A DNA stretch of 64,000 nt. Source: an uncultured Verrucomicrobiota bacterium. GTDB lineage: Bacteria > Verrucomicrobiota > Kiritimatiellia > CAIQIC01 > Lenti-01. Below, piece by piece: positions 1 to 64,000 of this stretch (positions within the stretch are counted from its first letter, which is position 1; each line of letters opens with the position of its first letter). The stretch spans positions 1 through 64,000 of the forward strand of contig CALMBO010000018.1 in assembly GCA_937860055.1 (NCBI GenBank), read 5' to 3'. A program made the translations under genes and the position numbers. The notes below the pieces were generated by a model. It saw nothing but the letters and a program-made list of their open reading frames with translations. It had not been told where the DNA came from and searched no databases.

Positions 1-2013
1 CCCGCCGTGCCCACCGGCTCCGCCGGCATCGTCAGCTCCACCTTCTCCGGCTGGATCGACGACGCCATCACCGTCAATGGCACGCCGTTTGCCTGGTCGA
101 CAGATGCCAAGACCGTCACCAACCTGGATGTCACCGCCGCCATCTCCAACCGGGCCACCGGCGCCTTCCAGCTCGATCTCTACGACTACGTCGCCGCCTC
201 CTTCACCAACGCCAACGAAGTCCGCCTCGGCTCCCCCACCGCCCCCCTCCTCCTCGTCACCACCTACAAGGCAATCCTGAAAGTGGAGTTGGAAGAACTT
301 ACTTTTTCGGTCACGAAATATCATACCGTGAAGTCCGACGACGGGACGACGGATTACACCGGACCGCAGTGGCAGGATCCCAACCGAGACGGGAATGCAA
401 CCGACGGCCACAGTTGGCCGGTTTGTTTTACCCGGAACACGAAGATGAAAGTGTCCGGCAAGTGGCATGTCGAACCGGCGAATCCAGGAATCACGCTCAA
501 AATCAAAGGCGATGGGCCGGGCAATCTGGACTTCCCGGAAACGACAGCCACAATTTCCGGCAACGACGTCACGCTTCCCGATGTAGAATGTTCTAATCCA
601 TTCGCGAACGAGGTCGATTTCTTCGATCCAATGCCCATCGGCTGGAAGGTCTCGTTTGATGGCGGTTCGACTTGGTGCGATGCCGGGGAGAATACCAACC
701 AGTGTTATGTCACGCTTAGTGATCCTTCGACCACTGTTTACCAAACACTGGCCCATCTTGGTTGCAAGAATGCTGATGGTCAATCTACTGCCGACGGAAC
801 TGCGGACGCAATCTACACGGAATTCACGAACAGAGTTGTCCGCCGCGTTTCCGACAACAAACAAATGACATATTGGTTCAATGACCAAATGGGAGCGACG
901 GAGACCGGCGATATCCTTAGCCGTTCTGACGCAAACGGGAACTGCCAAGCATGGAGTGCCCTCTATCGTGATTTTCTACGTGTGCAGGGCATAAATGCAG
1001 ACCGCATAAACGCGCGTCCGACGTCTCCCGATACCAGCATTCTGGTGAAGAACTGGAACTTCGGAAAACATATTAGCACGGGTCCTAATGGATTGAGGGA
1101 CACTGATGTTGCCGGTGATGATGTTGCCCTCTTTGCTAAAGGGAACGGTCTCCCGAATACGGCCTGCGTACAAGCAGGCGTCAATCTTATCACTACTGCG
1201 GCGGGAGACGATGCAACGGTTGGGAATAACATTAACACAGGACCGGATGGAATCTGCAACACAACCAAGGCGGGTAATGATGTTCAGGTAATCCCGGCCG
1301 GACAGGGATCGCCCAATGCCGTGTGCATCACTGCAGGAACTAACGGCGTCATCAATTCCACTTTGGCGGGCGACGACGTATTAGCCGGGAACACAGTTTT
1401 GACAGGTCCTGACGGTATATGCCAAACGTCTGCTGCAGGCGATGACGTACAAGCCATAGCCGCGGGCAAAGGACAAGCCAGCGTTGTCTGCATCAATGCC
1501 GGAGTAAACCTTGTTACGACACCCGCAGGCGACGACGCCGTAAACGGAGCGGAAATCAACACGGGATCCAATGGGAAATGCGAAACCACAAAGACCGGGA
1601 ATGACATCCAAGTAATTCCTGTTGGTCAAGGTCAACCTGATACCCCTTGTATTGGTCCCGGTCCGGACGGAACGCTGAACTCGTCGAAACAGAGCGACGA
1701 TACGGAGCAAGACGGGGCGTTTTCGGGAACAGCCTATCCGTACGTGATCGGATTCGATGCCTTCGACCAGACAGGAATAGGGGGCCAAGGAAACGCTAAC
1801 CCACCCGGCGCATTCAATTTCTATGGTCACTGGATCGCCTTGTACAACAATCAATACTATGATCCATCGTATGGGACTCCAAAGGTGACAGGAGGGGATA
1901 AGGTCTATGAAGATGGAAGTCTGGACGGTTTTGGGACAGTCGGTGGACGGTGCCGCAAGAATGACGTGTCACCGAGTTCGCCGAGTGAATTGAACTATCA
2001 GGTTGACAACTAA
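1..2013 (+). CDS. Secreted protein with DNRLRE-like end and repeat-split transglutaminase-like domain (5' partial)
   Basis: The frame is open to the left edge, so the N-terminus is missing. Residues are numbered from the GTG at nt 7. The first ~85 residues resemble the last strands of a DNRLRE-type secreted beta-domain (a VTAAISNRATGAFQLDLY-like stretch). A transglutaminase/protease-like core follows: a Cys in GNCQAWSALY (Cys313), a His in YGHWIALY (His608) and an Asp in YYDPSYG (Asp619) form the expected Cys-His-Asp order. Four ~53-residue repeats (starting at nt 1078, 1237, 1402 and 1561), each with GPDG and AGDDV motifs, lie between the Cys and the His. Base composition drops sharply after about nt 270, so the part after the DNRLRE-like end looks acquired. 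The family assignment is by motif only; the substrate is unknown. The enzyme could be inactive or a peptidase rather than a cross-linker. Confidence 0.6.
   Translation, partial: PAVPTGSAGIVSSTFSGWIDDAITVNGTPFAWSTDAKTVTNLDVTAAISNRATGAFQLDLYDYVAASFTNANEVRLGSPTAPLLLVTTYKAILKVELEELTFSVTKYHTVKSDDGTTDYTGPQWQDPNRDGNATDGHSWPVCFTRNTKMKVSGKWHVEPANPGITLKIKGDGPGNLDFPETTATISGNDVTLPDVECSNPFANEVDFFDPMPIGWKVSFDGGSTWCDAGENTNQCYVTLSDPSTTVYQTLAHLGCKNADGQSTADGTADAIYTEFTNRVVRRVSDNKQMTYWFNDQMGATETGDILSRSDANGNCQAWSALYRDFLRVQGINADRINARPTSPDTSILVKNWNFGKHISTGPNGLRDTDVAGDDVALFAKGNGLPNTACVQAGVNLITTAAGDDATVGNNINTGPDGICNTTKAGNDVQVIPAGQGSPNAVCITAGTNGVINSTLAGDDVLAGNTVLTGPDGICQTSAAGDDVQAIAAGKGQASVVCINAGVNLVTTPAGDDAVNGAEINTGSNGKCETTKTGNDIQVIPVGQGQPDTPCIGPGPDGTLNSSKQSDDTEQDGAFSGTAYPYVIGFDAFDQTGIGGQGNANPPGAFNFYGHWIALYNNQYYDPSYGTPKVTGGDKVYEDGSLDGFGTVGGRCRKNDVSPSSPSELNYQVDN
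1078..1720 (+). repeat. Four tandem 53-55-codon repeats inside the transglutaminase-like gene
   Basis: Units start at nt 1078, 1237, 1402 and 1561, a spacing of 159, 165 and 159 nt. Each begins with T-G-(P/S)-(N/D)-G. Each contains a first half ending in a conserved V(I/Q)xxAG(Q/N)G segment and a Cys, and a second half ending in GDD. Each unit therefore looks like two ~26-residue half-repeats. The abundant Asp and Asn suggest cation binding, but that is inference. Confidence 0.8.
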
Positions 2014-2041
2014 CGATGCCCGGAAAGGAGTTCGAATTCCA

Positions 2042-2560
2042 ATGAGATTATCATTAAGATATCACGGAAGGATGGTTGCTATCATACTCGCTTTCTTACC
2101 ATTGCATCAGCACGCGAAAGGGGGTCCTATGCAAACGAATAATGTCACGACTAGCGCCATTCGTAGCGATAGTGACATACTTCAGTTCATTCAGAAGGGC
2201 ACAGGGGATGAACATGCGAAACGGTTTGCGGGACCAAAGGTTGTTCCCGCAGATAACGATCTTTTGGGCAAAGTGCCAAAGATTCAGAAACTAATGAGAA
2301 AATTAAGAACATCAAATACAAAGGGTCCCCAGTCGATTCAAGAGGCGGACACTTTCTTGCAGGAAAGTTTATCAATGGCATGTCTTCCCGCGAAATGCTT
2401 TGAACACGACGGCGTGTTTTACTTTTCTGGAGGAACCTCTACAAAACTGATTGACGACTTCAGTTCTGGTTTTGCCATTCGGAAAGGCGAGTCCGAGATT
2501 TACACATGGTCTCCATCTGAGTTTAAGAAAGAGGATGGCGACAAGGAAAAGAGTAAATAG
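2042..2560 (+). CDS. Small exported protein of unknown function
   Basis: This is a 172-residue protein. I chose the ATG at 2042 because an AAAGGAG ribosome-binding site lies at 2024-2030 and the following residues form a signal peptide (basic MRLSLRYHGR, then a hydrophobic stretch AIILAFLPL). The frame also allows a TTG at 2003, inside the preceding gene. The mature part is polar and Lys-rich and matches no family I recognise. It has the same low-GC composition as the gene before it, with 28 nt between them, so the two were probably acquired together and may be co-transcribed. Whether it is a partner or a protective protein for the transglutaminase-like product is speculation. Confidence 0.65.
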   Translation: MRLSLRYHGRMVAIILAFLPLHQHAKGGPMQTNNVTTSAIRSDSDILQFIQKGTGDEHAKRFAGPKVVPADNDLLGKVPKIQKLMRKLRTSNTKGPQSIQEADTFLQESLSMACLPAKCFEHDGVFYFSGGTSTKLIDDFSSGFAIRKGESEIYTWSPSEFKKEDGDKEKSK

Positions 2561-2856
2561 GGAACGAAAAGGGGTCAGAAAAGGGGTCCGTCCTATAAAT
2601 TATAAAAATGGATTGGCGTCTCCAGCGCCGCCACCGCGCCTGAATTTACATGATGAAACAGGGGAGGCATAGAAATGGGGTCAGTCCTATAAATTATAAT
2701 TCCCGCAATGGGAAGAAGTATTTTGCGTTGCGGTGAAGCGGCGGGCGGACGGCGGGGTCCGCTCGCTTCGCTCGCGGGGGTGGGGCGCGCCGTTGTCCTC
2801 CGGTTTGCTTCCCTTCGGGACGCGCGGACTGTTTGGCCAACTCTCTGAACCTAGGC
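2561..2856. repeat. Gene-free 296 nt with two direct GGGTCAGTCCTATAAATTA repeats
   Basis: Near-identical 23-nt copies lie at 2583-2605 and 2677-2699 in the same orientation, differing at one position, 94 nt apart. From memory, GGGGTCAG-type motifs of this kind flank REP-associated Y1-transposase genes and related non-autonomous elements in many genomes. No transposase is present here, so this may be a relic or a short non-autonomous element. The rest (2700-2856) is GC-rich, with a small hairpin around the alternating GCTCGCTTCGCTCGCG at about 2761-2777. No gene was seen. Confidence 0.55.
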
Positions 2857-3714
2857 TCAGGCCTTGGGACGGTCGAGGACGATGCCGCACCACTCGCCGT
2901 CGCCGTCGCGAAGGACTTCGCGGGCGCCGTTGGCCACGAACGCATCCGCCACCGAATCCCCCTCGAACTCCCGGATCCCCGTCAGGATGAGCCGTTTCTT
3001 CGTCGCCCGCCACAAGGCGGGGGCGGCTTCGATCAGGATGTTCGTCAGGATGTTCGCGCAGACCACGTCTGCCGGACGCCTCTGCCACCCGTCCTTCAAT
3101 ACATCGCCGAGGTAGAACCGAATCCTCCCCCTCCCCAGCCGGTTCAGAGCGGCGTTTTCGGCGCATTTCTCCACGCAGACGGGGTCGTAATCGAAGGCAT
3201 CGATGGTCCCGACCCCCAGCTTGGCGGCCGCGATGGCCAGGATGCCGCTTCCGGTCCCCGCATCGAGCATCGACCTGGGCTTGAGGTCCGCGCAGGCCCG
3301 CTCCAGCTCCTCCAGGCAGAAACGGGTGGTGAAATGCCCGCCCGTCCCGAAGCTCAGGCCCGGGTCGATCCGCAGGTTGATCCGCTTCCGGTCCGGCGGC
3401 GTTTCCCAAACCGGAACCGTCCGGAGGCGCCGGCCGATATCCTGGGTGTGGAAATGGTGTCGCCAAAAGGTGGTCCATTGCTCCTCCCGGCAGACCATGG
3501 TTTGGACTGAGGAAAGGGCGAATTGGGGGGGGAGCTTCCTCCGCCGGGCCTGGGCTTGGGCCAAGGTATCGAAGAAAACCTTCACCACGGCCTGATTCCC
3601 ATGGGGCTGCTCCATGGAGACCGGTTCCACCCCCCAGCTTTCACGGATCCACTCGCAGAAGGATTCCGCATCTTGTGTTGCCAAAACGACTTCCAACTGT
3701 CCGCAGGATTTCAT
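2857..3714 (-). CDS. prmA: Ribosomal protein L11 methyltransferase
   Basis: PrmA trimethylates ribosomal protein L11 using S-adenosylmethionine. The 285-residue length fits the family. The SAM-binding glycine motif LDAGTGSGILAIAAAKLG lies about mid-protein, preceded by the PrmA-typical GLSFGTGGHFTTRFCLE segment and followed by the VVCANILTNILI segment that lines the active site. I chose the ATG at 3714 (MKSCGQ), where homology plausibly begins. An in-frame ATG at 3744 and a longer open frame to 4206 exist, but the latter would run through the divergent lytic transglycosylase gene. The family call is secure; the exact start is not. Confidence 0.9.
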   Translation of the reverse strand: MKSCGQLEVVLATQDAESFCEWIRESWGVEPVSMEQPHGNQAVVKVFFDTLAQAQARRRKLPPQFALSSVQTMVCREEQWTTFWRHHFHTQDIGRRLRTVPVWETPPDRKRINLRIDPGLSFGTGGHFTTRFCLEELERACADLKPRSMLDAGTGSGILAIAAAKLGVGTIDAFDYDPVCVEKCAENAALNRLGRGRIRFYLGDVLKDGWQRRPADVVCANILTNILIEAAPALWRATKKRLILTGIREFEGDSVADAFVANGAREVLRDGDGEWCGIVLDRPKA

Positions 3715-3783
3715 CTGGATGGATGTATACCCCCCTTGTCCCATCGGATTCAAGGTCAAAGGAAACTTCTTTCCCCCTTCCAG

Positions 3784-3811
3784 TTGACATTTCGGACCGT
3801 TGGGATATTTT
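3784..3811 (+). promoter_or_regulatory. Sigma-70-type promoter for the lytic transglycosylase gene
   Basis: A perfect -35 box TTGACA (3784-3789), a 16-nt spacer and a -10 box TATTTT (3806-3811) place transcription start near 3818. That rules out the in-frame ATG at 3800 and supports the ATG at 3860. Confidence 0.5.
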
Positions 3812-3859
3812 CCCTTGTCTTTTTCCTGGGACCGGTATACCGTTTTACCTTCCAAACTG

Positions 3860-4450
3860 ATGAAACACCTTCCTGCCATCCGAAGCTGGTCGATCCTGGT
3901 CGCCGCCCTATGTCTCCCCATGGGCGTCCCGGCCATCCATCCCCGTCCGGCGGCGGCCATCCCCCCCATTCCCCCCTCCGCCCGGCCGGCGCCTTCCCCG
4001 GATGCCGAACAGAATGCCTCCCGCCTCGTGGATGCCATCATCCAGGTCGAATCCAACGGCGATGCCCGCAAGGTGGGCCGCCACGGCGAACGGGGCCTGA
4101 TGCAGATCAAGGCCGGAACCTGGAGCGACATGACCGTCCGCCTCTTCGGCAAGCCTCTTCCTTTCGACCAGGCCTTCGATCCGTCCCTGAACCGCCGCGT
4201 CGGCACCGCCTATCTCGCCTTCCTGCAGGAAACCCTCCTCCCCCGCCAGTCCGAATGGAAGTCCGACGAGCGGGCCCTGCTCCTCGCCGCCTACAACGCC
4301 GGCCCCGGCCGCCTGCGGGAGGCCGGCTTCGATCTCGGCCTCATGCCGCGCCCGACCCGCGACTATGTCGAGCGCGCCAGCTCCCTCCACGATGCCTTTC
4401 TCGGCGACACGGCCGCCGACGTCCGGCAACGTCTCCTCGCCTCCCTCTGA
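3860..4450 (+). CDS. Secreted lytic murein transglycosylase (SLT domain)
   Basis: This 196-residue protein should cleave peptidoglycan glycan strands with formation of 1,6-anhydro-MurNAc. An N-terminal signal peptide (MKHLPAIRSWSILVAALCLP onward) is followed by the complete SLT fold: catalytic Glu64 in VESNGD, the GLMQI motif near residue 79, and AYNAG near residue 144. Those three motifs define the Slt70/MltE-like superfamily. I chose the ATG at 3860 because of the signal peptide and the upstream promoter. It is transcribed divergently from prmA. No peptidoglycan-binding domain (LysM or SPOR) is attached, so it is a minimal enzyme. Confidence 0.88.
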   Translation: MKHLPAIRSWSILVAALCLPMGVPAIHPRPAAAIPPIPPSARPAPSPDAEQNASRLVDAIIQVESNGDARKVGRHGERGLMQIKAGTWSDMTVRLFGKPLPFDQAFDPSLNRRVGTAYLAFLQETLLPRQSEWKSDERALLLAAYNAGPGRLREAGFDLGLMPRPTRDYVERASSLHDAFLGDTAADVRQRLLASL

Positions 4451-4485
4451 TCCTCCCCCGGAATTCGTTTCGGGTCCTTTTGCCG

Positions 4486-4514
4486 TTGCCCGGCGCAGGG
4501 ACGCGGCCTATACT
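4486..4514 (+). promoter_or_regulatory. Sigma-70-type promoter upstream of the 4538 gene
   Basis: TTGCCC (4486-4491), a 17-nt spacer and TATACT (4509-4514, five of six consensus bases) predict transcription from about 4521, 17 nt before the ATG at 4538. Confidence 0.5.
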
Positions 4515-4537
4515 GGCTTGCAAATGCCGGAGTGCAC

Positions 4538-4840
4538 ATGAACAACGAGCTGGAAGACAATTACGGCCATGCCTTGCAGTTGCTGGTCACCCATTTGATC
4601 AAGAACGCGGTGAAGATTCCCAAGCCCGTCCTGCAGGGCGCTCTCGATTTCGAAAGCCACGCCTGGAAGAAACTGGATGATCCCGCCAAGCGCAACCGCC
4701 TGCGCGAAATCTCCGCGCTGACCGACGCCCCTTCCGACGTCCACCGTCATTTCGAGGCCTATCCCCACAAGTTCAGCAAGGGCAGCTATGGCCGCTACCT
4801 GACCTCCCTGCACCTGTACAAGGAGTCGTTGGGCGCCTAG
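4538..4840 (+). CDS. Small conserved-looking protein of unknown function
   Basis: This is a 100-residue, soluble, charged protein starting MNNELEDNYG. I chose the ATG at 4538, with GGAG six bases upstream and a good promoter before it, over the GTG at 4532. It has no signal peptide or membrane segment. The sequence looks mostly alpha-helical (LQLLVTHLIKNAVKIP, then LDDPAKRNRLREI). I do not recognise a family. It lies 20 nt before another unknown gene and may be co-transcribed with it. Confidence 0.65.
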   Translation: MNNELEDNYGHALQLLVTHLIKNAVKIPKPVLQGALDFESHAWKKLDDPAKRNRLREISALTDAPSDVHRHFEAYPHKFSKGSYGRYLTSLHLYKESLGA

Positions 4841-4860
4841 GGCGCCTACCCCACCCCTCC

Positions 4861-5577
4861 ATGGAACTGGCGCTCCCAGACCCGATCACCAACTACAACC
4901 GCCAGATCGCCCGCAAACGCTACGAACGGCGCGAGGAATTCGTCCTCGGCCACCATCCCGGCTTCAACCTCGTCTATTGGCGGCGCATCATGCGCGCCCC
5001 GCTCCGCCTGGAACGGTGGGGCCGCCGCTTCGGCTGGTCCCGCGACCAGATCATGCTGACCAAGGCCCTGCTCGTCAGCCGCATGGCCTGCGTCTTCATC
5101 GACCACATCATCCGCCGCATGGAACAGGCCGATCTCATGCCCGTCTTCCCCAATGCGCCCCATGTGGAGTGGGAACGGCAATACCGCAGCTTCCTCCTCC
5201 TCTTCCTGCGCTCCCCCGAGGTCTCCGACCGCCGCGAAATCGTCAAGCTCATGCAGCGGCTTCACCGCTACACCATGCCGCCCGAATCGCTGATCCTCTT
5301 CCGCCGCCGCCATTGGCGCTGGATCGAGCAAATCCTCCCCCCCTTGCTGACCCCGTCCGGCGCCTCGTCGCTCTTCATCCGCCGCCAGTTCGACACCCAG
5401 GGCCATCCCGCCGCCGCCGCGCGCAAGGTCTGCTTCACCGCCGCCCTCTATTCCGACATCCAGGAGCGCCTCTACCACCAGCAGTGGATGTACGCCTACA
5501 GCGATTGCATGCTCCGCCTCTACGAGCACATTCGCAAGCATCCCGACCTCTTCGCCGCCCTCCTCGCGCTGAAATAG
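4861..5577 (+). CDS. Unknown Arg/Trp/aromatic-rich helical protein
   Basis: This 238-residue protein has no signal peptide. It is rich in Arg, Tyr and Trp (for example YWRRIMRAPLRLERWGRRFGW and RRRHWRWIEQILPPLL) and appears helical throughout. No family is recognised. Codon use matches its neighbours (strong C/G at third positions), which supports it as a real gene although no clear ribosome-binding site precedes the ATG. It lies 20 nt after the preceding unknown gene and 117 nt before pyrG, which has its own promoter. Confidence 0.6.
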   Translation: MELALPDPITNYNRQIARKRYERREEFVLGHHPGFNLVYWRRIMRAPLRLERWGRRFGWSRDQIMLTKALLVSRMACVFIDHIIRRMEQADLMPVFPNAPHVEWERQYRSFLLLFLRSPEVSDRREIVKLMQRLHRYTMPPESLILFRRRHWRWIEQILPPLLTPSGASSLFIRRQFDTQGHPAAAARKVCFTAALYSDIQERLYHQQWMYAYSDCMLRLYEHIRKHPDLFAALLALK

Positions 5578-7296
<1,719 letters not shown>

Positions 7297-7312
7297 GCCG
7301 CGCGGCCCGGCC

Positions 7313-7345
7313 CCCCCACGGCCTTGCGCCGGGGGTGAATCAGGT
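7313..7345. repeat. REP-like hairpin repeat (copy 1)
   Basis: The core GGCCTTGCGCC followed by GGGTGAATCAGG lies between pyrG and the convergent phosphoesterase gene. A second copy with the same core and the same GGGTGAATCAGG tail lies at 45358-45391. The stem here is imperfect. No transposase is nearby. Confidence 0.6.
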
Positions 7346-7365
7346 CCGCCCCACGAGCCCGCGTC

Positions 7366-8799
7366 TCACCACTCCCGCGCCACCAGCGCCTGCCAGTTGC
7401 GCGTGTGGTTGTTGTGCCACGTCTGGCTCTCCGGGTCGAAGAAGCAGAACGCCAGGTGCCACTTCGGCGATTCCGGGACCGTGAACGTCGCCTTCCACCG
7501 CCCCGTCTCCGCCTCGCGCTCCATCGGCATCTCCATCAGCAGGTTGTTGAAATCGTCGCGCCCCAGATGCAGCGTCACGCGCCCGGCGCGGGCCAGCGGC
7601 CCGCCTTCGGCGTCATACCAGATCGTGCAGGCCTCCCCGCGCGCCGGGAAAACCGGTTCCACCCGCACATGCCGGTGCGCCGTGTATTCCGCCCGGTCGA
7701 ACACGGTCCCGTCCGGCGCCTTCGCCTCGATCTGGATCCTTCCCCCCTCCACGCGGAATTGGACGAAATGATACGCGCTCGTGCCGAACGCGATGTTCGG
7801 ATGCCCCTCCGCCACCTGGTAGAGCCACCCCCCGCCTCCTCCGCTGACCAGGTAGGGCACGCCATCGATCGGCTTCGTCCGCTGGTAGGTGTGCGCATGG
7901 CCGCTCAGGACCAGTCCCGCTTCGTACTTCGTGAACAACGGCACCCACCCGTTCCGGATCCCCTCGTCGCCGCCGCGCTCGCCTTCCGAAAAGGGCGGGC
8001 GGTGGAACACCGGGATCACCCAGGCGACCGCCGGATCGTATGCCGCCTTCTGCAGCTCGCGCGCTAGCCAGGCCGTCCGGCCCGGCGCCTCGTATTCCGT
8101 CGAATCCACCAGGATGAACCGGACCGAACCGACGTCGATCGTGTAGTCGTGGCTGTTCGGAAGCTCGATCAGCCGGTGCCAGAACGAATCCGGATTCTCC
8201 GGCTCGTCGTGGTTTCCCGACACCGCCTGGAAAACAAACGACGCCAGCTCTTCCCGCAGGCACTCGAAGAAAAGGTTCCAGCTCGAGATCGCTCCGGCGT
8301 AGTCCCCCGCATAGCGCGGATCCGCCAGATCGCCCGTCGACAGGACGAAATCCGGGTCCGCCTTCACGATCCCCGCCGAAACGCCCTTGGCCGCCCCGGT
8401 GTTGATCCCCCCCTGCAGATCGTTGTGCAGCACAAACGTAAACGGCAGGCCCTTGTCCGCCGGCGCCGTCCAGAAGCGCCCCTGCGCCTCGTAGCCGTCG
8501 GAAGAAGCCACCCGATACTCGTAGTGCGTCCCCGGCTCCAGGTCCCGCAGCGTGAAAATATGGCGGCGGGAAGGCGCCGGCTGGGATTGCTCGCCTCCGT
8601 GCAGCCCCTCGCCCTCCCTGCCTGGGCTGTGGTAGGAAACCTGCGCCGTCCCCTCCTCGTGCCGCTCCCACGCCAGCGTGACGCTCGTGCGCGGATCCTC
8701 CGTCCACGTCGCCATCACGGGCACCTGCCAGGTCCGCGCCAGGACCGGAACACACAGCATCGCCCAGGCAAAAGCCACCGAAATGGTTTTGGTTTTCAT
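7366..8799 (-). CDS. Secreted purple-acid-phosphatase-like metallophosphoesterase
   Basis: This 477-residue protein begins with a signal peptide (MKTKTISVAFAWAMLCVPVLA). Next comes a fibronectin-III-like N-terminal domain as in purple acid phosphatases (LAWERHEEGTAQVSYHS to LEPGTHYEYRV). A metallophosphoesterase core follows, with the motifs STGDLAD, SGNHDE, PVFHRPPF and SGHAHTYQR supplying metal ligands. The first motif reads HNDLQGG rather than the usual GDxG or GDTQ form. The ~100-residue C-terminal part (LHLGRDDFNN, WHLAFCFFDPESQTWHNNHTRNW) resembles a small starch/glycan-binding beta-sandwich of the CBM25 type; that is a weak inference. I chose the ATG at 8799 for the signal peptide; the frame extends to 8859. 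The substrate is unknown. Confidence 0.82.
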   Translation of the reverse strand: MKTKTISVAFAWAMLCVPVLARTWQVPVMATWTEDPRTSVTLAWERHEEGTAQVSYHSPGREGEGLHGGEQSQPAPSRRHIFTLRDLEPGTHYEYRVASSDGYEAQGRFWTAPADKGLPFTFVLHNDLQGGINTGAAKGVSAGIVKADPDFVLSTGDLADPRYAGDYAGAISSWNLFFECLREELASFVFQAVSGNHDEPENPDSFWHRLIELPNSHDYTIDVGSVRFILVDSTEYEAPGRTAWLARELQKAAYDPAVAWVIPVFHRPPFSEGERGGDEGIRNGWVPLFTKYEAGLVLSGHAHTYQRTKPIDGVPYLVSGGGGGWLYQVAEGHPNIAFGTSAYHFVQFRVEGGRIQIEAKAPDGTVFDRAEYTAHRHVRVEPVFPARGEACTIWYDAEGGPLARAGRVTLHLGRDDFNNLLMEMPMEREAETGRWKATFTVPESPKWHLAFCFFDPESQTWHNNHTRNWQALVAREW

Positions 8800-8894
8800 C
8801 CACCCGATCCTACCTCTTCGGGGAAAAAACAGAAAGAACGCTTTCCCCGCGTCTTCCATCCGGCCCCGGGAATGGAAAACCGCCCAGCTATCCG

Positions 8895-10676
8895 CTATTT
8901 GTCAGGGGACAGTTTCTGCCAGACCTTCGGCTCCTTGCGCTCCAGCGCGACCACCCATTGTCCGCCCTCCTGGCGGGACGGCGGCGGATAGATCCGGTAT
9001 TGCTGGGGCCTCTTGTCCGGCTCCATGACCAGCAGGAAGCTCAGGTCCGGCTTGGCGGTGTTCAGCATCAGGAGGTAGTCGGGCGTCACCCCCATCCCCA
9101 TGAAATGGACCGTGGCAATGCCATCGGAGTCGATACGCGTGGCGACCGGTATCGGCAAGGCCACCTTCTGCCCCCCGATGGGGGTGAAGCGGCTTTCCAT
9201 CAGATCGCCGTGGATGACATCCCGCCGGACCATCCGGGTCTTCTCGATCTGGCCGGACTTCTTGATCAGCGCGAAGCCGCTGGACGACCAGATCAGTTCG
9301 CCCATGTCGATGCCGATCAGGTAGGGCGCCACGATCACAAACTGGATGTGCTGGATGGGATCCCCCCCCGGTTCGGCCGGCGTGAGAAGCGTGGCGTCCG
9401 CATCGACGGCAACCAGGCAATATTTCTCGGCAAAATCCCGGAAGACGATTTCCCCGTCCTTCTGGAAAGGATCGTATCCCCCGAGCTTCAGGACCCTGGC
9501 CAGGTAATCGGGGCACTGTTCGGGTATCATCTTCACGGTGATGGTCTGGGCCTCGAACAGGATGTCCTGGACCGTCCCGGTCGAGGCCAAGGCTTCCCAT
9601 CCGGCTTTCAGCTCCAGCGATATCAGCGTCCCCTGCAGATCGTCTGTGACCAGCAGGCGGTGGAGCCGGCCATCCCAATGGACCGATTCGATCGGACCCT
9701 GGTTGTCGTACAGCAGCTGGATCGCGCTGGCCATCGGATCCAGGCGGTAGATCTTCCCGGCCTCCTCGGCCATCAGGACCGAACCGTCGGGCAAAGCGTG
9801 CAGCCCCTCCGGCGCGTGGAATGTCTTCTGCACATGAAAGGTTCGGAGCTTGTGCGACCGCAGGTCCAGGCAGCCGACATCCCCCGAGACTTCGCATGCG
9901 AAATAGGCGTAGGTCCCGTCGGGGGAAAAACACGCGGCGGAATAGCTGGCCATCGCGTCGTTCATCGGCAGCCACCACTCCCCCCCCGCGTCCCGGTACA
10001 GGATCGCCCCCCGGAACAAGCCTTCGCCTCCGCCCCCCCCTACGAAGGTTTCCATGGTCGAACCGGCCATCAGCAATTCTCCCGCGGGCCCGATATCGAT
10101 GGATTCCCAGGCAAAAGGATTCTTTCCGAACGGCACGGAAACCACCTGCCCGCGGATTTTCGAATGCGCTGCCGGCCCCTTGAGATCGAACGAGATCAAT
10201 CGTCCTCCCGGAATATCCTCGACCACATACAGCGTCCCCTTTCCATCCAGCGCCAGCCCCTCCGGCGATCGCAGGCCCAGGACCCGTTTCCGGCCGGCTC
10301 CGTCCCCCTCGTACAGAGGGGTCGAACGGTCGATCAGCACATTCCGGGAGCCATCGGGACCGATGCGGACAATGGCCGGCCCTTCCTCCATCGCCACAAA
10401 GACATCCCCGGATTCCGCATCCCGGGCGATGCCATCCGGGCTTCGAAGGCCTTTCGCAAGCACGGAAACCGACCGGATGACATCCAGCGGCTCCACGTTG
10501 ACCATCATGGCGCTTGGAAGCGGAGCAGAAGGGATGGCTCTCCTTCCCGTGGGAATCACCGCCGTCACATCGGCGCAGGCATTCACCCCCGCGACCATCA
10601 GGACCGCCGCCAGCGGAAAGTGCATCCGGATGCGGCGGGAATTCCGCTTCGCCACAGGATGGAGGGGCTCCTGCAT
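8895..10676 (-). CDS. Exported beta-propeller-like protein of unknown function
   Basis: This is a 593-residue protein. Residues after ~18 (MHFPLAAVLMVAGVNACA) form a signal peptide, so a start at 10625 is possible as well as the ATG at 10676. The N-terminal half has SMP-30/NHL-type propeller motifs: SPDGIARDAESGDVFVAME, SPEGLALDGKGTLYVVED and APEGLHALPDGSVLMAEE recur at regular spacing. The C-terminal half has no recognisable family. Catalytic metal ligands could not be identified, so a sensor or binding role is as likely as an enzyme. It is divergent from the leucine-rich-repeat gene, separated by 175 nt in which I found no convincing promoter. Confidence 0.7.
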   Translation of the reverse strand: MQEPLHPVAKRNSRRIRMHFPLAAVLMVAGVNACADVTAVIPTGRRAIPSAPLPSAMMVNVEPLDVIRSVSVLAKGLRSPDGIARDAESGDVFVAMEEGPAIVRIGPDGSRNVLIDRSTPLYEGDGAGRKRVLGLRSPEGLALDGKGTLYVVEDIPGGRLISFDLKGPAAHSKIRGQVVSVPFGKNPFAWESIDIGPAGELLMAGSTMETFVGGGGGEGLFRGAILYRDAGGEWWLPMNDAMASYSAACFSPDGTYAYFACEVSGDVGCLDLRSHKLRTFHVQKTFHAPEGLHALPDGSVLMAEEAGKIYRLDPMASAIQLLYDNQGPIESVHWDGRLHRLLVTDDLQGTLISLELKAGWEALASTGTVQDILFEAQTITVKMIPEQCPDYLARVLKLGGYDPFQKDGEIVFRDFAEKYCLVAVDADATLLTPAEPGGDPIQHIQFVIVAPYLIGIDMGELIWSSSGFALIKKSGQIEKTRMVRRDVIHGDLMESRFTPIGGQKVALPIPVATRIDSDGIATVHFMGMGVTPDYLLMLNTAKPDLSFLLVMEPDKRPQQYRIYPPPSRQEGGQWVVALERKEPKVWQKLSPDK

Positions 10677-10851
10677 GTGATTTCATCTTACTTCCCTCTC
10701 CCGGCAGGTGTCAAACCGCCACCCGCATCTGGATGCCTCGCCAGGACGCTTCCCGCTGAATTTCCCCATGGACATGCTTGCGATGGAAGGCCCGTTGGGG
10801 CAACTTATGGCTATGAGCTCACACCTTCACGTGGAGCGGAACCCGATCGTC

Positions 10852-13800
10852 ATGGGGCGGTGGCTGGCGGTGCTGTTCCTATGGGCCCTTCCGCTTGCTT
10901 CCCTGGGCGGCGATTTTACCTATACAACCAATTCCCCCGCTACAAACACGGTCACCATCACCGGCCACACGGATCCCCGTGGCGGGCTGGCCATTCCTTC
11001 CAATATCGCCGGCCGGACCGTCACCGCCATTGGAAACAACGCCTTCCGGGGAGCCACCGGCCTTTCCGGCCTTTCGATCCCGGCCAGCGTCGCCACCGTC
11101 GGCAGTTCCGCGTTCTACGGGTGTGCTGGATTGACGAACCTCTCCATGGAAAATGGCGTCACCACGATCGGCAGCTATGCGTTCTACGGGTGCAGCGGCC
11201 TCGCCGCCGTGGCCATTCCCGCCAGCGTCACCTCGATCCAGGAGCGCGCATTCGATGGCTGTACCAGCCTGGCCGCCATCTCCGTCTCGGAGACCAATGC
11301 CGCCTATTCCAGCCTCGACGGGGTCCTGTTCAACAAGGCGCAAACCTCGATCCTCCAGCACCCCGGCGGCAAGGAAGGCGCCTATTCGATTCCCGATGGC
11401 GTCGCTTCGATTGGCGCCTATGCGTTCTATGCCCGCACCGGCCTGACAGACGTGTCCATTCCAGGCAGCGTCACCTCGATTGTGAGCTATGCGTTCCAGG
11501 GCTGCACCGCCCTGACGGACATCGTTCTCCCCGACGGCCTCGCCACCATCGGGACCTACGCGTTCTATGGTTGCTCCAACCTGCGGAACATGGATCTCCC
11601 CGCCAGCGTCACCTCGATCGGAAGCAGCGCCTTTCAAGGCTGCACCGCCCTGACGGACATCGTTCTCCCCGACGGCCTCGCCGCGATCGGCAGTTACGCG
11701 TTCTACGGCTGTTCCCGTCTCGCAAGCATCGCCATCCCCGCCAGCGTCTCCTCGATCCAGGACCGCGCGTTCGATGGCTGCCCCGCTTTGGCCGCCATCA
11801 CGGTCTCGGAAACCAATGCCTCCTATTCCAGCCTCGACGGGGTCCTGTTCAACAAGGCGAAAACCTCGCTCCTCCAGCATCCCGGCGGCAAGGAAGGAGC
11901 CTATTCGATTCCCGATGGCGTCGCCACGATTGGCAGCTATGCGTTCTATGCCCGCACCGGCCTGACCCGCGTCGACATTCCCGCCAGCGTCACCTCCATC
12001 GGAACCTACGCTTTCCAAGGATGCACCGGCCTCACCGGCATCGATCTCCCCGATGGCCTCGCCTCGATTGGAAGCGGTGCCTTCATCGGCTGTTCCAATC
12101 TGCGCACCATCTCCCTCCCCGGCGGCATCACCGCGATCGGAACCGGCGCGTTCCAAGGTTGCACTGGCCTGGCAGGCGTGGACCTCCCTCCCAATGCCAC
12201 CTCGATTGGAAGCAGTGCCTTCCAAGGCTGCACCGCCCTGATGGATGTCGTTTTGCCCGACGGCCTCGTCACCATCGGAACCTATGCGTTCTACGGATGT
12301 TCCCGCCTCACGAACATCGCCATCCCCGCCAGCGTCTCCTCGATCCAGGACCGTGCGTTCGATGGCTGCCCCGCTTTGGCCGCCATCTCCGTCTCGGAAA
12401 CCAATGCCGTCTATTCCAGCCTTGACGGGGTCCTGTTCAACAAGGCGCAAACCACTCTCCTCCAGCACCCCGGAGGCAGGGAAGGCGACTGTTCGATTCC
12501 CGACGGCGTCACCTCGATTGGCGCCTTTGCGTTCTGCGCCCGCACCGGCCTGACCCGCGTCGGCATCCCCGCCGGCGTCATCTCCATCGGAACCTACGCT
12601 TTCCAGGGGTGCTCCAGCCTGACGAACATCAACCTCCCCGATTCCCTCGCCACGATCGGCAACTATGCCTTCCAGAGCTGTTCCGCCCTGGGAACCGTGG
12701 AAATCCCCGGCACTGTCGTTTCGATCGGAACCGGCGCCTTCCAAGGCTGTTCCGGCCTGGCAAGCCTCGCTCTCGGCACCGGCGTCGCTTCGATCGGAAG
12801 CTATGCATTCTATGGCTGTACCGCTCTCGCCGGCGTGGACATCCCGGCCAGTGTCACCACGATCTCGGATCGCGCGTTCGATGGATGCTCCAGCCTGGCC
12901 TCCATCTCCGTCGCGGCCGGCAATGCCGCCTATTCCAGCCTCGACGGCGTCCTGTTCAACAAGGCCCAGACCTCGCTCCTCCAGCACCCCGGCGGCAAGG
13001 AAGGCGCCTACGCCATTCCCGATGGCGTCACCACGATCGGCAGCTATGCGTTCCTCGCCCGCACCGGCCTGACGGGCGTTACCCTCCCCGGCAGTCTGGC
13101 AACGATCGGCATCAGCGCATTCCAGGGATGCACCAGCCTGGCGAGCATCGAAATCCCCGATGGCGTCGCCTCCATCGGCAGCAGCGCGTTCCAGGGCTGC
13201 ACCGCCCTGCGGAATGCCGTGATCGGCAGCGGTGTCATCTCGATCGGCGGCTATGCGTTCTATGGCTGCATCCGCCTCGCGGAAGTCGTCATCCCCGAGG
13301 GCGTCACCACGATCGGCAGCTATGCGTTCCATGGCTGTTCCAGTCTCACCAACGCGGTCATCCCCGCCAGCGTCGCCCTGATCCAGGAGCGCGCGTTCGA
13401 CGGCTGCCCCGGCCTGGCGGCTTTTTCCGTCGCGGCGGATAATGCCGTTTATTCCAGTCTGGACGGCGTCCTGTTCAACAAGGCCCAGACTTCACTCATC
13501 CAATATCCCGGCGGCCGGGAAGGCGCCTATTCGATCCCCGATGGCGTCACTTCGATCGGGAACTTCGCCTTCTACGCGCGGGCCGGCCTGACCGGCATCG
13601 ACATCCCCTCCAGCGTCGTTTCCATCGGAAACTATGCCTTTCAAAGCTGCACCGGCCTGACCAGCGTGGCCGTGCCCGACAGCACAGCCGCCATCGGGAT
13701 CTACGCCTTCAGCGGATGTTCCGGCCTCACGAATATCGCCATCGGAACCCATGTCGCCTCGATTGGAACCTATGCGTTCTTCGGATGCACCCGTCTCGCC

Positions 13801-15927
13801 AGCGTGGACATCCCGGACTCCGTCGCCACGATTCAGGACCGCGCGTTCGATGGTTGCACCAGCCTGACCTCCATCTCCGTCGCGGCCGGTAATGCCGCCT
13901 ATTCCAGCCTCGACGGGGTCCTGTTCAACAAGGCCCAGACCTCGCTGATCCAATTCCCCGCCGGCCTCGGAGGAACCTATGCCGTCCCGTCGGGCACCGT
14001 CTCGATCGCAACCTATGCCTTCTACGGATGCACCAACCTGACGGATGTCGTCATCCCCGGAGGCGTCACTTCGATCGGCGGCTATGCGTTCCAAGGATGC
14101 ACCGGCCTGGCCGGCGTCAGCCTTCCCGCCACCCTGGCCTCGATCGGATCCGGCGCGTTTCTGGGCTGTACCCGCCTGGCCGGCATTCAGATCCCCGATG
14201 CCGTCGCCGCCATCGGGGCCGGCGCCTTCCAAGGCTGCACCAGCTTGACGAACGCCACCATCGGCACCAATGTCACCTCCATCGGGGGCAGCGCGTTCTT
14301 CGGATGTTCCAGCCTGACGGGCGTGGAAATCCCGGAAAGCGTCACTTCGATCCAGGATCGCGCCTTCGATGGCTGCACCGGTCTGGCTTCCATCTCCGTC
14401 GCGGCGGACAACACCGCCTACTCCAGCCTGGGTGGCGTCCTGTTCAACAAGGCGCAAACCTCGCTCCTCCAGTTTCCCGCCGGCCTCGGCGGGACCTATG
14501 CCGTTCCCTCCAGCGTCACCTCGATCGGCAGCTTCGCGTTCAATGGCCGCACCAATCTGACTGGCGTAACCCTCCCGGATGGCCTCGTCGCGGTCGGGAG
14601 CTACGCGTTCTACGCCTGCACCGGCCTGGCCAGCATCAACCTTCCTTCAAGCCTCACCTCCATCGGGAACTATGCCTTCTGCGGATGCGCCGCCCTTTCC
14701 GGCGTGACCATCCCCGAGGGCGTCGTCTCGATCGGAACCGGCGCGTTCCAGGGTTGCACCGGCTTGGCGGACATCGCCATCCCCGGCACCGTCGCCGCGA
14801 TCGGAGGCTATGCCTTCTATGGTTGCTCCGGCCTGACGAATGCCATCCTCGCCAACGGCACCACCTCCATCGGCGGCTATGCGTTCTGCGGGTGCTCCTC
14901 CCTCCCCGGCGTGGAAATCCCCGGCAGCGTCACGTCGATCCAGGAGGGCGCGTTCGACGCCTGCGCCAGCCTGGCTTCCATCTCCGTCGCGGAAGGCAAT
15001 GCCGCCTTTTCCAGCCTCGATGGCGTCCTGTTCAACAAACTGCGGACCCTGCTTCTTCAATATCCCGGCGGCAAGGAAGGGGCCTATGCCATCCCCCTCG
15101 GCGTCGCCTCGCTCGGAAACTACGCATTCCACTCCTGCAACCGCCTGCCTGCTTTGGCCATTCCCGACACCGTGGCCGCCATCGGGGCGGGAACGTTCAA
15201 CAACTGCACCGGATTGACCCATGTCGCGATCGGCGAAGGGGTGGCGAGGATCGGAACAAGGGCATTTGAAGGCTGCATCAACATTCCCTCGCTCGTGCTT
15301 CCCGCCAGCGTCGTCTATGTGGGCGGAGGCGCATTCGACGCTTTTACCGGCAACATCTACTTCAAGGGGAATGCGCCGGCTTGCGACCCCAACGCCCCCG
15401 ATTGGGCTTCGGCATTCTACTGCCTCGGCACGGCCGGCTGGGAGATCGGCCTCCCGGAAATCCGCGTCTGGACAAGCGTGGCGACCTTCGACGCGGGGGC
15501 GGGAACCCCCTCGTATGCGAGCTGGACTTGCAACGTGGGCAATGCCTACGGCACCTTGCCGACGGCAGACCTGACGGATTTCGCGTTCGCCGGCTGGTGG
15601 ACCGCGGCGGATGCCACGGGCACAAGGGTGTTCACCTCCACGCTTGTGCCCTATGCGACGGCCCCGCACACGCTCCATGCCCGGTGGACCGAAACCCCGG
15701 CCATCGGCGGGGAAAGCGAAATCCTCTTCACGCCCGGCGCCCTGTCATTCGGAATCCCGGCGGATTACTCGGGATGCGCGGTCGAATACGCCACCGCCGT
15801 GACGAATGGCGCGTGGAATTTCGCCCCCCTGCCGGCCGGGGAATACGCCGTGTCGAACGGAACCGTGACCCTCTACTATTCGCCGGCCCGCCCCAAGGCC
15901 ATCTACCGGGCGAAGTTCAGCCCGTAG
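10852..15927 (+). CDS. Giant BspA-type leucine-rich-repeat surface protein
   Basis: This is a 1691-residue protein. I chose the ATG at 10852 because it opens a clean signal peptide (MGRWLAVLFLWALPLASLGG); the frame extends back to 10708. Nearly all of it consists of 23-residue LRR_5 (Treponema pallidum/BspA) repeats of the form xxIGxYAFxGCxxLTxVxIPxxV. Eight slightly longer units contain the phrase SSLDGVLFNK, typical of LRR_5 proteins. Near the C-terminus a Listeria-Bacteroides (InlB B-type) repeat is visible (VATFDAGAGT to DFAFAGWW), followed by a short beta-rich end. No LPXTG, PEP-CTERM or membrane anchor was seen. In other bacteria such proteins mediate adhesion or surface coating; the role here is inferred only. 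Confidence 0.9.
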   Translation: MGRWLAVLFLWALPLASLGGDFTYTTNSPATNTVTITGHTDPRGGLAIPSNIAGRTVTAIGNNAFRGATGLSGLSIPASVATVGSSAFYGCAGLTNLSMENGVTTIGSYAFYGCSGLAAVAIPASVTSIQERAFDGCTSLAAISVSETNAAYSSLDGVLFNKAQTSILQHPGGKEGAYSIPDGVASIGAYAFYARTGLTDVSIPGSVTSIVSYAFQGCTALTDIVLPDGLATIGTYAFYGCSNLRNMDLPASVTSIGSSAFQGCTALTDIVLPDGLAAIGSYAFYGCSRLASIAIPASVSSIQDRAFDGCPALAAITVSETNASYSSLDGVLFNKAKTSLLQHPGGKEGAYSIPDGVATIGSYAFYARTGLTRVDIPASVTSIGTYAFQGCTGLTGIDLPDGLASIGSGAFIGCSNLRTISLPGGITAIGTGAFQGCTGLAGVDLPPNATSIGSSAFQGCTALMDVVLPDGLVTIGTYAFYGCSRLTNIAIPASVSSIQDRAFDGCPALAAISVSETNAVYSSLDGVLFNKAQTTLLQHPGGREGDCSIPDGVTSIGAFAFCARTGLTRVGIPAGVISIGTYAFQGCSSLTNINLPDSLATIGNYAFQSCSALGTVEIPGTVVSIGTGAFQGCSGLASLALGTGVASIGSYAFYGCTALAGVDIPASVTTISDRAFDGCSSLASISVAAGNAAYSSLDGVLFNKAQTSLLQHPGGKEGAYAIPDGVTTIGSYAFLARTGLTGVTLPGSLATIGISAFQGCTSLASIEIPDGVASIGSSAFQGCTALRNAVIGSGVISIGGYAFYGCIRLAEVVIPEGVTTIGSYAFHGCSSLTNAVIPASVALIQERAFDGCPGLAAFSVAADNAVYSSLDGVLFNKAQTSLIQYPGGREGAYSIPDGVTSIGNFAFYARAGLTGIDIPSSVVSIGNYAFQSCTGLTSVAVPDSTAAIGIYAFSGCSGLTNIAIGTHVASIGTYAFFGCTRLASVDIPDSVATIQDRAFDGCTSLTSISVAAGNAAYSSLDGVLFNKAQTSLIQFPAGLGGTYAVPSGTVSIATYAFYGCTNLTDVVIPGGVTSIGGYAFQGCTGLAGVSLPATLASIGSGAFLGCTRLAGIQIPDAVAAIGAGAFQGCTSLTNATIGTNVTSIGGSAFFGCSSLTGVEIPESVTSIQDRAFDGCTGLASISVAADNTAYSSLGGVLFNKAQTSLLQFPAGLGGTYAVPSSVTSIGSFAFNGRTNLTGVTLPDGLVAVGSYAFYACTGLASINLPSSLTSIGNYAFCGCAALSGVTIPEGVVSIGTGAFQGCTGLADIAIPGTVAAIGGYAFYGCSGLTNAILANGTTSIGGYAFCGCSSLPGVEIPGSVTSIQEGAFDACASLASISVAEGNAAFSSLDGVLFNKLRTLLLQYPGGKEGAYAIPLGVASLGNYAFHSCNRLPALAIPDTVAAIGAGTFNNCTGLTHVAIGEGVARIGTRAFEGCINIPSLVLPASVVYVGGGAFDAFTGNIYFKGNAPACDPNAPDWASAFYCLGTAGWEIGLPEIRVWTSVATFDAGAGTPSYASWTCNVGNAYGTLPTADLTDFAFAGWWTAADATGTRVFTSTLVPYATAPHTLHARWTETPAIGGESEILFTPGALSFGIPADYSGCAVEYATAVTNGAWNFAPLPAGEYAVSNGTVTLYYSPARPKAIYRAKFSP
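11311..15013 (+). repeat. Nested LRR super-repeats quantised in 69-nt steps
   Basis: The SSLDGVLFNK codons recur with starts at 11311, 11830, 12418, 12937, 13456, 13906, 14425 and 15013. Successive distances are 519, 588, 519, 519, 450, 519 and 588 nt. These differ only by multiples of 69 nt, exactly one 23-codon leucine-rich repeat. Confidence 0.9.
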
Positions 15928-15949
15928 GAAACGATCCCGGCCAAACATG

Positions 15950-15979
15950 AAAAAACCGCAAGCCCAGGCCGGCTTGCGG
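15950..15979 (-). terminator. Rho-independent terminator for tRNA-Arg
   Basis: On the minus strand a perfect 9-bp stem (CCGCAAGCC/GGCTTGCGG, plus positions 15956-15964 and 15971-15979) with a 6-nt loop is followed by six T (complement of 15950-15955). It sits just downstream of the tRNA, and the A-rich side also faces the convergent leucine-rich-repeat gene. Confidence 0.8.
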
Positions 15980-15984
15980 GAAAA

Positions 15985-16061
15985 TGGCGTACCTGACAGG
16001 AGTCGAACCTGTAACCTTCTGATCCGTAGTCAGATGCTCTATCCAATTGAGCTACAGGTAC
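15985..16061 (-). tRNA. tRNA-Arg (anticodon ACG)
   Basis: This is a 77-nt cloverleaf on the minus strand. A 7-bp acceptor stem (GTACCTG/CAGGTAC), the D-arm TAGCTCAATTGGATAGAGCA, a 5-bp anticodon stem TCTGA/TCAGA around the loop CTACGGA (anticodon ACG), a T-arm with GGTTCGACTCC, discriminator G and an encoded CCA are all visible. It reads CGN arginine codons after A34-to-inosine editing. Confidence 0.97.
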
Positions 16062-16077
16062 ACCGAATAGGCTGTGT

Positions 16078-16106
16078 GTTCTACACCACCGCCCCGCTTT
16101 TGGCAA
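16078..16106 (-). promoter_or_regulatory. Promoter of tRNA-Arg
   Basis: On the minus strand TTGCCA (complement of 16101-16106), a 17-nt spacer and TAGAAC (complement of 16078-16083) lie 16 nt upstream of the tRNA 5' end, between xseB and the tRNA. Confidence 0.45.
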
Positions 16107-16115
16107 CCCCCTCTT

Positions 16116-16361
16116 TCAATTTTTCTCGCCTTCGAAGGGTTCCGTGCCGACAGAGCCGTCGGATTTCTTCACCAGCATCTCGATCTTCTTCTCGACTTCG
16201 TTGAGCTTAGAAGAGCACAGCTTGACCAGTTTCTGGCCCTCCTCGAACGCCGCCACCATCTTTTCCAGGCCGAGCTCGCCGCTCTCCATTTCCGCCGCGA
16301 TCTCTTCCAGCCGCGCCAGCGCCTTCTCGAAGCTCTGGACCTTTTCCGCCTTCTCCGCCAT
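16116..16361 (-). CDS. xseB: Exodeoxyribonuclease VII small subunit
   Basis: This 81-residue protein forms the helical small subunit that coats the XseA arms of ExoVII, a single-strand exonuclease. The family signature is clear: SFEKALARLEEIAAEMESGELGLEK, then a second helix FEEGQKLVKLC. I chose the ATG at 16361 because a strong GGGAGGAGG ribosome-binding site immediately precedes it. The first 155 nt overlap the 3' end of xseA in another frame. The C-terminus is a charged tail. Confidence 0.93.
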   Translation of the reverse strand: MAEKAEKVQSFEKALARLEEIAAEMESGELGLEKMVAAFEEGQKLVKLCSSKLNEVEKKIEMLVKKSDGSVGTEPFEGEKN

Positions 16362-17676
16362 CTCGTCCTCCTCCCGCCGAATCCACGGTGGAAGCCACCG
16401 TGCCGTCGGCAAATTCCGTTTCCAAATGCATGCCCGGCGCCGCCTCGGCCGCCGAGCGCAGGATCTTCCCGCCCCGCAGGCGGGTCAGGCTGTAGCCGCG
16501 CGCAAGCACCCCCTTGGGGTTCAGCATCCGCAGCTGCGCCTCGGCATGCTTCAGCGCGTTCCGGTCCTCCCCGATGCGCCCCCGCGCCGCCAGCTCCATG
16601 CGGCGCGCGGCCGCCTCCGTCCGCTGCCGCACCAGCTGCGGAAGGCCCGCCAAGGCCTTCTGCAGCCGCACCGCCAGCAAATCCACGCCCTGCTGCAGCC
16701 GGTGCACCTCCTGCAGGGGATCGCGCAGCCCCGGCGCGCGCGACGCCCGGTCGAGCCGGTTCCGCCAGTCCAGCACCACCGCCCGCGCGCCCAGCCCCAG
16801 CCGCCGCCGCAGGTCCGCGACGCGCCGTTCCAGCTCGTCCTTCCCCTTCACGACCAGCTCCGCCGCCGCGCTCGGCGTCGGCGCCCGCACGTCCGCCGCG
16901 AAGTCGCTCAGCGTCCAGTCGATCTCGTGCCCCACCGCCGAAATCACCGGGATCTTCGAGCGCACAATGGCCCGGACCACGACCTCCTCGTTGAAGCTCC
17001 ACAGGTCCTCGAGGCTGCCCCCGCCCCGCCCCACGATCAGGACATCGATCCCCCCGCGCCTGTTCAAGAGGTCGATGGCCTCGGCGATCTCGTCCGAGGC
17101 GCCCGCCCCCTGCACGCGCACCGGCGCCAGCACCACATGCAGGTTCGCAAACCGCCGGTCCAGCACCTGGAGGATGTCGCGGATCGCCGCGCCGGTCGGC
17201 GATGTCACCAGCCCGACATGCTGCGGCAGCGCCGGCAGCGGCCGCTTGCGCTCCGGGGCGAACAGTCCCTCCTCCGCCAGCCGCTTCTTCAGCGCCTCCA
17301 GCCGCATCATCAGCTCGCCTTCGCCCGCCGGCTCGATCTTCCGCAGCAGGATCTGGTAGTCGCCGCCGGCCTCGTAGACCGTGATCTGCCCGTAGCCGCG
17401 CACCAGCAGCCCGTCCTTGAGCGGGATCGCCACGTCGGCCAGCGCGCTGCGGAACATCACCGCCCGCAGCTGGCTCGTCGCGTCCTTCAGCGTGAAATAC
17501 GCATGGCCCGACGCCGGTTTCCGGAAATTCGAGATCTCCCCCTCCACCCACACACTCCCGAACGCGCCCTCGAGCGTGCCCTTGATGCGGCGCGTCAGCT
17601 CCGAGATCTTCCAGACCTGGCGCCGGCCCCCGCCGCGCCCTTCCGATTCCCGGCCATCTGGAAACAGATCGGTCAT
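16207..17676 (-). CDS. xseA: Exodeoxyribonuclease VII large subunit
   Basis: This is the catalytic subunit of ExoVII; the open frame is 489 residues. The N-terminal OB-fold (tRNA_anti-like) domain reads VWVEGEISNFRKPASGHAYFTLKD. The catalytic region contains VGLVTSPTGAAIRDI, GRGGGSLEDLW and SAVGHEIDWTLSDFAADVRAPTPSAAAE, all characteristic. Conserved homology ends near ADGTVASTVD, about 75 codons before the stop. The remaining Gly/Arg/Glu-rich tail is read in the second frame through two thirds of xseB. The tail is either a genuine extension or a product of a missing stop. It starts 8 nt after the LolA-like gene and is followed by xseB in the same operon. Confidence 0.92.
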   Translation of the reverse strand: MTDLFPDGRESEGRGGGRRQVWKISELTRRIKGTLEGAFGSVWVEGEISNFRKPASGHAYFTLKDATSQLRAVMFRSALADVAIPLKDGLLVRGYGQITVYEAGGDYQILLRKIEPAGEGELMMRLEALKKRLAEEGLFAPERKRPLPALPQHVGLVTSPTGAAIRDILQVLDRRFANLHVVLAPVRVQGAGASDEIAEAIDLLNRRGGIDVLIVGRGGGSLEDLWSFNEEVVVRAIVRSKIPVISAVGHEIDWTLSDFAADVRAPTPSAAAELVVKGKDELERRVADLRRRLGLGARAVVLDWRNRLDRASRAPGLRDPLQEVHRLQQGVDLLAVRLQKALAGLPQLVRQRTEAAARRMELAARGRIGEDRNALKHAEAQLRMLNPKGVLARGYSLTRLRGGKILRSAAEAAPGMHLETEFADGTVASTVDSAGGGRDGGEGGKGPELREGAGAAGRDRGGNGERRARPGKDGGGVRGGPETGQAVLF

Positions 17677-17683
17677 CCCCGGC

Positions 17684-18463
17684 CTACCATTCGACGGGAG
17701 CGTTGAACTCCTCCAGCTCCTCGGACGTGTAGTCCGGGGAGATCATCTTCATCCTGCCGACCTTGAGGCGCGCCCGCGCGCCGGTCTCGAGGTTCTTCAC
17801 CTCCATGTCGCCGATCATGTAGACCTGCCGCAGTTTCTTGACCGACTTCACCTCGAACCGCTTCACGGCCTTCCCCTCCCGCCACGCCTCGCCGCGGACC
17901 ACGGCGTTGTAGGCCGGCGCCACCCACAGCCGGACATGCGACCACCCCCCGCCATGCTCTTCCGGGCACGCGATCTCGACCACCTGGCACTCCCAGCGGT
18001 TCGCGACCTTCTCGGTGCCGGCGATCTTCGGATCCGGCCACCAGAAATAGGAGAAGCTCAGCTCCATCCAGCTGATCTCGCCGCCCTCGATCGGCCCGAA
18101 CAGGTCCGGCAAAGGCGCCGCCTGCGGCGGATCGCCCTTCGCGAAGGAAAACGCGGCCGGGCCGTTGCCCAGCGCCACGGTCATCTCCTCCGAGACGCCG
18201 CCGAACGCGTCGAACAGCGTGTAGCGGGCCGTGCGGCCGCCCGCCGCCGGCGTCAACAGCGCCCCCGCCCGCACCGACTTCAGGTTCCGCCCGTTCGCAT
18301 CCAGCACGCGGATGGATGCCTCCAGTTCCAGCGGCACGTCCGGCATCGAAAGCCTCACCCGCTCCATCAGCTCCTCGGCCGCCGCATCCCCTCCGCGCAC
18401 CGGCGCGGCGCACGCCCAAAGCCCGATCGCCAGCACCCATCCCGCTCGTCCGGATTTCCTCAT
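17684..18463 (-). CDS. LolA-like outer-membrane lipoprotein-sorting protein
   Basis: This is a 259-residue periplasmic protein. A signal peptide (MRKSGRAGWVLAIGLWACAAPVRG) precedes a beta-rich domain matching the LolA-related 'outer membrane lipoprotein-sorting protein' family: the segments SYFWWPDP, GTEKVANRWECQVVEI, RLWVAPAYNAVVRGEAW and MEVKNLETGARARLKV occur in family order. True LolA chaperones carry lipoproteins across the periplasm; these relatives are widespread with less certain roles. The start at 18463 is chosen for the signal peptide; ATGs at 18472 and 18499 are in frame. It shares an operon with xseA but has no evident functional link to it. Confidence 0.75.
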   Translation of the reverse strand: MRKSGRAGWVLAIGLWACAAPVRGGDAAAEELMERVRLSMPDVPLELEASIRVLDANGRNLKSVRAGALLTPAAGGRTARYTLFDAFGGVSEEMTVALGNGPAAFSFAKGDPPQAAPLPDLFGPIEGGEISWMELSFSYFWWPDPKIAGTEKVANRWECQVVEIACPEEHGGGWSHVRLWVAPAYNAVVRGEAWREGKAVKRFEVKSVKKLRQVYMIGDMEVKNLETGARARLKVGRMKMISPDYTSEELEEFNAPVEW

Positions 18464-18531
18464 GAACCGCATCCTATGCGACGCCGGAACCCGCCGCAAT
18501 TCTATTCGCCGGATCGGGCCTCATCCTGCGG

Positions 18532-18561
18532 TTGACTTTTGTCCGCCGCCCATGCTAAACA
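18532..18561 (+). promoter_or_regulatory. Promoter of the DksA/TraR-type gene
   Basis: TTGACT (18532-18537), an 18-nt spacer and TAAACA (18556-18561) form a good sigma-70-type promoter. It would start transcription near 18568, giving a leader of about 65 nt. Confidence 0.5.
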
Positions 18562-18564
18562 CCG

Positions 18565-18592
18565 CAACCCTTGTGGAACTCGGGGTTGTTTT
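18565..18592 (+). promoter_or_regulatory. Terminator-like hairpin in the leader of the DksA/TraR-type gene
   Basis: CAACCC (18565-18570) pairs with GGGTTG (18583-18588) and is followed by TTTT (18589-18592), directly downstream of the predicted transcription start. This looks like a small attenuator, but the stem is only 6 bp and no leader peptide or alternative pairing was worked out. Confidence 0.3.
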
Positions 18593-18633
18593 CCGGGCTC
18601 CGGGGATGTACGGTCTATTACGAGAGGTGCAGC

Positions 18634-19365
18634 ATGGCGACCAAGAAAAAAACCCAGAAGAAGGCAGTCCGGAAACCCTCCCGTCCCGCGAAAAAGACGG
18701 CGAAAAAAGCCGCGAAGAAGCCGGCTCCCCGCAAGCCCGCCCAAAAGATTCCGGCGAAGAAAGCCGTCCAGAAGGCCCCCGCGAAGAAAACCGCGAAAAA
18801 GACCGCCAAGAAGGCCGCCCCCAAGGCCCTCGCCAGAAAACTGCCCCTCCCCAAGCCCCCGCCCCCCCCGCCGCCGCCCCGCAAGGTCAAGCCGGCCCGC
18901 GCCTTCCGCAAGGAGGAGCTGAAGTTCTTCCGTTCCCATCTCCAGAAGCAGCTCGACCTCATCCAGGGCAATCTCGACGCCCTCGCCGGCGACAATCTCA
19001 AGCGCTCGCCCATCGAGGCGTCCGGCGACATCAGCGCCCACTCCACCCACATGGCGGACCAGGGCACCGACAACTTCGACCGCGAACTCGCCCTCAACCT
19101 CGCCTCCGGCCGCCAGGAATCCCTCTACGACATCGAAGACGCCATCCGGCGCATCGATGAAGGCACCTACGGCGCCTGCGAAAGCTGCGGCGGCGCCATC
19201 GAGCGCCCCCGCCTCAAGGCCCTCCCCTTTGCCAAGAAGTGCATGGCCTGCCAGAACGCCGCCGAACGCGGCCGCACCAAGTACCGCCCCTTCGGCGGAA
19301 CCCTTCCGCTGCAGCAGCTCGCCGCGGAAGACGCCGCCGCCGAACCGCCGGACTCGATGGGTTGA
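18634..19365 (+). CDS. DksA/TraR-family zinc-finger protein with histone-H1-like N-terminal tail
   Basis: This is a 243-residue protein with three parts. Residues 1-~75 are almost only Lys, Ala and Pro (KKTAKKAAKKPAPRKPA type), as in bacterial histone-H1-like proteins. A run of eight prolines forms a hinge. The C-terminal ~150 residues are a DksA/TraR domain with a coiled-coil (FRKEELKFFRSHLQKQLDLI) and a four-Cys zinc finger, Cys182-x2-Cys185-x17-Cys203-x2-Cys206. DksA-type proteins bind the RNA polymerase secondary channel; the tail could add DNA binding (inference). I chose the ATG at 18634 because GAGAGG precedes it; the frame extends to 18571. It lies 21 nt upstream of lspA. Confidence 0.88.
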   Translation: MATKKKTQKKAVRKPSRPAKKTAKKAAKKPAPRKPAQKIPAKKAVQKAPAKKTAKKTAKKAAPKALARKLPLPKPPPPPPPPRKVKPARAFRKEELKFFRSHLQKQLDLIQGNLDALAGDNLKRSPIEASGDISAHSTHMADQGTDNFDRELALNLASGRQESLYDIEDAIRRIDEGTYGACESCGGAIERPRLKALPFAKKCMACQNAAERGRTKYRPFGGTLPLQQLAAEDAAAEPPDSMG

Positions 19366-19386
19366 TCCGGCCCGCCGGCCCGCCCC

Positions 19387-19875
19387 ATGACGCCGCTCCT
19401 CGTCGCCCTGCTGGTCATCCTGCTCGACCAAGCGTCGAAGGAGTGGGTGCGCGGCACGTTTTCCCTGCACGAGTCGGTGCCGGTGCTCCCCGGCTTCTTC
19501 AACCTCACCTATATCCGCAACACCGGCGCCGCCTGGGGCATGTTCAGCGGGCAGAACCTCGCCCTTGCCCTCCTGGCCTTCGTGATGCTGGTCACCCTCG
19601 TCGTCTTCCGCCGCAAGATCCTCCCGCCCGGACGCCTCCACCGCGTCGCCCTCGGCCTGCTCTGCGGCGGCATCGCCGGCAACCTCTTCGACCGCCTCCG
19701 CCTCGACTACGTCACCGACTTCCTCGACTTCTACTTCCGCGACGGGCATTTCCCCTCCTTCAACGTCGCCGACTCCGCCATCTGCATCGGCGTCGGCATC
19801 TACGTCCTCGGCACCCTCCTCGCCCCGCCCCCCTCCGCCACCGGAGGAAAGGCGCCGGAAACCTCCGCGCCATGA
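19387..19875 (+). CDS. lspA: Lipoprotein signal peptidase (signal peptidase II)
   Basis: This 162-residue integral membrane aspartyl protease removes signal peptides from prolipoproteins after diacylglyceryl transfer. Four transmembrane segments are visible. The two catalytic aspartates lie in the conserved GNLFDRLRLDYVTDF and FNVADSAI motifs, and the NLTYIRNTGAAWG motif is present. It follows the DksA-like gene closely. In several PVC and other genomes dksA-like genes and lspA are neighbours. The stop codon is immediately followed by a palindromic repeat cassette. Confidence 0.95.
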   Translation: MTPLLVALLVILLDQASKEWVRGTFSLHESVPVLPGFFNLTYIRNTGAAWGMFSGQNLALALLAFVMLVTLVVFRRKILPPGRLHRVALGLLCGGIAGNLFDRLRLDYVTDFLDFYFRDGHFPSFNVADSAICIGVGIYVLGTLLAPPPSATGGKAPETSAP

Positions 19876-19981
19876 GTTTTCCACGCCATGGAAAAAGTTT
19901 TTCCATTGTGTGGAAAAACGGACGAAAGTTTTTCCATTGTGTGGAAAAACCGCTGAAAGTTTTTCCATTGCGTGGAAAAAC
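19876..19981 (+). repeat. Palindrome cassette copy A: four TTTTTCCA-N5-TGGAAAAA units
   Basis: Four imperfect palindromes start at 19876 (short form), 19897, 19928 and 19959. The last three have an exact 31-nt period, separated by 9-nt spacers of the type CGNNGAAAG. Centres are TTGTG or TTGCG, giving the unit a direction. The cassette aligns without gaps to the reverse complement of 40123-40228. It fills most of the space between the lspA stop and miaA. Confidence 0.9.
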
Positions 19982-20014
19982 CGGTCCGCGGCGCCTCCCC
20001 GCCCCGGAGGCCGC

Positions 20015-20950
20015 ATGACCGCCCTCGCCGCCCATTTTCTCGTCGGGCCCACCGCCTCGGGCAAGAGCGCCGTCGCCCTCCATCTGGCGCTCCAGTCGCG
20101 CCCGCCGCGCCCCATCCTGTCCGCCGATTCCATGACGATCTACCGCGGCATGGACATCGGCACCGCCAAGCCCGACGCCGCCGAACGCGCCGCCGTCCCC
20201 TCCTTCGGCTTCGATCTCGCCGAGCCCGACCGGCTGTTTTCCGTCGGCGACTACCTCGCCGCCGTCCGCTCCGCCGCCCCCGCGGTCGCCGCCTGCGGCG
20301 CGCCGCCCATCGTGGTCGGCGGCACCGGGCTCTACGTCAAGTGCCTCACCGAAGGGCTCGACAGCGCCCCCTCCGATCCCGGCCGCCGCGCGGCGGCCGA
20401 GGCGTTGCTGCAGGCCGAGGGCCTCGAAGCCCTCCAGGCCGCCACCCAGGCCCTGAATCCGGCGGAATACGCCCGCCTGCGCGACCCGGAAAACCCGCGG
20501 CGAGTCATCCGCGCCTACGAGCTGCTGGCTTCCGGCCATCCCCTGCCGGCCGCCGAGGAGCGCCCGCGCCCCAAGGTCGCCGGCCTGGTCCTGCCGCCCG
20601 AGGAGCTGCGCGCGCGCATCGCCCGCCGCGCCCGCCAGATGTTCGCCTACGGCCTCGTCGAGGAAGTCCGCGCCCTGCGGGCGAAATACCCCGCCCTCTC
20701 CGAGACCGCCCGCCACGCCATCGGCTACGAGGAGGCCGCGCGCGTCCTCGACGGCCAGATCCCCGAGGAGGAGGCCATCCGCCTCACCGCCCTCCGCACC
20801 GGCCAGTACGCCAAGCGGCAGATGACGTGGTTCCGCCACCAGGCCGACGTCGTCTGGGTCGAGGTGGGGCCGCGCGACGATACCGAGCGCCTGTCCGGCA
20901 AGGTCCAGAAGGTCTGGAATTCCCACGGCCCCGCCGCCTTGCGGATCTGA
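20015..20950 (+). CDS. miaA: tRNA dimethylallyltransferase
   Basis: MiaA transfers a dimethylallyl group to A37 of tRNAs reading UNN codons. The protein has 311 residues. The P-loop GPTASGKSAVA, the DMTI-like SADSMTIYRGMDIGTAKP motif, VVGGTGLYVKCL, NPRRVIRAYE and the C-terminal RTGQYAKRQMTWFRHQ motif are all present. I chose the ATG at 20015 because CGGAGG lies four bases upstream. The open frame reaches back to 19910, but those codons are the palindromic repeat cassette. Confidence 0.95.
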   Translation: MTALAAHFLVGPTASGKSAVALHLALQSRPPRPILSADSMTIYRGMDIGTAKPDAAERAAVPSFGFDLAEPDRLFSVGDYLAAVRSAAPAVAACGAPPIVVGGTGLYVKCLTEGLDSAPSDPGRRAAAEALLQAEGLEALQAATQALNPAEYARLRDPENPRRVIRAYELLASGHPLPAAEERPRPKVAGLVLPPEELRARIARRARQMFAYGLVEEVRALRAKYPALSETARHAIGYEEAARVLDGQIPEEEAIRLTALRTGQYAKRQMTWFRHQADVVWVEVGPRDDTERLSGKVQKVWNSHGPAALRI

Positions 20951-21004
20951 CCCCGCCGCATAAAAAAATTGAAAAAATGCGCCGGATGGTGAACCCTCTT
21001 CCCC

Positions 21005-22189
21005 ATGCCTCCGAAAAAGCCCGCCGCCAGGAATGATGCCCCCGCCGCCGCCCCGAAAAAGGGCGCGGCCCGCCTCTTCCTCGTCTATGGCTCCGACGAC
21101 CTCTCCGCCACGAGAAAGGCCGATGAGATCGCCGCCCGCCTCTGCCCTCCCGAAGAACAGGCCTTCGGCCTCGAAACCATCAACCCCGAGTCCGGCACCG
21201 ATACCGCCGAGGCCGTCTGCGCCGTTCTGCGCAACACCATCGAGGCGCTCCTGACCCCGCCTTTCCTCGGCGGCAACAAGACCGTCTTCCTCCGCAACGC
21301 CCCCTTCTTCAACCCCCTCGCGGAACCCGGCAAGTTCGCGGACGTGAAGGCCGAAACCGAACGCCTCGTCGATCTCCTCAAGAAAGGCCTGCCCGAAGGC
21401 GTTTCCTTCGTCCTCCTCACCGGCAGCGTCAACAAATCCACCTCCTTCTACAAGACCTTCCAGGCCCAGGGCGAAGTCCACGCCTTCGACGAGCCCGAAA
21501 AGCCGAAGGAAGCCGAGGAGGACTTCATCCCCCGCGTCGAAAAGCTGATCGAGGAGAAGGGGCTTTCCATGCCCCGCCCCGTCTTCAACGCCTTCCTCGA
21601 CCGCACCGGCTACAACCTGCGCCAGGTCACCGCCGAGATCGAAAAGCTTTCCCTCTACCTCGGCGAACGCAAGGCCGCCACCCTTGCCGACATCCAGCTC
21701 ATGGTCGCCCCCGTCCGCGAAAGCAAGTTCTTCGAATTCGCCGACACCTTCTGCAACGGCAATCTCGCCGACACCCTCCGCGTCATGCGCCGCATGTTCG
21801 ACCAGCGGGTCTACCCCGTCCCGCTGATCGTGAACCTCCAGGACCGCCTGCGCCAGCTCTTCGTCCTCAGCGACTGCCTCAAGCGCGGCTGGGCCCGCCT
21901 TTCCGGCGGCGAACGCTTCCGCACCCTCTCCTGGTCCCTCCCGCCGGCCGGCGAAACCCTCCTCTCCTCCATGGAGAAGGACCCGCGCAAAGGCAACCCG
22001 TGGGCCATCTCCATGATGGCCGCCCAGGCCACCCGCTTCCCCACCGGCCGCTGGTACCGGTGGCTCACCGCTGCCGTCGACGCCCAGGCGGCCATGACGG
22101 GTGGCGACGCCGTCGATCCCGAAGTCATCCTCGAGCTCTTCGTCATCCGCTCCCTCGGGGAATTATCCGTCGACAAGGCCAAGGCCTGA
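21005..22189 (+). CDS. holA: DNA polymerase III subunit delta
   Basis: HolA opens the sliding clamp during loading. It is 394 residues, slightly longer than the typical ~340, with a Lys/Ala-rich N-terminal extension before the first conserved strand (RLFLVYGSDDLSATRKADEI). Family features include FLGGNKTVFLRNAPFF, VSFVLLTGSVNKST, LDRTGYNLRQVTAEIEKLSLYLG, and the helical C-terminal domain with LIVNLQDRLRQLFVLSDCL. The ATG at 21005 has no good ribosome-binding site. It lies 54 nt after miaA. Confidence 0.88.
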   Translation: MPPKKPAARNDAPAAAPKKGAARLFLVYGSDDLSATRKADEIAARLCPPEEQAFGLETINPESGTDTAEAVCAVLRNTIEALLTPPFLGGNKTVFLRNAPFFNPLAEPGKFADVKAETERLVDLLKKGLPEGVSFVLLTGSVNKSTSFYKTFQAQGEVHAFDEPEKPKEAEEDFIPRVEKLIEEKGLSMPRPVFNAFLDRTGYNLRQVTAEIEKLSLYLGERKAATLADIQLMVAPVRESKFFEFADTFCNGNLADTLRVMRRMFDQRVYPVPLIVNLQDRLRQLFVLSDCLKRGWARLSGGERFRTLSWSLPPAGETLLSSMEKDPRKGNPWAISMMAAQATRFPTGRWYRWLTAAVDAQAAMTGGDAVDPEVILELFVIRSLGELSVDKAKA

Positions 22190-22243
22190 GCCCCCCGCCG
22201 GGATTGACGAATCCCCCTTTCCTGCGTATCGTTGCCCCCCGAT

Positions 22244-22819
22244 ATGACCCATAAGCATCCCCATTCCAAGCACGCCGCCCCGCCCCCCGCCGACGACCCG
22301 AATCTGCCGGCGGTCGATCCCGCCCATCCCGTTCCGGAAGAGGCCCCTCCCGCCCCCGAAGCCGCCGCCGGGCCGCAACCTTCCCCCGAAGAGGTCCTCC
22401 AGGACCGTCTCCTCCGCCTGCAGGCCGATTTCGAGAACTACCGCAAGCGCATGGATCGCGAGAAGAAGGATTGGATCGCCTTCGCCAGCGAAAAACTCGT
22501 CCTGGAAATCCTGCCCGTCCTCGACAGCTTCGAGCTGGGCCTTTCCAACAGCGCCAAGGAAGGGGCGCCGGCCGCCTTCACAGAGGGGTTCCAGCTGGTC
22601 TGCAACCAGCTCCGCTCCGTCCTCGAAAAAGCCGGCGTCCAGGCCATCCATGCCGAAGGCGCGGTCTTCGATCCCAATCTCCACGAAGCCATCACGCACC
22701 TCCCGTCGGACACCGTGCCCGAAGGGAACGTGGTCGCCCAGACCCGCCGGGGCTACAAGCTCGGCGACAAGCTCCTGCGCGCCGCTCAGGTCGTCGTTTC
22801 CTCCGGGCCCTCCGCCTAA
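22244..22819 (+). CDS. grpE: Nucleotide exchange factor GrpE
   Basis: GrpE exchanges ADP on DnaK. The protein has 191 residues: a Pro/Ala/His-rich disordered N-terminus (~50 residues), a long coiled-coil helix ([19 protein letters not shown]), the four-helix-bundle region, and the C-terminal beta-wing with the signature [19 protein letters not shown] followed by [28 protein letters not shown] chose the ATG at 22244 over an upstream TTG at 22232. It pairs with dnaJ 17 nt downstream; dnaK itself is not in the window. Confidence 0.95.
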
Positions 22820-22836
22820 GGGCCCACCGGATTCCC

Positions 22837-24048
22837 ATGAGCCAGAAGCGCGATTGCTACGAAATCCTCGGCATTCCCCGCGACGCCTCTGAAGACGCGG
22901 TCAAGAAGGCCTATCGCAAGCTGGCCATGAAGTACCACCCGGACCGCAATCCGGGCGACAAGGAGGCCGAGGAGAAGTTCAAGGAGGCCACCGAGGCCTA
23001 CGAGATCCTCTCCAGTTCCGAACTGCGGCCGCGCTACGACCAGTTCGGCTGGGGCGCCTTCGAGCGGGGCCGCGGCGGGGGCTTCGGCGGCGCCGGCCAC
23101 ATCGACCTCGAAGAGGCCATGCGCGCCTTCGCCTCCGCGTTCGGCGGCGGCGGCGGATTCACGGGCGGACTGGGCGGCAGCTTCTTCGAAAGTCTTTTCG
23201 GAGGCATGGGCGGCGGAACGCGCGACCGCGACGGCCGTTCACGCGGCTCCGATCTCCGCTACGACCTCGAAATCGACTTCGAAGAGGCCGCCTTCGGCTC
23301 CAAGCGCGAACTTTCCCTCCATGTCGTCGAGGATTGCGAGGCCTGCAAGGGCACCGGCGCCGACGGCAAGAGCCAGCGCGAAACCTGCACCAAATGCGGC
23401 GGCCGCGGCATGGTCGTCAGCTCCAACGGCTTCTTCCAGGTCCGCCAGCCCTGCCCCCATTGCGGAGGCAGCGGCGAATTCATCCGCCACCCCTGCCGCA
23501 AATGCAACGGCGAGGGCCGCGTCAAGGTGGCGCGCAAGATCGAACTGGCCATCCCGGCCGGCGTCGACACGGGTTCCCGCCTCCGCCTCGCCGGCAAGGG
23601 CGAGGGCGGCTCCCGCGGCGGCCCCCCCGGCGACCTGTTCGTCGTCCTGCACGTGCGGGAACATGATTTGTTCTCGCGCGAGGGACTGGATACGCATTGC
23701 GAAATCCCCATCCCCTTCCATATCGCCGCGCTCGGCGGCGAAATCCAAGTGCCCACGCTCCGCGGAGACGTCCCCCTCAAGATCCCCGCCGGCACCCAGC
23801 CCGGAAAGGTCTTCACCCTCCGGGGCCTCGGCATGCCCGATGTCCGCGGCACTTCCACCGGCGACCACTATGTCGCCATCACCATCGAAGTCCCCGCCGG
23901 CCTGCATGGCAACGCCGGCGACCTCTTGGCCGCCTTCGGCGCCGCCGTCAAGGAAGCCAACCATCCCCGCCTTGCCGCCATCCGCAAGAAGGCCCGGCAG
24001 TTTTATGAACGCAAGGAAGCCATGGGCTCCTCCAAGGGTGAAAAATGA
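22837..24048 (+). CDS. dnaJ: Chaperone protein DnaJ
   Basis: This is a complete type I Hsp40 of 403 residues. It has a J-domain with the HPD motif ([19 protein letters not shown]), a Gly/Phe-rich linker, and four zinc-binding CxxCxGxG motifs ([32 protein letters not shown]), followed by the two substrate-binding beta-domains. It cooperates with DnaK and the GrpE encoded just upstream. The stop overlaps the glnS start by 4 nt (ATGA), so chaperone and synthetase genes are translationally coupled. Confidence 0.96.
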
Positions 24049-25709
24049 ACGCTCCCGCCAATCCCGCGCCGGAAACCCCCGCCCGGAACATGCACTTCAT
24101 CCGCGAAATCATCGCGGAGGACGCCCGCACCGGCAAATACGGAGGAAAGGTCGTCACCCGATTCCCGCCGGAACCCAACGGCTATCTCCACATCGGCCAT
24201 GCCAAGGCCATCTGCCTCGATTTCGGCATGGCGCTGGAAAACGGCGGCGAATGCCACCTCCGCATGGACGACACCAACCCCGTCAAGGAGGACGTCGAAT
24301 ACACCGACTCCATCAAGGAGGATGTCCGCTGGCTCGGCTTCGACTGGGGCCGGCACTATTACCACGCCTCCGACTATTTCGAGCAGATGTACGAGCTCGC
24401 CTGCGGGCTCATCCGCGACGGCAAGGCCTATGTCTGCGAATTGACCTCCGAGCAGTGGAAGGAACATCGCGGCATTCCCACCGAACCCGGCAAGGAATCC
24501 CCCTTCCGCAACCGCCCGCCCGAAGAGAACCTCGATCTGTTCCGCCGCATGCGCGCCGGCGAATTTCCCAATGAATCCAAGGTCCTTCGCGCCAAGATCG
24601 ACATGGCCTCGCCCAACCTCCACCTGCGGGACCCCGTCATCTACCGCATCCTGCACACGCCCCATCCCCACGCGGGGGACAAGTGGTGCATCTATCCCAT
24701 GTACGACTACGCCCATCCCATCGAGGATGCCCTCGAGAAAATCACCCACTCGATGTGCACCCTCGAGTTCGAGGTGCACCGCCCCCTCTACGACTGGGTC
24801 ATCCAGAACTGCCATCTCTTCCCCTCCCAGCAGATGGAATTCGCGCGCCTTTCGCTGACCTACACCGTCATGAGCAAGCGCAAGCTGCTCGAACTGGTGA
24901 AGCTCCGCCTCGTGAACGGCTGGGACGACCCCCGCATGCCCACGCTCTGCGGCCTGCGCCGCCGCGGCGTGCCCCCCGCCGCCATCCGGGAATTCTGCGA
25001 ACGCGTCGGCATCACCAAGTACGACTCCCTCACCGATGTCGCCCTCCTGGAGCATTGCATCCGCGACGACCTGAACAGGACCTCCCGCCGCGCCATGGCC
25101 GTGCTGGATCCCCTCCGCGTCGTCATCGAAAACCCCGACGGCCTGCCGGCAACCGTCAAGGGCGTCAACAACCCCGAGGATCCCGCCGCCGGCGAACGCG
25201 ACATCCCCTTCGGTCCCGAGCTCTTCATCGAACGCGAGGATTTCGCCGAAGTCCCCCCTCCCAAGTATTTCCGCCTCAGCCCCGGCAAGGCCGTCCGCCT
25301 GCGCAACGCGGGTTTCCTCACCTGCACCGGCGTCGAAAAGGATGCCTCGGGCCGCATCACCGCCGTGCGAGGCCGTTTCGAGCCCATGGAAGCGGCGATC
25401 AAGGTCAAGGCAACCATCCATTGGGTGCCCGCCCATGCGGCGAAACCCGTCGAGGTCCGCCTCTACGACCGCCTCTTCAACGTGCCCGAACCCGATGGCG
25501 ACAAGGCGGTGGATTTCAAGGCCCATCTCAACCCGGATTCGCTCAAGGTCGTTTCCGCTCTCGCGGAACCGTGCCTGATCGAGGCCAGGCCCGGGGACCG
25601 CTACCAGTTCGAACGCGTCGGCTATTTCTATGCGGAATCCGACAGCCGCCCCGGCGCGCCGGTCTTCAACCGAACCGTCACTCTCAAGGATTCCTGGAAA
25701 CCCGCATGA
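24045..25709 (+). CDS. glnS: Glutaminyl-tRNA synthetase
   Basis: This 554-residue class I synthetase charges tRNA-Gln directly. The HIGH motif is [16 protein letters not shown], followed by [19 protein letters not shown], which is specific to GlnRS. The KMSKS-type loop reads [11 protein letters not shown]. The C-terminal anticodon-binding beta-barrels are complete ([14 protein letters not shown] to [11 protein letters not shown]). GlnRS is typical of bacteria that received it from eukaryotes; its presence means the indirect GatCAB route is not needed for Gln. Confidence 0.96.
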
Positions 25710-26917
25710 ACCTGATGGCCGTCCGGAGCGCTTCCAATCAAAAGAGGAACTCCGCTCCCGTGACTGTCTATCTCCAGAACATCGTCGTCCGGCATACCTT
25801 CCCGGTTGTCTTCACCCGCCATCTCTTCTCTCCACGCAACCGGTTGCTGCGCAATGCCATTGCGCGCGGCGAAACCCGCCGGCAACACCGCTGCCTTGTA
25901 CTGCTGGACAAGGGAGTCCTCGCCGCCTTCCCCGACTTGCCGGTGCAGATCCGTTCCTATTTCGACACCCATGCCGGGGCCATGCAATTGGTACGCGAGC
26001 CCCTTGTCCTCGCCGGGGGCGAAGAGATCAAGCAATCGTCCCGTTTCGTCCGCCGCATGGTGGAGGCGCTCCGGGCCGGCAATGTCTGCCGCCATTCCCT
26101 GTGCCTGGCCATCGGCGGAGGCGCCTTCCTTGATGCCGCCGGTCTCGCCGCCGCCCTCTTCCACCGCGGGGTGCGGCTTGTCCGCATCCCCACCACCGCC
26201 CTCGCCCAGTGCGATTCCGGCGTCGGTGTCAAGAATGCCATCAACTACGCCGGCTCCAAGAATCTCCTCGGGACTTTCGCCCCTCCATGGGCCGTCCTCA
26301 ACGACGCCGACTTCCTTTCCTCCCTCCCGCTACCCCTCCTGCTCGACGGCATCGCCGAAGCCGTCAAGGTCGCCGCCATCAAGGATGCCTCCTTCTTCCG
26401 CTCCATCGGGCGGGCCGCGCCGCAGATCCGGAAGCGCAACATGTCCGCCATCCTCCGCATCCTGAAACGCTGCGCCCTTCTCCACCTCGACCATATCGCC
26501 ACCTCCGGCGATCCCTACGAACTCGGTGCCGCCCGCCCCCTCGACTACGGCCACTGGGCCGCCCACAAGCTGGAGGTCCTCTCCCGGCATCGCCTCTCCC
26601 ACGGCCATGCCGTTTCCATCGGCATCGCTCTCGATGCCCTCTATGCCGCCCGCAGCGGCTTCCTTCCCGAAAAACAGGCCTTTCGCCTCGTTTCCATCCT
26701 GCGCACCTGCGGTTTGCCCGTCTACGCCCCGGAATTGTCCAGGAGGGACCGGCGCCGGCGCCTCGCCATCCTCGCCGGACTCGAGGAATTCCGCGCCCAC
26801 CTCGGCGGGGAACTCACCCTCACCCTTCCCTCCCCCATCGGTTCCCGCACCGAAATCCATTCCGTGGACGAGGCCCGCATGGCCGAATGCATCGCCGCGC
26901 TGGCCCGGTGGAAGTGA
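25706..26917 (+). CDS. eboD: EboD: 3-dehydroquinate-synthase-like sugar-phosphate cyclase
   Basis: This is a 403-residue member of the sugar-phosphate-cyclase (DHQS-like) superfamily. Visible features are the NAD-binding stretch CLAIGGGAFLDAAGLAAA, IPTTALAQCDSGVGVKNAINY, the metal-binding region LLDGIAEAVKVAAIKD, and DYGHWAAHKLE and HRLSHGHAVSIGI with their metal-ligand histidines. It is followed directly by an EboE homologue, which makes EboD of the ebo (metabolite-traffic/eustigmatophyte-bacterial operon) set more likely than AroB. The start overlaps the glnS stop (ATGA). The physiological product is unknown. Confidence 0.82.
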   Translation: MNLMAVRSASNQKRNSAPVTVYLQNIVVRHTFPVVFTRHLFSPRNRLLRNAIARGETRRQHRCLVLLDKGVLAAFPDLPVQIRSYFDTHAGAMQLVREPLVLAGGEEIKQSSRFVRRMVEALRAGNVCRHSLCLAIGGGAFLDAAGLAAALFHRGVRLVRIPTTALAQCDSGVGVKNAINYAGSKNLLGTFAPPWAVLNDADFLSSLPLPLLLDGIAEAVKVAAIKDASFFRSIGRAAPQIRKRNMSAILRILKRCALLHLDHIATSGDPYELGAARPLDYGHWAAHKLEVLSRHRLSHGHAVSIGIALDALYAARSGFLPEKQAFRLVSILRTCGLPVYAPELSRRDRRRRLAILAGLEEFRAHLGGELTLTLPSPIGSRTEIHSVDEARMAECIAALARWK

Positions 26918-28032
26918 AGGCGCCGTTTCCCATCCCCTACTGTCTCAACGTCCATCCGGCGGCGGATTGGCGGAAGGTGAAGCGGGCGCTGTCCGTCCAT
27001 GCGCTCGCCGTCAAGAGGCTCGTCGCCCCCGGCCGCCCGTTCCCGTTGAGCCTTCACCTCGGCGGCCATGCCGCTTGGGAACTGGCTTCGCCGCGCCGCT
27101 TCGCCGCTTTCCGCGATTGGCTTCAGGCCCACGATTGCTTCGTCGCCGGCGTGAACGCCTTCCCCTTCGGCCGCTTCCACGCCGAAACCGTCAAAACAGC
27201 CGTCTATCGGCCCGATTGGCGCAGCGACGACCGCCTCGCCTATACCCTGCTCGTCGCCCGGCTCCTTGCCGGCCTCATCCCCGAAGGCGCCTCCGCCACC
27301 CTCACCACCGTTCCCGGCGGCTGGCTTCCCGACTGGAAAAGCCCCGGCACCCGCCGCCGCGCCATGGAAAACCTGGCCCGCGCCGCGCAGGGATGCCGCG
27401 AAATCGCGAAAACCACGGGGCGCCGGATCCGCATCGCCATCGAACCCGAACCCGGATGCGCCTGGGACTTTCCCGATCCGCAACTGGAAGATCTCGGCCC
27501 TGAAATCGGCTGGTGCCTCGACGCCTGTCATGCCGCCGTCGGATTCCGTTCTTTGGACAATCTCGACTGGCGGCGCATCGCCCGCGTCCAGCTTTCCGCC
27601 GCCATCGAGTGTGGCAACACCGCCGAAGCCAGGGACGCCCTCCGGCCCTTCGCCGAATCCGTCTATCTGCACCAGACCCGCGCCGCGCTCGATGGCGAAA
27701 TCATCGGTTCCTGGCCCGATCTGGCCCCCGCGTTGAGAGCCCTCCCCCGGTTGCCGGAACAGGCGCTGATCCGGACCCATTACCATGTCCCGCTGACCTG
27801 GAACGGCACGGGCCCCCTCCGTTCCACGCGCCGCAACCTGACCCCCGCGTTTTTCCAAAAGGCGAAAACGGCATTCTGCGAAGTCGAGACCTACACCCAC
27901 TCCATCGTCCCCCGCGCCCTCCGCCCCTCCACGCTAGACCTCGCCATCGCCGGCGAACTCGAGTGGGCGGCGGCCCGCTACGGCTCTTCCTCGTCCACGA
28001 AGCGGAAGACCGTCTCGCCGGGTTTGGCATAG
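26914..28032 (+). CDS. eboE: EboE: metabolite-traffic TIM-barrel protein
   Basis: This 372-residue sugar-phosphate-isomerase-like TIM barrel shows the EboE pattern: LNVHPAADWRKVKRAL near the start, then GVNAFPFGRFHAETVKTAVYRPDWRSDDRLAYT, TTVPGGWLPDW, and IAIEPEPGCAWD with the conserved Glu. RTHYHVPL near the C-terminus carries the paired histidines. In cyanobacteria and others the ebo genes are linked to export of specialised metabolites such as scytonemin precursors. The GTG at 26914 overlaps the eboD stop; a GTG at 26908 is also possible. Its last 55 nt overlap the convergent ftsB-like gene. Confidence 0.82.
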   Translation: MKAPFPIPYCLNVHPAADWRKVKRALSVHALAVKRLVAPGRPFPLSLHLGGHAAWELASPRRFAAFRDWLQAHDCFVAGVNAFPFGRFHAETVKTAVYRPDWRSDDRLAYTLLVARLLAGLIPEGASATLTTVPGGWLPDWKSPGTRRRAMENLARAAQGCREIAKTTGRRIRIAIEPEPGCAWDFPDPQLEDLGPEIGWCLDACHAAVGFRSLDNLDWRRIARVQLSAAIECGNTAEARDALRPFAESVYLHQTRAALDGEIIGSWPDLAPALRALPRLPEQALIRTHYHVPLTWNGTGPLRSTRRNLTPAFFQKAKTAFCEVETYTHSIVPRALRPSTLDLAIAGELEWAAARYGSSSSTKRKTVSPGLA

Positions 28033-28274
28033 CCCAGGTCTTCCCTCGCGATCTTTTCAATGAAGCCGGGATCCTCCTGCAGCTTCTCCTGCTTCAGCTT
28101 CAGCATCCGCAACCGCTCCGCTTCCTTCTGGATGTCCTGCTCCACCAGCTCCTTCTCCCCCCGGAGCTGGCGCTGCCTCTCGATCAGTGGCAGGAACAGC
28201 CGCAGGACGATCAACACCAGCAGCAGCACGGCGGCGATCAGGCAGATTCGCTGGGTGAATTTCCAGACATTCAT
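27978..28274 (-). CDS. ftsB: FtsB/DivIC-type septum formation initiator
   Basis: This 98-residue single-pass membrane protein has one transmembrane helix (residues ~10-30, LIAAVLLLVLIVLRLFLPLI) followed by a coiled coil (RGEKELVEQDIQKEAERLRMLKLKQEKL). It ends with the typical PGFIEKIAREDLGYAKPGE motif of the FtsB/DivIC family. It should act with FtsL and FtsQ in the divisome. It converges on and overlaps eboE by 55 nt; no other division gene is nearby. Confidence 0.88.
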   Translation of the reverse strand: MNVWKFTQRICLIAAVLLLVLIVLRLFLPLIERQRQLRGEKELVEQDIQKEAERLRMLKLKQEKLQEDPGFIEKIAREDLGYAKPGETVFRFVDEEEP

Positions 28275-28426
28275 ACGCCCTCATCCTAGCGGTTCCCTCC
28301 TGTCCGCGCAATGCCCCGGTGCGGGACTCCGCGGCGCCGTTCCCGTCCACCGGCCGTCCTCGCGACCTGGCAACCGCCCCGTCCCGCCTTGCGTTCCCTG
28401 CGGCAATGCCGTAGCCTCTCCGCGAG

Positions 28427-29110
28427 ATGCCCCGCCCTCCCCAAGAGTTTGATTTCTGGTACGCGGTCAACAACACCGAGGTGTTGGAACTGCCCCGCAG
28501 CCGCCTGGAGACCTTCGGTTCCACCCTGATCAATTACCGCCTCGTCACGGAGCTGATGGATGCCGTCGGGCAGGTTCGCATCCGCGAGGGCCGCATCCAG
28601 GCCTTCCGCCCGGAAATCCTCACCCCCCAGTCCTTCCTGGAATCCCCTCTTTCGGAGGGCTTCCATTCCGGCCAGGCCGAGGATTTCATCCGGTGGCTCC
28701 GCGAGCACGAGTCCGACCTGACCCTTCTCAAATACGGATTCAAGATCCGCCAGGAAACCACCACCGAATCCATCGTCCACGATACGGTTGAAAACGTCGT
28801 GGACCGGGTCCGCGCCGACCTGAAATCCAAGGAAGACCCCCTGGCCGCCCTGGTGCTGGGCGTGGATGAACCATGGGAAGTCTGCCTGCTCAAGCTCCTG
28901 TACGAGGTGGTCCGCCTGTCCGCCCCCGGCAATGCGCGCGATCTCCGCGCCGATCCCGACGGAACGCGCCATGAAATCGAAAAGGCCTTCCGCCTGGCGG
29001 CAAACGACCGTTCCCGGCTCGCGCCCCTGGCCGCCCTCCTGACCCGCCTCGGCAAATTCAAGGAATACGAGGACCGGTTCTACGCCCTCGTCCGCTCGCA
29101 CACGTCCTAG
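28427..29110 (+). CDS. Unknown soluble protein
   Basis: This 227-residue protein has no signal peptide or membrane segment. It is mainly alpha-helical and acidic (for example EFDFWYAVNNTEVLELPRS at the start and DTVENVVDRVRADLKSKEDPL in the middle). I do not recognise a family. Strong third-position GC supports it as coding. It is divergent from the ftsB-like gene (152 nt apart) and convergent with the TraB-like gene, with only 9 nt between stop codons. Confidence 0.65.
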   Translation: MPRPPQEFDFWYAVNNTEVLELPRSRLETFGSTLINYRLVTELMDAVGQVRIREGRIQAFRPEILTPQSFLESPLSEGFHSGQAEDFIRWLREHESDLTLLKYGFKIRQETTTESIVHDTVENVVDRVRADLKSKEDPLAALVLGVDEPWEVCLLKLLYEVVRLSAPGNARDLRADPDGTRHEIEKAFRLAANDRSRLAPLAALLTRLGKFKEYEDRFYALVRSHTS

Positions 29111-29119
29111 CGGTCTCCC

Positions 29120-30292
29120 TCACCGCGAGGCGATCCACGGGATCGCCACGAACGTCCCGATGCTGCCGCCGATGTTCGTCGTCACCACCACCAGCAGGAT
29201 CCGGACCACGGGATTCCGGATGAACCGCCGGAAGCTTTCCATCGCCTCCGGCAAGGCCTCGAAATCCCCCACCGAAGGAGGACGGACCCACGCCTCCACC
29301 AGCCCCGACACCCAGCCGGCCGCGATGGCCGGATGGAGCGTCGTGATGGGGGCCGCCACGAAGGCGGACAGCACGGTCAGCGGATGGGGCAGCGCCAGCG
29401 CCGCCCCCAGCGCGGCCAGCGTGCCGGTCACCCCCACCCAGATGGCGATGGAATCCACCCCTTGCTCCGCCCCGCCCTGGAGGAAACCCCATGCAATCAG
29501 CGCCAGGACACCGGCCGGAATCAGCCACGGCCAGATCTTCGACCATTTCGACGGCGGCGGGAGGCTTTCGAGCTCCTGAAGGGGCATGGATTCCTGGATC
29601 GATTCCAGCATCCCCGGCACATGTCCGGCGCCTACCACCGCGACAATCCGCCCGCCCGGCGCCGCGCGCAGCTTCTGCGCCAGATAGATATCGCGTTCGT
29701 CGATCAGGCGCTTCTTGATCTGGGGAAACGCCTTCCCCATCTGCCCCATCAACGCCTCGAGCTGGTCCTGCTTCTTGAGCGCCTCGATGTCTTCCCTGCC
29801 GATTTCCTCCGAAGTGAACATCGCCTCGGCCAGCACGCCGAACAGCTTGACCCGCTGCCAGAAGCCCAAATGCCGCCATACGCGCTTGAGCGTGATGTCG
29901 ATCCGCCGGTCGATCAGCTCCAGTTTCGCCCCCGTTTCCTCCGCGCAGGCCGCGCCGGCCAGCATCTCCGCGCCCGGTTCCACCTCCAGCTGCTTGCCAA
30001 GCCGCCGGTAGAACGACTGCATCACCAGCTGGGCCAGCAGGAACATCGACTTGCCCTGCCGGATCACCTGAAAGATGTTGGTGTGCCGCCAGGCCTCCTT
30101 CTTCACAAGCCCCTGGTAGCGCGGCTCGCAAAGCTCGATGGCGATGGTGTCGGGCCGTACCGCCGCCACGGTCGCGCGCACATCCTGCACGCTCTGCGCC
30201 GAGACATGCGCCGTGCCGACGATGTAGATGGTTTTGCCCTCCAGCTCCACCTTCGTGGCGCTGGAGGGCAAAAAGAGGAGCTCTTCCTGCAT
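29120..30292 (-). CDS. TraB/PrgY-family membrane protein
   Basis: This is a 390-residue protein of the TraB/PrgY (pheromone-shutdown) family. The N-terminal soluble domain has the family motifs IYIVGTAHVSAQSV, IAIELCEPRY, ELIDRRIDITLKR and VAVVGAGHVPGM, a TIKI-like fold that may be a metalloprotease. The C-terminal third has several hydrophobic segments, e.g. IWPWLIPAGVLALIAWGFL and ILLVVVTTNIGGSIGTF. In enterococci PrgY reduces peptide pheromone activity; the role elsewhere is unknown. It lies 7 nt downstream of the OmpA-like gene in the same operon. Confidence 0.88.
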   Translation of the reverse strand: MQEELLFLPSSATKVELEGKTIYIVGTAHVSAQSVQDVRATVAAVRPDTIAIELCEPRYQGLVKKEAWRHTNIFQVIRQGKSMFLLAQLVMQSFYRRLGKQLEVEPGAEMLAGAACAEETGAKLELIDRRIDITLKRVWRHLGFWQRVKLFGVLAEAMFTSEEIGREDIEALKKQDQLEALMGQMGKAFPQIKKRLIDERDIYLAQKLRAAPGGRIVAVVGAGHVPGMLESIQESMPLQELESLPPPSKWSKIWPWLIPAGVLALIAWGFLQGGAEQGVDSIAIWVGVTGTLAALGAALALPHPLTVLSAFVAAPITTLHPAIAAGWVSGLVEAWVRPPSVGDFEALPEAMESFRRFIRNPVVRILLVVVTTNIGGSIGTFVAIPWIASR

Positions 30293-30299
30293 GGAGGGC

Positions 30300-31571
30300 T
30301 TACTTGGCGTCGCCCTTCTTGATGTAGATGTCCGTGCGGCGGTTGCGCTGCATGTTCTCTTCGGTGTCGTTCAGCGCGACCGGGCGGTCGAAGCCGTAGC
30401 CCACCGCCGTCACGTTCGCCGCCGGGATGCCGCTGTTCTGCACCAGATAGTCCGCGACGGCATTCGCGCGCCGCTCGCTCAGCTTCTGGTTGTATTCGCG
30501 CGTCGAGCGCTTGCGCTTGTCCGCATGGCCTTCCACGCGCACCGTCGCGTTGGGATCGCGGCGAAGCACCTTCAAGACCGGCTCCAAATCCTTGTAGTAC
30601 TGGGGACGGATGAACGACTTGTCATAGTCGAACTCGATCAGCAGCGTGAACTTCTGCAGGTCGTCCGAGGGATCCAGCGGATTGGTGCTGTCTTCGATGA
30701 CCTCGTGGCCGTCGCTGACCCCGCCCTTGTCGGTGTCGACGTCCAGCGGATTCGTCTTGTAGGTCAGCACTTCCGCGCCGTCCTTGAGACCGTCGAAATC
30801 GCTGTCGGGGTTCAGGGGATCCGTCTGGTGCTTGAAGTGCTCGTCGCCGTCCGACAGGCCGTCGCCGTCCGTGTCCGGATTGTAGGGATCCGTGCCGATC
30901 ACGGCCTCGTCCTTGTCATACAGGCCGTCGCCGTCGCTGTCCACATCGCCCGGGCCGGCGGACACCTGGAATTCCGGGGCGACGACGCGCTCGGCGCCGA
31001 AGCGATAGCTGACGCCCATCTCCGCCAAGGCGGTGAATTCCCACTCCTCGCCCTGCGCGCCCGCCACGAAATCGCCGCGCAGCGCCCACGAGTCGTTGAA
31101 ATGGTAGAACAGGCCCGCGCCCGCGAACAGCCCCAGCTGCGTCCGGCCATTGACCATGTCGTCGCCGAAGAAAGTGACGGCCGGACCCGCGCGCAGGAAG
31201 GGATCGATGCGGCGGTTTTCCAGCGCCCGCAGGTGGAGCAGCGCATCGAGGCCCAGCCGCAGCGCGGTCGTGCTGCCGTCCAGGGGTTCCACGTTGGAAT
31301 TGAGCTCGTCGGCGTCCCGCGCGGAAAGCGACGGCATGAAATTCACCCCGCCCTCGATGTCCCACCAGGAATTGAGGCTGTAGCCCAGCTTGCCGGAAAT
31401 GCCAAAACCCGACTCGACTTCCACATCGCCTTCCAGATCGTAGTAGTTCAGGCCCAGCGTGGTGAACCACGGCGCGCGTTCGAACAGATCATCATCCGTC
31501 GCAAAGGCCGGAACGGTTCCAAACGACACGGCCAGCGCAGCGACCAACATCCATTTCATTGTCTTCATCAT
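30300..31571 (-). CDS. OmpA-family outer-membrane protein with calcium-binding-type repeats
   Basis: This 423-residue protein has a signal peptide (MMKTMKWMLVAALAVSFGTVPAFA), then an outer-membrane beta-barrel (~residues 25-200). Thrombospondin type-3 repeats follow (DSDGDGLYDKDE, DTDGDGLSDGDE, DSDFDGLKDG, DTDKGGVSDGHE). The C-terminal OmpA/MotB peptidoglycan-binding domain has VRVEGHADKRKRSTREYNQKLSERRANAV and GYGFDRPVALNDT. It tethers the outer membrane to peptidoglycan. The ATG at 31571 has AGGGAG eight bases upstream. A possible promoter (TTGCGC-17-TATCGT) lies just upstream on the minus strand. Confidence 0.93.
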   Translation of the reverse strand: MMKTMKWMLVAALAVSFGTVPAFATDDDLFERAPWFTTLGLNYYDLEGDVEVESGFGISGKLGYSLNSWWDIEGGVNFMPSLSARDADELNSNVEPLDGSTTALRLGLDALLHLRALENRRIDPFLRAGPAVTFFGDDMVNGRTQLGLFAGAGLFYHFNDSWALRGDFVAGAQGEEWEFTALAEMGVSYRFGAERVVAPEFQVSAGPGDVDSDGDGLYDKDEAVIGTDPYNPDTDGDGLSDGDEHFKHQTDPLNPDSDFDGLKDGAEVLTYKTNPLDVDTDKGGVSDGHEVIEDSTNPLDPSDDLQKFTLLIEFDYDKSFIRPQYYKDLEPVLKVLRRDPNATVRVEGHADKRKRSTREYNQKLSERRANAVADYLVQNSGIPAANVTAVGYGFDRPVALNDTEENMQRNRRTDIYIKKGDAK

Positions 31572-31666
31572 CTGCAGAACTCCCTGTTCAAAGATTGGCG
31601 AAACGATACAGGCCCGCCCCACCCCGCGCAATCAAAAACAAGCGGAAATGCCGGCGGACTTCCGGC

Positions 31667-33184
31667 TCATGGAGCATTCAGCCGGTTGGCCCGGAGGACA
31701 TAGACCGGATAGCGCATCATCTGGGTGTTGGGCCGGGTCGGATGGGGCGGAAGCGTGCTGGCCACCGAATAGTTGGCGAGGATGGCCTGGATGGTCGGAT
31801 CCGCCTGGTCGACCACGGAGGCGCAGAGGATCACATAGTCGAATTTCTGTTCCCGATAAGGGGCGCTGAGGAAGTCCGGCTTGTTGGCAAAACTCCATTG
31901 TCCGTTGATCCAGCGGCAGAGCTCGTTCCCCTGATGCCCCGCCTCGGAATACCCGAAGGAACCCGTGATGTAGGGGAAGTGGTAGATCACGGTGTAGCCG
32001 CGCTTGAACACTTCCTCGATCTGGCTGTATTTATAGCGGTCGGCCTCGTCGATCAGCCGGACGGACGCCTGTTGCCAGGCGGGGATCAGCAGCGCCACCG
32101 TTTGCAGCACCGCCGCTCCCCCGCGGAGGCTCGCCGAAATCCCCGCATCGCGGATCTGCCCCATGGTGAAACGCAGGCCCTGCCAGCCGCAGATCACCAG
32201 CCCCGTGATGGCGATCACGGCATGGTTGTTTCCACTCCCGAACTTGGGCTGCGCGATGCAGGCCACCGCCATCCCGGCGGCCGCCATCGTGTATTCCGGC
32301 GTCAACATCCGCTGCCAGGCCTCCCGCCAGGTCTTGCTGGCCAGCAAGGGCCACAGGCTGAACAACGACAGGATCCCGACGAGGCCCAGGAACTGGGAGC
32401 CCCACACTTCGGTGACGAGGCGGGACATCTCCCAAAAGGGCCCCCGGTTCTCCTTCACGACGATGTCATAGAACAAACCGCCGGACTGGATCTGGAGAAA
32501 GGCCAGCCCTCCCCCGCACACCACCAGGGCCGGCACCGCGTAGAACACGAAGCGGCGGGGCTCCTTCAGAAGCACATAGAGGGCACCCGCCGCCACATAG
32601 GCCAGTCCGGTCTGCTTGGTCAACGCCCCCAGCGACAGCCACAGCGCCGCCCACGCCGCCGGCCGGGGCCCGGCCTTCCCCAGGCAATAGAACCCGGCGA
32701 TCGTCAGCGCGAAGTGGAGCGCGTCGTTGTTGAGCCCGCAGAGCCAGATCCCCGTGGAAAGGTTGAGTAGCAGCAGATCCACGATCCCCAGCGCCGTCAG
32801 GAACAGATCGCGGGAGGTCCCCCCCCACAGGAATCTCGCGGCAAAATAGAGGAAGACGAAGGTGGCCAGCAGGGAAACCAGTTGCGGGACGAAGAATCCG
32901 GGCCCCGTCAATTTCCACAGCCATCCGCACACCACCCAGTAGAGGGGCGTATAGGTGATGGGGCTGAACTCGACGGTCATGGGCGCATAGATGGGCTTCC
33001 CTTCGTAGACCCGGTCGATCTGCGCCAGATGTTCATAGGCGGCACGGTCCGGCGAAAAACCGCAGGACATGTTGTTGACCGCCAGATAGGCCGCCGGAAT
33101 GTGCAGGAGCAGGAAAAGGACCAGCAGCAGCTTCGAGCCTCCCCCAAACCCCCGCCACCCTTCCCGGATTTGCTGGGCAATCAT
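31667..33184 (-). CDS. Polytopic membrane protein, glycosyltransferase-39/87-like
   Basis: This 505-residue protein has about ten transmembrane segments. After the first helix (LLLVLFLLLHIPAAYLAV) a periplasmic loop contains VEFSPITYTPLYW. The topology resembles the ArnT/PMT-type GT-C glycosyltransferases that use polyprenyl-phosphate sugars. The ALTKQTGLAYVAAG segment is seen in many GT39/GT87 proteins. Its start codon abuts the stop of the upstream GT2 gene (TAG then ATG), so the GT2 enzyme probably makes the lipid-linked donor and this protein transfers the sugar. Donor and acceptor are unknown. Confidence 0.75.
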   Translation of the reverse strand: MIAQQIREGWRGFGGGSKLLLVLFLLLHIPAAYLAVNNMSCGFSPDRAAYEHLAQIDRVYEGKPIYAPMTVEFSPITYTPLYWVVCGWLWKLTGPGFFVPQLVSLLATFVFLYFAARFLWGGTSRDLFLTALGIVDLLLLNLSTGIWLCGLNNDALHFALTIAGFYCLGKAGPRPAAWAALWLSLGALTKQTGLAYVAAGALYVLLKEPRRFVFYAVPALVVCGGGLAFLQIQSGGLFYDIVVKENRGPFWEMSRLVTEVWGSQFLGLVGILSLFSLWPLLASKTWREAWQRMLTPEYTMAAAGMAVACIAQPKFGSGNNHAVIAITGLVICGWQGLRFTMGQIRDAGISASLRGGAAVLQTVALLIPAWQQASVRLIDEADRYKYSQIEEVFKRGYTVIYHFPYITGSFGYSEAGHQGNELCRWINGQWSFANKPDFLSAPYREQKFDYVILCASVVDQADPTIQAILANYSVASTLPPHPTRPNTQMMRYPVYVLRANRLNAP

Positions 33185-34126
33185 CTATTCCCCTCCGATG
33201 TAGTTGTCGATGATGTAGCGCGGACGGTGGATGGATTCGCGGTGGATCCGGCCCACGTAGATGCCGAGGATCCCCACGGTGAAGAGAATGATGCCCCCCA
33301 TCAGCAGCGTGCTCCCGAGAAGGAGCTGGTTCCACGACAGGCCGGCCTGCCCCCGGAAAACCAGCGGCCCCAGCACCAGGGCCGCAAAGAAGAGGAAGGA
33401 GACGAACGACACGAAGAGGCCCAGGAACAGGGCCAGATACAACGGAGTGGTCGAGAAAAGAGTGATGCCCCGCAGGAATTCCTTGTAGGGATTCAGGCTC
33501 CGCCACAGGGAAAACTTGGTTTCCCCCGCGAAGCGCGGATCCCGTTCGTAGAACACCTGTTCCTGCCTGAACCCCACCCACGCCACCAGCCCGCGCAGGA
33601 ACGGATCGAATTCGTCCAGCTTCAGGATCTCGTTCATGGCGCGGCGCGAGATGAGCTTGAAGTCGCCCGTGTTCTGCAGAATGGTGATGTCCGAGAAGCC
33701 GTTGATGGCCCGGTAGGCCTGCCGGGTCAGCCACATCTTGAACGCATTCTCGCCCTTGCGGACGGTCCGGGTGGTGTGGACGATGTCGGCCCCGTCGCGC
33801 CATTTCTGGACCAGCTGCGGAATCAGCTCCGGCGGATCCTGGAGATCGGTGTCCATGTAGATGACCGCATCGCCCTTGGCCTTTTCGAACCCCGCCAGGA
33901 CGCAAGGGGTCACCCCGAAACGACGCGACATGTTGATGATCTTGACGGCCGGATTGGCCTCGCGGGCCTTCAGCAGGATTTCCAGCGAACGATCCGTCGA
34001 GGCATCGTTGACGAAAATCAATTCATACGGGAGGCCCAAACCGGCGAAAACCGCCTCTTCCCGGCGGATCAGCTCCGGCAGGTTCTCCGCCTCGTTTCGG
34101 AACGACAACACCACAGATACCAGCAT
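33185..34126 (-). CDS. Family 2 glycosyltransferase, polyprenyl-phosphate type (GtrB/DPM1-like)
   Basis: The protein has 313 residues. A GT-A domain (VSVVLSFRNEAENLPELI, FVNDASTDRS, VIYMDTDLQDPPELIPQL) is followed by two C-terminal transmembrane helices (LALFLGLFVSFVSFLFFAALV and GGIILFTVGILGIYVGRI). This is the layout of GtrB/ArnC-like enzymes that load a sugar onto undecaprenyl phosphate. The GAGGAGAG ribosome-binding site before 34126 fixes the start; the frame extends to 34165. It is paralogous to the 36220-37170 gene. Confidence 0.9.
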   Translation of the reverse strand: MLVSVVLSFRNEAENLPELIRREEAVFAGLGLPYELIFVNDASTDRSLEILLKAREANPAVKIINMSRRFGVTPCVLAGFEKAKGDAVIYMDTDLQDPPELIPQLVQKWRDGADIVHTTRTVRKGENAFKMWLTRQAYRAINGFSDITILQNTGDFKLISRRAMNEILKLDEFDPFLRGLVAWVGFRQEQVFYERDPRFAGETKFSLWRSLNPYKEFLRGITLFSTTPLYLALFLGLFVSFVSFLFFAALVLGPLVFRGQAGLSWNQLLLGSTLLMGGIILFTVGILGIYVGRIHRESIHRPRYIIDNYIGGE

Positions 34127-34207
34127 GGACTCTCCTCGGCAGGACGCCGTCTCAATCATGGACATGCACGATCACCGGACGATACCGACGGTCCACCGCC
34201 CGCACAA

Positions 34208-36205
34208 TCAAAAATGCAGGGGCGCCCCGGCGCCGGCGGGGTCCTGCGGAATCCGCTCCAGGCGGAATTCCCGGACCAGCAGCGCCCCCCCCCGGCCCAG
34301 GTTCTGCCAGCGCAGCGAGTGAACACCCTGCGGCAGTTCGAGCTCGAAGGACCGGCTTTCGAACTGTTGCGCGGCAAAGGTCAGGGGCGGCTGGTCTCCG
34401 ATCTTCACCACCTGGTTGCCGCCCATGGCCGCCGCCACCACCACGGCCTTCGCCCGGAGGGGCTCGCCGCGGAGGTTGTGAATGGACAGGACCCCCTCGC
34501 CTTCCAGCACGCGGTAGTCCGTGAAATCCCCCTGTTGCCAGGGCTTGAACAGCTTCCACCCTTCGCCGAAGAAATGCACCGAATCCCGGCCGGCGGCCCG
34601 CTCCCGCTCCGCGATCTCCTCGTGGGTGTCGTAGAAGATCTCCGTCAGCACCCGGTTCGTCTCCGAATAGAATTCCTCCATCGGGGCGAAACCCGTGTCG
34701 CGCAGCCACAGTCCCGCTTCGTTGGTCACCACCGCGCGATGGTGGAACCAGGTCTCCGGCCAGGTCCAGGGACCCATGAGCTTTTCCTGGTTGCGCGCGA
34801 TGCGGATGAACGCCTGCGCCCCGTTCCGCTCGATCTGCGCCTTCGTCGCCTGCCGCCAGTTGAAGCGCACATAGTTCTCATAGGGATCGTCGGGAACGGT
34901 GAACGTGACCGTCACGTTGGAGGGCGCATACGTCGCCATCTCGTTCCACGGCTCCAGCCAGCGGTCGATGAGGACCACGTCGCCTTTCGGCAGGTTCGCA
35001 TCCAGCCAGGCGCGGATCGGGCGATAGGCCGTGGGCTTGCCGTCCAGTCTTGTCACCTGCCAGCTCGGAAAGGCCAGCAGGCCCGCGATCAAGGCCGCGG
35101 CCCCCGCGTCGAGCCACGGCTGCCGCTTCCCTCCGGCGCGCGCGAAGGCCTTGTCGAGCGTCATCGCCGCCCACACCAGGAACACGGGGAAGTTCGCCGA
35201 GAAATAGACCAGCTTCGCCTTCTCCCCTCCCCCCACGAAGAAAATATACGCATAGGTGGCCAGCAATCCGCAGGCGGCAATCCGCAGGACCGCGCCATAC
35301 AGCGGATCCTCCCGGCCCGGCCGGCCCCGGCTCCGCCACAGCAGCCAGGCGGCGGCGGCGCCTGCCGCCGCCAGGATCCCGATGCCCGCCGCATTCGCCC
35401 CGCCCGAGAAGAACGGCAGGACCCGGGGCGCAATCCAGTCGAACGCCGAACCGATATGGCCCGTCGAGGTGGCCGCCGTGCGCTGCATCTCGAGCACTGC
35501 CCGCCACAGCCACCGGCTCATGCCGGCCCCGAGCGAAACCGCGACGATTCCCATGGCCCACGCATGCCGTTTGCGTTCGGCGGCCTTCAGCGCCGACCAG
35601 CCGGATGTCGCCAGCAGCAGGCCCGTCATGCCCGCCACCACCCACGCCGCCATGTGGCTCAGGCACGCCATCAGCGCCCACGCCGTCCACTCGGCATATT
35701 CCCGCGCCTTCAGCGAACCGGTGGCTTTCAGCCGGACCATGAAATCCGCCCCGCGCAGCGCCATCCCCGAAGCGAACCACATCAGGAGCGTGTAGTAGTA
35801 GGCCTCGCGGGAATGGTACACGTGGAAGGGAACCACCGCCATCCAGACGCCCGCCAGCACCCCCGCCCCGATGCCCCGGCGGCGCAGGGTCCAGGCCATG
35901 CAGAAGGCCACCGTCAAAAGCCCCAGGAGCGCAAACGGTTCGCGGATCATTTTTTCATCCGCCGTCCGTCCAGGCTGGGCTTTCGCCCACAGGACGGGGA
36001 TCGAATCCGCAAGGGGGATCTGGTTGAGCCACGGCGGGTCCGTCCACAATCCCTGGAGCGTCGCCCCCCCCTGCGCGTAGTGGAGCATGTTGAGCTCGTC
36101 CGAGCGGACCGCCGAATGCCCCAGATCCATGAACCGCGCCGCGAACGCCAGCGCCACCACCGCGGCAAACGCCAGTGCAAACGGCCATTTCAAGGGGATT
36201 CTCAC
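34208..36205 (-). CDS. Large membrane glycosyltransferase-like protein (GT39/PMT type) with C-terminal domain
   Basis: This is a 665-residue protein. The GTG at 36205 follows TGAGGGACC, a good ribosome-binding site, and lies 15 nt after the upstream GT2 gene; the frame continues upstream but would overlap that gene. The N-terminus has a hydrophobic helix then RFMDLGHSAVRSDELNMLHY, an Asp/Glu pair as in GT-C enzymes. About ten membrane segments follow (YYTLLMWFASGM, HMAAWVVAGMTGLLLA). The last ~200 residues are soluble and beta-rich (ending RWQNLGRGGALLVREFRLERI), probably periplasmic. With the adjacent GT2 gene it forms a donor-synthesis/transfer pair. Confidence 0.75.
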   Translation of the reverse strand: MRIPLKWPFALAFAAVVALAFAARFMDLGHSAVRSDELNMLHYAQGGATLQGLWTDPPWLNQIPLADSIPVLWAKAQPGRTADEKMIREPFALLGLLTVAFCMAWTLRRRGIGAGVLAGVWMAVVPFHVYHSREAYYYTLLMWFASGMALRGADFMVRLKATGSLKAREYAEWTAWALMACLSHMAAWVVAGMTGLLLATSGWSALKAAERKRHAWAMGIVAVSLGAGMSRWLWRAVLEMQRTAATSTGHIGSAFDWIAPRVLPFFSGGANAAGIGILAAAGAAAAWLLWRSRGRPGREDPLYGAVLRIAACGLLATYAYIFFVGGGEKAKLVYFSANFPVFLVWAAMTLDKAFARAGGKRQPWLDAGAAALIAGLLAFPSWQVTRLDGKPTAYRPIRAWLDANLPKGDVVLIDRWLEPWNEMATYAPSNVTVTFTVPDDPYENYVRFNWRQATKAQIERNGAQAFIRIARNQEKLMGPWTWPETWFHHRAVVTNEAGLWLRDTGFAPMEEFYSETNRVLTEIFYDTHEEIAERERAAGRDSVHFFGEGWKLFKPWQQGDFTDYRVLEGEGVLSIHNLRGEPLRAKAVVVAAAMGGNQVVKIGDQPPLTFAAQQFESRSFELELPQGVHSLRWQNLGRGGALLVREFRLERIPQDPAGAGAPLHF

Positions 36206-36219
36206 GTCCGAACGGTCCC

Positions 36220-37170
36220 TCAACCCGCGTTCCCGGCCTTCGTGTCCAGGCGCACGAGGTAGAGGGGCCGCCGCTTCCCCTCCTCGAAGATCCGGCTGAC
36301 ATACTGCCCCAGCATGCCGATGCTCAGCAACTGCACCCCGCCGAGGAATACCATCACCGCGATCAACGAGGCCCAGCCCTTCTCCAGGCTTTCCGGACGC
36401 ACCACGGCCAGCGCCATCACATACAGCACCCACAGGACGGCCACCGCGCAGACCAGCAGCCCCAGCACCGCGATCCACCGCAGCGGCGACGCCGAAAACG
36501 ACGTGATCGCGTCGAACGCCAGACGCGCGCTCTTCCACACCGGATATTTCGTCTCCCCCGCCAGCCGCGCCGCGCGGTCGTATTCCACCGCCGCCTGCCG
36601 GAACCCCACCCAGCACGTCAGGCCGCGCATGAACCGGTGCAGCTCGCGGATCTCCTTCAGCGCGTCCACCACGCAGCGGTCCACCAGCCGGAAATCGCCC
36701 GCATCCATCGGCACGTTCACCTTCGCCAGGCGGCGGAACACGCGGTAGAACGAGGCCGCCAGGAATTTCTTCGTCCAGGTCTCCCCCGCGCGGCTCCGGC
36801 GGATGGCATACACGACGTCGTGGCCCTCGCGCCACTTGTCGATCAGCGCGGGGATCGTTTCCGGCGGGTCCTGCAGATCCGCGTCCATCACCACCACCGC
36901 GTCCCCGTCCGCGCGGTCCAATCCCGCCGTGATCGCCAGCTGGTGCCCGAAATTGCGCGACAACCGCAGCACCCTCACATGGCGGTTCTGCTTCGACTGC
37001 TCCACCGCCCACTCCGCGGAGCCGTCCGTGCTCCCGTCGTCCACCAGCAGCAGCTCCCAGTCCTCCGCCCGCCCCGCGAACACCGCCGACACCCGCTCCA
37101 GCAACACCGGCAGGTTTTCCTTCTCGTTCAGGAACGGCACCACGATCGTGATCTTTTTCGGACTGCTCAT
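36220..37170 (-). CDS. Family 2 glycosyltransferase, polyprenyl-phosphate type (GtrB-like)
   Basis: The protein has 316 residues. The GT-A motifs ITIVVPFLNEKENLPVLL, LLVDDGSTDGS, VVVMDADLQDPPETIPALID and VYAIRRSRAGET are followed by two C-terminal membrane helices (IAVLGLLVCAVAVLWVLYVMAL and LIAVMVFLGGVQLLSIGMLGQYVSRI). It is clearly homologous to the 33185-34126 product, so the locus holds two GT2/GT-C pairs in tandem. I chose the ATG at 37170 (MSSPKK), where family homology begins; the frame reaches 37203. Confidence 0.9.
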   Translation of the reverse strand: MSSPKKITIVVPFLNEKENLPVLLERVSAVFAGRAEDWELLLVDDGSTDGSAEWAVEQSKQNRHVRVLRLSRNFGHQLAITAGLDRADGDAVVVMDADLQDPPETIPALIDKWREGHDVVYAIRRSRAGETWTKKFLAASFYRVFRRLAKVNVPMDAGDFRLVDRCVVDALKEIRELHRFMRGLTCWVGFRQAAVEYDRAARLAGETKYPVWKSARLAFDAITSFSASPLRWIAVLGLLVCAVAVLWVLYVMALAVVRPESLEKGWASLIAVMVFLGGVQLLSIGMLGQYVSRIFEEGKRRPLYLVRLDTKAGNAG

Positions 37171-37402
37171 GATGCGGCATCCTACCCGACCCCCTGCCGG
37201 CAATCAATCGGCAAGAATGCCATTTCCTTGCCCATTTGGACAAAATGTCGCAGGCTCACCGGGCGATTTGTCGCAACAGTATCCCACCTTTTCGAAATCG
37301 ACGGCAAACGGTTTTTGCATTCGACCCGCAGAACCGGCGATTTTTCTCCGATTTTTGCATCTTTCCCGGACTTGGCATGCGGCCTGCTCCATGGAAGTCG
37401 CC

Positions 37403-38089
37403 ATGACAGACAACGCCAACCATCCAGTTCCGGCCCCGACGGGAGAGCGAAAGTTGCTCCGATGGATCTTGGTTTTGCAGGTCGTCATTCTGGCCTGGCT
37501 GGCCAAGAACCATCTTGACGGGGCATTCAACCGCAGCAACCACAACCCACCTGCGGTCGCAACCCAACCGGACACTCCCCCCTCCTTGGAGCCATCCGCA
37601 CAACCGAATGCCCCGTCACCTTTTTCCCTGCTCCCCCCTCTCGCGGTCTTCCAGCGGCCCGCTCCTGTCCCGCGCTTCCGCCATCCCGCCAACCAGATCC
37701 GCGATGAAATGGAACGCATGATGGCCGAAGCCAACCGCGCCTTCGCCGACTTCGATTCCTTCTTCGGCCCCGATGACGCCTGGGCCGCCCTCCCCGCTTC
37801 CCCCGCCATGAATTTGCGCGAAACGGACGGCGCCTACGAGCTCTCCCTCGCCATGGCCGATGCCGACCCCTCCCATCTCGATGTCCGACTCGACGGGCGC
37901 CTGCTCAGCGTCTCCTCGCATCAAGACACCCGGACTCCGCACACGTCCTCCTCGCAGAGCTTCAGCTCTCGCGTGTTGCTGCCGGGCCCCGTCGATCCGG
38001 ACGCCTCTTTGCTGGTCACCAACGAAAACAACCGCATCTGCATCCGCATCCCCAAGCCGGCCGCCGCCACCGCGGCCCGCAAACCCTGA
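37403..38089 (+). CDS. Membrane-anchored small heat-shock (Hsp20/alpha-crystallin)-like protein
   Basis: The protein has 228 residues. One transmembrane helix (WILVLQVVILAWLA, about residues 24-38) anchors it to the inner membrane. A Pro-rich linker follows, then a helix with ANQIRDEMERMMAEANRAFADF. Last comes a diverged alpha-crystallin domain (PAMNLRETDGAYELSLAMADADPSHLDVRLDGRLLSVSS, ending RICIRIPKP). The anchor is unusual for the family. It is the first gene of the MoxR/Bat operon, 25 nt before moxR, so an envelope quality-control role is plausible (inference). In-frame ATGs exist at 37391 and 37403; no strong ribosome-binding site decides between them. Confidence 0.7.
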   Translation: MTDNANHPVPAPTGERKLLRWILVLQVVILAWLAKNHLDGAFNRSNHNPPAVATQPDTPPSLEPSAQPNAPSPFSLLPPLAVFQRPAPVPRFRHPANQIRDEMERMMAEANRAFADFDSFFGPDDAWAALPASPAMNLRETDGAYELSLAMADADPSHLDVRLDGRLLSVSSHQDTRTPHTSSSQSFSSRVLLPGPVDPDASLLVTNENNRICIRIPKPAAATAARKP

Positions 38090-38114
38090 TCCAAACGCGC
38101 AGAAGGAGCCCCCC

Positions 38115-39106
<992 letters not shown>

Positions 39107-39110
<4 letters not shown>

Positions 39111-39172
39111 CCACTTTCGTTCTCTTCCTGCTCCTGATCCTGCTCAAACTGACCATCGGAATCTCGTCCTGA
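39107..39172 (+). CDS. Possible 21-residue single-span membrane peptide
   Basis: ATG at 39107 overlaps the moxR stop (ATGA) and encodes MTTFVLFLLLILLKLTIGISS before a TGA. Nearly the whole peptide is one hydrophobic helix. Translational coupling to moxR is plausible, and the next gene starts 35 nt later. It could equally be a chance ORF; no homologue can be checked here. Confidence 0.3.
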
Positions 39173-39173
39173 C

Positions 39174-39201
39174 CTCTGAACTCTGAACCCTGACCCCTGG
39201 A
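39174..39201 (+). repeat. 28-nt tract of four heptamers (CTCTGAA/CCCTGAC type)
   Basis: Four successive 7-mers CTCTGAA, CTCTGAA, CCCTGAC and CCCTGGA fill the space just before the DUF58 gene start. Length and architecture match the two CATTCTT tracts at 40235 and 47254, although the sequence differs. Confidence 0.7.
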
Positions 39202-39207
39202 CCTCGA

Positions 39208-40083
39208 ATGATCCCGCGCGAGACATTGAAAAAAATCCGGCGAATCGAGATCCGCACCCGGCGCTCGGTCAACGACGTCTTCGCGGGCCGCTACCATTCC
39301 GTCTTCAAGGGCCAGGGCATGGAGTTCCAGGAGGTCCGCGAATACGTCCCCGGCGACGACATCCGCTCCATCGACTGGAACGTCACCGCCCGCACCGGCT
39401 CCCCCCACGTCAAGAAATTCACCGAGGAGCGCGAGCTCACTGTCATGCTCCTCGTGGATATCTCCGCCTCCAACCGCTTCGGCTCCACCGCGCAGCTCAA
39501 GCGCGATCTCGCCGCCGAAATCGCCGCCGTCCTCGCCTTCTCGGCCATCACGAACCACGACCGCGTCGGCCTGATCCTTTTCTCCGACCGCGTGGAAAAG
39601 CACGTCCCGCCCGCCAAGGGCCCCACCCACGTCCTGCGCGTCATCTCCGAAATCCTCAACGCCAAGCCCACCTCGCCCAGGACCGACCTCGAACCCGCAC
39701 TCCGCTACCTCAACCACGTTGTCCGCCGCCGTTCCGTCGCGTTCCTCATCTCCGACTTCATCGCCCCGCCCTGCGAACACCTCCTGCGCGTCACCGCCCG
39801 CCGCCACGACCTCGTCAGTCTCGTCGTCGGCGACAAGCGCGAAAGCGCCCTCCCCGCCGTCGGCCTCGTGGACTTCGAGGACGCCGAAACCGGCCAGCGC
39901 ATCGTGCTCGACACCTCCCACGCCCCGACCCGCCGCGCCCTCCTCGCCCGCCACACCGAGCGCCGCCAGGCCCTCCTGCGCACCCTCGCCCGCGCCCGCT
40001 CCGACGCCATCGAACTCAACGCCGGCGAACCCTACGGCCGCGAACTCGTCCGCTTCTTCCGCGCCCGGGAGAAACGCCGGTGA
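39208..40083 (+). CDS. DUF58 VWA-like protein of the Bat operon
   Basis: This 291-residue cytoplasmic protein has the DUF58 core motif FQEVREYVPGDDIRSIDWNVTARTGSPHVKKF, followed by a VWA-type domain with LLVDISASNRFG (MIDAS-like DxSxS) and RSVAFLISDF. DUF58 proteins are standard partners of MoxR ATPases. No signal peptide was seen. The stop overlaps the GTG at 40080 that opens the next frame. Confidence 0.93.
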   Translation: MIPRETLKKIRRIEIRTRRSVNDVFAGRYHSVFKGQGMEFQEVREYVPGDDIRSIDWNVTARTGSPHVKKFTEERELTVMLLVDISASNRFGSTAQLKRDLAAEIAAVLAFSAITNHDRVGLILFSDRVEKHVPPAKGPTHVLRVISEILNAKPTSPRTDLEPALRYLNHVVRRRSVAFLISDFIAPPCEHLLRVTARRHDLVSLVVGDKRESALPAVGLVDFEDAETGQRIVLDTSHAPTRRALLARHTERRQALLRTLARARSDAIELNAGEPYGRELVRFFRAREKRR

Positions 40084-41216
40084 AAACCTGCCCCCCCATG
40101 CGGCGGGAGGGCGCCGCCCGCGGTTTTTCCACACAATGGAAAAACTTTTCGCCGTTTTTCCACGCAATGGAAAAACTTTGGGTGGTTTTTCCACACGGTG
40201 GAAAAAAGTTTTCCACACGGTGGAAAACTTCCGCCATTCTTCATTCTTCATTCTTCATTCTTAATTTCGCCCTTTGGTCGGGCTGCTCCAAGCCCGCCCC
40301 GCCGCCGCCGGAACTCCCCGCCGGCCAGTATTTCTCCGTCTCCGCCTCGATCTCCACCAACCAGATCCGCATCGGCGACCCCGTCGATGTCACCCTGACC
40401 GCCCTGCACCGCGACGGCACCACCGTCGGCTTCCCCAACCCCGCCAGCGGCAAGGATGTCGTCGTCCGTGACGCCAAGACCGAAACCGAAACCTTCCCCA
40501 ACGGCCTGCTCCGCACCGTCCAGAAACTGCGCCTGACCTCGCTGACCGTCACCAACCACGTCATCGGCGAAAAGGCCTCGATCCTGCTTTCCACCCCCGC
40601 CGGCGTGCAAACCAACGCCTACCCGTTCCTTTCGCTCGAAGTCGTGTCTTCGCTCAAGCCCGGCGAGCAGGAGATCCGGCCCGCCAAGGGCGGCCTCGCG
40701 CATTGGCCGGCACCGCCCTCGCACTGGCTTTGGATCACGCTGGCCATTCTGGTTCTCCTCGCTGCCGCCTTCCTCGCGCTGCGCAAGTTCCTGACCACCC
40801 CGCGCACCTTCCTGCACCTGCCGCCGCCCGTCCCGCCGCACCAGATCGCGCTCGACGCCCTCGCCGACCTGCGCGCCAAGGGCTGGATCGAGGCGCTCCA
40901 GATCGAGCCCTTCTACGTCGCGCTCTCCGGCATCGTCCGCCGCTACCTCGAAGGCCGCTTCGGCCTCCGTGCGCCTGAACGCACCACCGAGGAATTCATC
41001 CGCGATGCCCTGTCCTCCAAAAAACTGTCCGACGCCCACCGCGACCTCGTCGCCGGCTTCCTCGAGCAAAGCGATCTCGTGAAGTTCGCCCGCCACGCCC
41101 CCGGTCCATCGGACATGCACAACGCCCTCGACTCCGCCGAACGCCTCGTCCGCGAAACCATGCCCGTGGAAGCCGTGCCCCAACCCGAACCCGCCAGCCG
41201 AAAGGAATCGCCATGA
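40080..41216 (+). CDS. Membrane lipoprotein of the Bat operon (BatD/DUF4381-like)
   Basis: The mature part (from Cys69) has an N-terminal beta-domain (GQYFSVSASISTNQIRIGDPVDVTLTAL), a transmembrane helix (WLWITLAILVLLAAAFLAL) and a cytoplasmic helical region (PPHQIALDALADLRAKGWIE to EQSDLVKFARHAPG), as in DUF4381/BatD-like proteins. ALWSGC is a lipobox. The start is unclear. The GTG at 40080 is coupled to the DUF58 stop but would translate the palindrome cassette. The ATG at 40167 gives 350 residues but also lies in the cassette. The hydrophobic signal (ILHSSFFILNFALWSGC) is encoded mostly by the CATTCTT repeat tract. Confidence 0.75.
   Translation: MKTCPPMRREGAARGFSTQWKNFSPFFHAMEKLWVVFPHGGKKFSTRWKTSAILHSSFFILNFALWSGCSKPAPPPPELPAGQYFSVSASISTNQIRIGDPVDVTLTALHRDGTTVGFPNPASGKDVVVRDAKTETETFPNGLLRTVQKLRLTSLTVTNHVIGEKASILLSTPAGVQTNAYPFLSLEVVSSLKPGEQEIRPAKGGLAHWPAPPSHWLWITLAILVLLAAAFLALRKFLTTPRTFLHLPPPVPPHQIALDALADLRAKGWIEALQIEPFYVALSGIVRRYLEGRFGLRAPERTTEEFIRDALSSKKLSDAHRDLVAGFLEQSDLVKFARHAPGPSDMHNALDSAERLVRETMPVEAVPQPEPASRKESP
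40123..40228 (-). repeat. Palindrome cassette copy B: four TTTTTCCA-N5-TGGAAAAA units, inverted
   Basis: Palindromes start at 40123, 40154, 40185 and 40208; the first three have a 31-nt period and the last is the short form. Centres read CACAA, CGCAA and CACGG on the plus strand, so the cassette is the reverse complement of the one at 19876-19981, with the same 106-nt length and the same unit order. It begins 40 nt after the DUF58 stop, inside the open frame of the next gene. Confidence 0.9.
40235..40262 (+). repeat. 28-nt tract: CATTCTT x4
   Basis: Four exact CATTCTT heptamers lie directly after palindrome cassette B. In the frame of the lipoprotein gene they encode ILHSSFFIL, the core of the signal peptide. 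The same four heptamers recur at 47254-47281. Confidence 0.9.
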
Positions 41217-42481
41217 AAACATTCCGCGCCCCGGCCCTTGCGTTCCTTGGCCTCCTGTCTTCGGTGCTGGCCGGCGCGGCCGCCCCGGACTTCTCCCAGA
41301 CCGTCCGCGACTTCAGCGCCAACCGCCACCAGTTGATCCAAGACTTGTCCGCTCGGCTGAATCTGCCACTGCCGCCCGGGGTGGATGCCTTCTTCCAGGC
41401 GGCCGAGGCGGGCGATTGGGCGGCGGCCTCGAACCAGCTCGCGCAGCTCAAGGGGGCCGATTCGTGCCAGCCCGCCATCGCCCCTCTGGCAAACGAGCTC
41501 TGGGCGCCCGTCCACGAAACCTGGGGCCTCTACACGGTCTGGACCGGCCTGAAGGAAAATCCGGAACTGATGGTCCGGTTCACCGAACCGATTTTGGATT
41601 CCATGCCGGCCGGCAGCATCTATTTCGGCGGCACCGACGCCGGCCGCTTTGCCATCACCGCCGTCAACGCGCTGCGGGATCCCCCGCCCGTGTTCTGCCT
41701 CACCCAAAACGGCCTGGCTGACAACGCGTACATGGCCTATCTGCGTGCGACCTGCGGCGATCGAATCTGGCTGCCATCAAAGGAAGACAGCAATGCCGCA
41801 TTCCAGCAATATGTGGATGACGTGAAAGCCGGGCGCATCCCGGCCGGGGCCGACGTCATAATCAAGGACGGCAAGGTCCAGGTCCAGGGCGTTGCCGGCG
41901 TGATGATGATCAACGGCATCTTGTCCCGGATGATCTTCGACCGCAACAAGGCCGAACACCCCTTCTTCGTCGAGGAAAGCTATGTCCTGCCCTGGATGTA
42001 CCCCTATCTGGAGCCGGCGGGGCTGATCCTCAAGCTCAACCCCGAACCGTTGCCGGAACTGTCGCCGGAGGCCATTGCCCGCGACCGGCAGTTCTGGGAT
42101 GAAACGGAAGCCAAGCTCTTGGCCATGCCGGGATTTGCCGAGAACGCTGACGCCCGGAAGATGTTTTCCAAGCTGCGGACCGCCGGCGCGGGCGTGTATG
42201 AATACCGCAAGCTGAACACGGAGGCGGAAGCGGCCTATCGCCAGGCGATCCGCCTGTGTCCGACTTCGATCGAAACGAATTTCCGCCTGGCGGACATGCT
42301 CGTCACCCGCCAACGCCTGGACGAAGCCGTCCAGATCATGGAAGGTTTTCTCGTCCTGGACCCGCCCAAGGATCAGGCGGACCGAGCGGAAAAATACCTC
42401 TTGCAGTTGAAAGCCATCCAAAAACAAAACAACCGGCCGGAAGGCGCGGACAAGCCGCTCCCCGCCATGCAACCCGCATAA
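41213..42481 (+). CDS. Exported TPR protein inside the Bat operon
   Basis: The protein has 422 residues with a clear signal peptide (MKTFRAPALAFLGLLSSVLAGAAA). The central region includes PAGSIYFGGTDAGRFAITAVN, reminiscent of the extracytoplasmic part of some large TPR/glycosyltransferase proteins, and EESYVLPWMYPYLEPAGLILKL. The C-terminal ~110 residues contain TPR helices (AGVYEYRKLNTEAEAAYRQAIRLCP, then RLADMLVTRQRLDEAVQIM). The function is unknown. The start overlaps the previous stop (ATGA) and the stop overlaps the batA start (TAATG), so it is embedded in the operon although it is not a standard Bat component. Confidence 0.75.
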   Translation: MKTFRAPALAFLGLLSSVLAGAAAPDFSQTVRDFSANRHQLIQDLSARLNLPLPPGVDAFFQAAEAGDWAAASNQLAQLKGADSCQPAIAPLANELWAPVHETWGLYTVWTGLKENPELMVRFTEPILDSMPAGSIYFGGTDAGRFAITAVNALRDPPPVFCLTQNGLADNAYMAYLRATCGDRIWLPSKEDSNAAFQQYVDDVKAGRIPAGADVIIKDGKVQVQGVAGVMMINGILSRMIFDRNKAEHPFFVEESYVLPWMYPYLEPAGLILKLNPEPLPELSPEAIARDRQFWDETEAKLLAMPGFAENADARKMFSKLRTAGAGVYEYRKLNTEAEAAYRQAIRLCPTSIETNFRLADMLVTRQRLDEAVQIMEGFLVLDPPKDQADRAEKYLLQLKAIQKQNNRPEGADKPLPAMQPA

Positions 42482-43461
42482 TGATCGTCTTCCGTCATCC
42501 TCTGTTTCTGCTGCTCCTGCTGCTGGTTCCGGCGCTGGTCTGGCTGCGCTACTCCCGCCGCCGCCAGGCCCCGTTGACATTCTCCGACGGCGCCGCGCTC
42601 CTCGGCTTGCCCCGCTCGCCCTGGCTCGCCCTGCGCAAACTGCCTCCCGCCTTGTTCGCCGCCGGCCTCGTCTTCCTGATCGCCGCCGCCGCGCGCCCTC
42701 AGAAGGGCATGAGCGAGTCGCGCGTCGAAACCGAAGGCGTGGATATCGTCCTTGTCGTGGACACCTCCACTTCCATGCGCGCCGACGACTTCTCCACCGC
42801 CACCAAGCGCATGGACCGGCTCGATGCCGCCAAGTCCGTTCTCGCGCAGTTCATCCAGGCCCGGCCCGACGACCGCATGGGCATCGTCGCCTTCGCCGCC
42901 ATGCCCTACACCATCGCCCCCCTCACCACCGACCATGCCTGGCTCATGCTTCAGATGGACCGCCTCCAGACCGGCATGCTCGAGGACGCCACCGCCATCG
43001 GCGATGCCATCGCCTCCGGCGTGAACCGCCTCCGCGATTCCAAGGCCAAATCCAAAATCGTGATCCTTCTCACCGACGGCATCAACAACCACGGGCGCAT
43101 GACCCCGCAGGACGCCGCGCAGGCCGCCGCCGCCCTCGGCATCAAGGTCTACACCATCGGTGCGGGCTCCGACCAGCCCCGCGCCACCGGCATCTTCGGT
43201 TTCGTCCAATCCGGCGCCGAGATCGACGAGGCCACGCTCCGGAAAATCGCTGAAACCACGAAGGCGAGGTATTTCCGCGCCACCGACCTTCGGAGTCTCG
43301 AAGAAACCTACCGGGCCATCGACGAGATGGAGAAGACGAAGATCGAGCTCGACCAGTACACGCGCTACGAGGAAAGGTTCGCGCCGTTCCTGCTTCTCGG
43401 CCTGGTTTGCCTGGCGCTGGAAACCCTGATGGGCTTCACCCGTCTCGGGAGGCTGCCATGA
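42481..43461 (+). CDS. batA: BatA: VWA-domain membrane protein
   Basis: The 326-residue protein has two N-terminal transmembrane helices (PLFLLLLLLVPALVWL and LPPALFAAGLVFLIAAA), a VWA domain with a complete metal-ion adhesion motif (VVDTSTSM, then a later LLTDGINN), and a C-terminal helix (FLLLGLVCLALETLMG). This layout defines BatA/BatB. The Bat (Bacteroides aerotolerance) system is implicated in envelope stress. The VWA domain faces the periplasm by topology. TAATG coupling to the preceding gene fixes the ATG at 42481. Confidence 0.92.
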   Translation: MIVFRHPLFLLLLLLVPALVWLRYSRRRQAPLTFSDGAALLGLPRSPWLALRKLPPALFAAGLVFLIAAAARPQKGMSESRVETEGVDIVLVVDTSTSMRADDFSTATKRMDRLDAAKSVLAQFIQARPDDRMGIVAFAAMPYTIAPLTTDHAWLMLQMDRLQTGMLEDATAIGDAIASGVNRLRDSKAKSKIVILLTDGINNHGRMTPQDAAQAAAALGIKVYTIGAGSDQPRATGIFGFVQSGAEIDEATLRKIAETTKARYFRATDLRSLEETYRAIDEMEKTKIELDQYTRYEERFAPFLLLGLVCLALETLMGFTRLGRLP

Positions 43462-44471
43462 AGTGGGGACAACCCGAACTCCTGTATTGGCTGCTGCTGG
43501 CGATCCCGCTGGCCTGGGCGCTGTTCGCGTTCCTGCGCCGCCGGCGCCGGGCCCTCGCGCAGCTTGTTGATCCGGCCATGCTCGGCGTCCTCGCCCCCGC
43601 ATGGAACCCGGCGCGGGCCGAGGCGCGCCTCGTTCTGCGCGTGCTCGCGCTGGCGCTTCTCGTGCTCGCCCTCGCCCGCCCGCAGTGGGGCTTCCACTGG
43701 GAAGAGGTCCGCCGCAAGGGCCTCGATCTGATGATTGTTCTCGACACCTCCCGCTCGATGATGGCCTCCGATATCAAGCCCTCGCGCCTCCAGCAGGCCA
43801 AATGGGGCATCCGCGACCTTCTGCGCAATCTGCGCGGCGACCGCGTCGGTCTCATTCCTTTTGCCGGGTCCTCCCTCCTCCAATGCCCCCTCACCATCGA
43901 CTACGCCGCCTTCACGATGACGCTCGATGATCTCTATTCCGGCATCATCCCGCGCGGCGGAACCGCCATCGAACAGGCCCTCCGCACCGCCATCGCCGCC
44001 TTCCCGACCGACGGCGCCGCCGACCGCGTCATCCTCCTCGTCACCGATGGCGAGGACCACGAAGGCGATCCGCTCGCCCTCCTGCCCGAGTTGAAAGAGA
44101 AAGGCATCCGCGTCTATACCATCGGCATCGGCACGCTCGAGGGCGAGATGGTTCCCGCCGGCGACGGCCAAGGCGCCTACTTCAAGGACCGCCAGGGCCA
44201 GATCGTCAAAACGGCCCTGAAGGAGGATGTCCTCCAGAAGCTCGCGCTGGGCACCGGCGGCACCTATGTCCGTTCCGCCCCCGGCGACACCGGCCTGGAA
44301 CGCGTCTTCAACGAAAGCATCACCAACCTCAAGCGTTCCGAGCAGGAAACGCGGACGGCCAGGATCTTCGAGGAGCGCTTTGTCTGGCCGCTCGCCGCCG
44401 CCCTCCTTCTGCTGGCGTGGGAAGCCCTGCTGTCCGACCGCCGGAAACCTGCCGGGGAGGCCGCCGCATGA
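43458..44471 (+). CDS. batB: BatB: VWA-domain membrane protein
   Basis: The protein has 337 residues and is homologous to BatA. It has N-terminal transmembrane helices (LLYWLLLAIPLAWALFAFL and LRVLALALLVLALARP), a VWA domain with VLDTSRSM and LLVTDGEDHEGD, and a C-terminal helix (PLAAALLLLAWEALL). ATGA overlaps at both ends show strict coupling with batA and batC. It probably forms a complex with BatA and the TPR proteins. Confidence 0.92.
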   Translation: MKWGQPELLYWLLLAIPLAWALFAFLRRRRRALAQLVDPAMLGVLAPAWNPARAEARLVLRVLALALLVLALARPQWGFHWEEVRRKGLDLMIVLDTSRSMMASDIKPSRLQQAKWGIRDLLRNLRGDRVGLIPFAGSSLLQCPLTIDYAAFTMTLDDLYSGIIPRGGTAIEQALRTAIAAFPTDGAADRVILLVTDGEDHEGDPLALLPELKEKGIRVYTIGIGTLEGEMVPAGDGQGAYFKDRQGQIVKTALKEDVLQKLALGTGGTYVRSAPGDTGLERVFNESITNLKRSEQETRTARIFEERFVWPLAAALLLLAWEALLSDRRKPAGEAAA

Positions 44472-45307
44472 AACGCCTTCTAGCCATCCTCGCCCTGGCG
44501 GCTCTTGCCGCCCTTTCCGCCCAGGCCGCCGAACCGGACGCAAGAAAATCGTTCGACGCCGGCCTCCGGGCCTTTGCCGCGAGCAATTATCCCGCCGCCA
44601 GCAATGCCTTCCTCGAGGCCGCCGCCGCCGCCCCGGCCGAAAAACTCGATCCCGCGGCCGCTTTCTACAACGCCGGCCTCGCGGCTTATGCCGCCGGCGA
44701 TTGGAAGGCCGCCGCCGATTCCTTCGCCCGCGCCGCTTCTGCCTCCGACCTCGCCCTCCAGTCCGAGGCCTACTACAACCGCGGCAACGCCCTTTTCCAC
44801 CAGACCGGCGGACCCGCCGCCGGGATGCAGTCCCTGCCACTGCCCGCCATGTCCACTCAGGAACTGGCCGGCGCGGAAGCCTCCATCGGCGAGGCCATCC
44901 AGATGTACGAAAACGCCATCGCTCTCGACCCGCAGGACGCCGACGCCAAGGCGAACTACGAACTCGCCGTCCTGAAGCAGCAGCAGATCCAGCAGCAGAA
45001 GCAGCAGCAACAGCAGGAACAGCAAAAGCAAGATCAACAGCAAAAGCAGGAGAAACAACCAGACCAGAAACAGGATCAACAGCAACAACAGCAAAAGCAA
45101 CAGGCGGAGCAGCAGCCCCAGCCTCAACCCGATCAGCAACGAGAACAGCCGCAGGAGGAGCAGATCCAGGAAGAAAAACCATCCGAAGAAATGACGCCCG
45201 AAGAGGCCGCGATGATGCTCGATGCGATGAAAGCGCAGGAGCAATCCCTGCGCGATCAGCTACATCCCTTCTTCGGGCGCCCCGTCCCCGTGGAAAAAGA
45301 CTGGTAG
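44468..45307 (+). CDS. batC: BatC: exported TPR protein with polyglutamine tract
   Basis: The protein has 279 residues. A signal peptide (MKRLLAILALAALAALSAQA) and TPR helices (DAGLRAFAASNYPAASNAFLEAA, then AAFYNAGLAAYAAGDWKAAADSF, then a third ending with MYENAIALDPQDADAKANYEL) are followed by ~65 residues dominated by Gln, Lys, Glu and Asp (nt ~44975-45175). The end is short and acidic. BatC normally pairs TPR repeats with charged low-complexity sequence. The ATG at 44468 overlaps the batB stop; an upstream GTG at 44417 is less likely. Confidence 0.9.
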   Translation: MKRLLAILALAALAALSAQAAEPDARKSFDAGLRAFAASNYPAASNAFLEAAAAAPAEKLDPAAAFYNAGLAAYAAGDWKAAADSFARAASASDLALQSEAYYNRGNALFHQTGGPAAGMQSLPLPAMSTQELAGAEASIGEAIQMYENAIALDPQDADAKANYELAVLKQQQIQQQKQQQQQEQQKQDQQQKQEKQPDQKQDQQQQQQKQQAEQQPQPQPDQQREQPQEEQIQEEKPSEEMTPEEAAMMLDAMKAQEQSLRDQLHPFFGRPVPVEKDW

Positions 45308-45336
45308 ATGCGCGCCGCCCCGCTAGAGTACGAATC

Positions 45337-47196
45337 ATGATTTGCCGCCCTAAACCAGACCCCCGTGGCCTTGCGCCACGGGTGAATCAGGCAGGGTGTT
45401 GGCGTTCGCCAACGGCCCGCCTTGTTCACCAACCGCACAAGGCGGCTGGGGTCTTGTTTTTCGCATTGGCCCTCTCCGCGTTTGCGACGGAGGTGACCTT
45501 CGACGTGCAGCCGCGCCTGCTGAACCTCGGCGAAACCGCCCAGGCCACCCTCACCTTCCATGGCGTCCGCTCCGCCCCCAACATCGAATTCCCCCAGATC
45601 CCCGGCCTCCAGATCGCCGGCACCGGCCAAATGATTCAAAGCATCAATGGGGCTTCGAGCGTCCAGTTGAACTACAACCTTTTCCCCCAGAAACCCGGTA
45701 CGCACACCATCGGCCCCTACACCCTCGATTACAACGGCGAGCAAATCCAGATCCCGGCCGTCACCCTCGAAGTGCGCGCGCCGGATGGATCCGCCAACAC
45801 CTCGACCAATGAAATGCTCTTTGCGAGGATCACGTTGCCGGATCAGCCGCCCTACATCCACCAGGTCTTCGACATCACCCTCAGCCTCTATTCCCTCCCC
45901 GGCGTGGAGCTGATGTCCGACGTGAAACTGCTGGGCGGCTTTCCCGAATCGGGTTTCGTCATCGGCGGCTTCGAGGAGCTCCAGATGGTCCGCGAGGAGG
46001 TCAACGGCCAGTTTTACAATCTGCGCCGCTTCCGGGCGAAAGTCCGCGCCCTCACCGCCGGCTCCTTCGAGCTCCGCCCGGCCCTGCGCGTGGGCGTCGT
46101 GGATCCGAACCAGCGCCGCCAGACCCGCGACCCCTTCGGCTTCTTCGATCCTTTCGGCGGCCCGTCCGCCACGCCGGTCGATCTCGCCGCTCCCGCCTCC
46201 ACCTTGGCGGTCCGCCCCATTCCCGAGGAGGGCCGCCCCGCCGATTTCAGCGGCGCCGTCGGCCAGTTCGCATTCGCCATGGATGTCCGCCCGCGCGAAC
46301 TGAAGGTCGGCGAGCCCGTCACCGTTTCCCTCCGCCTGCAGGGCTCGGGCAACATCGCCGCGGCGATGCCGCCCGCCTACCGCGACAGCGACCTGTTCAA
46401 GGCCTATGAAGCAAGGCAGGTCGGCGACACGCCCGACACCGCCGCCGAGGGCGGCACCAAGACCTTCGAGCAAGTCGTCATCCCGCGCGCGGAAACCCTG
46501 AAGGAACTGCCCGCACTGCAGTTCTCCTTCTTCGATCCAACGGCCTCGCAATACCGGACCGTTTCGGCCGGCCCCTTTCCGCTCGTGGTGCATCCGTCGG
46601 AAAACGGCGCCAGCGCCTTGCTGCTCCAGGTGCCCGGCCAGGCGGCGGGCGGAGGCGCCGCGCTCGTGCTGGGCACCGACATTGTCTATCTCAAGCCCGC
46701 TCCCGCGCGCTGGCTCGATGGCGGCACCCTGTCCAGGCGCCAGCCGCTCCTGGTCGGCCTCCACGGCGCCGCCCCCCTCGTCCTTGCCGGGCTCTACTTC
46801 TCCACCCGGCGCCGCAACCGCCTCGCCTCCGACATCGCCCTCGCCCGCCGCCAGAAGGCGCCGCGCAGTGCGCGCGCCGCCCTCCGCAAGGCTGAGGTCG
46901 CCTTGAAGGGATCCGCGGGGGCCACCGCCGTTTTCGTCCCGCTGGCCGCCGCCGTGGCCGACTACTTCGGCCACCGCCTCAACCTGCCGCCCGGCGCCGC
47001 GGACGCCCCCCTCATCCTCGAAAAGCTCCGCGCGGCGCAGGTTGGAGACGACGCACTCGAGAAATGGCGTGAGTTCTTCGCCCTCTCCGACCAGATCCGC
47101 TATGCCTCGTCGGCCACCCTTTCCCGCGAGGCGCTGGAAACCTGGATCGCCACCGTGGCCTCCCTCCTCCGGAAGGCGGAAAGGGTGAAGCTGTGA
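45337..47196 (+). CDS. batD: BatD: large beta-domain membrane protein (oxygen tolerance family)
   Basis: This 619-residue protein has tandem beta-domains from TEVTFDVQPRLLNLGETAQATLTF onward, including PQKPGTHTIGPYTLDYNG, and QFAFAMDVRPRELKVGEPVTVSLRLQGSGNI, which is diagnostic of the BatD family. A membrane helix (LLVGLHGAAPLVLAGLYF) and a cytoplasmic helical tail follow. The hydrophobic export segment (AAGVLFFALALSAFA) is preceded by ~35 residues encoded by a REP-like hairpin repeat. The true start may differ from the ATG at 45337, but no better codon was seen. The gap to batC is 29 nt. Confidence 0.88.
   Translation: MICRPKPDPRGLAPRVNQAGCWRSPTARLVHQPHKAAGVLFFALALSAFATEVTFDVQPRLLNLGETAQATLTFHGVRSAPNIEFPQIPGLQIAGTGQMIQSINGASSVQLNYNLFPQKPGTHTIGPYTLDYNGEQIQIPAVTLEVRAPDGSANTSTNEMLFARITLPDQPPYIHQVFDITLSLYSLPGVELMSDVKLLGGFPESGFVIGGFEELQMVREEVNGQFYNLRRFRAKVRALTAGSFELRPALRVGVVDPNQRRQTRDPFGFFDPFGGPSATPVDLAAPASTLAVRPIPEEGRPADFSGAVGQFAFAMDVRPRELKVGEPVTVSLRLQGSGNIAAAMPPAYRDSDLFKAYEARQVGDTPDTAAEGGTKTFEQVVIPRAETLKELPALQFSFFDPTASQYRTVSAGPFPLVVHPSENGASALLLQVPGQAAGGGAALVLGTDIVYLKPAPARWLDGGTLSRRQPLLVGLHGAAPLVLAGLYFSTRRRNRLASDIALARRQKAPRSARAALRKAEVALKGSAGATAVFVPLAAAVADYFGHRLNLPPGAADAPLILEKLRAAQVGDDALEKWREFFALSDQIRYASSATLSREALETWIATVASLLRKAERVKL
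45358..45391. repeat. REP-like hairpin repeat (copy 2), inside the batD 5' end
   Basis: A perfect 8-bp stem CCCGTGGC/GCCACGGG with loop CTTGC is followed by TGAATCAGG. It shares the core and the tail with 7313-7345 and is translated as the N-terminal residues of BatD. Confidence 0.7.
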
Positions 47197-47225
47197 AAAG
47201 TTCAATGATGAATGATGAATGTAGA

Positions 47226-47993
47226 ATGAAGAATTGGGGGATTCGATTCCTGTCATTCTTCATTCTTCATTCTTCATTCTTCATTGCCGCGCCAGCGGCC
47301 CTGGCGGCGCCCCAGGACGAAGCGCGATTCGAACGCACGTTCGCCGACGCCGCGCGCACCTACGACGAAAACCGCCTGGCCGACGCCATCGCCGGCTGGG
47401 AATCGTTGGTGGACGAAGGACAGAAGCTCCCCGAAGTCCTGTTCAACCTCGGCAACGCGCACTACCGGAACGGGAACCTGGGCAAGGCCATCCTCGCCTA
47501 TCGACAGGCCCAGCGGCTCGCGCCGCGCGATCCCGACATCCGCGCCAATCTCGGTTTCGCGGCGCAGTCGGCCGGCATCGCCCTGCCTGTCCGCAAACCC
47601 CTTGCCGCGCTCCTGCTCGATGCCAGCCGCGAGGAATGGCTGGCGTCCGGATCCGCCGGCTTCTGGCTGCTGTCCCTGTCGCTGGCGACCTGGATCCTGT
47701 GGCCCCGCTTCCGCTTCATCTCGCGGCCCGCCGCCGCCGTGTCCGCCGCCTGGCTGCTCCTCGCCCTTGCCGGGCTGTGGATGCACCGGGACCTGCGCCG
47801 GACACCCGAGGGGGTCGTGATGGTCCGCGACCAGATGGTCCGATCGAGCCCGCTGGAAACCTCCACGCCGCTCCTCGCCGTTCCCGAAGGCGCGATCGTC
47901 CGCAAGCTGGATGAACGCGGGAACTGGTTGGAAATCCGCTACGATGCCACCCGCGGCTGGCTCCCCGCCGATGTCGTCTCGCCGGTGCTATGA
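47226..47993 (+). CDS. batE: BatE: TPR and SH3-domain membrane protein
   Basis: The protein has 255 residues. I chose the ATG at 47226, which opens a textbook signal peptide (MKNWGIRFLSFFILHSSFFI then AAPAALA), over the coupled GTG at 47193. TPR helices (RTYDENRLADAIAGWESLVDE, FNLGNAHYRNGNLGKAILAYRQAQRL) are followed by two membrane helices (GFWLLSLSLATWILW and AAAVSAAWLLLALAGLWM) and a C-terminal bacterial SH3 domain (AIVRKLDERGNWLEIRYDATRGWLPADVV). This is the standard BatE layout. The signal peptide is encoded mainly by a CATTCTT repeat. The 3' end overlaps the convergent methyltransferase gene by 6 nt. Confidence 0.88.
   Translation: MKNWGIRFLSFFILHSSFFIAAPAALAAPQDEARFERTFADAARTYDENRLADAIAGWESLVDEGQKLPEVLFNLGNAHYRNGNLGKAILAYRQAQRLAPRDPDIRANLGFAAQSAGIALPVRKPLAALLLDASREEWLASGSAGFWLLSLSLATWILWPRFRFISRPAAAVSAAWLLLALAGLWMHRDLRRTPEGVVMVRDQMVRSSPLETSTPLLAVPEGAIVRKLDERGNWLEIRYDATRGWLPADVVSPVL
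47254..47281 (+). repeat. 28-nt tract: CATTCTT x4 in the batE signal-peptide codons
   Basis: Four exact heptamers identical to those at 40235-40262 encode FILHSSFFI in batE. A complementary AGAATGAAGAA lies upstream around the batE start codon (about 47223-47233), so a hairpin over the start is possible. Confidence 0.9.
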
Positions 47994-48941
47994 CGTCCGG
48001 CAGATGAAGGTGGCCTGGTCCCCCGCCCCCATCCGGTTCAGCCATTCCGCCCAGCGCCCGAACTCCCGGATCTGGCGCTTCGAAAAATGCGTCTGCCGGT
48101 CGTTGTGGCCGAAGGACTCCCTGGAGTTGTGGAAGATGTTCCGGCGGTATTCCTCGCTGGCCCAGAACTGGATCTTGCTGGAATCGTCGATGGCCTCGTC
48201 CACCCGCAGGCCGCATTGTTCCGCCAGTTTCCGGAAGCTGGCGCGCGTAAAAAGGTTCTGGTGCCGCGGCGCATCCCACTGGAACCAATCCGCCCCGTAG
48301 TGGAAAAACGCGAAAGAATCCGCCAGCGGAATGCGCACCACGACGCATCCGCCCGGTTCCAGCAGCGAAGCCGCCTTCCGCAGCATCTCGTGCGGATGGG
48401 CCACATGCTCGAGCGAGTGGTTGAACAGGATGGCGTGGTAGGCTTTCCGCTCGTCCATCAGGTCAGCCCGCCGCAGTTCCACGCCTTCGGGCGTGCGGGA
48501 ATCCGCCGGCAGGAAGGGGTCGATGCCCGTGCATTCCAGCCCCGCGCATTGGAGGATCCGGATCAGGTTACCCGCCCCGCAGCCGACATCCAGCAGGCGC
48601 TGTCCATCGCGCAACCCCGTTTTTTCCAGCCAGTAGGCGTAATACGGTTTCTTGATGCGCCCCAGCAGATGTCCGGTCCAGGTTCCGCCGCCCAGCGTGG
48701 CCGAGGTGCGCGACCGGTGCAGCCATCGCCGCCAGGCCGGGATGCGGCTCGCATGGAACGAGTAGTATCCCTTCGCATAGTAGGCCCCCGGATCAGCCAC
48801 GGGCGTGGCCAGATGCAGGTGGCCGCAGGCGGCGCATTGCAGATAGTCGAAGGCATCCAGCGTCCCGTTCATCTTCTCGCGGGCCTGCAGGAGCCGGTTA
48901 CCGGCCTCGTTCCCGCAGATGATGCAGCGCAGGCGGTCCAT
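47988..48941 (-). CDS. Class I SAM-dependent methyltransferase with N-terminal zinc-ribbon-like motif
   Basis: The protein has 317 residues. Four cysteines as CIICGN and CAACGH near the N-terminus suggest a small zinc site, common in methyltransferases of polysaccharide clusters. The SAM-binding motif is LLDVGCGAGNLIRIL, with the acidic GIDPFLPAD and post-motif FNHSLEHVAHPHEML typical of Methyltransf_11/23 proteins. It is upstream-adjacent to the BatE end (6-nt convergent overlap) and 6 nt downstream of a rhamnosyltransferase-like gene, so the substrate is probably a glycan or glycolipid. Confidence 0.85.
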   Translation of the reverse strand: MDRLRCIICGNEAGNRLLQAREKMNGTLDAFDYLQCAACGHLHLATPVADPGAYYAKGYYSFHASRIPAWRRWLHRSRTSATLGGGTWTGHLLGRIKKPYYAYWLEKTGLRDGQRLLDVGCGAGNLIRILQCAGLECTGIDPFLPADSRTPEGVELRRADLMDERKAYHAILFNHSLEHVAHPHEMLRKAASLLEPGGCVVVRIPLADSFAFFHYGADWFQWDAPRHQNLFTRASFRKLAEQCGLRVDEAIDDSSKIQFWASEEYRRNIFHNSRESFGHNDRQTHFSKRQIREFGRWAEWLNRMGAGDQATFICRTS

Positions 48942-48947
48942 CGGTTC

Positions 48948-49751
48948 CTACCGGTGCAGCAGATAGCGGAACGCGCTGCGCGCCACCTCGGCGCACTGCC
49001 ACGACAGCGGCCGCCGGAACCCCTCCGTCGCTTCCGGGGCGAATCCGCTGCCCGCCCCCCACGGCCAATAGACGCCGCGCAGCACATTGGCCACGTTGTC
49101 CGGATGGATCACCTGGCACCACATCGGGCGCGAATACCCGAAGACCACCGGCGCGACATCGGCGATGTAGCGGTGGTCGCTCCCGAGCACGGTCCTGCCG
49201 CACTCCGGCGCCGACACGAAGCTCGTGAACGGATTGCAGCGGTAGCGCTGCACGTAGAAATCCCCCTGCCGCTCGGTGCAGCCGATCGGGAAACTGATGA
49301 AAAAACCGCGCGGCAGGTCCATGGCCGGGATGTGCCTCCGGGCCAGCTCCTGCACCCGTTCGATGAACCGCGGATGGATGGCGTCGTCGTTGTCGAGCCG
49401 CGTCGTGATGCGGACCTTGCCCGGCTCCTCCCGGCGGCGGATCTCCTCCATCGCAAACTCGTCGTTGAACTGCGAACAGTAGACCGGCCGGAGGAATTCA
49501 TGCCGCACCGTCAGCGCCGCCATGCGCTCCTTGAAAGGCAGCGGGGTGGCCCAATCCATGAACACCAGCCACTGGAAAGCCCCCTCGGTCTGCCGCTGCA
49601 CGGATCCCAGGCAGACGCGCTCGAACAGCTCGAAACGCCTCGCCAGCCAGCCTTCATCGATGCCCATGTGCCTGGTTTGCTGCCCGGCCGGCAGGTCGAA
49701 TTTCAGCGGGACGTTGAAGCGCGTCAGGATGAAATGATCGAACGTGTTCAT
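48948..49751 (-). CDS. Putative rhamnosyltransferase-family glycosyltransferase
   Basis: The 267-residue protein begins FDHFILTRFNVPLKFDL, matching the start of the 'putative rhamnosyl transferase' family. RFELFERVCLGSVQRQTEGAFQWLVFMDWATPLPF and TTRLDNDDAIHPRFIERVQEL, with its DxDD-like metal motif, are characteristic of GT-A folds. No membrane helix was seen. The frame extends much further upstream but only as a shadow of the ABC-permease gene; the ATG at 49751 is the natural start. It pairs with the methyltransferase gene downstream. Confidence 0.8.
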   Translation of the reverse strand: MNTFDHFILTRFNVPLKFDLPAGQQTRHMGIDEGWLARRFELFERVCLGSVQRQTEGAFQWLVFMDWATPLPFKERMAALTVRHEFLRPVYCSQFNDEFAMEEIRRREEPGKVRITTRLDNDDAIHPRFIERVQELARRHIPAMDLPRGFFISFPIGCTERQGDFYVQRYRCNPFTSFVSAPECGRTVLGSDHRYIADVAPVVFGYSRPMWCQVIHPDNVANVLRGVYWPWGAGSGFAPEATEGFRRPLSWQCAEVARSAFRYLLHR

Positions 49752-49795
49752 AGGCCCATCATGGTGCCAGCGCAGCAGGCCGCAAACAAGCGTTT

Positions 49796-50791
49796 TCAGG
49801 GCCCCTGGCGGCGGCGGGCGAGAAGCCAGAGGAACAGCGGGCCGCCGAGGACGGCGGTCAGGGCTCCGACCGGCACCTCCAGCGGCGAAGCCGCCCAGCG
49901 GCCCGCGGCATCGCAAGCGGCCAGCAGCGCGCCGCCGAACAGGAACGAGCAAGGCAGGACCGTGCGCATGTCGGGGCCGACGATCCTTCGCACGGCGTGC
50001 GGAGCCAGCAACCCGACGAATCCGACGGGACCCGCCACGGCCGCCACGCCGGCGGAGGCGATTCCCGCCCCGATGGCCGTCCAGCGGCGGACGCGAGCCA
50101 CGTCCACCCCCTGCCCCGCCGCCATTTCCTCGCCAAGGCCGAGCGGATTGTAATCGCGCGCCTGCATCGCCAGGATCGCCAGCCCCGGCACCGCCAGGAA
50201 AATCAACGTGCCGACGGACCGCCAATCCGCCGCATCGAGGCCCCCGAGAAGCCAGCGGTGGAACTCGGCCAGCTTCCACGGCGAAATGAAGCCGCTGATG
50301 ACCATGATGGCCCCGCCGCTGATGACGCCGATCGTCACGCCGGCCAGCAGCAGCGTCTGCGTCCCCGCTCCGCCCGGACGCCGCGCCAGCGACAAGACCA
50401 GCGACAAGGCGCCTCCTGCGCCCAGCAGCGCCAGCACCTGCGAGGTGTTCAGCGGTCCGAGGGCGAACCACAGGAACGGGCATGCCCGCGCCAGGAACGC
50501 CCCCAGGCTGGCGCCGCCCGCGATGCCCAGCGTCCACGGCTCCGCCAGCGGGTTGCGGAACATCACCTGCAGCGCCGCACCCGCCATTGCCAGCGCCCCG
50601 CCCGCTATCAGACCCATCAGGACGCGGGGCAGGCGGATCTGGAAGAAAATCATGCCGTCGGCCGTCCATTCGCCGATCAGGAACGAGAAAACTTCGCGAA
50701 AACTCAGCCGCTCGGTGCCGATCCACGGAAAAACGGCCAAACAAACGGCAAAAACGGCCAAAAACGCGTAAATTTTGTGGTTTTTCGTCAT
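49796..50791 (-). CDS. FecCD/BtuC-type ABC transporter permease (iron-siderophore or cobalamin)
   Basis: The 331-residue permease has about ten membrane helices. Family motifs are RLPRVLMGLIAGGALAMAGAALQVMFRNPLAEPWTLGIAGGASLGAF near the N-terminus, and VAGPVGFVGLLAPHAVRRIVGPD before the last helices. The ATG at 50791 overlaps the upstream ATPase gene stop by 4 nt (ATGA). Substrate-binding and TonB-dependent receptor genes are not in the window, so iron-siderophore, heme and cobalamin remain equally possible. Confidence 0.92.
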   Translation of the reverse strand: MTKNHKIYAFLAVFAVCLAVFPWIGTERLSFREVFSFLIGEWTADGMIFFQIRLPRVLMGLIAGGALAMAGAALQVMFRNPLAEPWTLGIAGGASLGAFLARACPFLWFALGPLNTSQVLALLGAGGALSLVLSLARRPGGAGTQTLLLAGVTIGVISGGAIMVISGFISPWKLAEFHRWLLGGLDAADWRSVGTLIFLAVPGLAILAMQARDYNPLGLGEEMAAGQGVDVARVRRWTAIGAGIASAGVAAVAGPVGFVGLLAPHAVRRIVGPDMRTVLPCSFLFGGALLAACDAAGRWAASPLEVPVGALTAVLGGPLFLWLLARRRQGP

Positions 50792-51573
50792 TTTTTCGCC
50801 AAAACGATCGGTGTTTTCGTTTCCGGGCGCCGCAAAATCTCGAGGCGGTTGCCGTAGGCCTGGAAAAGGTGGTTTTCGGTCAGGATTTCGGACGGAGCCC
50901 CTTCCGCGGCGATGCCGCCGGCCTGCAGCAGAACCAGCCGGTCGCAAAACAGCGCGGCCAGGTTGAGATCATGCATGACGGCGACCACGCGCAAGCCATC
51001 GGCGGCGCGGCGCGCGAGGATTTCCATCACGGCGGCGGCCTGGTGCAGATCGAGCGACTGCGTCGGTTCATCGAGAAGCAAAAGCCCCGGCTCCTGCGCC
51101 AGCGCGGAAGCGATCCACGCGCGGCGGCGCTCGCCGCCGGAAAGATGCGAAAGCGGCCGATGGCGCAAGGCTTCCAGCCCCACGTCGGCCAAGGCGCGCG
51201 CCACGGCCTCGCGGTCGCCGGGGTTGGGCATTTCCAGCACTCCGCCGTGCGCGTGGCGGCCCATGGCAACGACCTGTTCGACGGTGTAGTCGAACAACGC
51301 GGGACATTCCTGCGGGAGGAAGCCCAGCACCCGGGCAATCTGGATGCGGCGCTGGCGCGCCAGCGAACAGCCGTCCAGCTCCACCACCCCCTCCCGCGGC
51401 AAAAGCAGCCCCGCCGCGATCTTCAGCAGCGTGCTTTTGCCGGAACCGTTGGGACCGACGATGCCGCAGAGTGGCTCCCGCCCGAACGAAAGCGCCGGGA
51501 TCCGCAGTTCCCAGGCGTCCGTTCCATAGCCGAAGCGGACGGCCCTCAGCGCCAATTCCGCTGGCAGGCTCAT
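50788..51573 (-). CDS. FecE/HmuV-type ABC transporter ATPase
   Basis: The 261-residue ATPase has Walker A GPNGSGKST, the Q-loop near LGFLPQECP, the signature LSGGERRRAWIASALAQ, Walker B LLLLDEPTQSLD, and the H-loop VAVMHDLNLAA. It belongs to the iron/B12 importer class and drives the permease encoded just downstream. The usual order (permease before ATPase) is reversed. It lies 22 nt downstream of aspS and may be co-transcribed with it. Confidence 0.93.
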   Translation of the reverse strand: MSLPAELALRAVRFGYGTDAWELRIPALSFGREPLCGIVGPNGSGKSTLLKIAAGLLLPREGVVELDGCSLARQRRIQIARVLGFLPQECPALFDYTVEQVVAMGRHAHGGVLEMPNPGDREAVARALADVGLEALRHRPLSHLSGGERRRAWIASALAQEPGLLLLDEPTQSLDLHQAAAVMEILARRAADGLRVVAVMHDLNLAALFCDRLVLLQAGGIAAEGAPSEILTENHLFQAYGNRLEILRRPETKTPIVLAKK

Positions 51574-51595
51574 GCGGCGCCTTCCCGACCGCGAA

Positions 51596-53398
51596 TCAGG
51601 CCCCGGCCTGCGGGGATTCGGGCTTGGGCGCGACGGCGAGGCGGATATGGATGTCCCGCAGCTGCTTGTCGTCCACCGTGGACGGCGCGTTCATCATGAG
51701 GTCCATCGCCTTCTGCGTCTTCGGGAAGGCGATGACGTCGCGAATGCTGTGGCGGCCGGCCAGCAGCATGACGAGGCGGTCGGCGCCGATGGCCAGCCCG
51801 CCGTGCGGCGGAGTGCCGTACTCCAGCGCGCGGATCAGATGGCTGAAACGGCTCTGGATTTCGGATTCCGGCAACCCCTGGATCTGGAACATCCGCGCCT
51901 GGAAGGCCGGATCGTGGATGCGGATGCTGCCGCCGCCGAGCTCGGTGCCGTTGAGGACGATGTCGTAGGCCTGCGCGCGCACCTTCTCGGGATCGCTGTC
52001 GAGCAGGGGAACATCCTCCGGCTTCGGCGCGGTGAACGGATGGTGCACGCTGACCAGGCGGCCCTCGTCGTTGCGCTCCATCAGCGGGAAATCGACGACC
52101 CACGTGAACTTGAACACGTCCTGCGGAATGACTCCGGCCTGCGCGCCGGCCAGCAGGCGGATGCGGCCGAGCACCGGCAGCACCTTCTCGGCCTTGTCCG
52201 CGCCGAACAGCACGAGGTCGCCGGGCTCGATGTCCAGGGCGGTCTCCAGGCCGATCTTCTCCTCGTCGGTGAAGAACTTCACGATGGGCGATTTCCACGT
52301 GCCGTCCTCCTGCACGCGGATGTAGGCGAGGCCGCCGAGGCCGCCTTCCTTGGCAAGGCCCGTCCAATCCTCCTCGACCATCTTGATGGGCGCATGGGCG
52401 AGACCCTTGGCGTTGATGGCCTTCACGGCCCCGCCGCTTTCCAGCGCGCGGGCGAACACCTTGAACTGGGTTCCCTTGAACACGTTGGCCAGGTCGACGA
52501 TCTCCATGCCGAAGCGCAGGTCGGGCTTGTCGCTGCCGAACCGGTCCATCGCCTCGCGGTACGTCATGCGCGGCAGCGGCAGTTCCGGAACCGGATGGCC
52601 GGCGGCCTTCATCAGGCGCACGATCAGGCCGTCGATGATCTCGATGATGTCCTCGGCGGTGACGAACGACATCTCGATGTCGATCTGGGTGAATTCAGGC
52701 TGGCGGTCGGCGCGCAGATCCTCGTCCCGGAAGCACCGGGCGATCTGGACATAGCGGTCCATGCCGGACATCATGAGCAGCTGCTTGTACTGCTGCGGGG
52801 CCTGGGGCAGCGCGAAAAACATGCCCGGGCAGACGCGGCTGGGCACGAGGTAGTCGCGCGCGCCTTCCGGCGTGCTCTTGGTCAGGATGGGCGTCTCGAC
52901 CTCGACGAACTGCTGTTCGTCGAAGTAGTTCCGCGCCGTCTGGATGAGGCGGTGGCGGAGCATGAGCGCCTGCTGCATGGCGACGCGGCGGAGGTCGAGG
53001 TAGCGGAATTCGAGGCGCAGGTCCTCGCTGACGTGCTCCGCGCTGCGGTCGTCGAGCGGGAACGGCGGCGTGTGGGCCTTGTTCAGGACCGAAATGCCGG
53101 TGGCGCGCACTTCGATGCCGCCCGTGGCGATGCGGTCGTTGACCATGTCGGCGGGACGCGGACGGACCTCGCCGGCGATCTGCACGACGAATTCCCCGCG
53201 GCAGGCCTGCGCGGCGTCCCATGCCGCCTGGGAATCCCGCGGATCGAACACGCACTGGGTCACGCCGTAGCGGTCGCGCAGATCGAGGAAGATCAGTCCG
53301 CCGTGGTCGCGCACGCTGTCCACCCAGCCGCAAAGCTCGACCTTCGCCCCCGAATCGGAGGGCCGCAATTGTCCGCACGTATGTGTCCGCATCTTCAT
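51596..53398 (-). CDS. aspS: Aspartyl-tRNA synthetase
   Basis: This is a 600-residue class II synthetase of the bacterial type. The N-terminal OB-fold anticodon domain (VELCGWVDSVRDHGGLIFLDLRDRYG) is followed by motif 2 (CFRDEDLRADRQPEFTQIDIEMSF), the bacterial GAD insertion domain, and motif 3 (GGLAIGADRLVMLLAG). AAGGAAA before 53398 supports that ATG; the frame extends to 53422. Whether it is discriminating or also charges tRNA-Asn cannot be judged from the window. Confidence 0.95.
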   Translation of the reverse strand: MKMRTHTCGQLRPSDSGAKVELCGWVDSVRDHGGLIFLDLRDRYGVTQCVFDPRDSQAAWDAAQACRGEFVVQIAGEVRPRPADMVNDRIATGGIEVRATGISVLNKAHTPPFPLDDRSAEHVSEDLRLEFRYLDLRRVAMQQALMLRHRLIQTARNYFDEQQFVEVETPILTKSTPEGARDYLVPSRVCPGMFFALPQAPQQYKQLLMMSGMDRYVQIARCFRDEDLRADRQPEFTQIDIEMSFVTAEDIIEIIDGLIVRLMKAAGHPVPELPLPRMTYREAMDRFGSDKPDLRFGMEIVDLANVFKGTQFKVFARALESGGAVKAINAKGLAHAPIKMVEEDWTGLAKEGGLGGLAYIRVQEDGTWKSPIVKFFTDEEKIGLETALDIEPGDLVLFGADKAEKVLPVLGRIRLLAGAQAGVIPQDVFKFTWVVDFPLMERNDEGRLVSVHHPFTAPKPEDVPLLDSDPEKVRAQAYDIVLNGTELGGGSIRIHDPAFQARMFQIQGLPESEIQSRFSHLIRALEYGTPPHGGLAIGADRLVMLLAGRHSIRDVIAFPKTQKAMDLMMNAPSTVDDKQLRDIHIRLAVAPKPESPQAGA

Positions 53399-53491
53399 GG
53401 TTGTTTCCTTGTTCCTGCCCAAAATGACGAGCCGCGACTTTACCCTCCCGCCGTCCGCCGCGCAAACATTTCCATCCGCCGCCTTCCCCGT

Positions 53492-54226
53492 TCAGAACTT
53501 TTCGGATCCGAACCGGCCGCCCTCCCCCCCGGGAGGGGCGGGCGGGGGCTCGTCGTCGAGGGGCTGCGGGGGGCGCGGCTTGCCGAACAGCCGCACCCAA
53601 TGGGCGAACCCCATCACCGCCCCCGCCAGCAGGACCAGCAGGGCCAGCAGCCACAGCACCAGCAGCAAGGGGGCCGGATCGGTCGGATAGTCGCGGTTGG
53701 CGTCGCGGACGGCGCCGGTCAGCAGCCCCATGAGGGCAAACACGCCCAGCACCATCTCGGCCTGCTGGCAGGCGATGTGCGCCATCTCGAACCGCGGCTC
53801 CTGCATCGGGTCGGGACCGACCCGTTCCCGCAGGATGCGGCCGGCCGGATGGACCAGGAGGAGCAGCCCCAGCAGAACGGAAGGGAAAACGCCGGCCAGC
53901 TCGAAAATCACATCGCGGAAGACGATCCACAGCAGCGCCGGGCACAGGACGACGAACAAATAGCGGACCAGGTAATGGGTGGTGGAAAATCCCCGCAGAT
54001 GCCGATGGCCGGAGCGGCACCACAGGGTCCACAGCAGTCCCATCCCGCCCAAGGCCGCCCCCGCCCCGGCCCACAGACCCGCCGAAGGCCATTCCGGAGC
54101 CCCCGCCGCCGCCAGCAGCAGCACGATGCCCAGCGGAACCAGCCCCATCGCCAGCGTCTGGCGCACCTGCACCTCCGCCAGCTCCGCCCCGGCGCCCAAC
54201 GCGGGAAACAGTGGCGGCCGCTCCAT
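53492..54226 (-). CDS. Unknown polytopic membrane protein encoded downstream of trkH
   Basis: This 244-residue protein has six or so hydrophobic segments (ALGGMGLLWTLW, YLFVVLCPALLWIVF, VFPSVLLGLLLLVHPAG, VLGVFALMGLLTGAV, LLLVLWLLALLVLLAGAVMGF) and a Pro-rich cytoplasmic tail. No family was recognised. The ATG overlaps the trkH stop (TGATG), so it is translationally coupled to potassium-transporter genes and may be an accessory subunit (inference). Confidence 0.65.
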   Translation of the reverse strand: MERPPLFPALGAGAELAEVQVRQTLAMGLVPLGIVLLLAAAGAPEWPSAGLWAGAGAALGGMGLLWTLWCRSGHRHLRGFSTTHYLVRYLFVVLCPALLWIVFRDVIFELAGVFPSVLLGLLLLVHPAGRILRERVGPDPMQEPRFEMAHIACQQAEMVLGVFALMGLLTGAVRDANRDYPTDPAPLLLVLWLLALLVLLAGAVMGFAHWVRLFGKPRPPQPLDDEPPPAPPGGEGGRFGSEKF

Positions 54227-55683
54227 CACTTTCTCCAGAAGGCCGGCATGAAGATCGCCAGCACCGTGTAGAGTTCGAGACGGCCCACCAACATCAACAC
54301 CGTCAGGATGGCCTTGCCAGCATCGGGAATGCCCGCGAAATTCGCTGTGGGCCCCACCGAGGAGAAACCCGGCCCCACGTTGCTGATGCAGGCGATGACC
54401 GATGAACCGGCCGTCTGGATATCGGCCGAAAACGGGATCATCGCCAACACCCCGAGCAGCGTCACGAGCAGATAAAGCGCCACGAACGACAGGATGGACC
54501 GCAAGATGCCGTCGGCCAGGGTTTTCCGGCCGAGCTTGATGGGAATCGCCGCCTGCGGCTGCATGAAAAGACGGACGTCCCGCGCGATGGCCTTGAGCAT
54601 CACATGGATGCGCCCGACCTTGATGCCGCCGGCGGTGGACCCCGCGCAGCCCCCCATCAACATCAGGAGGACCAGCATGGGCTTGAGCACGACGGGCCAG
54701 CGGTCGTAGTCGCCCGTGACGAACCCCGTCGTGGTCACCAGGCTTGCGCAGGTGAACGACACCTCGCGGAAGGACGCGCCCCAGCCGATTCCGGAGGCCT
54801 CCCGGGCCGAATGGAGGACTAGCGTGCCGACGCCGGCGGAAAGGAGGACCACGGCCAGGAAGAACCGGACCTCCCCGTCTTTCCACCAATGGGAAAACTC
54901 CCCGCGCAACGCCAGGTAATGGAGGGAGAAACTGATACCAGCCAGAAGCATGAACACCGTCAGCACGCTTTCGATATAGACGCTGTCGTAGGCCGCAATG
55001 CTCGCCGTCTGGGTGGAAAATCCGCCTGTCGCCATGGTGGTGAAGGAGTGACACACGGAATCGAACCAATCCATACCACCTAGCCGCAGCAGGAAGATGA
55101 GCACCACGACCAAGAGGATGTAGACCCCCCAGAACATCTTGGCCGTCGAGGCCATGCGAGGCTCGATGCGGTCCTTGGTCGGCCCCGGCATTTCGGCGCG
55201 ATAGAGTTGCATGCCGCCCACCCCCACAAACGGCAGGATCGCCACCACCAGGATCAGCACGCCCATGCCGCCGATGAGCTGCGTCAGCGCCCGCCACAGC
55301 AGGATACCCTTGGGCACGCCTTCCAGGACCGGAATGACGGACGCGCCGGTGGTCGTCATGCCGGACACCGTTTCAAACAGCGCCGCGACGGGAGAGGAAA
55401 TGACGCCGGACAGCACGAAGGGAACCGCTCCGGCGATGCCGGCGAAGAGCCAGCCGAACGTCACCACGCCAAGTCCATCCCGCCGGGAAAGCTCCTGGTC
55501 ATTTCGCGTCAGAAGCCACAGCACCACGGCCACAACCAGCGTTCCGCCGGCCGAATAGCCCAGCGCCGTCCAAGCCTGCACTGGTTCACCGTACAGGATC
55601 GACACAAGGCCGCAAAACCCCATCAGCAGGGCCATCACGCCCAGCAGCCAGGCGATCACGTGGAATACGGGCTTGGAATTCAT
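54226..55683 (-). CDS. trkH: Trk-type K+ transporter membrane subunit TrkH (second of two)
   Basis: The 485-residue protein has the four-fold MPM repeats of TrkH/KtrB. Selectivity-filter regions include SGMTTTGASV, MATGGFST, SLVTTTGFVTGD and CISNVGPGFSSVGP, each with the conserved Gly. It is a close paralogue of the trkH gene directly upstream (14 nt away) and shares most residues, so it is probably a tandem duplicate. TrkA, encoded two genes upstream, would be its regulatory subunit. Confidence 0.93.
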   Translation of the reverse strand: MNSKPVFHVIAWLLGVMALLMGFCGLVSILYGEPVQAWTALGYSAGGTLVVAVVLWLLTRNDQELSRRDGLGVVTFGWLFAGIAGAVPFVLSGVISSPVAALFETVSGMTTTGASVIPVLEGVPKGILLWRALTQLIGGMGVLILVVAILPFVGVGGMQLYRAEMPGPTKDRIEPRMASTAKMFWGVYILLVVVLIFLLRLGGMDWFDSVCHSFTTMATGGFSTQTASIAAYDSVYIESVLTVFMLLAGISFSLHYLALRGEFSHWWKDGEVRFFLAVVLLSAGVGTLVLHSAREASGIGWGASFREVSFTCASLVTTTGFVTGDYDRWPVVLKPMLVLLMLMGGCAGSTAGGIKVGRIHVMLKAIARDVRLFMQPQAAIPIKLGRKTLADGILRSILSFVALYLLVTLLGVLAMIPFSADIQTAGSSVIACISNVGPGFSSVGPTANFAGIPDAGKAILTVLMLVGRLELYTVLAIFMPAFWRK

Positions 55684-55696
55684 CGCGGGCCCGCCC

Positions 55697-57148
55697 TCAC
55701 TTTCTCCAGAACGCCGGCATGAAGACGACCAGCAGCGTGAAGAACTCCAACCGGCCCGCCAGCATCATCACCATCAACACCGACAGCCCGCCGCCGGGCA
55801 GGGTCGAATAGTTCATGGCCGGCCCCACGGCGGACAATCCCGGGCCCACGCCGCCCATGCAGGCCACGACGGAGGAAACCGCCGTCGCCAGATCCGGCGC
55901 GAACCACAGCATCGCAAGCGTGCCCATCATCGCCGCGAGCAGATAGAGCGCCACGAAGGACAAGACGGGCAGCAGCACGTCGTCGTCGAGAAGTTTGCGG
56001 TCCATCTTGACGGGAATCACCGCCTGCGGCTGCATGAACAGGCGGATCTCGCGCGAGACGGTCTTGAGCATCATCTGGATGCGGGCGACCTTGATGCCCC
56101 CGGCCGTGGACCCCACGCAGCCGCCCATCAGCATCAGCAACAGCAGCAGGGTCTTCAACAGGCCGGGCCACGTGTCGAAATCCGCCGTGCAAAAACCGGT
56201 GGTCGTCGCGAGGCTGACGCACGTGAACGACGTCTGCCGGAACGTTTCCCCCCAGTTCAATCCCGGCGAGGACGAATGGAGGACCCCGGCGCAGACCAGG
56301 ATGGAGGCGCCCAGGACGGCCAGAAAAAAACGGGTGCTGGAATCCTTCCACCAGGGTGAAAATTCCCCGCGCAACGCCCGGTAGTGGAGGGCGAAATTCA
56401 AGGCGCCCAGGATCATGAAAGCCATGAGGACTCGTTCGATATAGACGCTGTCGTAGGCCGCGATGCTGGCCGTCCGGGTGGAAAAGCCGCCGGTGGCCAG
56501 GGCGGCGAAGGAATGGCAGGCGGCATCGAACCAATCCATTCCGCCTAGGCGCAGCAGGAAAATCAGCACCACGATCAAGAGGACGTAGACGCCCCAGAGC
56601 ATCTTGGCCGTCGACGCCATGCGCGGCTCGACGCGGTCCTTGGTCGGCCCGGCCGTTTCCGCGCGGAACAGATGCATGCCGCTCGCCCCCGCGAACGGGA
56701 GAATCGCCACCACCAGCACCAGAATCCCCATGCCGCCGATGAGATGGGTGATCGCCCGCCACAGCAGGATGCCCTTGGGCACGGTTTCCAGGATCGGGAT
56801 GACGGACGCGCCAGTGGTTGTCAAGCCGGACACCGTTTCGAACAGCGCCGCGACCGGCGAAGCGATCGTGCCGGACAGCACATAGGGAACCGCCCCGGCG
56901 ATGCCCGCAAGGAGCCAGCCGAACGTCACCACGCCCAGCCCGTCCCGGCGGGAAAGCTCCTGGTCGTTCCGTGTCAGAATCCACAGCACCACGGCCACGG
57001 CCAGCGTTCCGCCGGCCGAATGGCCCAGCGCCAGCCAGGCCTGCGCAGGTTCCCCGTACAAGAGCGAAACGAGGCCACAGAATCCCATCAGGATTCCCAC
57101 CACGCCCAGCAGCCAGGCGATCACGTGGAATACCGGCTTGAAATTCAT
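55697..57148 (-). CDS. trkH: Trk-type K+ transporter membrane subunit TrkH (first of two)
   Basis: The 483-residue protein has the same architecture as its downstream paralogue. Filter segments are SGLTTTGASV, LATGGFST, SLATTTGFCTAD and CMGGVGPGLSAVGP. The fourth filter sequence and several pore-lining residues differ from the second copy, so the two could differ in ion affinity or work as a heterodimer (TrkH is a dimer). It lies 12 nt downstream of trkA. Confidence 0.93.
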   Translation of the reverse strand: MNFKPVFHVIAWLLGVVGILMGFCGLVSLLYGEPAQAWLALGHSAGGTLAVAVVLWILTRNDQELSRRDGLGVVTFGWLLAGIAGAVPYVLSGTIASPVAALFETVSGLTTTGASVIPILETVPKGILLWRAITHLIGGMGILVLVVAILPFAGASGMHLFRAETAGPTKDRVEPRMASTAKMLWGVYVLLIVVLIFLLRLGGMDWFDAACHSFAALATGGFSTRTASIAAYDSVYIERVLMAFMILGALNFALHYRALRGEFSPWWKDSSTRFFLAVLGASILVCAGVLHSSSPGLNWGETFRQTSFTCVSLATTTGFCTADFDTWPGLLKTLLLLLMLMGGCVGSTAGGIKVARIQMMLKTVSREIRLFMQPQAVIPVKMDRKLLDDDVLLPVLSFVALYLLAAMMGTLAMLWFAPDLATAVSSVVACMGGVGPGLSAVGPAMNYSTLPGGGLSVLMVMMLAGRLEFFTLLVVFMPAFWRK

Positions 57149-57160
57149 CTCGGACGGGCC

Positions 57161-58507
57161 TTAGGCGGTAAACAGCGGCTCCATCTTGGCCACGGCGGAG
57201 GGAAGGCAATAGACCACCACGCGATCCTCCGCCGCCAGCGACAGATCACCCGTCGCCGTCTTCACCTGTCCGTTCCGGAGCGCCGTCACGATGATGACGC
57301 CATCCGGAATCTTCAGCTCCTTGATGGGCTTGCCCACCCACTTGTGCTTCGGGGAAAGTTTCATCTCGATCAGCTCGCCGGGCAGCCGGGCGAGGATGGC
57401 GGCGGCCTGCACGCTCGTGCCCCGCACGAAATGCAGGATGGAATTGATCATCGCCAGATGGGGATCGACAATCCGGTCCAGCAGGCGCAGCTGGTTCACG
57501 ATGCCGATGTATTCCTTCTTGCCCACCTGCGCCGCCGTGAAGCGCGCGCCGAACTTCTCCGCCACCAGGCAGCCGATGATGTTGTGCTCGTCGCTCCCTG
57601 TGGACGCCACATAGGCCATGTCCCCGGCCTCGCCGATGCCGGCCAGGGTTTCCTGATCCAGCGCGTCGCCCTTGATCACCAAGGTACGGTGGAGCTGCGC
57701 CGAACAGAAATCCGCCCGCTTCTCGTCCTGTTCGATCAGCACGATCTGCATGCGCGTATGCTCCAGCATCCGCGCCAGCTGCAGGCCCAGTTCGCCGCCG
57801 CCCGCGATCACCACCCGCTGGAACCGCCGCTGCTCCGGCCACGCCCACTGCATGAAATCGGATATCGCGTCCGGCTCGCCCGCAAAATAGACCTCGTCGC
57901 CCACCAGGAAGGTCGTGTCGCCATGCGGCGTCATGACCTGGTCGCCCCGGACCACCGCCGTGAAACGGATCTTCTGGAGCCACTCCTTGCCCGAAAAATG
58001 CTTGAGGGAGGTGCCCAGCAAGGGGCTGTCCATATGGACGGACATTCCGACGACCATCACGCGCTCATCCAGCAGGTCCGCCACTTCGATGGACCCCGGC
58101 AATCGCAGCACGTTATAGAGATCCCGCGCGTATTCGTCGTACTGGTTCACCAGTAAATCCACTCCCAGCTGGTCGAAATGGATGTGCCGGCTGGTCGAAT
58201 AGGCCGATGACGACACCCTCGCCACCGTGCGCCCCACCCCGCGCGACCGGGCGAAAATGCATGCCAGAATGTTGGTGTCGTCGCGGTCCGTCACCGCCAC
58301 AACCATATCTGCCCGTTCGACATCGGCTTCTTCCAACGTGACAGGATTCGCCCCGTCCCCCTGGACGGTCATCAGATCCAGATGGGCATCCAGCTCCGTC
58401 AAGGCTTCCGCCGAAGCATCGATGACGACGACGTCGTGTTCGTCTTCGCAAAACTTTTCAGCCAAATGGGAACCCGTCTGGCCGCCGCCTATGATGAGAA
58501 TGCGCAT
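57161..58507 (-). CDS. trkA: Trk K+ uptake regulator TrkA
   Basis: The 448-residue peripheral protein has two RCK modules: N-terminal Rossmann MRILIIGGGQTGSHLAEKF with DVVVIDASAEAL, and a second RVVIAGGGELGLQLARMLE with IVLIEQDEKRADF, each followed by a TrkA-C domain. It binds NAD(H)/nucleotides and gates TrkH. It is first in the operon trkA-trkH-trkH-unknown membrane protein. Confidence 0.95.
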   Translation of the reverse strand: MRILIIGGGQTGSHLAEKFCEDEHDVVVIDASAEALTELDAHLDLMTVQGDGANPVTLEEADVERADMVVAVTDRDDTNILACIFARSRGVGRTVARVSSSAYSTSRHIHFDQLGVDLLVNQYDEYARDLYNVLRLPGSIEVADLLDERVMVVGMSVHMDSPLLGTSLKHFSGKEWLQKIRFTAVVRGDQVMTPHGDTTFLVGDEVYFAGEPDAISDFMQWAWPEQRRFQRVVIAGGGELGLQLARMLEHTRMQIVLIEQDEKRADFCSAQLHRTLVIKGDALDQETLAGIGEAGDMAYVASTGSDEHNIIGCLVAEKFGARFTAAQVGKKEYIGIVNQLRLLDRIVDPHLAMINSILHFVRGTSVQAAAILARLPGELIEMKLSPKHKWVGKPIKELKIPDGVIIVTALRNGQVKTATGDLSLAAEDRVVVYCLPSAVAKMEPLFTA

Positions 58508-58836
58508 GGATCTATCCGTTTCTGATCAACGGCCCCCAGTATCCAACATCCTCCCCACCCGATGCAAGGGAGAAGCGGCATGGCAAGATCCACCCCCAAA
58601 ACAATCGCAACTAGTTTATCTACAAAGAAATATGCCTTCCACGCTTCCTCGTCTTGCCTTCCGGCCCCTCGAGTGGCATGGTTCCCTCCATGCAAATCCC
58701 GTTTTTATTATTGCTTCATTTTTCGTTGAAACTCTGCATGTGCTAATTGCATTCTGCTAATTTTTGCTTGCACAAAAAAAAATCTTATGTAATGTCGCGG
58801 CACAGTTGAAATACGCACAGGAAAGCGGGAGAGAAT
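58508..58836. other. AT-richer intergenic region before the integrase, with possible attachment-site elements
   Basis: This 329-nt gene-free region becomes AT-rich after about 58690. It holds an inverted repeat GCATGG (58676-58681)/CCATGC (58688-58693) with a 6-nt centre and a direct repeat TGCTAATT (58741-58748 and 58755-58762). A possible promoter follows, TTGCTT (58764-58769)-16-TATGTA (58786-58791), and GCGGGAGAG before the integrase ATG. Inverted arms around a 6-8 nt centre are the layout of tyrosine-recombinase core sites, so this may contain the left attachment site. Confidence 0.4.
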
Positions 58837-60210
58837 ATGGAACAGGCCGTGGTGGCAAAACGCAAAAAGGAAAAGCATGGGCTTGGCAGAATCTATGCCG
58901 TCAACGGCCGTTGGTATCTGCGCTTCATGTGCCGTGGGCAATTCCACCACCTCCCGCTCAAGGCGGCCGATGGAACCCCATGCACGAACAAACGCGCCGC
59001 CCAGGCGCTAAGGAAGAGCTATATCGACGCGTTCAAGGCCGATGCCACTCTCGCCGAACGAAAGATGGAGTCCGCTCGTCAGGCGGGCGAGAAAGGAATC
59101 GCGGACGCGAAGAGATCGAAGGCCGGCCTCCTCTACGTTTCGCAGGGCTTCGACCTGTTCAGGGAAAACCGGGCCGGCGCTGGACGGCTGCCCGGCGCGG
59201 CGACGATGCGGCAATATGAATCCATCTTCTCCGCCTTCCAAGATTGGCAGCGCAACCGCAAGGTGCCCGTGACCTATCTCGCCGCCGTCACGGATGACGT
59301 GGCGGATGATTATGCCGAGCACCTGAACCGCGTCCGAAGGCTTTCCGCCCGCACATACAACGGCCACATTTCCATCCTGCGGTTCATCTGGAAGAAAATT
59401 CGCAAGCCGGCGGGTCTCGGGGAGCGCCCGAACCCATGGGAGGACATCGAGCTGCGGAAGACCGACGAAGGCGTGCGCATTGGCTTCACGGTGGAAGAGG
59501 CCCGGGCCATCATCGCCCAATCGGTGTCCCCGGCCTACCGGCAGGCCCCGGGGTCCCTGGGAGTTTTGGCGAAAAACGGCGAGTTGCCGACGTTCTTTGC
59601 CATCATGGCCGGTACGGGATTCCGCATGGGGGACGCCTGCCTCGCCAAATGGGAAAACGTTAAGCTCGAAGACAATCGCATCGAAATCCGGGCGCGAAAG
59701 ACTAACCGCACGCACGCGATTTACCTCCACCCGGTGCTCCGGCGTTGGCTGGAGGCCCTCCCCGGTCCGAGGGAAGGCTACATCCTGCCGACTCTGGCGG
59801 AGCTCTACGGGAAATCCAGCTATCATGTCTGCGTGGTCGCCAAGCGCATCTTCACGGATGCGGGCATTGTGACCAACACGGAGGCCGACGAGTCGAATGT
59901 CCGCCGGCGGGTTGTCCATGGCTGCCATAGCTGGCGTCATTCCTTCGCCACCTGGGCCACTGAACGCCACGTCAGCACAACGATCGTTGCTGCCGCCCTT
60001 GGGCACAAATCGGCCGCAGGCCCGAGAATGACCCTCGTATATTCACACTTGTCCGCTGACGCGGGCCGGCCGGCGGTGGAGGCCATCCCCTTGGATGAAA
60101 TTCTGGATGGCCTGTCGCCCACGTTGAAGCCAAAGGAAATCGCCGCATGGGTGCAGCGCCATGAAAAGCGAAAGGAGGACGCGACACACACCGCCCCGAA
60201 CCGTTTTTGA
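58837..60210 (+). CDS. Tyrosine recombinase (integrase) of a mobile element
   Basis: The 457-residue enzyme has an N-terminal DNA-binding arm rich in Lys (VAKRKKEKHGLGRIYAVNGRWYLRF), a core-binding SAM-like domain, and the catalytic domain with the full set of residues: Arg263 in GTGFRMGDA, His364 and Arg367 in CHSWRHSF, His390 in LGHKS and the nucleophile Tyr402 in LVYSHLS. It looks intact. GCGGGAGAG precedes the ATG. It opens a run of co-directional small genes of unknown function, marking the left part of an integrated element. Confidence 0.92.
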   Translation: MEQAVVAKRKKEKHGLGRIYAVNGRWYLRFMCRGQFHHLPLKAADGTPCTNKRAAQALRKSYIDAFKADATLAERKMESARQAGEKGIADAKRSKAGLLYVSQGFDLFRENRAGAGRLPGAATMRQYESIFSAFQDWQRNRKVPVTYLAAVTDDVADDYAEHLNRVRRLSARTYNGHISILRFIWKKIRKPAGLGERPNPWEDIELRKTDEGVRIGFTVEEARAIIAQSVSPAYRQAPGSLGVLAKNGELPTFFAIMAGTGFRMGDACLAKWENVKLEDNRIEIRARKTNRTHAIYLHPVLRRWLEALPGPREGYILPTLAELYGKSSYHVCVVAKRIFTDAGIVTNTEADESNVRRRVVHGCHSWRHSFATWATERHVSTTIVAAALGHKSAAGPRMTLVYSHLSADAGRPAVEAIPLDEILDGLSPTLKPKEIAAWVQRHEKRKEDATHTAPNRF

Positions 60211-60215
60211 ACCCT

Positions 60216-60242
60216 CGTTCACAATAAATGAACGCACGTTCA
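60216..60242 (+). promoter_or_regulatory. Three GTTCA/TGAAC half-sites: possible LexA-like operator
   Basis: CGTTCA (60216-60221), TGAACG (60229-60234) and CGTTCA (60237-60242) lie just after the integrase stop and 52 nt before the next gene. The last two form TGAACG-CA-CGTTCA, that is GAAC-N4-GTTC, the form of the Gram-positive SOS box. The two CGTTCA copies are 21 nt apart, two helical turns. Regulation of the following genes by LexA or an element repressor is inference. Confidence 0.4.
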
Positions 60243-60293
60243 TCCAGCACAAGGAACACGACGGTGCCGCAAACAACACGAAAGGACGATGCG

Positions 60294-61103
60294 ATGAGAA
60301 CAAGAAAGACGACGATGCTGGAAAAGATGATTCCCGAACCACTGACCAGGGGCCTCTTCACGCTGGCCAACGCCCGCGCGTATGTTGACGCGCTGGCGCT
60401 GGTGGTCGAGGAAGCGCAGGGGCGGGTTGCCGAATGCACCCGGGCGGCCCACAAGGCCGCAGAGGCGAAGGACTGGAGCAAGGTGCTGGGTCACGTACTC
60501 GAAGGCATGAAATGGCGGCTGACGGCCCGGGATGCGGCCGATGGCGGACGGTACATGGCCGGCCTCGCCGCGAAAGAGACGGCCCGCCTGCGAAAATCCA
60601 AGACTGTGCGCCGTGCCATGGGGAGCGGCCACGGCCCAGCCGAAAGGACGGCGCGGGCCATCCTGCGCCGGGCCGATGCCATGGATGCGGAAAGCAAGGC
60701 GCAGGCGCGGGAGATCGGAGAGAACGCCGAACAGCCGGACGGTCTCGGGATCCTCGAAGGCATGGCCAGGATGAACCTTGGCTTGCCGATCCCGAAGAGG
60801 TGCCGCGTCGCCGGCCCCCTCCCCTCGCAACGCGCCAGCGGGCAGCGTGGAGCCAAGGCCGAGCCCGAACGGGTGCGGCAGGAAATGTGGTTCACCCCTG
60901 CCGCCTGGGCGGAGCTGCAAGTGGTGGCCGCCGCCGAAAAGAAGGGCGACGTGGGCGAGGTGCTCTCGCGGGCGGTGCGGGAAGAATGCCGCACCTTCCG
61001 AAACCGGGTGCGCGCCGGATGCGTCATGGGCACGGCCAAGGCTGCCAAGCGGGCGCAGCAGGCTTTGGCGGAGATCGACGCCGGGAAGGTGGCGACGGCA
61101 TGA
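60294..61103 (+). CDS. Mobile-element protein of unknown function
   Basis: The 269-residue protein is basic, Ala/Arg-rich and helical, with no signal peptide. I chose the ATG at 60294 because AAAGGA lies seven bases upstream; the frame extends to 60228, where the operator-like repeats are. A C-terminal segment (ERVRQEMWFTPAAWAELQVVAAAEKKGDVGEVLSRAVREE) resembles ribbon-helix-helix-like or antitoxin-like helices only vaguely. No family is recognised. Its stop overlaps the next gene (ATGA). Confidence 0.6.
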   Translation: MRTRKTTMLEKMIPEPLTRGLFTLANARAYVDALALVVEEAQGRVAECTRAAHKAAEAKDWSKVLGHVLEGMKWRLTARDAADGGRYMAGLAAKETARLRKSKTVRRAMGSGHGPAERTARAILRRADAMDAESKAQAREIGENAEQPDGLGILEGMARMNLGLPIPKRCRVAGPLPSQRASGQRGAKAEPERVRQEMWFTPAAWAELQVVAAAEKKGDVGEVLSRAVREECRTFRNRVRAGCVMGTAKAAKRAQQALAEIDAGKVATA

Positions 61104-61297
61104 ACCCGCAAGAGCAATATCGGCTGAAGGCCGCAGCGGCCGGGAGGGCCATCGCCCAGCTTGTCCTGCGGCGAAGGCGCGAGACGGCGGCGGAGAGGCC
61201 CGAACGGGCCAGACCGCCAAAAGCGGGGTTCCAGGATTCCAGCACAACGGCAGCGGGCACCGTGAAGCCCGAGGGGTTCCAGACGATAAGCGGTTAA
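61100..61297 (+). CDS. Short mobile-element protein of unknown function
   Basis: This 65-residue, Arg/Ala-rich protein is coupled to the previous gene by an ATGA overlap. It begins with a helical stretch (YRLKAAAAGRAIAQLVLRRRR) and ends in a polar Ser/Thr/Gly tail. Nothing more is recognisable. The coupling is the main support for it being real. Confidence 0.45.
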   Translation: MNPQEQYRLKAAAAGRAIAQLVLRRRRETAAERPERARPPKAGFQDSSTTAAGTVKPEGFQTISG

Positions 61298-61358
61298 TGA
61301 CGACACGGGGCGGCGCGGATCGGCCGCACGCCCCCTGCCCTACGAAAGAGAGCGGAGC

Positions 61359-62045
61359 ATGAGCGCACAGAAGATGACGGCGAAACAGCGGGAGAAGTGG
61401 GCGGCCCTGATGGCGGCGGACACGGCGCGGCGGAACCGCATCGAAGGCCCAAAGAGAGTCGCCGTGGACTTTCTGCTGAGAGCCGAGTCGATCTCCGCGA
61501 AAAACTGGGGGAAATATGCCGAAACGTTGCTGGTTTGTGAAAAGGAAATCAGCGCCCAGCTTCACCGTGGGGAGATATTGAAGGGCTGCACCCAGGCGGA
61601 CTTCGAGGCGGCATGGGGAAATCCCATGGACATGGCGGACATTGCCGCAGGTGGCCAGCGCGCCCTTGCCGAGGCGAGGGATTATCTCTTCATCATGGCG
61701 CAACTATTCCGCGCCTACGCAAAGGCCGTGCGGAAGGACCCGCGTGGAACAGTGGGCCTTGAAACTGCGAAAAAGGCGCTGGCGGCGACGCTGGCCGATG
61801 ACCGGAAGCGCCGGAACAAGGCGTCGAAAAAACCAGGCCGCAGGGCGCGCGCGAGAAGGTCAGAATGGGAAACCGTGTTTCGCTTCATCGATGCGAACGC
61901 GGATCGTGTCGGCAGCGTTAGGGGGGCGGCCGAAGCGGCAAGGGCAAAATACTCCATGCCTGAATCTGTCGACTATATTCGCAACAAATATGGGCAAGAA
62001 AAGAAAAACACCATCATTCGTGCACGGAATATGACAATTAATTGA
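61359..62045 (+). CDS. Mobile-element protein of unknown function
   Basis: The 228-residue protein is highly charged. The N-terminal ~130 residues are helical (MTAKQREKWAALMAADTARRNRIEG). A Lys/Arg-rich linker (RKRRNKASKKPGRRARARR) is followed by a C-terminal ~50-residue segment that could be a DNA-binding helix-turn-helix (IDANADRVGSVRGAAEAARAKYSMPES). No family was recognised. GAGCGGAGC before the ATG may serve as the ribosome-binding site. A terminator follows. Confidence 0.6.
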   Translation: MSAQKMTAKQREKWAALMAADTARRNRIEGPKRVAVDFLLRAESISAKNWGKYAETLLVCEKEISAQLHRGEILKGCTQADFEAAWGNPMDMADIAAGGQRALAEARDYLFIMAQLFRAYAKAVRKDPRGTVGLETAKKALAATLADDRKRRNKASKKPGRRARARRSEWETVFRFIDANADRVGSVRGAAEAARAKYSMPESVDYIRNKYGQEKKNTIIRARNMTIN

Positions 62046-62075
62046 TGCAAAATTGACCCGCTGAAAATCTCTTCT

Positions 62076-62112
62076 GGCCCCGCCCGCATTGTATGTGCTG
62101 ACGGGGCCTTTT
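62076..62112 (+). terminator. Terminator-like hairpin after the 228-residue gene
   Basis: GGCCCCG (62076-62082) pairs with CGGGGCC (62102-62108), followed by TTTT (62109-62112). The 19-nt loop is long. The hairpin lies 30 nt after the stop at 62045 and separates the first three element genes from the next group. Confidence 0.5.
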
Positions 62113-62239
62113 GCTGCACAAATTGGCACACATTTTTTATGCACAAGAAGTCCCGTTCACTTGGGACCAGATGCAAGCAATCAGTGCCAACGCAGACCAC
62201 AACGGCGAGCGGCGCGGATTGGGCATCGTGGAGACGAGC

Positions 62240-62491
62240 ATGGGAACGAAGAAAGAAACTGGCGACTCCCCCGCTCTCGGCGGGATCGTCAAACTGGCGG
62301 ACGTGGCGAAGCGCCTGGGCGGATGCAGCCGCACGACCGTCAAGAGGTACATCGCGGCCGGACTGCTGGAAGGCTTCAAGCTTCCCGGTGGCACACGAAC
62401 CATCGGCGTCTATGCGCCGTCGGTCGAGAAGTTCCTGCATGACGGGCTCCAATTCGCGCGGGCCGCGCGGCAGGCGCGGGCGGCGGGTTGA
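62240..62491 (+). CDS. Small helix-turn-helix protein, excisionase/MerR-like
   Basis: The 83-residue protein reads GGIVKLADVAKRLGGCSRTTVKRYIAAGLLEGFKLPGGTRTIGVYAPSVEKFL, the pattern of excisionase-type or MerR-like winged helix-turn-helix domains: helix-turn-helix, then a wing with GGTR. In a mobile element this suits a recombination directionality factor or a small regulator. I chose the ATG at 62240; the frame extends back to 62111. A weak promoter (TTGCTG 62111-62116, about 17-18 nt, a T-rich -10) lies upstream. Confidence 0.7.
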   Translation: MGTKKETGDSPALGGIVKLADVAKRLGGCSRTTVKRYIAAGLLEGFKLPGGTRTIGVYAPSVEKFLHDGLQFARAARQARAAG

Positions 62492-62545
62492 TCGGGCGGC
62501 AATGATCGGAAACCACACCTAGCCTATACCTACAAGGAGACAACC

Positions 62546-62758
62546 ATGGACGAATATTTCGAACAACGTCGCCAGCAGCATGCAGCTGCGCGCCAGCTCT
62601 ACGCCCAAGGCCGCGGCACCCTTCGGCAAACCCCGAACCTCACCGCAAAGGTGACGCTCAACATTCTCTGCAAGAAAGAGCACAGGCAGCCGACGCCCGA
62701 GGAAATCGAGTTATGCCAGGACGTGGAAGTGGTGCCGCGTCCCGGGGGGGCGCGATGA
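62546..62758 (+). CDS. Small mobile-element protein with QPTP module
   Basis: The 70-residue protein has a strong AAGGAG ribosome-binding site before the ATG at 62546. Its second half (NLTAKVTLNILCKKE then HRQPTPEEIELCQDV) aligns with the first part of the following protein, so the two share a small module. The function is unknown. The stop overlaps the next gene by 4 nt (ATGA). Confidence 0.6.
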   Translation: MDEYFEQRRQQHAAARQLYAQGRGTLRQTPNLTAKVTLNILCKKEHRQPTPEEIELCQDVEVVPRPGGAR

Positions 62759-63291
62759 ACTCGGTCCCCCTTGACGTTGCCCGCGCCGCGCAGGCGGGTC
62801 ACCTGGCCGCGTTAAAAAATCTGACGCGGACTATCCAGCTTCACGCCACCTGTTCAGCGGAGTTTCGCCAGCCAACGCCTGACGAGGTCGCCAGTACCTA
62901 CGATTTCCTGCCGATGAACCATGCTGATGCACGCCATCGTGCCGCCGCCGCAGACCAGGCTAGAGTCATTGCGGAGGCAGATCGGCGCGCTGCCGGCATC
63001 CCTGCCGATTCGCCGCCGCAACCGAAGCGCGACCCGTTCACCTTCACGGAACTGGTCCGCTCCATAGAGGACGCGGCGGCGCGCCTGAACGAGGGGCACC
63101 AGGCGGATGAACATGGGCTTGTCTCGCTCTTTTCGCCGAACACGGCGAAAGTGGCCATCCTCGCTGCGAACCTCGCCGGCGGAACGACAGCTCCGACGGA
63201 CGCGGAGATCCTCAAGGTCCTGGACGTGCGGCCCCACCTGCGAGTCGCCGAGCCCGGCGACCACCCGTTGCCTAAAGGCGGCCATCCGTGA
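62755..63291 (+). CDS. Mobile-element protein with QPTP module
   Basis: The protein has 178 residues. Residues ~20-50 (NLTRTIQLHATCSAE then FRQPTPDEVASTYDF) are similar to the upstream 70-residue protein. The rest is Ala/Asp-rich and helical (HADARHRAAAADQARVIAEAD), with a moderately hydrophobic region (TAKVAILAANLAGGT). No family was recognised. It is coupled on both sides by ATGA/GTGA overlaps. Confidence 0.55.
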   Translation: MNSVPLDVARAAQAGHLAALKNLTRTIQLHATCSAEFRQPTPDEVASTYDFLPMNHADARHRAAAADQARVIAEADRRAAGIPADSPPQPKRDPFTFTELVRSIEDAAARLNEGHQADEHGLVSLFSPNTAKVAILAANLAGGTTAPTDAEILKVLDVRPHLRVAEPGDHPLPKGGHP

Positions 63292-63677
63292 ACTATCCGC
63301 ATGAAATTCTCGCCGCTGCCGAAACACGAATGGCTCCCGTTCGCGAGCTGCTGGCCGCCCTGTCACCCGCAGAGGCCCAGCGCATCCGCGATGACGTTTG
63401 CGAGGCGCTGTTGTCCGGCAATTCGATTGAGGCTTCCGCCCACGTGAATCGCGTTCGCCACACGGCCGCCGTGCGGGCAGAACAGGCCGCCGCAGCCAAG
63501 GCCAAGGCCGAAGCCGACGCCATTGAGGCTGTGCGTTCCGAACTGCTGCGCACGCCGCACTTTGTCCGCCTCACCCACGCGCTGGCCTCCGAATTGACGA
63601 AGGCCGGCACCACGCCCCGGATGCTGGAGGAACTGGCGGACGAACTGCCGCGCCTCTGCGGGAGGTTGCGGCCGTGA
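63288..63677 (+). CDS. Mobile-element helical protein of unknown function
   Basis: The 129-residue protein is almost entirely alpha-helical and Ala-rich, with a probable coiled coil (AAVRAEQAAAAKAKAEADAIEAVRSELL). The start is a GTG overlapping the previous stop (GTGA), and the stop overlaps the next start in the same way. No family was recognised. Confidence 0.55.
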   Translation: MNYPHEILAAAETRMAPVRELLAALSPAEAQRIRDDVCEALLSGNSIEASAHVNRVRHTAAVRAEQAAAAKAKAEADAIEAVRSELLRTPHFVRLTHALASELTKAGTTPRMLEELADELPRLCGRLRP

Positions 63678-64000
63678 ACCCCGCCAAGGATTTTTCGTTC
63701 CCCGGTTTTGACCGGCTCAAGGATCTCCCGCACCTGGACGGCCTCTCTGACAAGGAGGCGGCCCACTCTCTGTCCGGTGTACAACTGGATCTCATGTTCA
63801 AAGGCTCTGCCTTCGAGGATGCCGCGCGCCGTGCGCGTGAACGCAACGACCGCGTTCTACTCGCCAACCTGATTGGCAAGTGGCGCGCCGTGTTTCCCCG
63901 ATTGGTTGCCGGTGCGCGGGCGCGGCAGGCGTTGCTCGACTCTCCGGCCGGCTGCTTGCTGCTGGAGCGCGTCGTGGAACTGTTCTTGCATCCGGCCTGC
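63674..64000 (+). CDS. Mobile-element protein, 3' end outside the window
   Basis: A GTG at 63674 overlaps the preceding stop and opens a frame without stop to the window edge (109 codons). It begins VNPAKDFSFPGFDRLKDLP and continues as a helical, Arg/Leu-rich sequence (RRARERNDRVLLANLIGKWRAVFPRLVAGARARQALLD). Too little is present to name it. Confidence 0.55.
   Translation, partial: MNPAKDFSFPGFDRLKDLPHLDGLSDKEAAHSLSGVQLDLMFKGSAFEDAARRARERNDRVLLANLIGKWRAVFPRLVAGARARQALLDSPAGCLLLERVVELFLHPAC

Follow-up and report, generated by a model that had tools for sequence, protein, structure and literature searches.

Two palindrome cassettes in the window

What kind of element is formed by four closely spaced palindromes that directly follow a stop codon and recur, inverted, elsewhere on the same contig? 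The window, a stretch of 64,000 nucleotides, belongs to contig 18 of the 3.05-Mb, 29-contig genome of an uncultured Verrucomicrobiota bacterium (G000). A first-pass annotation had reported four units with a 31-nt period that align without gaps to an inverted second copy, and had suggested a helically phased, multi-site protein-binding or RNA-hairpin element that moves as a unit. Nine palindrome matches with up to three mismatches were present in these 64 kb, compared to 0.09 expected by chance according to shuffled sequences.

Among 68 units from the sampled part of this genome, the motif was a 21-base palindrome with 96-100% conservation of positions 2-8 (TTTTCCA) and 14-20 (TGGAAAA), while the outermost T and A were present in 74% and 65%, respectively, and the centre was free. 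The units are near-symmetric, and two types were apparent. Type A units are symmetric, have no fixed tag and are frequently paired at 22 nt. Type B units carry AAAG 5' of the T-run and, in this species, the core CCATTGYGTGG; they recur every 30-31 nt with regular spacing and usually point the same way within one cassette.

Cassette 1 (19876-19981, no strand assigned) occupies the gap between an lspA-like gene (19387-19875, plus strand; signal peptidase II by sequence resemblance), past whose stop it begins by 1 base, and a downstream miaA-like gene (20015-20950, plus strand). Its palindromes start at 19876, 19898, 19929 and 19960, and thus the four units stood but the uniform period did not, as the true steps are 22, 31 and 31 nt, the short one being 22 nt. 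The first unit (19876-19896, GTTTTCCACGCCATGGAAAAA, no strand assigned) is of type A and is followed on the plus strand by three type B units at 19898-19918 (AAAG-tagged, TTTTTCCATTGTGTGGAAAAA), 19929-19949 and 19960-19980 (TTTTTCCATTGCGTGGAAAAA). Cassette 2 (40123-40228, no strand assigned) begins approximately 40 nt past the stop of a DUF58-type gene (39208-40083, plus strand; named from sequence resemblance), so that both cassettes lie behind plus-strand stop codons as originally noted. Here the order is B B A A with palindromes starting at 40124, 40155, 40186 and 40208 (steps 31, 31 and 22), of which the type B units (40124-40144 and 40155-40175) are inverted relative to those of cassette 1 and lie on the minus strand, while the type A units (40186-40206 and 40208-40228, spaced at 22 nt) have no assigned strand. 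The reported alignment was reproduced: without gaps, 19876-19981 matches the reverse complement of 40123-40228 at 89 of 106 positions (84%). Part of the agreement between the spacers arises because a semi-conserved AAAG/CTTT adjoins units spaced at 31 nt. The second copy is indeed inverted, which is unremarkable since cassettes occur in both orientations.

Several other features of the window were observed. The second unit of cassette 2 contains an ATG at 40167, the possible start of a downstream lipoprotein-like frame (MEKLWVVFPHGGKKFSTRWKTSAILHSSFFILNFALWSGC, 40167-40290) with a lipobox-like stretch at its end, and the last unit likewise appears to provide this gene with its start codon in G003 and G004. 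Heptad repeats (ATTCTTC/ATTCTTA)n are located at 40235-40266 and 47203-47286 as well as in L193 (2268) and L199 (16953). Several of these heptad repeats lie immediately 5' of predicted start codons, some contact a cassette, and at the same loci of other species the heptads differ (e.g. ATATCCA in G006). The repeat GGGGTCMGTCCTATAAATTATAA (2577-2605 and 2671-2699) resembles the GGGGWSAS motif reported from terminal repeats of tyrosine transposases (PMC3733652), and a similar sequence adjoins the DUF58 cassette in G001, G003 and G009. A 1739-aa frame built of 69-nt (23-aa) repeats (10708-15927) probably encodes a BspA-like leucine-rich repeat surface protein.

Distribution, position and spacing of the arrays

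The search for TTTTCCA-N5-TGGAAAA yielded 234 copies in G000 and none for the reversed-pattern control. All 28 genomes searched of the order (Kiritimatiellae) contained the motif, with copy numbers of 253 in G001, 360 in G011, 441 in G020 and a maximum of 718 in G017, while G023 and G027 had just 1-2. In the rest of the class it was sporadic, and most of the 28 genomes there have none at five T's. Named contigs bearing the motif were mostly labelled Lentisphaerae, Verrucomicrobia, Kiritimatiellae or Pontiellaceae, the nearest being Verrucomicrobia bacterium ADurb.Bin018 and a Kiritimatiellae bacterium with protein identities of up to 86-90%, which would place the window in Kiritimatiellae. A phage-borne element was rejected, as only two viral contigs matched. 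The genomes are draft metagenome assemblies in which many contigs end at cassettes; in G004, G001 and G006 many start or stop within or beside one, which suggests that these repeats break assemblies.

The position of the cassettes relative to genes was analyzed in 0.44 Mb of G000 and in samples of its relatives, using gene calls from a self-trained hexamer model. Nearly all cassettes were intergenic. The 58 placed cassettes of the genus comprised 40 in co-directional, 15 in convergent and three in divergent gaps, compared to 94, 19 and 30 among 143 background gaps, which corresponds to a depletion of divergent gaps (3/58 vs 30/143, p = 0.006, Fisher) and an enrichment of convergent ones (15/58 vs 19/143). 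Their median distance from the upstream stop was 35 nt. The orientation of type B units relative to transcription was random (27 sense, 29 antisense). In G020, a member of another family of the order, arrays were as frequent in divergent gaps as expected from the background (10/54 vs 29/138) and clusters occupied about four in ten gaps; the 3' bias is therefore not universal. No functional theme indicative of a regulon was detected among the flanking genes, which were unrelated housekeeping genes, and crude longest-ORF gene calls in 99 named contigs revealed no recurrent neighbour that could represent a mobiliser or regulator.

Spacings of 22 and 30-32 nt predominated within the genus; a few were 52-53 or 62 nt, and G002 had two exceptions of 19 and 21 nt. 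Named contigs exhibited 22, 30-32, 42, 53, 62-63 and 94 nt as well as two longer gaps. The other family of the order provided the strongest evidence on geometry. In G020 the distance was exactly 32 nt for 29 of the 33 close pairs and in G017 it was 31 or 32 nt for 16 of 17. The G020 spacers carried 0.0-0.3 bits at nearly all positions, i.e. random sequence, and since their length is fixed while their sequence drifts, which tandem duplication would not bring about, the geometry is kept up in its own right and is not a legacy of such duplication. Within the window's genus, 31-nt units share spacer letters and part of the regularity there could stem from unit duplication. A period of 10.5 bp fits well in all three genomes fitted, with G000 alone fitting other periods better. 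These spacings argue strongly for helical phasing at about two and three turns, short of proof because just two main distances support it. The multi-site, phased character proposed for the cassettes is thus borne out by many further copies, by the spacing kept in relatives and by the bias toward gene 3' ends. The outcome named in the initial annotation as refuting it, a lack of other copies in the genome and of conserved spacing among relatives, did not occur.

Species-specific cores and half-site turnover

The palindrome core is TTTTTCCA/TGGAAAAA in the window's species and TTTTTACG/CGTAAAAA in G006, while G004, the sister of G006 (bootstrap 100; the same tree leaves the placement of G002 unsupported), carries both CCA and ACG cores. 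G006 contained 152 ACG/ACG sites and 14 four-T CCA sites. In G004 we found 34 ACG/ACG and 177 CCA/CCA sites together with 104 ACG/CCA hybrids among a total of 315, and G002 had 19 hybrid sites. When one side of a G004 hybrid was tagged, the ACG half was on the AAR-tagged side in 26 cases and on the other in three (n=29). Hybrids fold at only -3 to -4 kcal/mol, compared to -9 to -10.5 for homotypic units of the genus and -5 to -6 for the cores of other genera.

At the miaA locus, the phased array is kept in all five genus genomes holding the locus, with the core TTTTTACG-N5-CGTAAAAA in G006. The thiF, DUF58, rlu, nadE, duf480, rr and lspA loci likewise have an array position common to several species and differ in core and unit order; php and shmt have an array in G000 only. 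The proposal that the cassette moves as a unit was not upheld, as the units at orthologous loci vary in number, order and type while the site of the array is often retained. In the miaA locus of G006 (L119), the gene preceding the array is not lspA, so that the array marks the place of a rearrangement or an assembly joint. Core turnover is a case of concerted evolution with an intermediate half-site step, via in-place substitution or whole-unit replacement; amplification or gene conversion could be an alternative origin of the species-wide homogeneity of the core. DnaA boxes were rejected as an identity of the motif: the half-site TTTTCCACA is similar to the DnaA consensus, but neither the G006 core TTTTTACGT nor TTTTTCCAAGG, the core in a different family of the order, fits.

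Nature of the phased arrays

The arrays probably, though far from certainly, consist of sites for a putative, fast-evolving sequence-specific protein shared across the order, its binding being inferred from the two- and three-turn phasing and the half-site structure. Each palindrome would be a double-stranded site composed of two half-sites, each defined by four to five T's and a three-base identity (CCA here), and would be recognized by a dimeric or oligomeric DNA-binding protein. With neighbouring sites two (22 bp) or three (31-32 bp) turns apart, bound dimers would share one face of the helix and be in contact, which may permit cooperative binding, and touching dimers would wrap or bridge the intergenic DNA, mostly right behind stop codons, that holds the arrays. 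As for their likeliest use, our guess is a role at domain boundaries or at 3' ends as roadblock or supercoil element. More tentatively, and with the odds against it, the protein may be a chromosome-organising factor found throughout the order that polymerises on or wraps the intergenic arrays, its half-site specificity having been replaced genome-wide within one genus, midway in G004 and completely in G006.

A candidate family for such a protein is Lrp/AsnC, whose members bind sites two or three turns apart and whose phased operators, such as those of the archaeal Ss-LrpB, place palindromes at these centre-to-centre distances on one face of the DNA (PMC2995911). The distances of 22 and 30-32 nt observed here (32 in G020) correspond to this arrangement, whereas hundreds of sites located mostly at gene ends differ from the few control regions of Lrp/AsnC. 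Each genome of the genus encodes one Lrp/AsnC protein, and its recognition helix exhibited no change tracking the core switch, the G006 helix resembling that of the CCA-type G001. Since the spacing fits but the helix does not covary with the core, the family was rejected as the binding factor and is retained as a lead only.

Alternatively, the cassettes might be mobile or amplifying palindromes similar to REP/BIME elements, i.e. hairpins at gene 3' ends that are spread and homogenised by a transposase or gene conversion with phasing as a by-product of copying. A BIME combines several palindromes, regularly spaced and alternating in orientation. REP and BIME elements are short extragenic palindromes, some of them protein-binding (PMC2817692, PMC3733652), and high copy number, species-specific consensus and 3'-end bias are REP-like traits (PMC3733652). 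The present motif shares the extragenic location, more than 100 copies per genome, regular clustered spacing, species-specific families and, in the genus, the 3'-end bias; it has hundreds of copies, with gains and losses as at php and shmt, and the length is that of a 20-40 bp REP palindrome (234 copies in G000). It differs in its T/A-rich arms, helix-turn spacing with random spacers, replacement of CCA by ACG through hybrids, and the occurrence of one motif throughout the order. The GTAG/CGTC tag is absent, type B units having AAAG and type A units no fixed tag. Only two of 31 Y1 tyrosine transposase loci contained the palindrome, in one case more than 1 kb off and in the other at a gene that has a different repeat of its own on either side. 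The array operates in the manner of a BIME or an Lrp-type array; lacking both tag and transposase partner, it was not filed as REP. Copying would also not produce the spacers of G020 and G017, fixed in length and random in sequence, and the motif is nearly absent from viral contigs. Untagged REP-like palindromes are known in M. tuberculosis, D. radiodurans, Bordetella, Brucella and cyanobacteria (discussion of PMC3733652), and are set apart from the present motif by taxon rather than by sequence comparison. Overall, we consider this explanation unlikely. A tyrosine transposase (C2) situated 0.3 kb from a cassette was rejected as a RAYT/REP link, being flanked by its own repeat GGGCGGCTTCCAGCCGCCC. 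Separately, L116 harbours a Y1 transposase gene with its own repeat CGGGACGGGCGGCTTCCAGCCGCCCC on both sides, a distinct REP-like family.

That the arrays act at the RNA level, as bidirectional intrinsic terminators or hairpins stabilising mRNA 3' ends, is less probable still and in our view quite doubtful. The 35-nt median distance past stops, the enrichment of convergent and depletion of divergent gaps in the genus and folding energies of about -10 kcal/mol are consistent with such a function, as is the shmt locus, where G004 has a GC-rich hairpin and T-run in place of the G000 cassette. It is contradicted by the one third of G004 sites (104/315) that lose most of the hairpin, the random orientation of type B units, and the background frequency of arrays in divergent gaps of G020. 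Moreover, the stem has a weak A-U base, which is unusual, terminator-like calls were few, and a hairpin function would leave the single fixed core of each species unexplained. An intrinsic terminator has a GC-rich hairpin followed by a U-tract and is oriented with transcription, an organization that the arrays do not display. The cassettes had no match in Rfam, whose sole hit in the window at the gathering threshold was a tRNA. Of the two options initially proposed, protein binding is therefore favoured over an RNA hairpin, because the G004 hybrids lose the hairpin but keep their half-sites and because the units are oriented without regard to the direction of transcription.

A DNA-uptake signal (DUS/USS-like) with a dialect that differs from species to species would likewise agree with inverted pairs close to gene ends. 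This explanation has very little to recommend it, since solitary half-sites outside cassettes occur at Markov expectation (TTTTCCA 78 vs 75.6; TTTTTCCAC 4 vs 3.7) and the signal thus exists only as phased palindromes. Work on Neisseriaceae uptake sequences describes species dialects (PMC3630211), which similarly involve a short motif differing genome-wide between related species, but here only phased palindrome arrays occur and solitary copies are not enriched.

In the literature searched on palindromes of Kiritimatiella, Pontiella and Verrucomicrobia (subscription papers being mostly outside this search), we found no description of such a system, which apparently has not been described so far. 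The motif would be a convenient taxonomic marker for genomes of the order, and the strict spacing at two and three turns, combined with spacers of random sequence, yields a prediction that can be cleanly tested. If one protein binds these sites, the arrays would amount to a DNA-organising system of global reach, with as many as 700 sites in a single genome, in a mostly uncultured order. The CCA, hybrid and ACG genomes would then form a rare natural series in which the specificity of a protein shifts together with that of its hundreds of sites.

Follow-up and report, generated by a model that had tools for sequence, protein, structure and literature searches.

The end of the window, i.e., the whole stretch of 64,000 nucleotides that was analysed, carries the left part of an integrative element of a Kiritimatiellia genome. 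Its integrative nature is strongly supported; both junctions were located, each with the 12-bp core, and the site could be rebuilt in its empty form. It is plausibly a self-replicating, phage-derived and satellite-like element, a reading held with middling confidence. The first-pass annotation had suggested an undescribed satellite or cargo-bearing element. This is likely but unproven: no terminase, portal or capsid gene was recognized in the 14.1 kb of known element sequence, whereas the middle of the element, i.e., the gap between C18:66825 and C23:1, is missing from the assembly.

The right end of the element, absent from the window, was located on contig C23 of the same genome. The core, AAATCCCGTTTT, was found at 58694..58705 (+ strand, attL) and, identically, at C23 5999-6010, and the insertion lies in codons 2-6 of dapF. 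The attL core doubles as the native 5' stub of dapF, with the former ATG start at 58690. When the two flanks were joined, the rebuilt empty site aligned continuously with dapF of all genus relatives tested (4/4). The element replaces the start of dapF, a cell-wall gene, and its right end supplies a new GTG start with the reading frame kept. After insertion, dapF is intact (DAP_epimerase, E=8e-46). The features of a site-specific integrative element were all found, i.e., a recombinase adjoining att, a direct repeat at both ends and an empty site in relatives. The right attachment site and the comparison of occupied with empty sites had been proposed as checks, and both gave clear results.

An intact tyrosine integrase, as first described, was predicted at 58837..60210 (+ strand, 457 aa) by Phage_integrase PF00589 (Pfam, E=2.2e-13) and phrog_1 (PHROGs, E=2.2e-32). 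It is 42% identical to the integrase of an element that the genome carries on another contig, C20. In their alignment the catalytic set R263, H364, R367, H390 and Y402 is invariant. An excisionase/AlpA-like HTH protein was predicted at 62240..62491 (+ strand) from HTH_17 (E=1.1e-4, below the Pfam curated cut-off) and the excisionase profile phrog_66 (E=5.8e-5), and C20 encodes a related protein (E=3e-16). Among the window ORFs after the integrase, it alone matches a recognized family in Pfam and PHROGs, which agrees with the earlier reading.

Eight co-directional ORFs follow the integrase, with start codons as set in this analysis, and the last, g9, extends past the window. Five of them had been described as joined by ATGA or GTGA overlaps. 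The overlaps are present, but the count differs: four joints touch six genes, i.e., ATGA at g2/g3 and g6/g7, and GTGA at g7/g8 and g8/g9. The g2 gene (60294..61103, + strand) is 64% identical to its C20 copy over the part in common. The small ORF g3 (61100..61297, + strand) lies within an 83% DNA-identical block common to C20. For g4 (61359..62045, + strand) no family match was found in Pfam or PHROGs, and its position in the C20 element is taken by an unrelated ORF without match to g4. The 70-aa g6 (62546..62758, + strand) and the N-terminal region of g7 are paralogous (phmmer, E=7e-7). The genes g7 (62755..63291, + strand, 178 aa), g8 (63288..63677, + strand, 129 aa) and g9 (63674..64000 in the window, to 64063 on C18, + strand, 129 aa) are 82%, 81% and 77% identical to their C20 copies, so that amino-acid identity for g2 and g7-g9 spans 64-82%. 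The dN/dS values (NG86) against C20 were 0.22 for g6, 0.15 for g7, 0.19 for g8, 0.16 for g9 and 0.41 for g2. The C20 relative, with dN/dS 0.15-0.22 for g6-g9, shows that these are real genes.

The objection raised at the outset was that the small genes might match phage or plasmid families already known. A tblastn search with g7 gave no match among 50,697 phage records or 72,556 plasmid records. In PHROG profiles of all eight ORFs nothing was convincing except the HTH protein, and the best Pfam or PHROGs match of window ORFs other than the integrase and HTH protein was E=0.0085. A PADLOC scan of ten C18 proteins for known defence genes gave a best E=0.033. No confirmed relative of g7, g8, g9, the integrases or a 532-aa C23 protein was found in viral contigs, nor of g7 in the genome contig collection. 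Across the class, g7 matched in 7/345 genomes at E<=0.01, own genome included; L014 and L016/L133 were followed, and the remaining matches were weak. L014 looks chromosomal and was rejected, and L016/L133 was kept as another element of the same genus with a g6-like gene (E=1e-9). Sequence searches of the PDB with g7 and g9 profiles gave nothing meaningful. Structure searches had also been proposed: the single-sequence model of g2 is long-helical (mean pLDDT 63) and Foldseek against the PDB returned mostly helical bundles, with no match at E<=0.001, and the g7 model (mean pLDDT 44) was too poor for a search.

Past 64 kb, as it had been proposed to look, the contig of the window (C18) continues to its end at 66825 and encodes a DUF5906-type helicase (64110-65498), g11 (65576-66391) and g12 (66420-66806). 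The helicase was assigned by DUF5906 (Pfam, E=2e-7) and phrog_1156 (PHROGs, E=4e-6), and its Walker A residues G178, P179, G183, K184 and S185 are invariant in 8/8 aligned sequences. Its profile weakly matched two phage-type primase entries among PDB sequences (E=0.008), and also unrelated ATPases. No match was found by tblastn in phage and plasmid records.

On C23, an ERCC4 nuclease (phrog_3490, E=5e-19) and a tape-measure-like protein were predicted. The latter is a weak call, with a best phmmer match of 44.2 bits at a composition bias of 42.6 and no PHROG or Pfam match. It was found in 5/345 genomes of the class, own included; the matches in G016 and G052 (L130, L131) were followed, and not those in G188 and G283 (E 1e-4, 9e-4). 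Two small genes are joined to it by 4-base overlaps. The genes before it are HTH-like or without known family, and between it and attR only the nuclease and a small ORF lie. An HTH fragment is duplicated (c23b/c23c). The 532-aa protein was found in 1/345 genomes, its own. No overlap of at least 12 bases was found between any contig tip and that of C18 or C23. Also on C23, the intergenic stretch 4559-4911 is strongly folded, with no Rfam family and no phage match; its matches in 41/345 genomes of the class at E<=0.01 (own included) were taken as chance, because, the query itself excepted, all are short and none has an E-value of 6e-5 or better.

The helicase recurs in 41 loci of the genome contig collection, almost all labelled Verrucomicrobiota. 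A co-directional integrase lies upstream in 23/41 loci, or in 16/21 where at least 8 kb precedes the helicase. In L138 (an Akkermansia MAG), L158 (Pontiella), L167 and L141, the helicase is 43-50% identical to that of the element and, as in the element, the integrase is upstream in the same direction. These relatives differ in what precedes the helicase: a primase-like protein (PRI) is found in 23/41 loci, whereas the element has g6-g9 there. None of g2-g9 was found among the 41 loci, and g11 gave one weak match. Defence cargo was found in L138 (BrxA/B/C), L167 (C5-methylase and type II enzyme) and L119 (IIG-like enzyme and AbiL-like pair).

The same genome holds a second, mosaic related element on C20, which keeps g2, g6, g7, g8 and g9. 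The tip of C20 has 59 bp (98%) in common with an intact tRNA-Tyr site on contig C27, and this suggests mobility. At its far tip, a D5-like primase runs into a VWA domain, either a real fusion or an assembly fault, and no second copy exists in the genome. Contig C29 carries an element with head genes, i.e., terminase, portal, protease and major head protein; heads could therefore come from within this genome. When element proteins were compared with the C29 region (E<=0.01), no resemblance was found except for the integrases and the C20 primase.

The element is considered phage-derived because of its phage-type helicase, ERCC4 nuclease and tape-measure-like protein. The integrase and HTH protein would excise it, and the helicase would copy the excised circle. 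Because no head or packaging genes were recognized in 14.1 kb, it may travel in helper phage particles. The g6-g9 genes, placed directly before the helicase where relatives have PRI, may act as replication or control factors. That they stand in for a primase is guessed from their position, because two of three PRI proteins have no Pfam match and one has a sub-threshold PriCT_1 match. The tape-measure-like protein may alter the helper tail. There is precedent for satellites that encode a tape-measure protein themselves (PMC12987554). A bolder version is distinctly unlikely, i.e., a new Kiritimatiellia satellite lineage with its own tape measure and two chaperone-like partners, a private g6-g9 operon replacing PRI, and chimeric tails like those of Vibrio PLEs, perhaps on C29 heads. 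If true, satellite tail remodelling would have an independent case outside Vibrio PLEs and cf-PICIs.

The main rival to a satellite-like element is a prophage, decayed or incompletely assembled. A complete or near-complete temperate phage, with head and tail genes in the unassembled middle, is rather unlikely. The helicase family does occur in true phages, i.e., in L141, which has terminase and portal genes behind the helicase, and in IMG/VR contigs L029-L032, of which L032 also has an ERCC4 nuclease; this nuclease and the tape-measure-like gene are phage genes. However, only two ORFs follow the tape-measure-like gene here, whereas prophage L131 has further ORFs after its tape measure, no head genes precede the tape-measure-like gene on C23, and none of the contig tips of the bin is phage-structural on reading by eye. 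The isolation of that gene, the many orphan ORFs and the duplicated HTH fragment would suit a decayed prophage or an immobile patchwork of two mobile elements. This is unlikely, as the integrase and att cores are intact, g6-g9 are under purifying selection, the translational joints are kept, and a related element occupies a different site of the same genome (C20). Movement by conjugation, as an integrative mobilizable or plasmid-like element, is very improbable. A Mobilization_B match in the C20 homologue of g2 is very weak (E=0.11), and an IME and SXT are likewise known to enter the 5' end of a gene and provide it with a start codon; against this, no relaxase or conjugation family was above threshold in the Pfam-scanned element proteins, the middle of the element being unassembled, g7 has no relative in the plasmid records, and the helicase and ERCC4 nuclease are phage-type.

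Read as phage-satellite-like, the element would be a variant of a kind already known. An integrase, a regulator and an own replication protein, the set used to recognize satellites, were all found. PICI/PLE satellites likewise have a left-end integrase, an HTH regulator, their own replication protein and phage-derived parts, and size is similar as far as about 14 kb of the element is known, with no head genes among it. In contrast, no small-terminase, packaging, capsid-size or capsid-remodelling gene was recognized in the 14.1 kb, the helper is putative, the phylum differs, and the g6-g9 operon has no named relative. P4-like satellites resemble the element in an integrase, an AlpA-like HTH and a primase-family helicase, and the helicase relatives carry defence cargo. 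Unlike them, the element has a helicase that fails the P4-family model TIGR01613 (12.8 bits, E=0.039; cut-off 108.7 bits), and no Psu, Sid or Delta was seen; the separate primase-like gene of the helicase relatives is replaced by g6-g9. IMEVchUSA3 and ICE SXT (PMC8409611) also integrate at the 5' end of host genes, which then begin at a start codon of the inserted DNA, whereas the element targets another gene, dapF, and shows no conjugation genes in 14.1 kb.

Most known phage satellites come from a small number of cultured groups. In the papers found on phage satellites together with Verrucomicrobiota or Akkermansia, the satellite term comes up only in single mentions. Because it carries BREX and restriction genes, the helicase-integrase family, which extends to Akkermansia MAGs, may be an important defence-gene vehicle in Verrucomicrobiota. 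The dapF insertion provides an exact, testable att site.

The two ends of the element were placed on separate contigs of this 3.05-Mb genome, which is assembled in 29 contigs. Relatives have trkA and dapF side by side in divergent orientation; here, trkA lies on contig C18, left of the element, and dapF on contig C23. The core AAATCCCGTTTT is present at both junctions. One copy, at C18 58694-58705, lies within the former dapF start, whose ATG is at 58690; the other, at C23 5999-6010, is the right attachment site. Flanks joined at the core gave a single uninterrupted alignment of 343-346 bp (76-81%) with 4/4 relatives tested (G014, G011, G010, and G013); the same-genus genomes G009 and G012 were omitted, as dapF was not recognized beside trkA in the stretches examined. 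The insertion site is established by this comparison of occupied and empty sites, and the integrative element proposed in the first-pass annotation now has both ends defined. The C18 and C23 parts belong to a real integrative element.

The dapF frame was kept after insertion. Its GTG start comes from the element and is separated by eight codons from an in-frame stop upstream, and the product still matches DAP epimerase (E=8e-46). IMEVchUSA3 in dusA and SXT in prfC likewise furnish the new 5' end of their target gene, according to passages of PMC8409611. No paper came up in a literature search that combined dapF with attachment site and integrase.

The intact integrase and the eight ORFs downstream of it agree with the first-pass annotation; four 4-base joints occur among them. 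The window covers C18 1-64000; the contig continues to 66825 and there encodes a helicase (64110-65498; DUF5906, E=2e-7; phrog_1156, E=4e-6), followed by g11 and g12. G+C-rich inverted repeats were seen at window positions 61298-61358, before g4, and at L007 2063-2109, between g9 and the helicase. Because both are kept in a related element on contig C20, they may be control signals.

The first protein of the C23 part, truncated at its 5' end and at least 532 aa long, has a stretch that weakly resembles sigma region 4; a 122-aa HTH-like protein and a fragment related to the latter are also present. Two small ORFs are joined by 4-base overlaps to a 505-aa protein with matches in L131 and L130. 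The L131 counterpart hit phrog_2335, tail length tape measure (E=1.5e-5), on the same stretch as a head maturation protease, and the L130 match adjoins a weakly portal-like protein. Since composition bias is high in these matches, the 505-aa protein is considered a tape measure with moderate confidence. Next, a 353-bp intergenic stretch (C23, L083 4559-4911) is predicted to fold very strongly (-195.8 kcal/mol; z=-4.75 for the coding strand and -3.5 for its complement) and therefore may encode a structured RNA or be a DNA signal; neither an Rfam family nor a convincing relative was found for it. An ERCC4 nuclease (PF02732, E=2e-10; phrog_3490, E=5e-19) and a 119-aa ORF, RHH-like by eye and without a profile match, precede the right junction.

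The helicase family was found in 41 genome-contig loci, with identity of 38-52% in 39; the remaining two stand at 35% and 32%. By title, almost all are Verrucomicrobia or related (Akkermansia, Pedosphaera, Opitutaceae, Lentisphaerae, and Pontiella); the others include one record each titled Nitrosomonadales and Terriglobia. An upstream co-directional integrase was present in 23/41 loci (26/41 at any position), the primase-like protein PRI in 23/41, and an HTH protein between integrase and helicase in 10/41, many loci being cut short by contig ends. Class-wide, 14 of 345 genomes matched, including this one. An Akkermansia MAG contig (L138, 6389-17059) carries integrase, HTH, primase-like protein and family helicase, then BrxA, BrxB, and BrxC, and is an integrative element bearing BREX. 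L167 has a methylase and a type II enzyme, and L119 a IIG-like enzyme and an AbiL-like pair (Pfam: AAA_21, RloB). L141 is a prophage, as it has terminase and portal. One replication core thus serves both prophages and defence-cargo elements.

By its parts, the dapF element is satellite-like; its satellite nature is not proven because the middle is not assembled. The integrase, together with the HTH protein, would excise the element, the helicase would replicate it, with g6-g9 standing where relatives have PRI, and transfer would go through a helper. A phrog_2 search of this genome gave a terminase on contig C29 (E=1e-47) and a second, weak match on C27 (E=6e-5); such matches are common, as 11/14 control genomes were positive. 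Portal, head protease, major head protein, and D5 primase surround the C29 terminase (L201-L203, about 523-560 kb), and an integrase lies further away. No tail family was matched among ten proteins scanned there, and this element may be either a prophage or a satellite that forms capsids. Of the element proteins, none but the integrases and the C20 primase had a counterpart in the C29 region at E<=0.01, and a helper link is only a suggestion. A tape measure in a satellite has precedents in the portions of PMC12987554 that describe Vibrio PLEs, whose chimeric tails are built with their own tape measure, and cf-PICIs, with putative tmp genes. Passages of PMC11364771 and PMC10884400 report that satellite and prophage defences also target tail assembly, and satellite classes are reviewed in PMC11389934. 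Ccm of SaPIbov5 is reportedly a satellite-encoded homologue of a helper's capsid protein (PMC8569155). This kind of design is already known; the genes and the host group are new.

The related element occupies the 7-kb contig C20 (L008, 1-7050) on the opposite strand. Identity was 42% for the integrase, 64% for g2, 82% for g7, 81% for g8, and 77% for g9. The operon is conserved, with dN/dS of 0.15-0.22 for g6-g9, which are thus real genes. Unrelated pieces make the C20 element a mosaic: it differs in g4 and in one extra ORF, and its replication gene is a D5-like primase, whereas C18 has the helicase. The N-terminal part of g7 resembles g6 (E=7e-7), and in the same genus a third element (L133, in G010) carries a g6-like gene (E=1e-9) adjoining an AAA_25/DnaB-N protein and a DUF5763-like protein. 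No confident relative of g7 was found elsewhere, both strong copies among the 345 class genomes being from this genome; the search for the other small genes was narrower, covering viral contigs for g8 and g9, where no relative was confirmed, and the 41 helicase loci for all of them, where none of g2-g9 was found. One C20 tip has 59 bp (98%) in common with an intact tRNA-Tyr gene (C27:24716-24774), which suggests from sequence that occupied and empty sites coexist in the sample. At the opposite tip, the D5-like primase is fused with a VWA domain, for which an assembly fault may be responsible.
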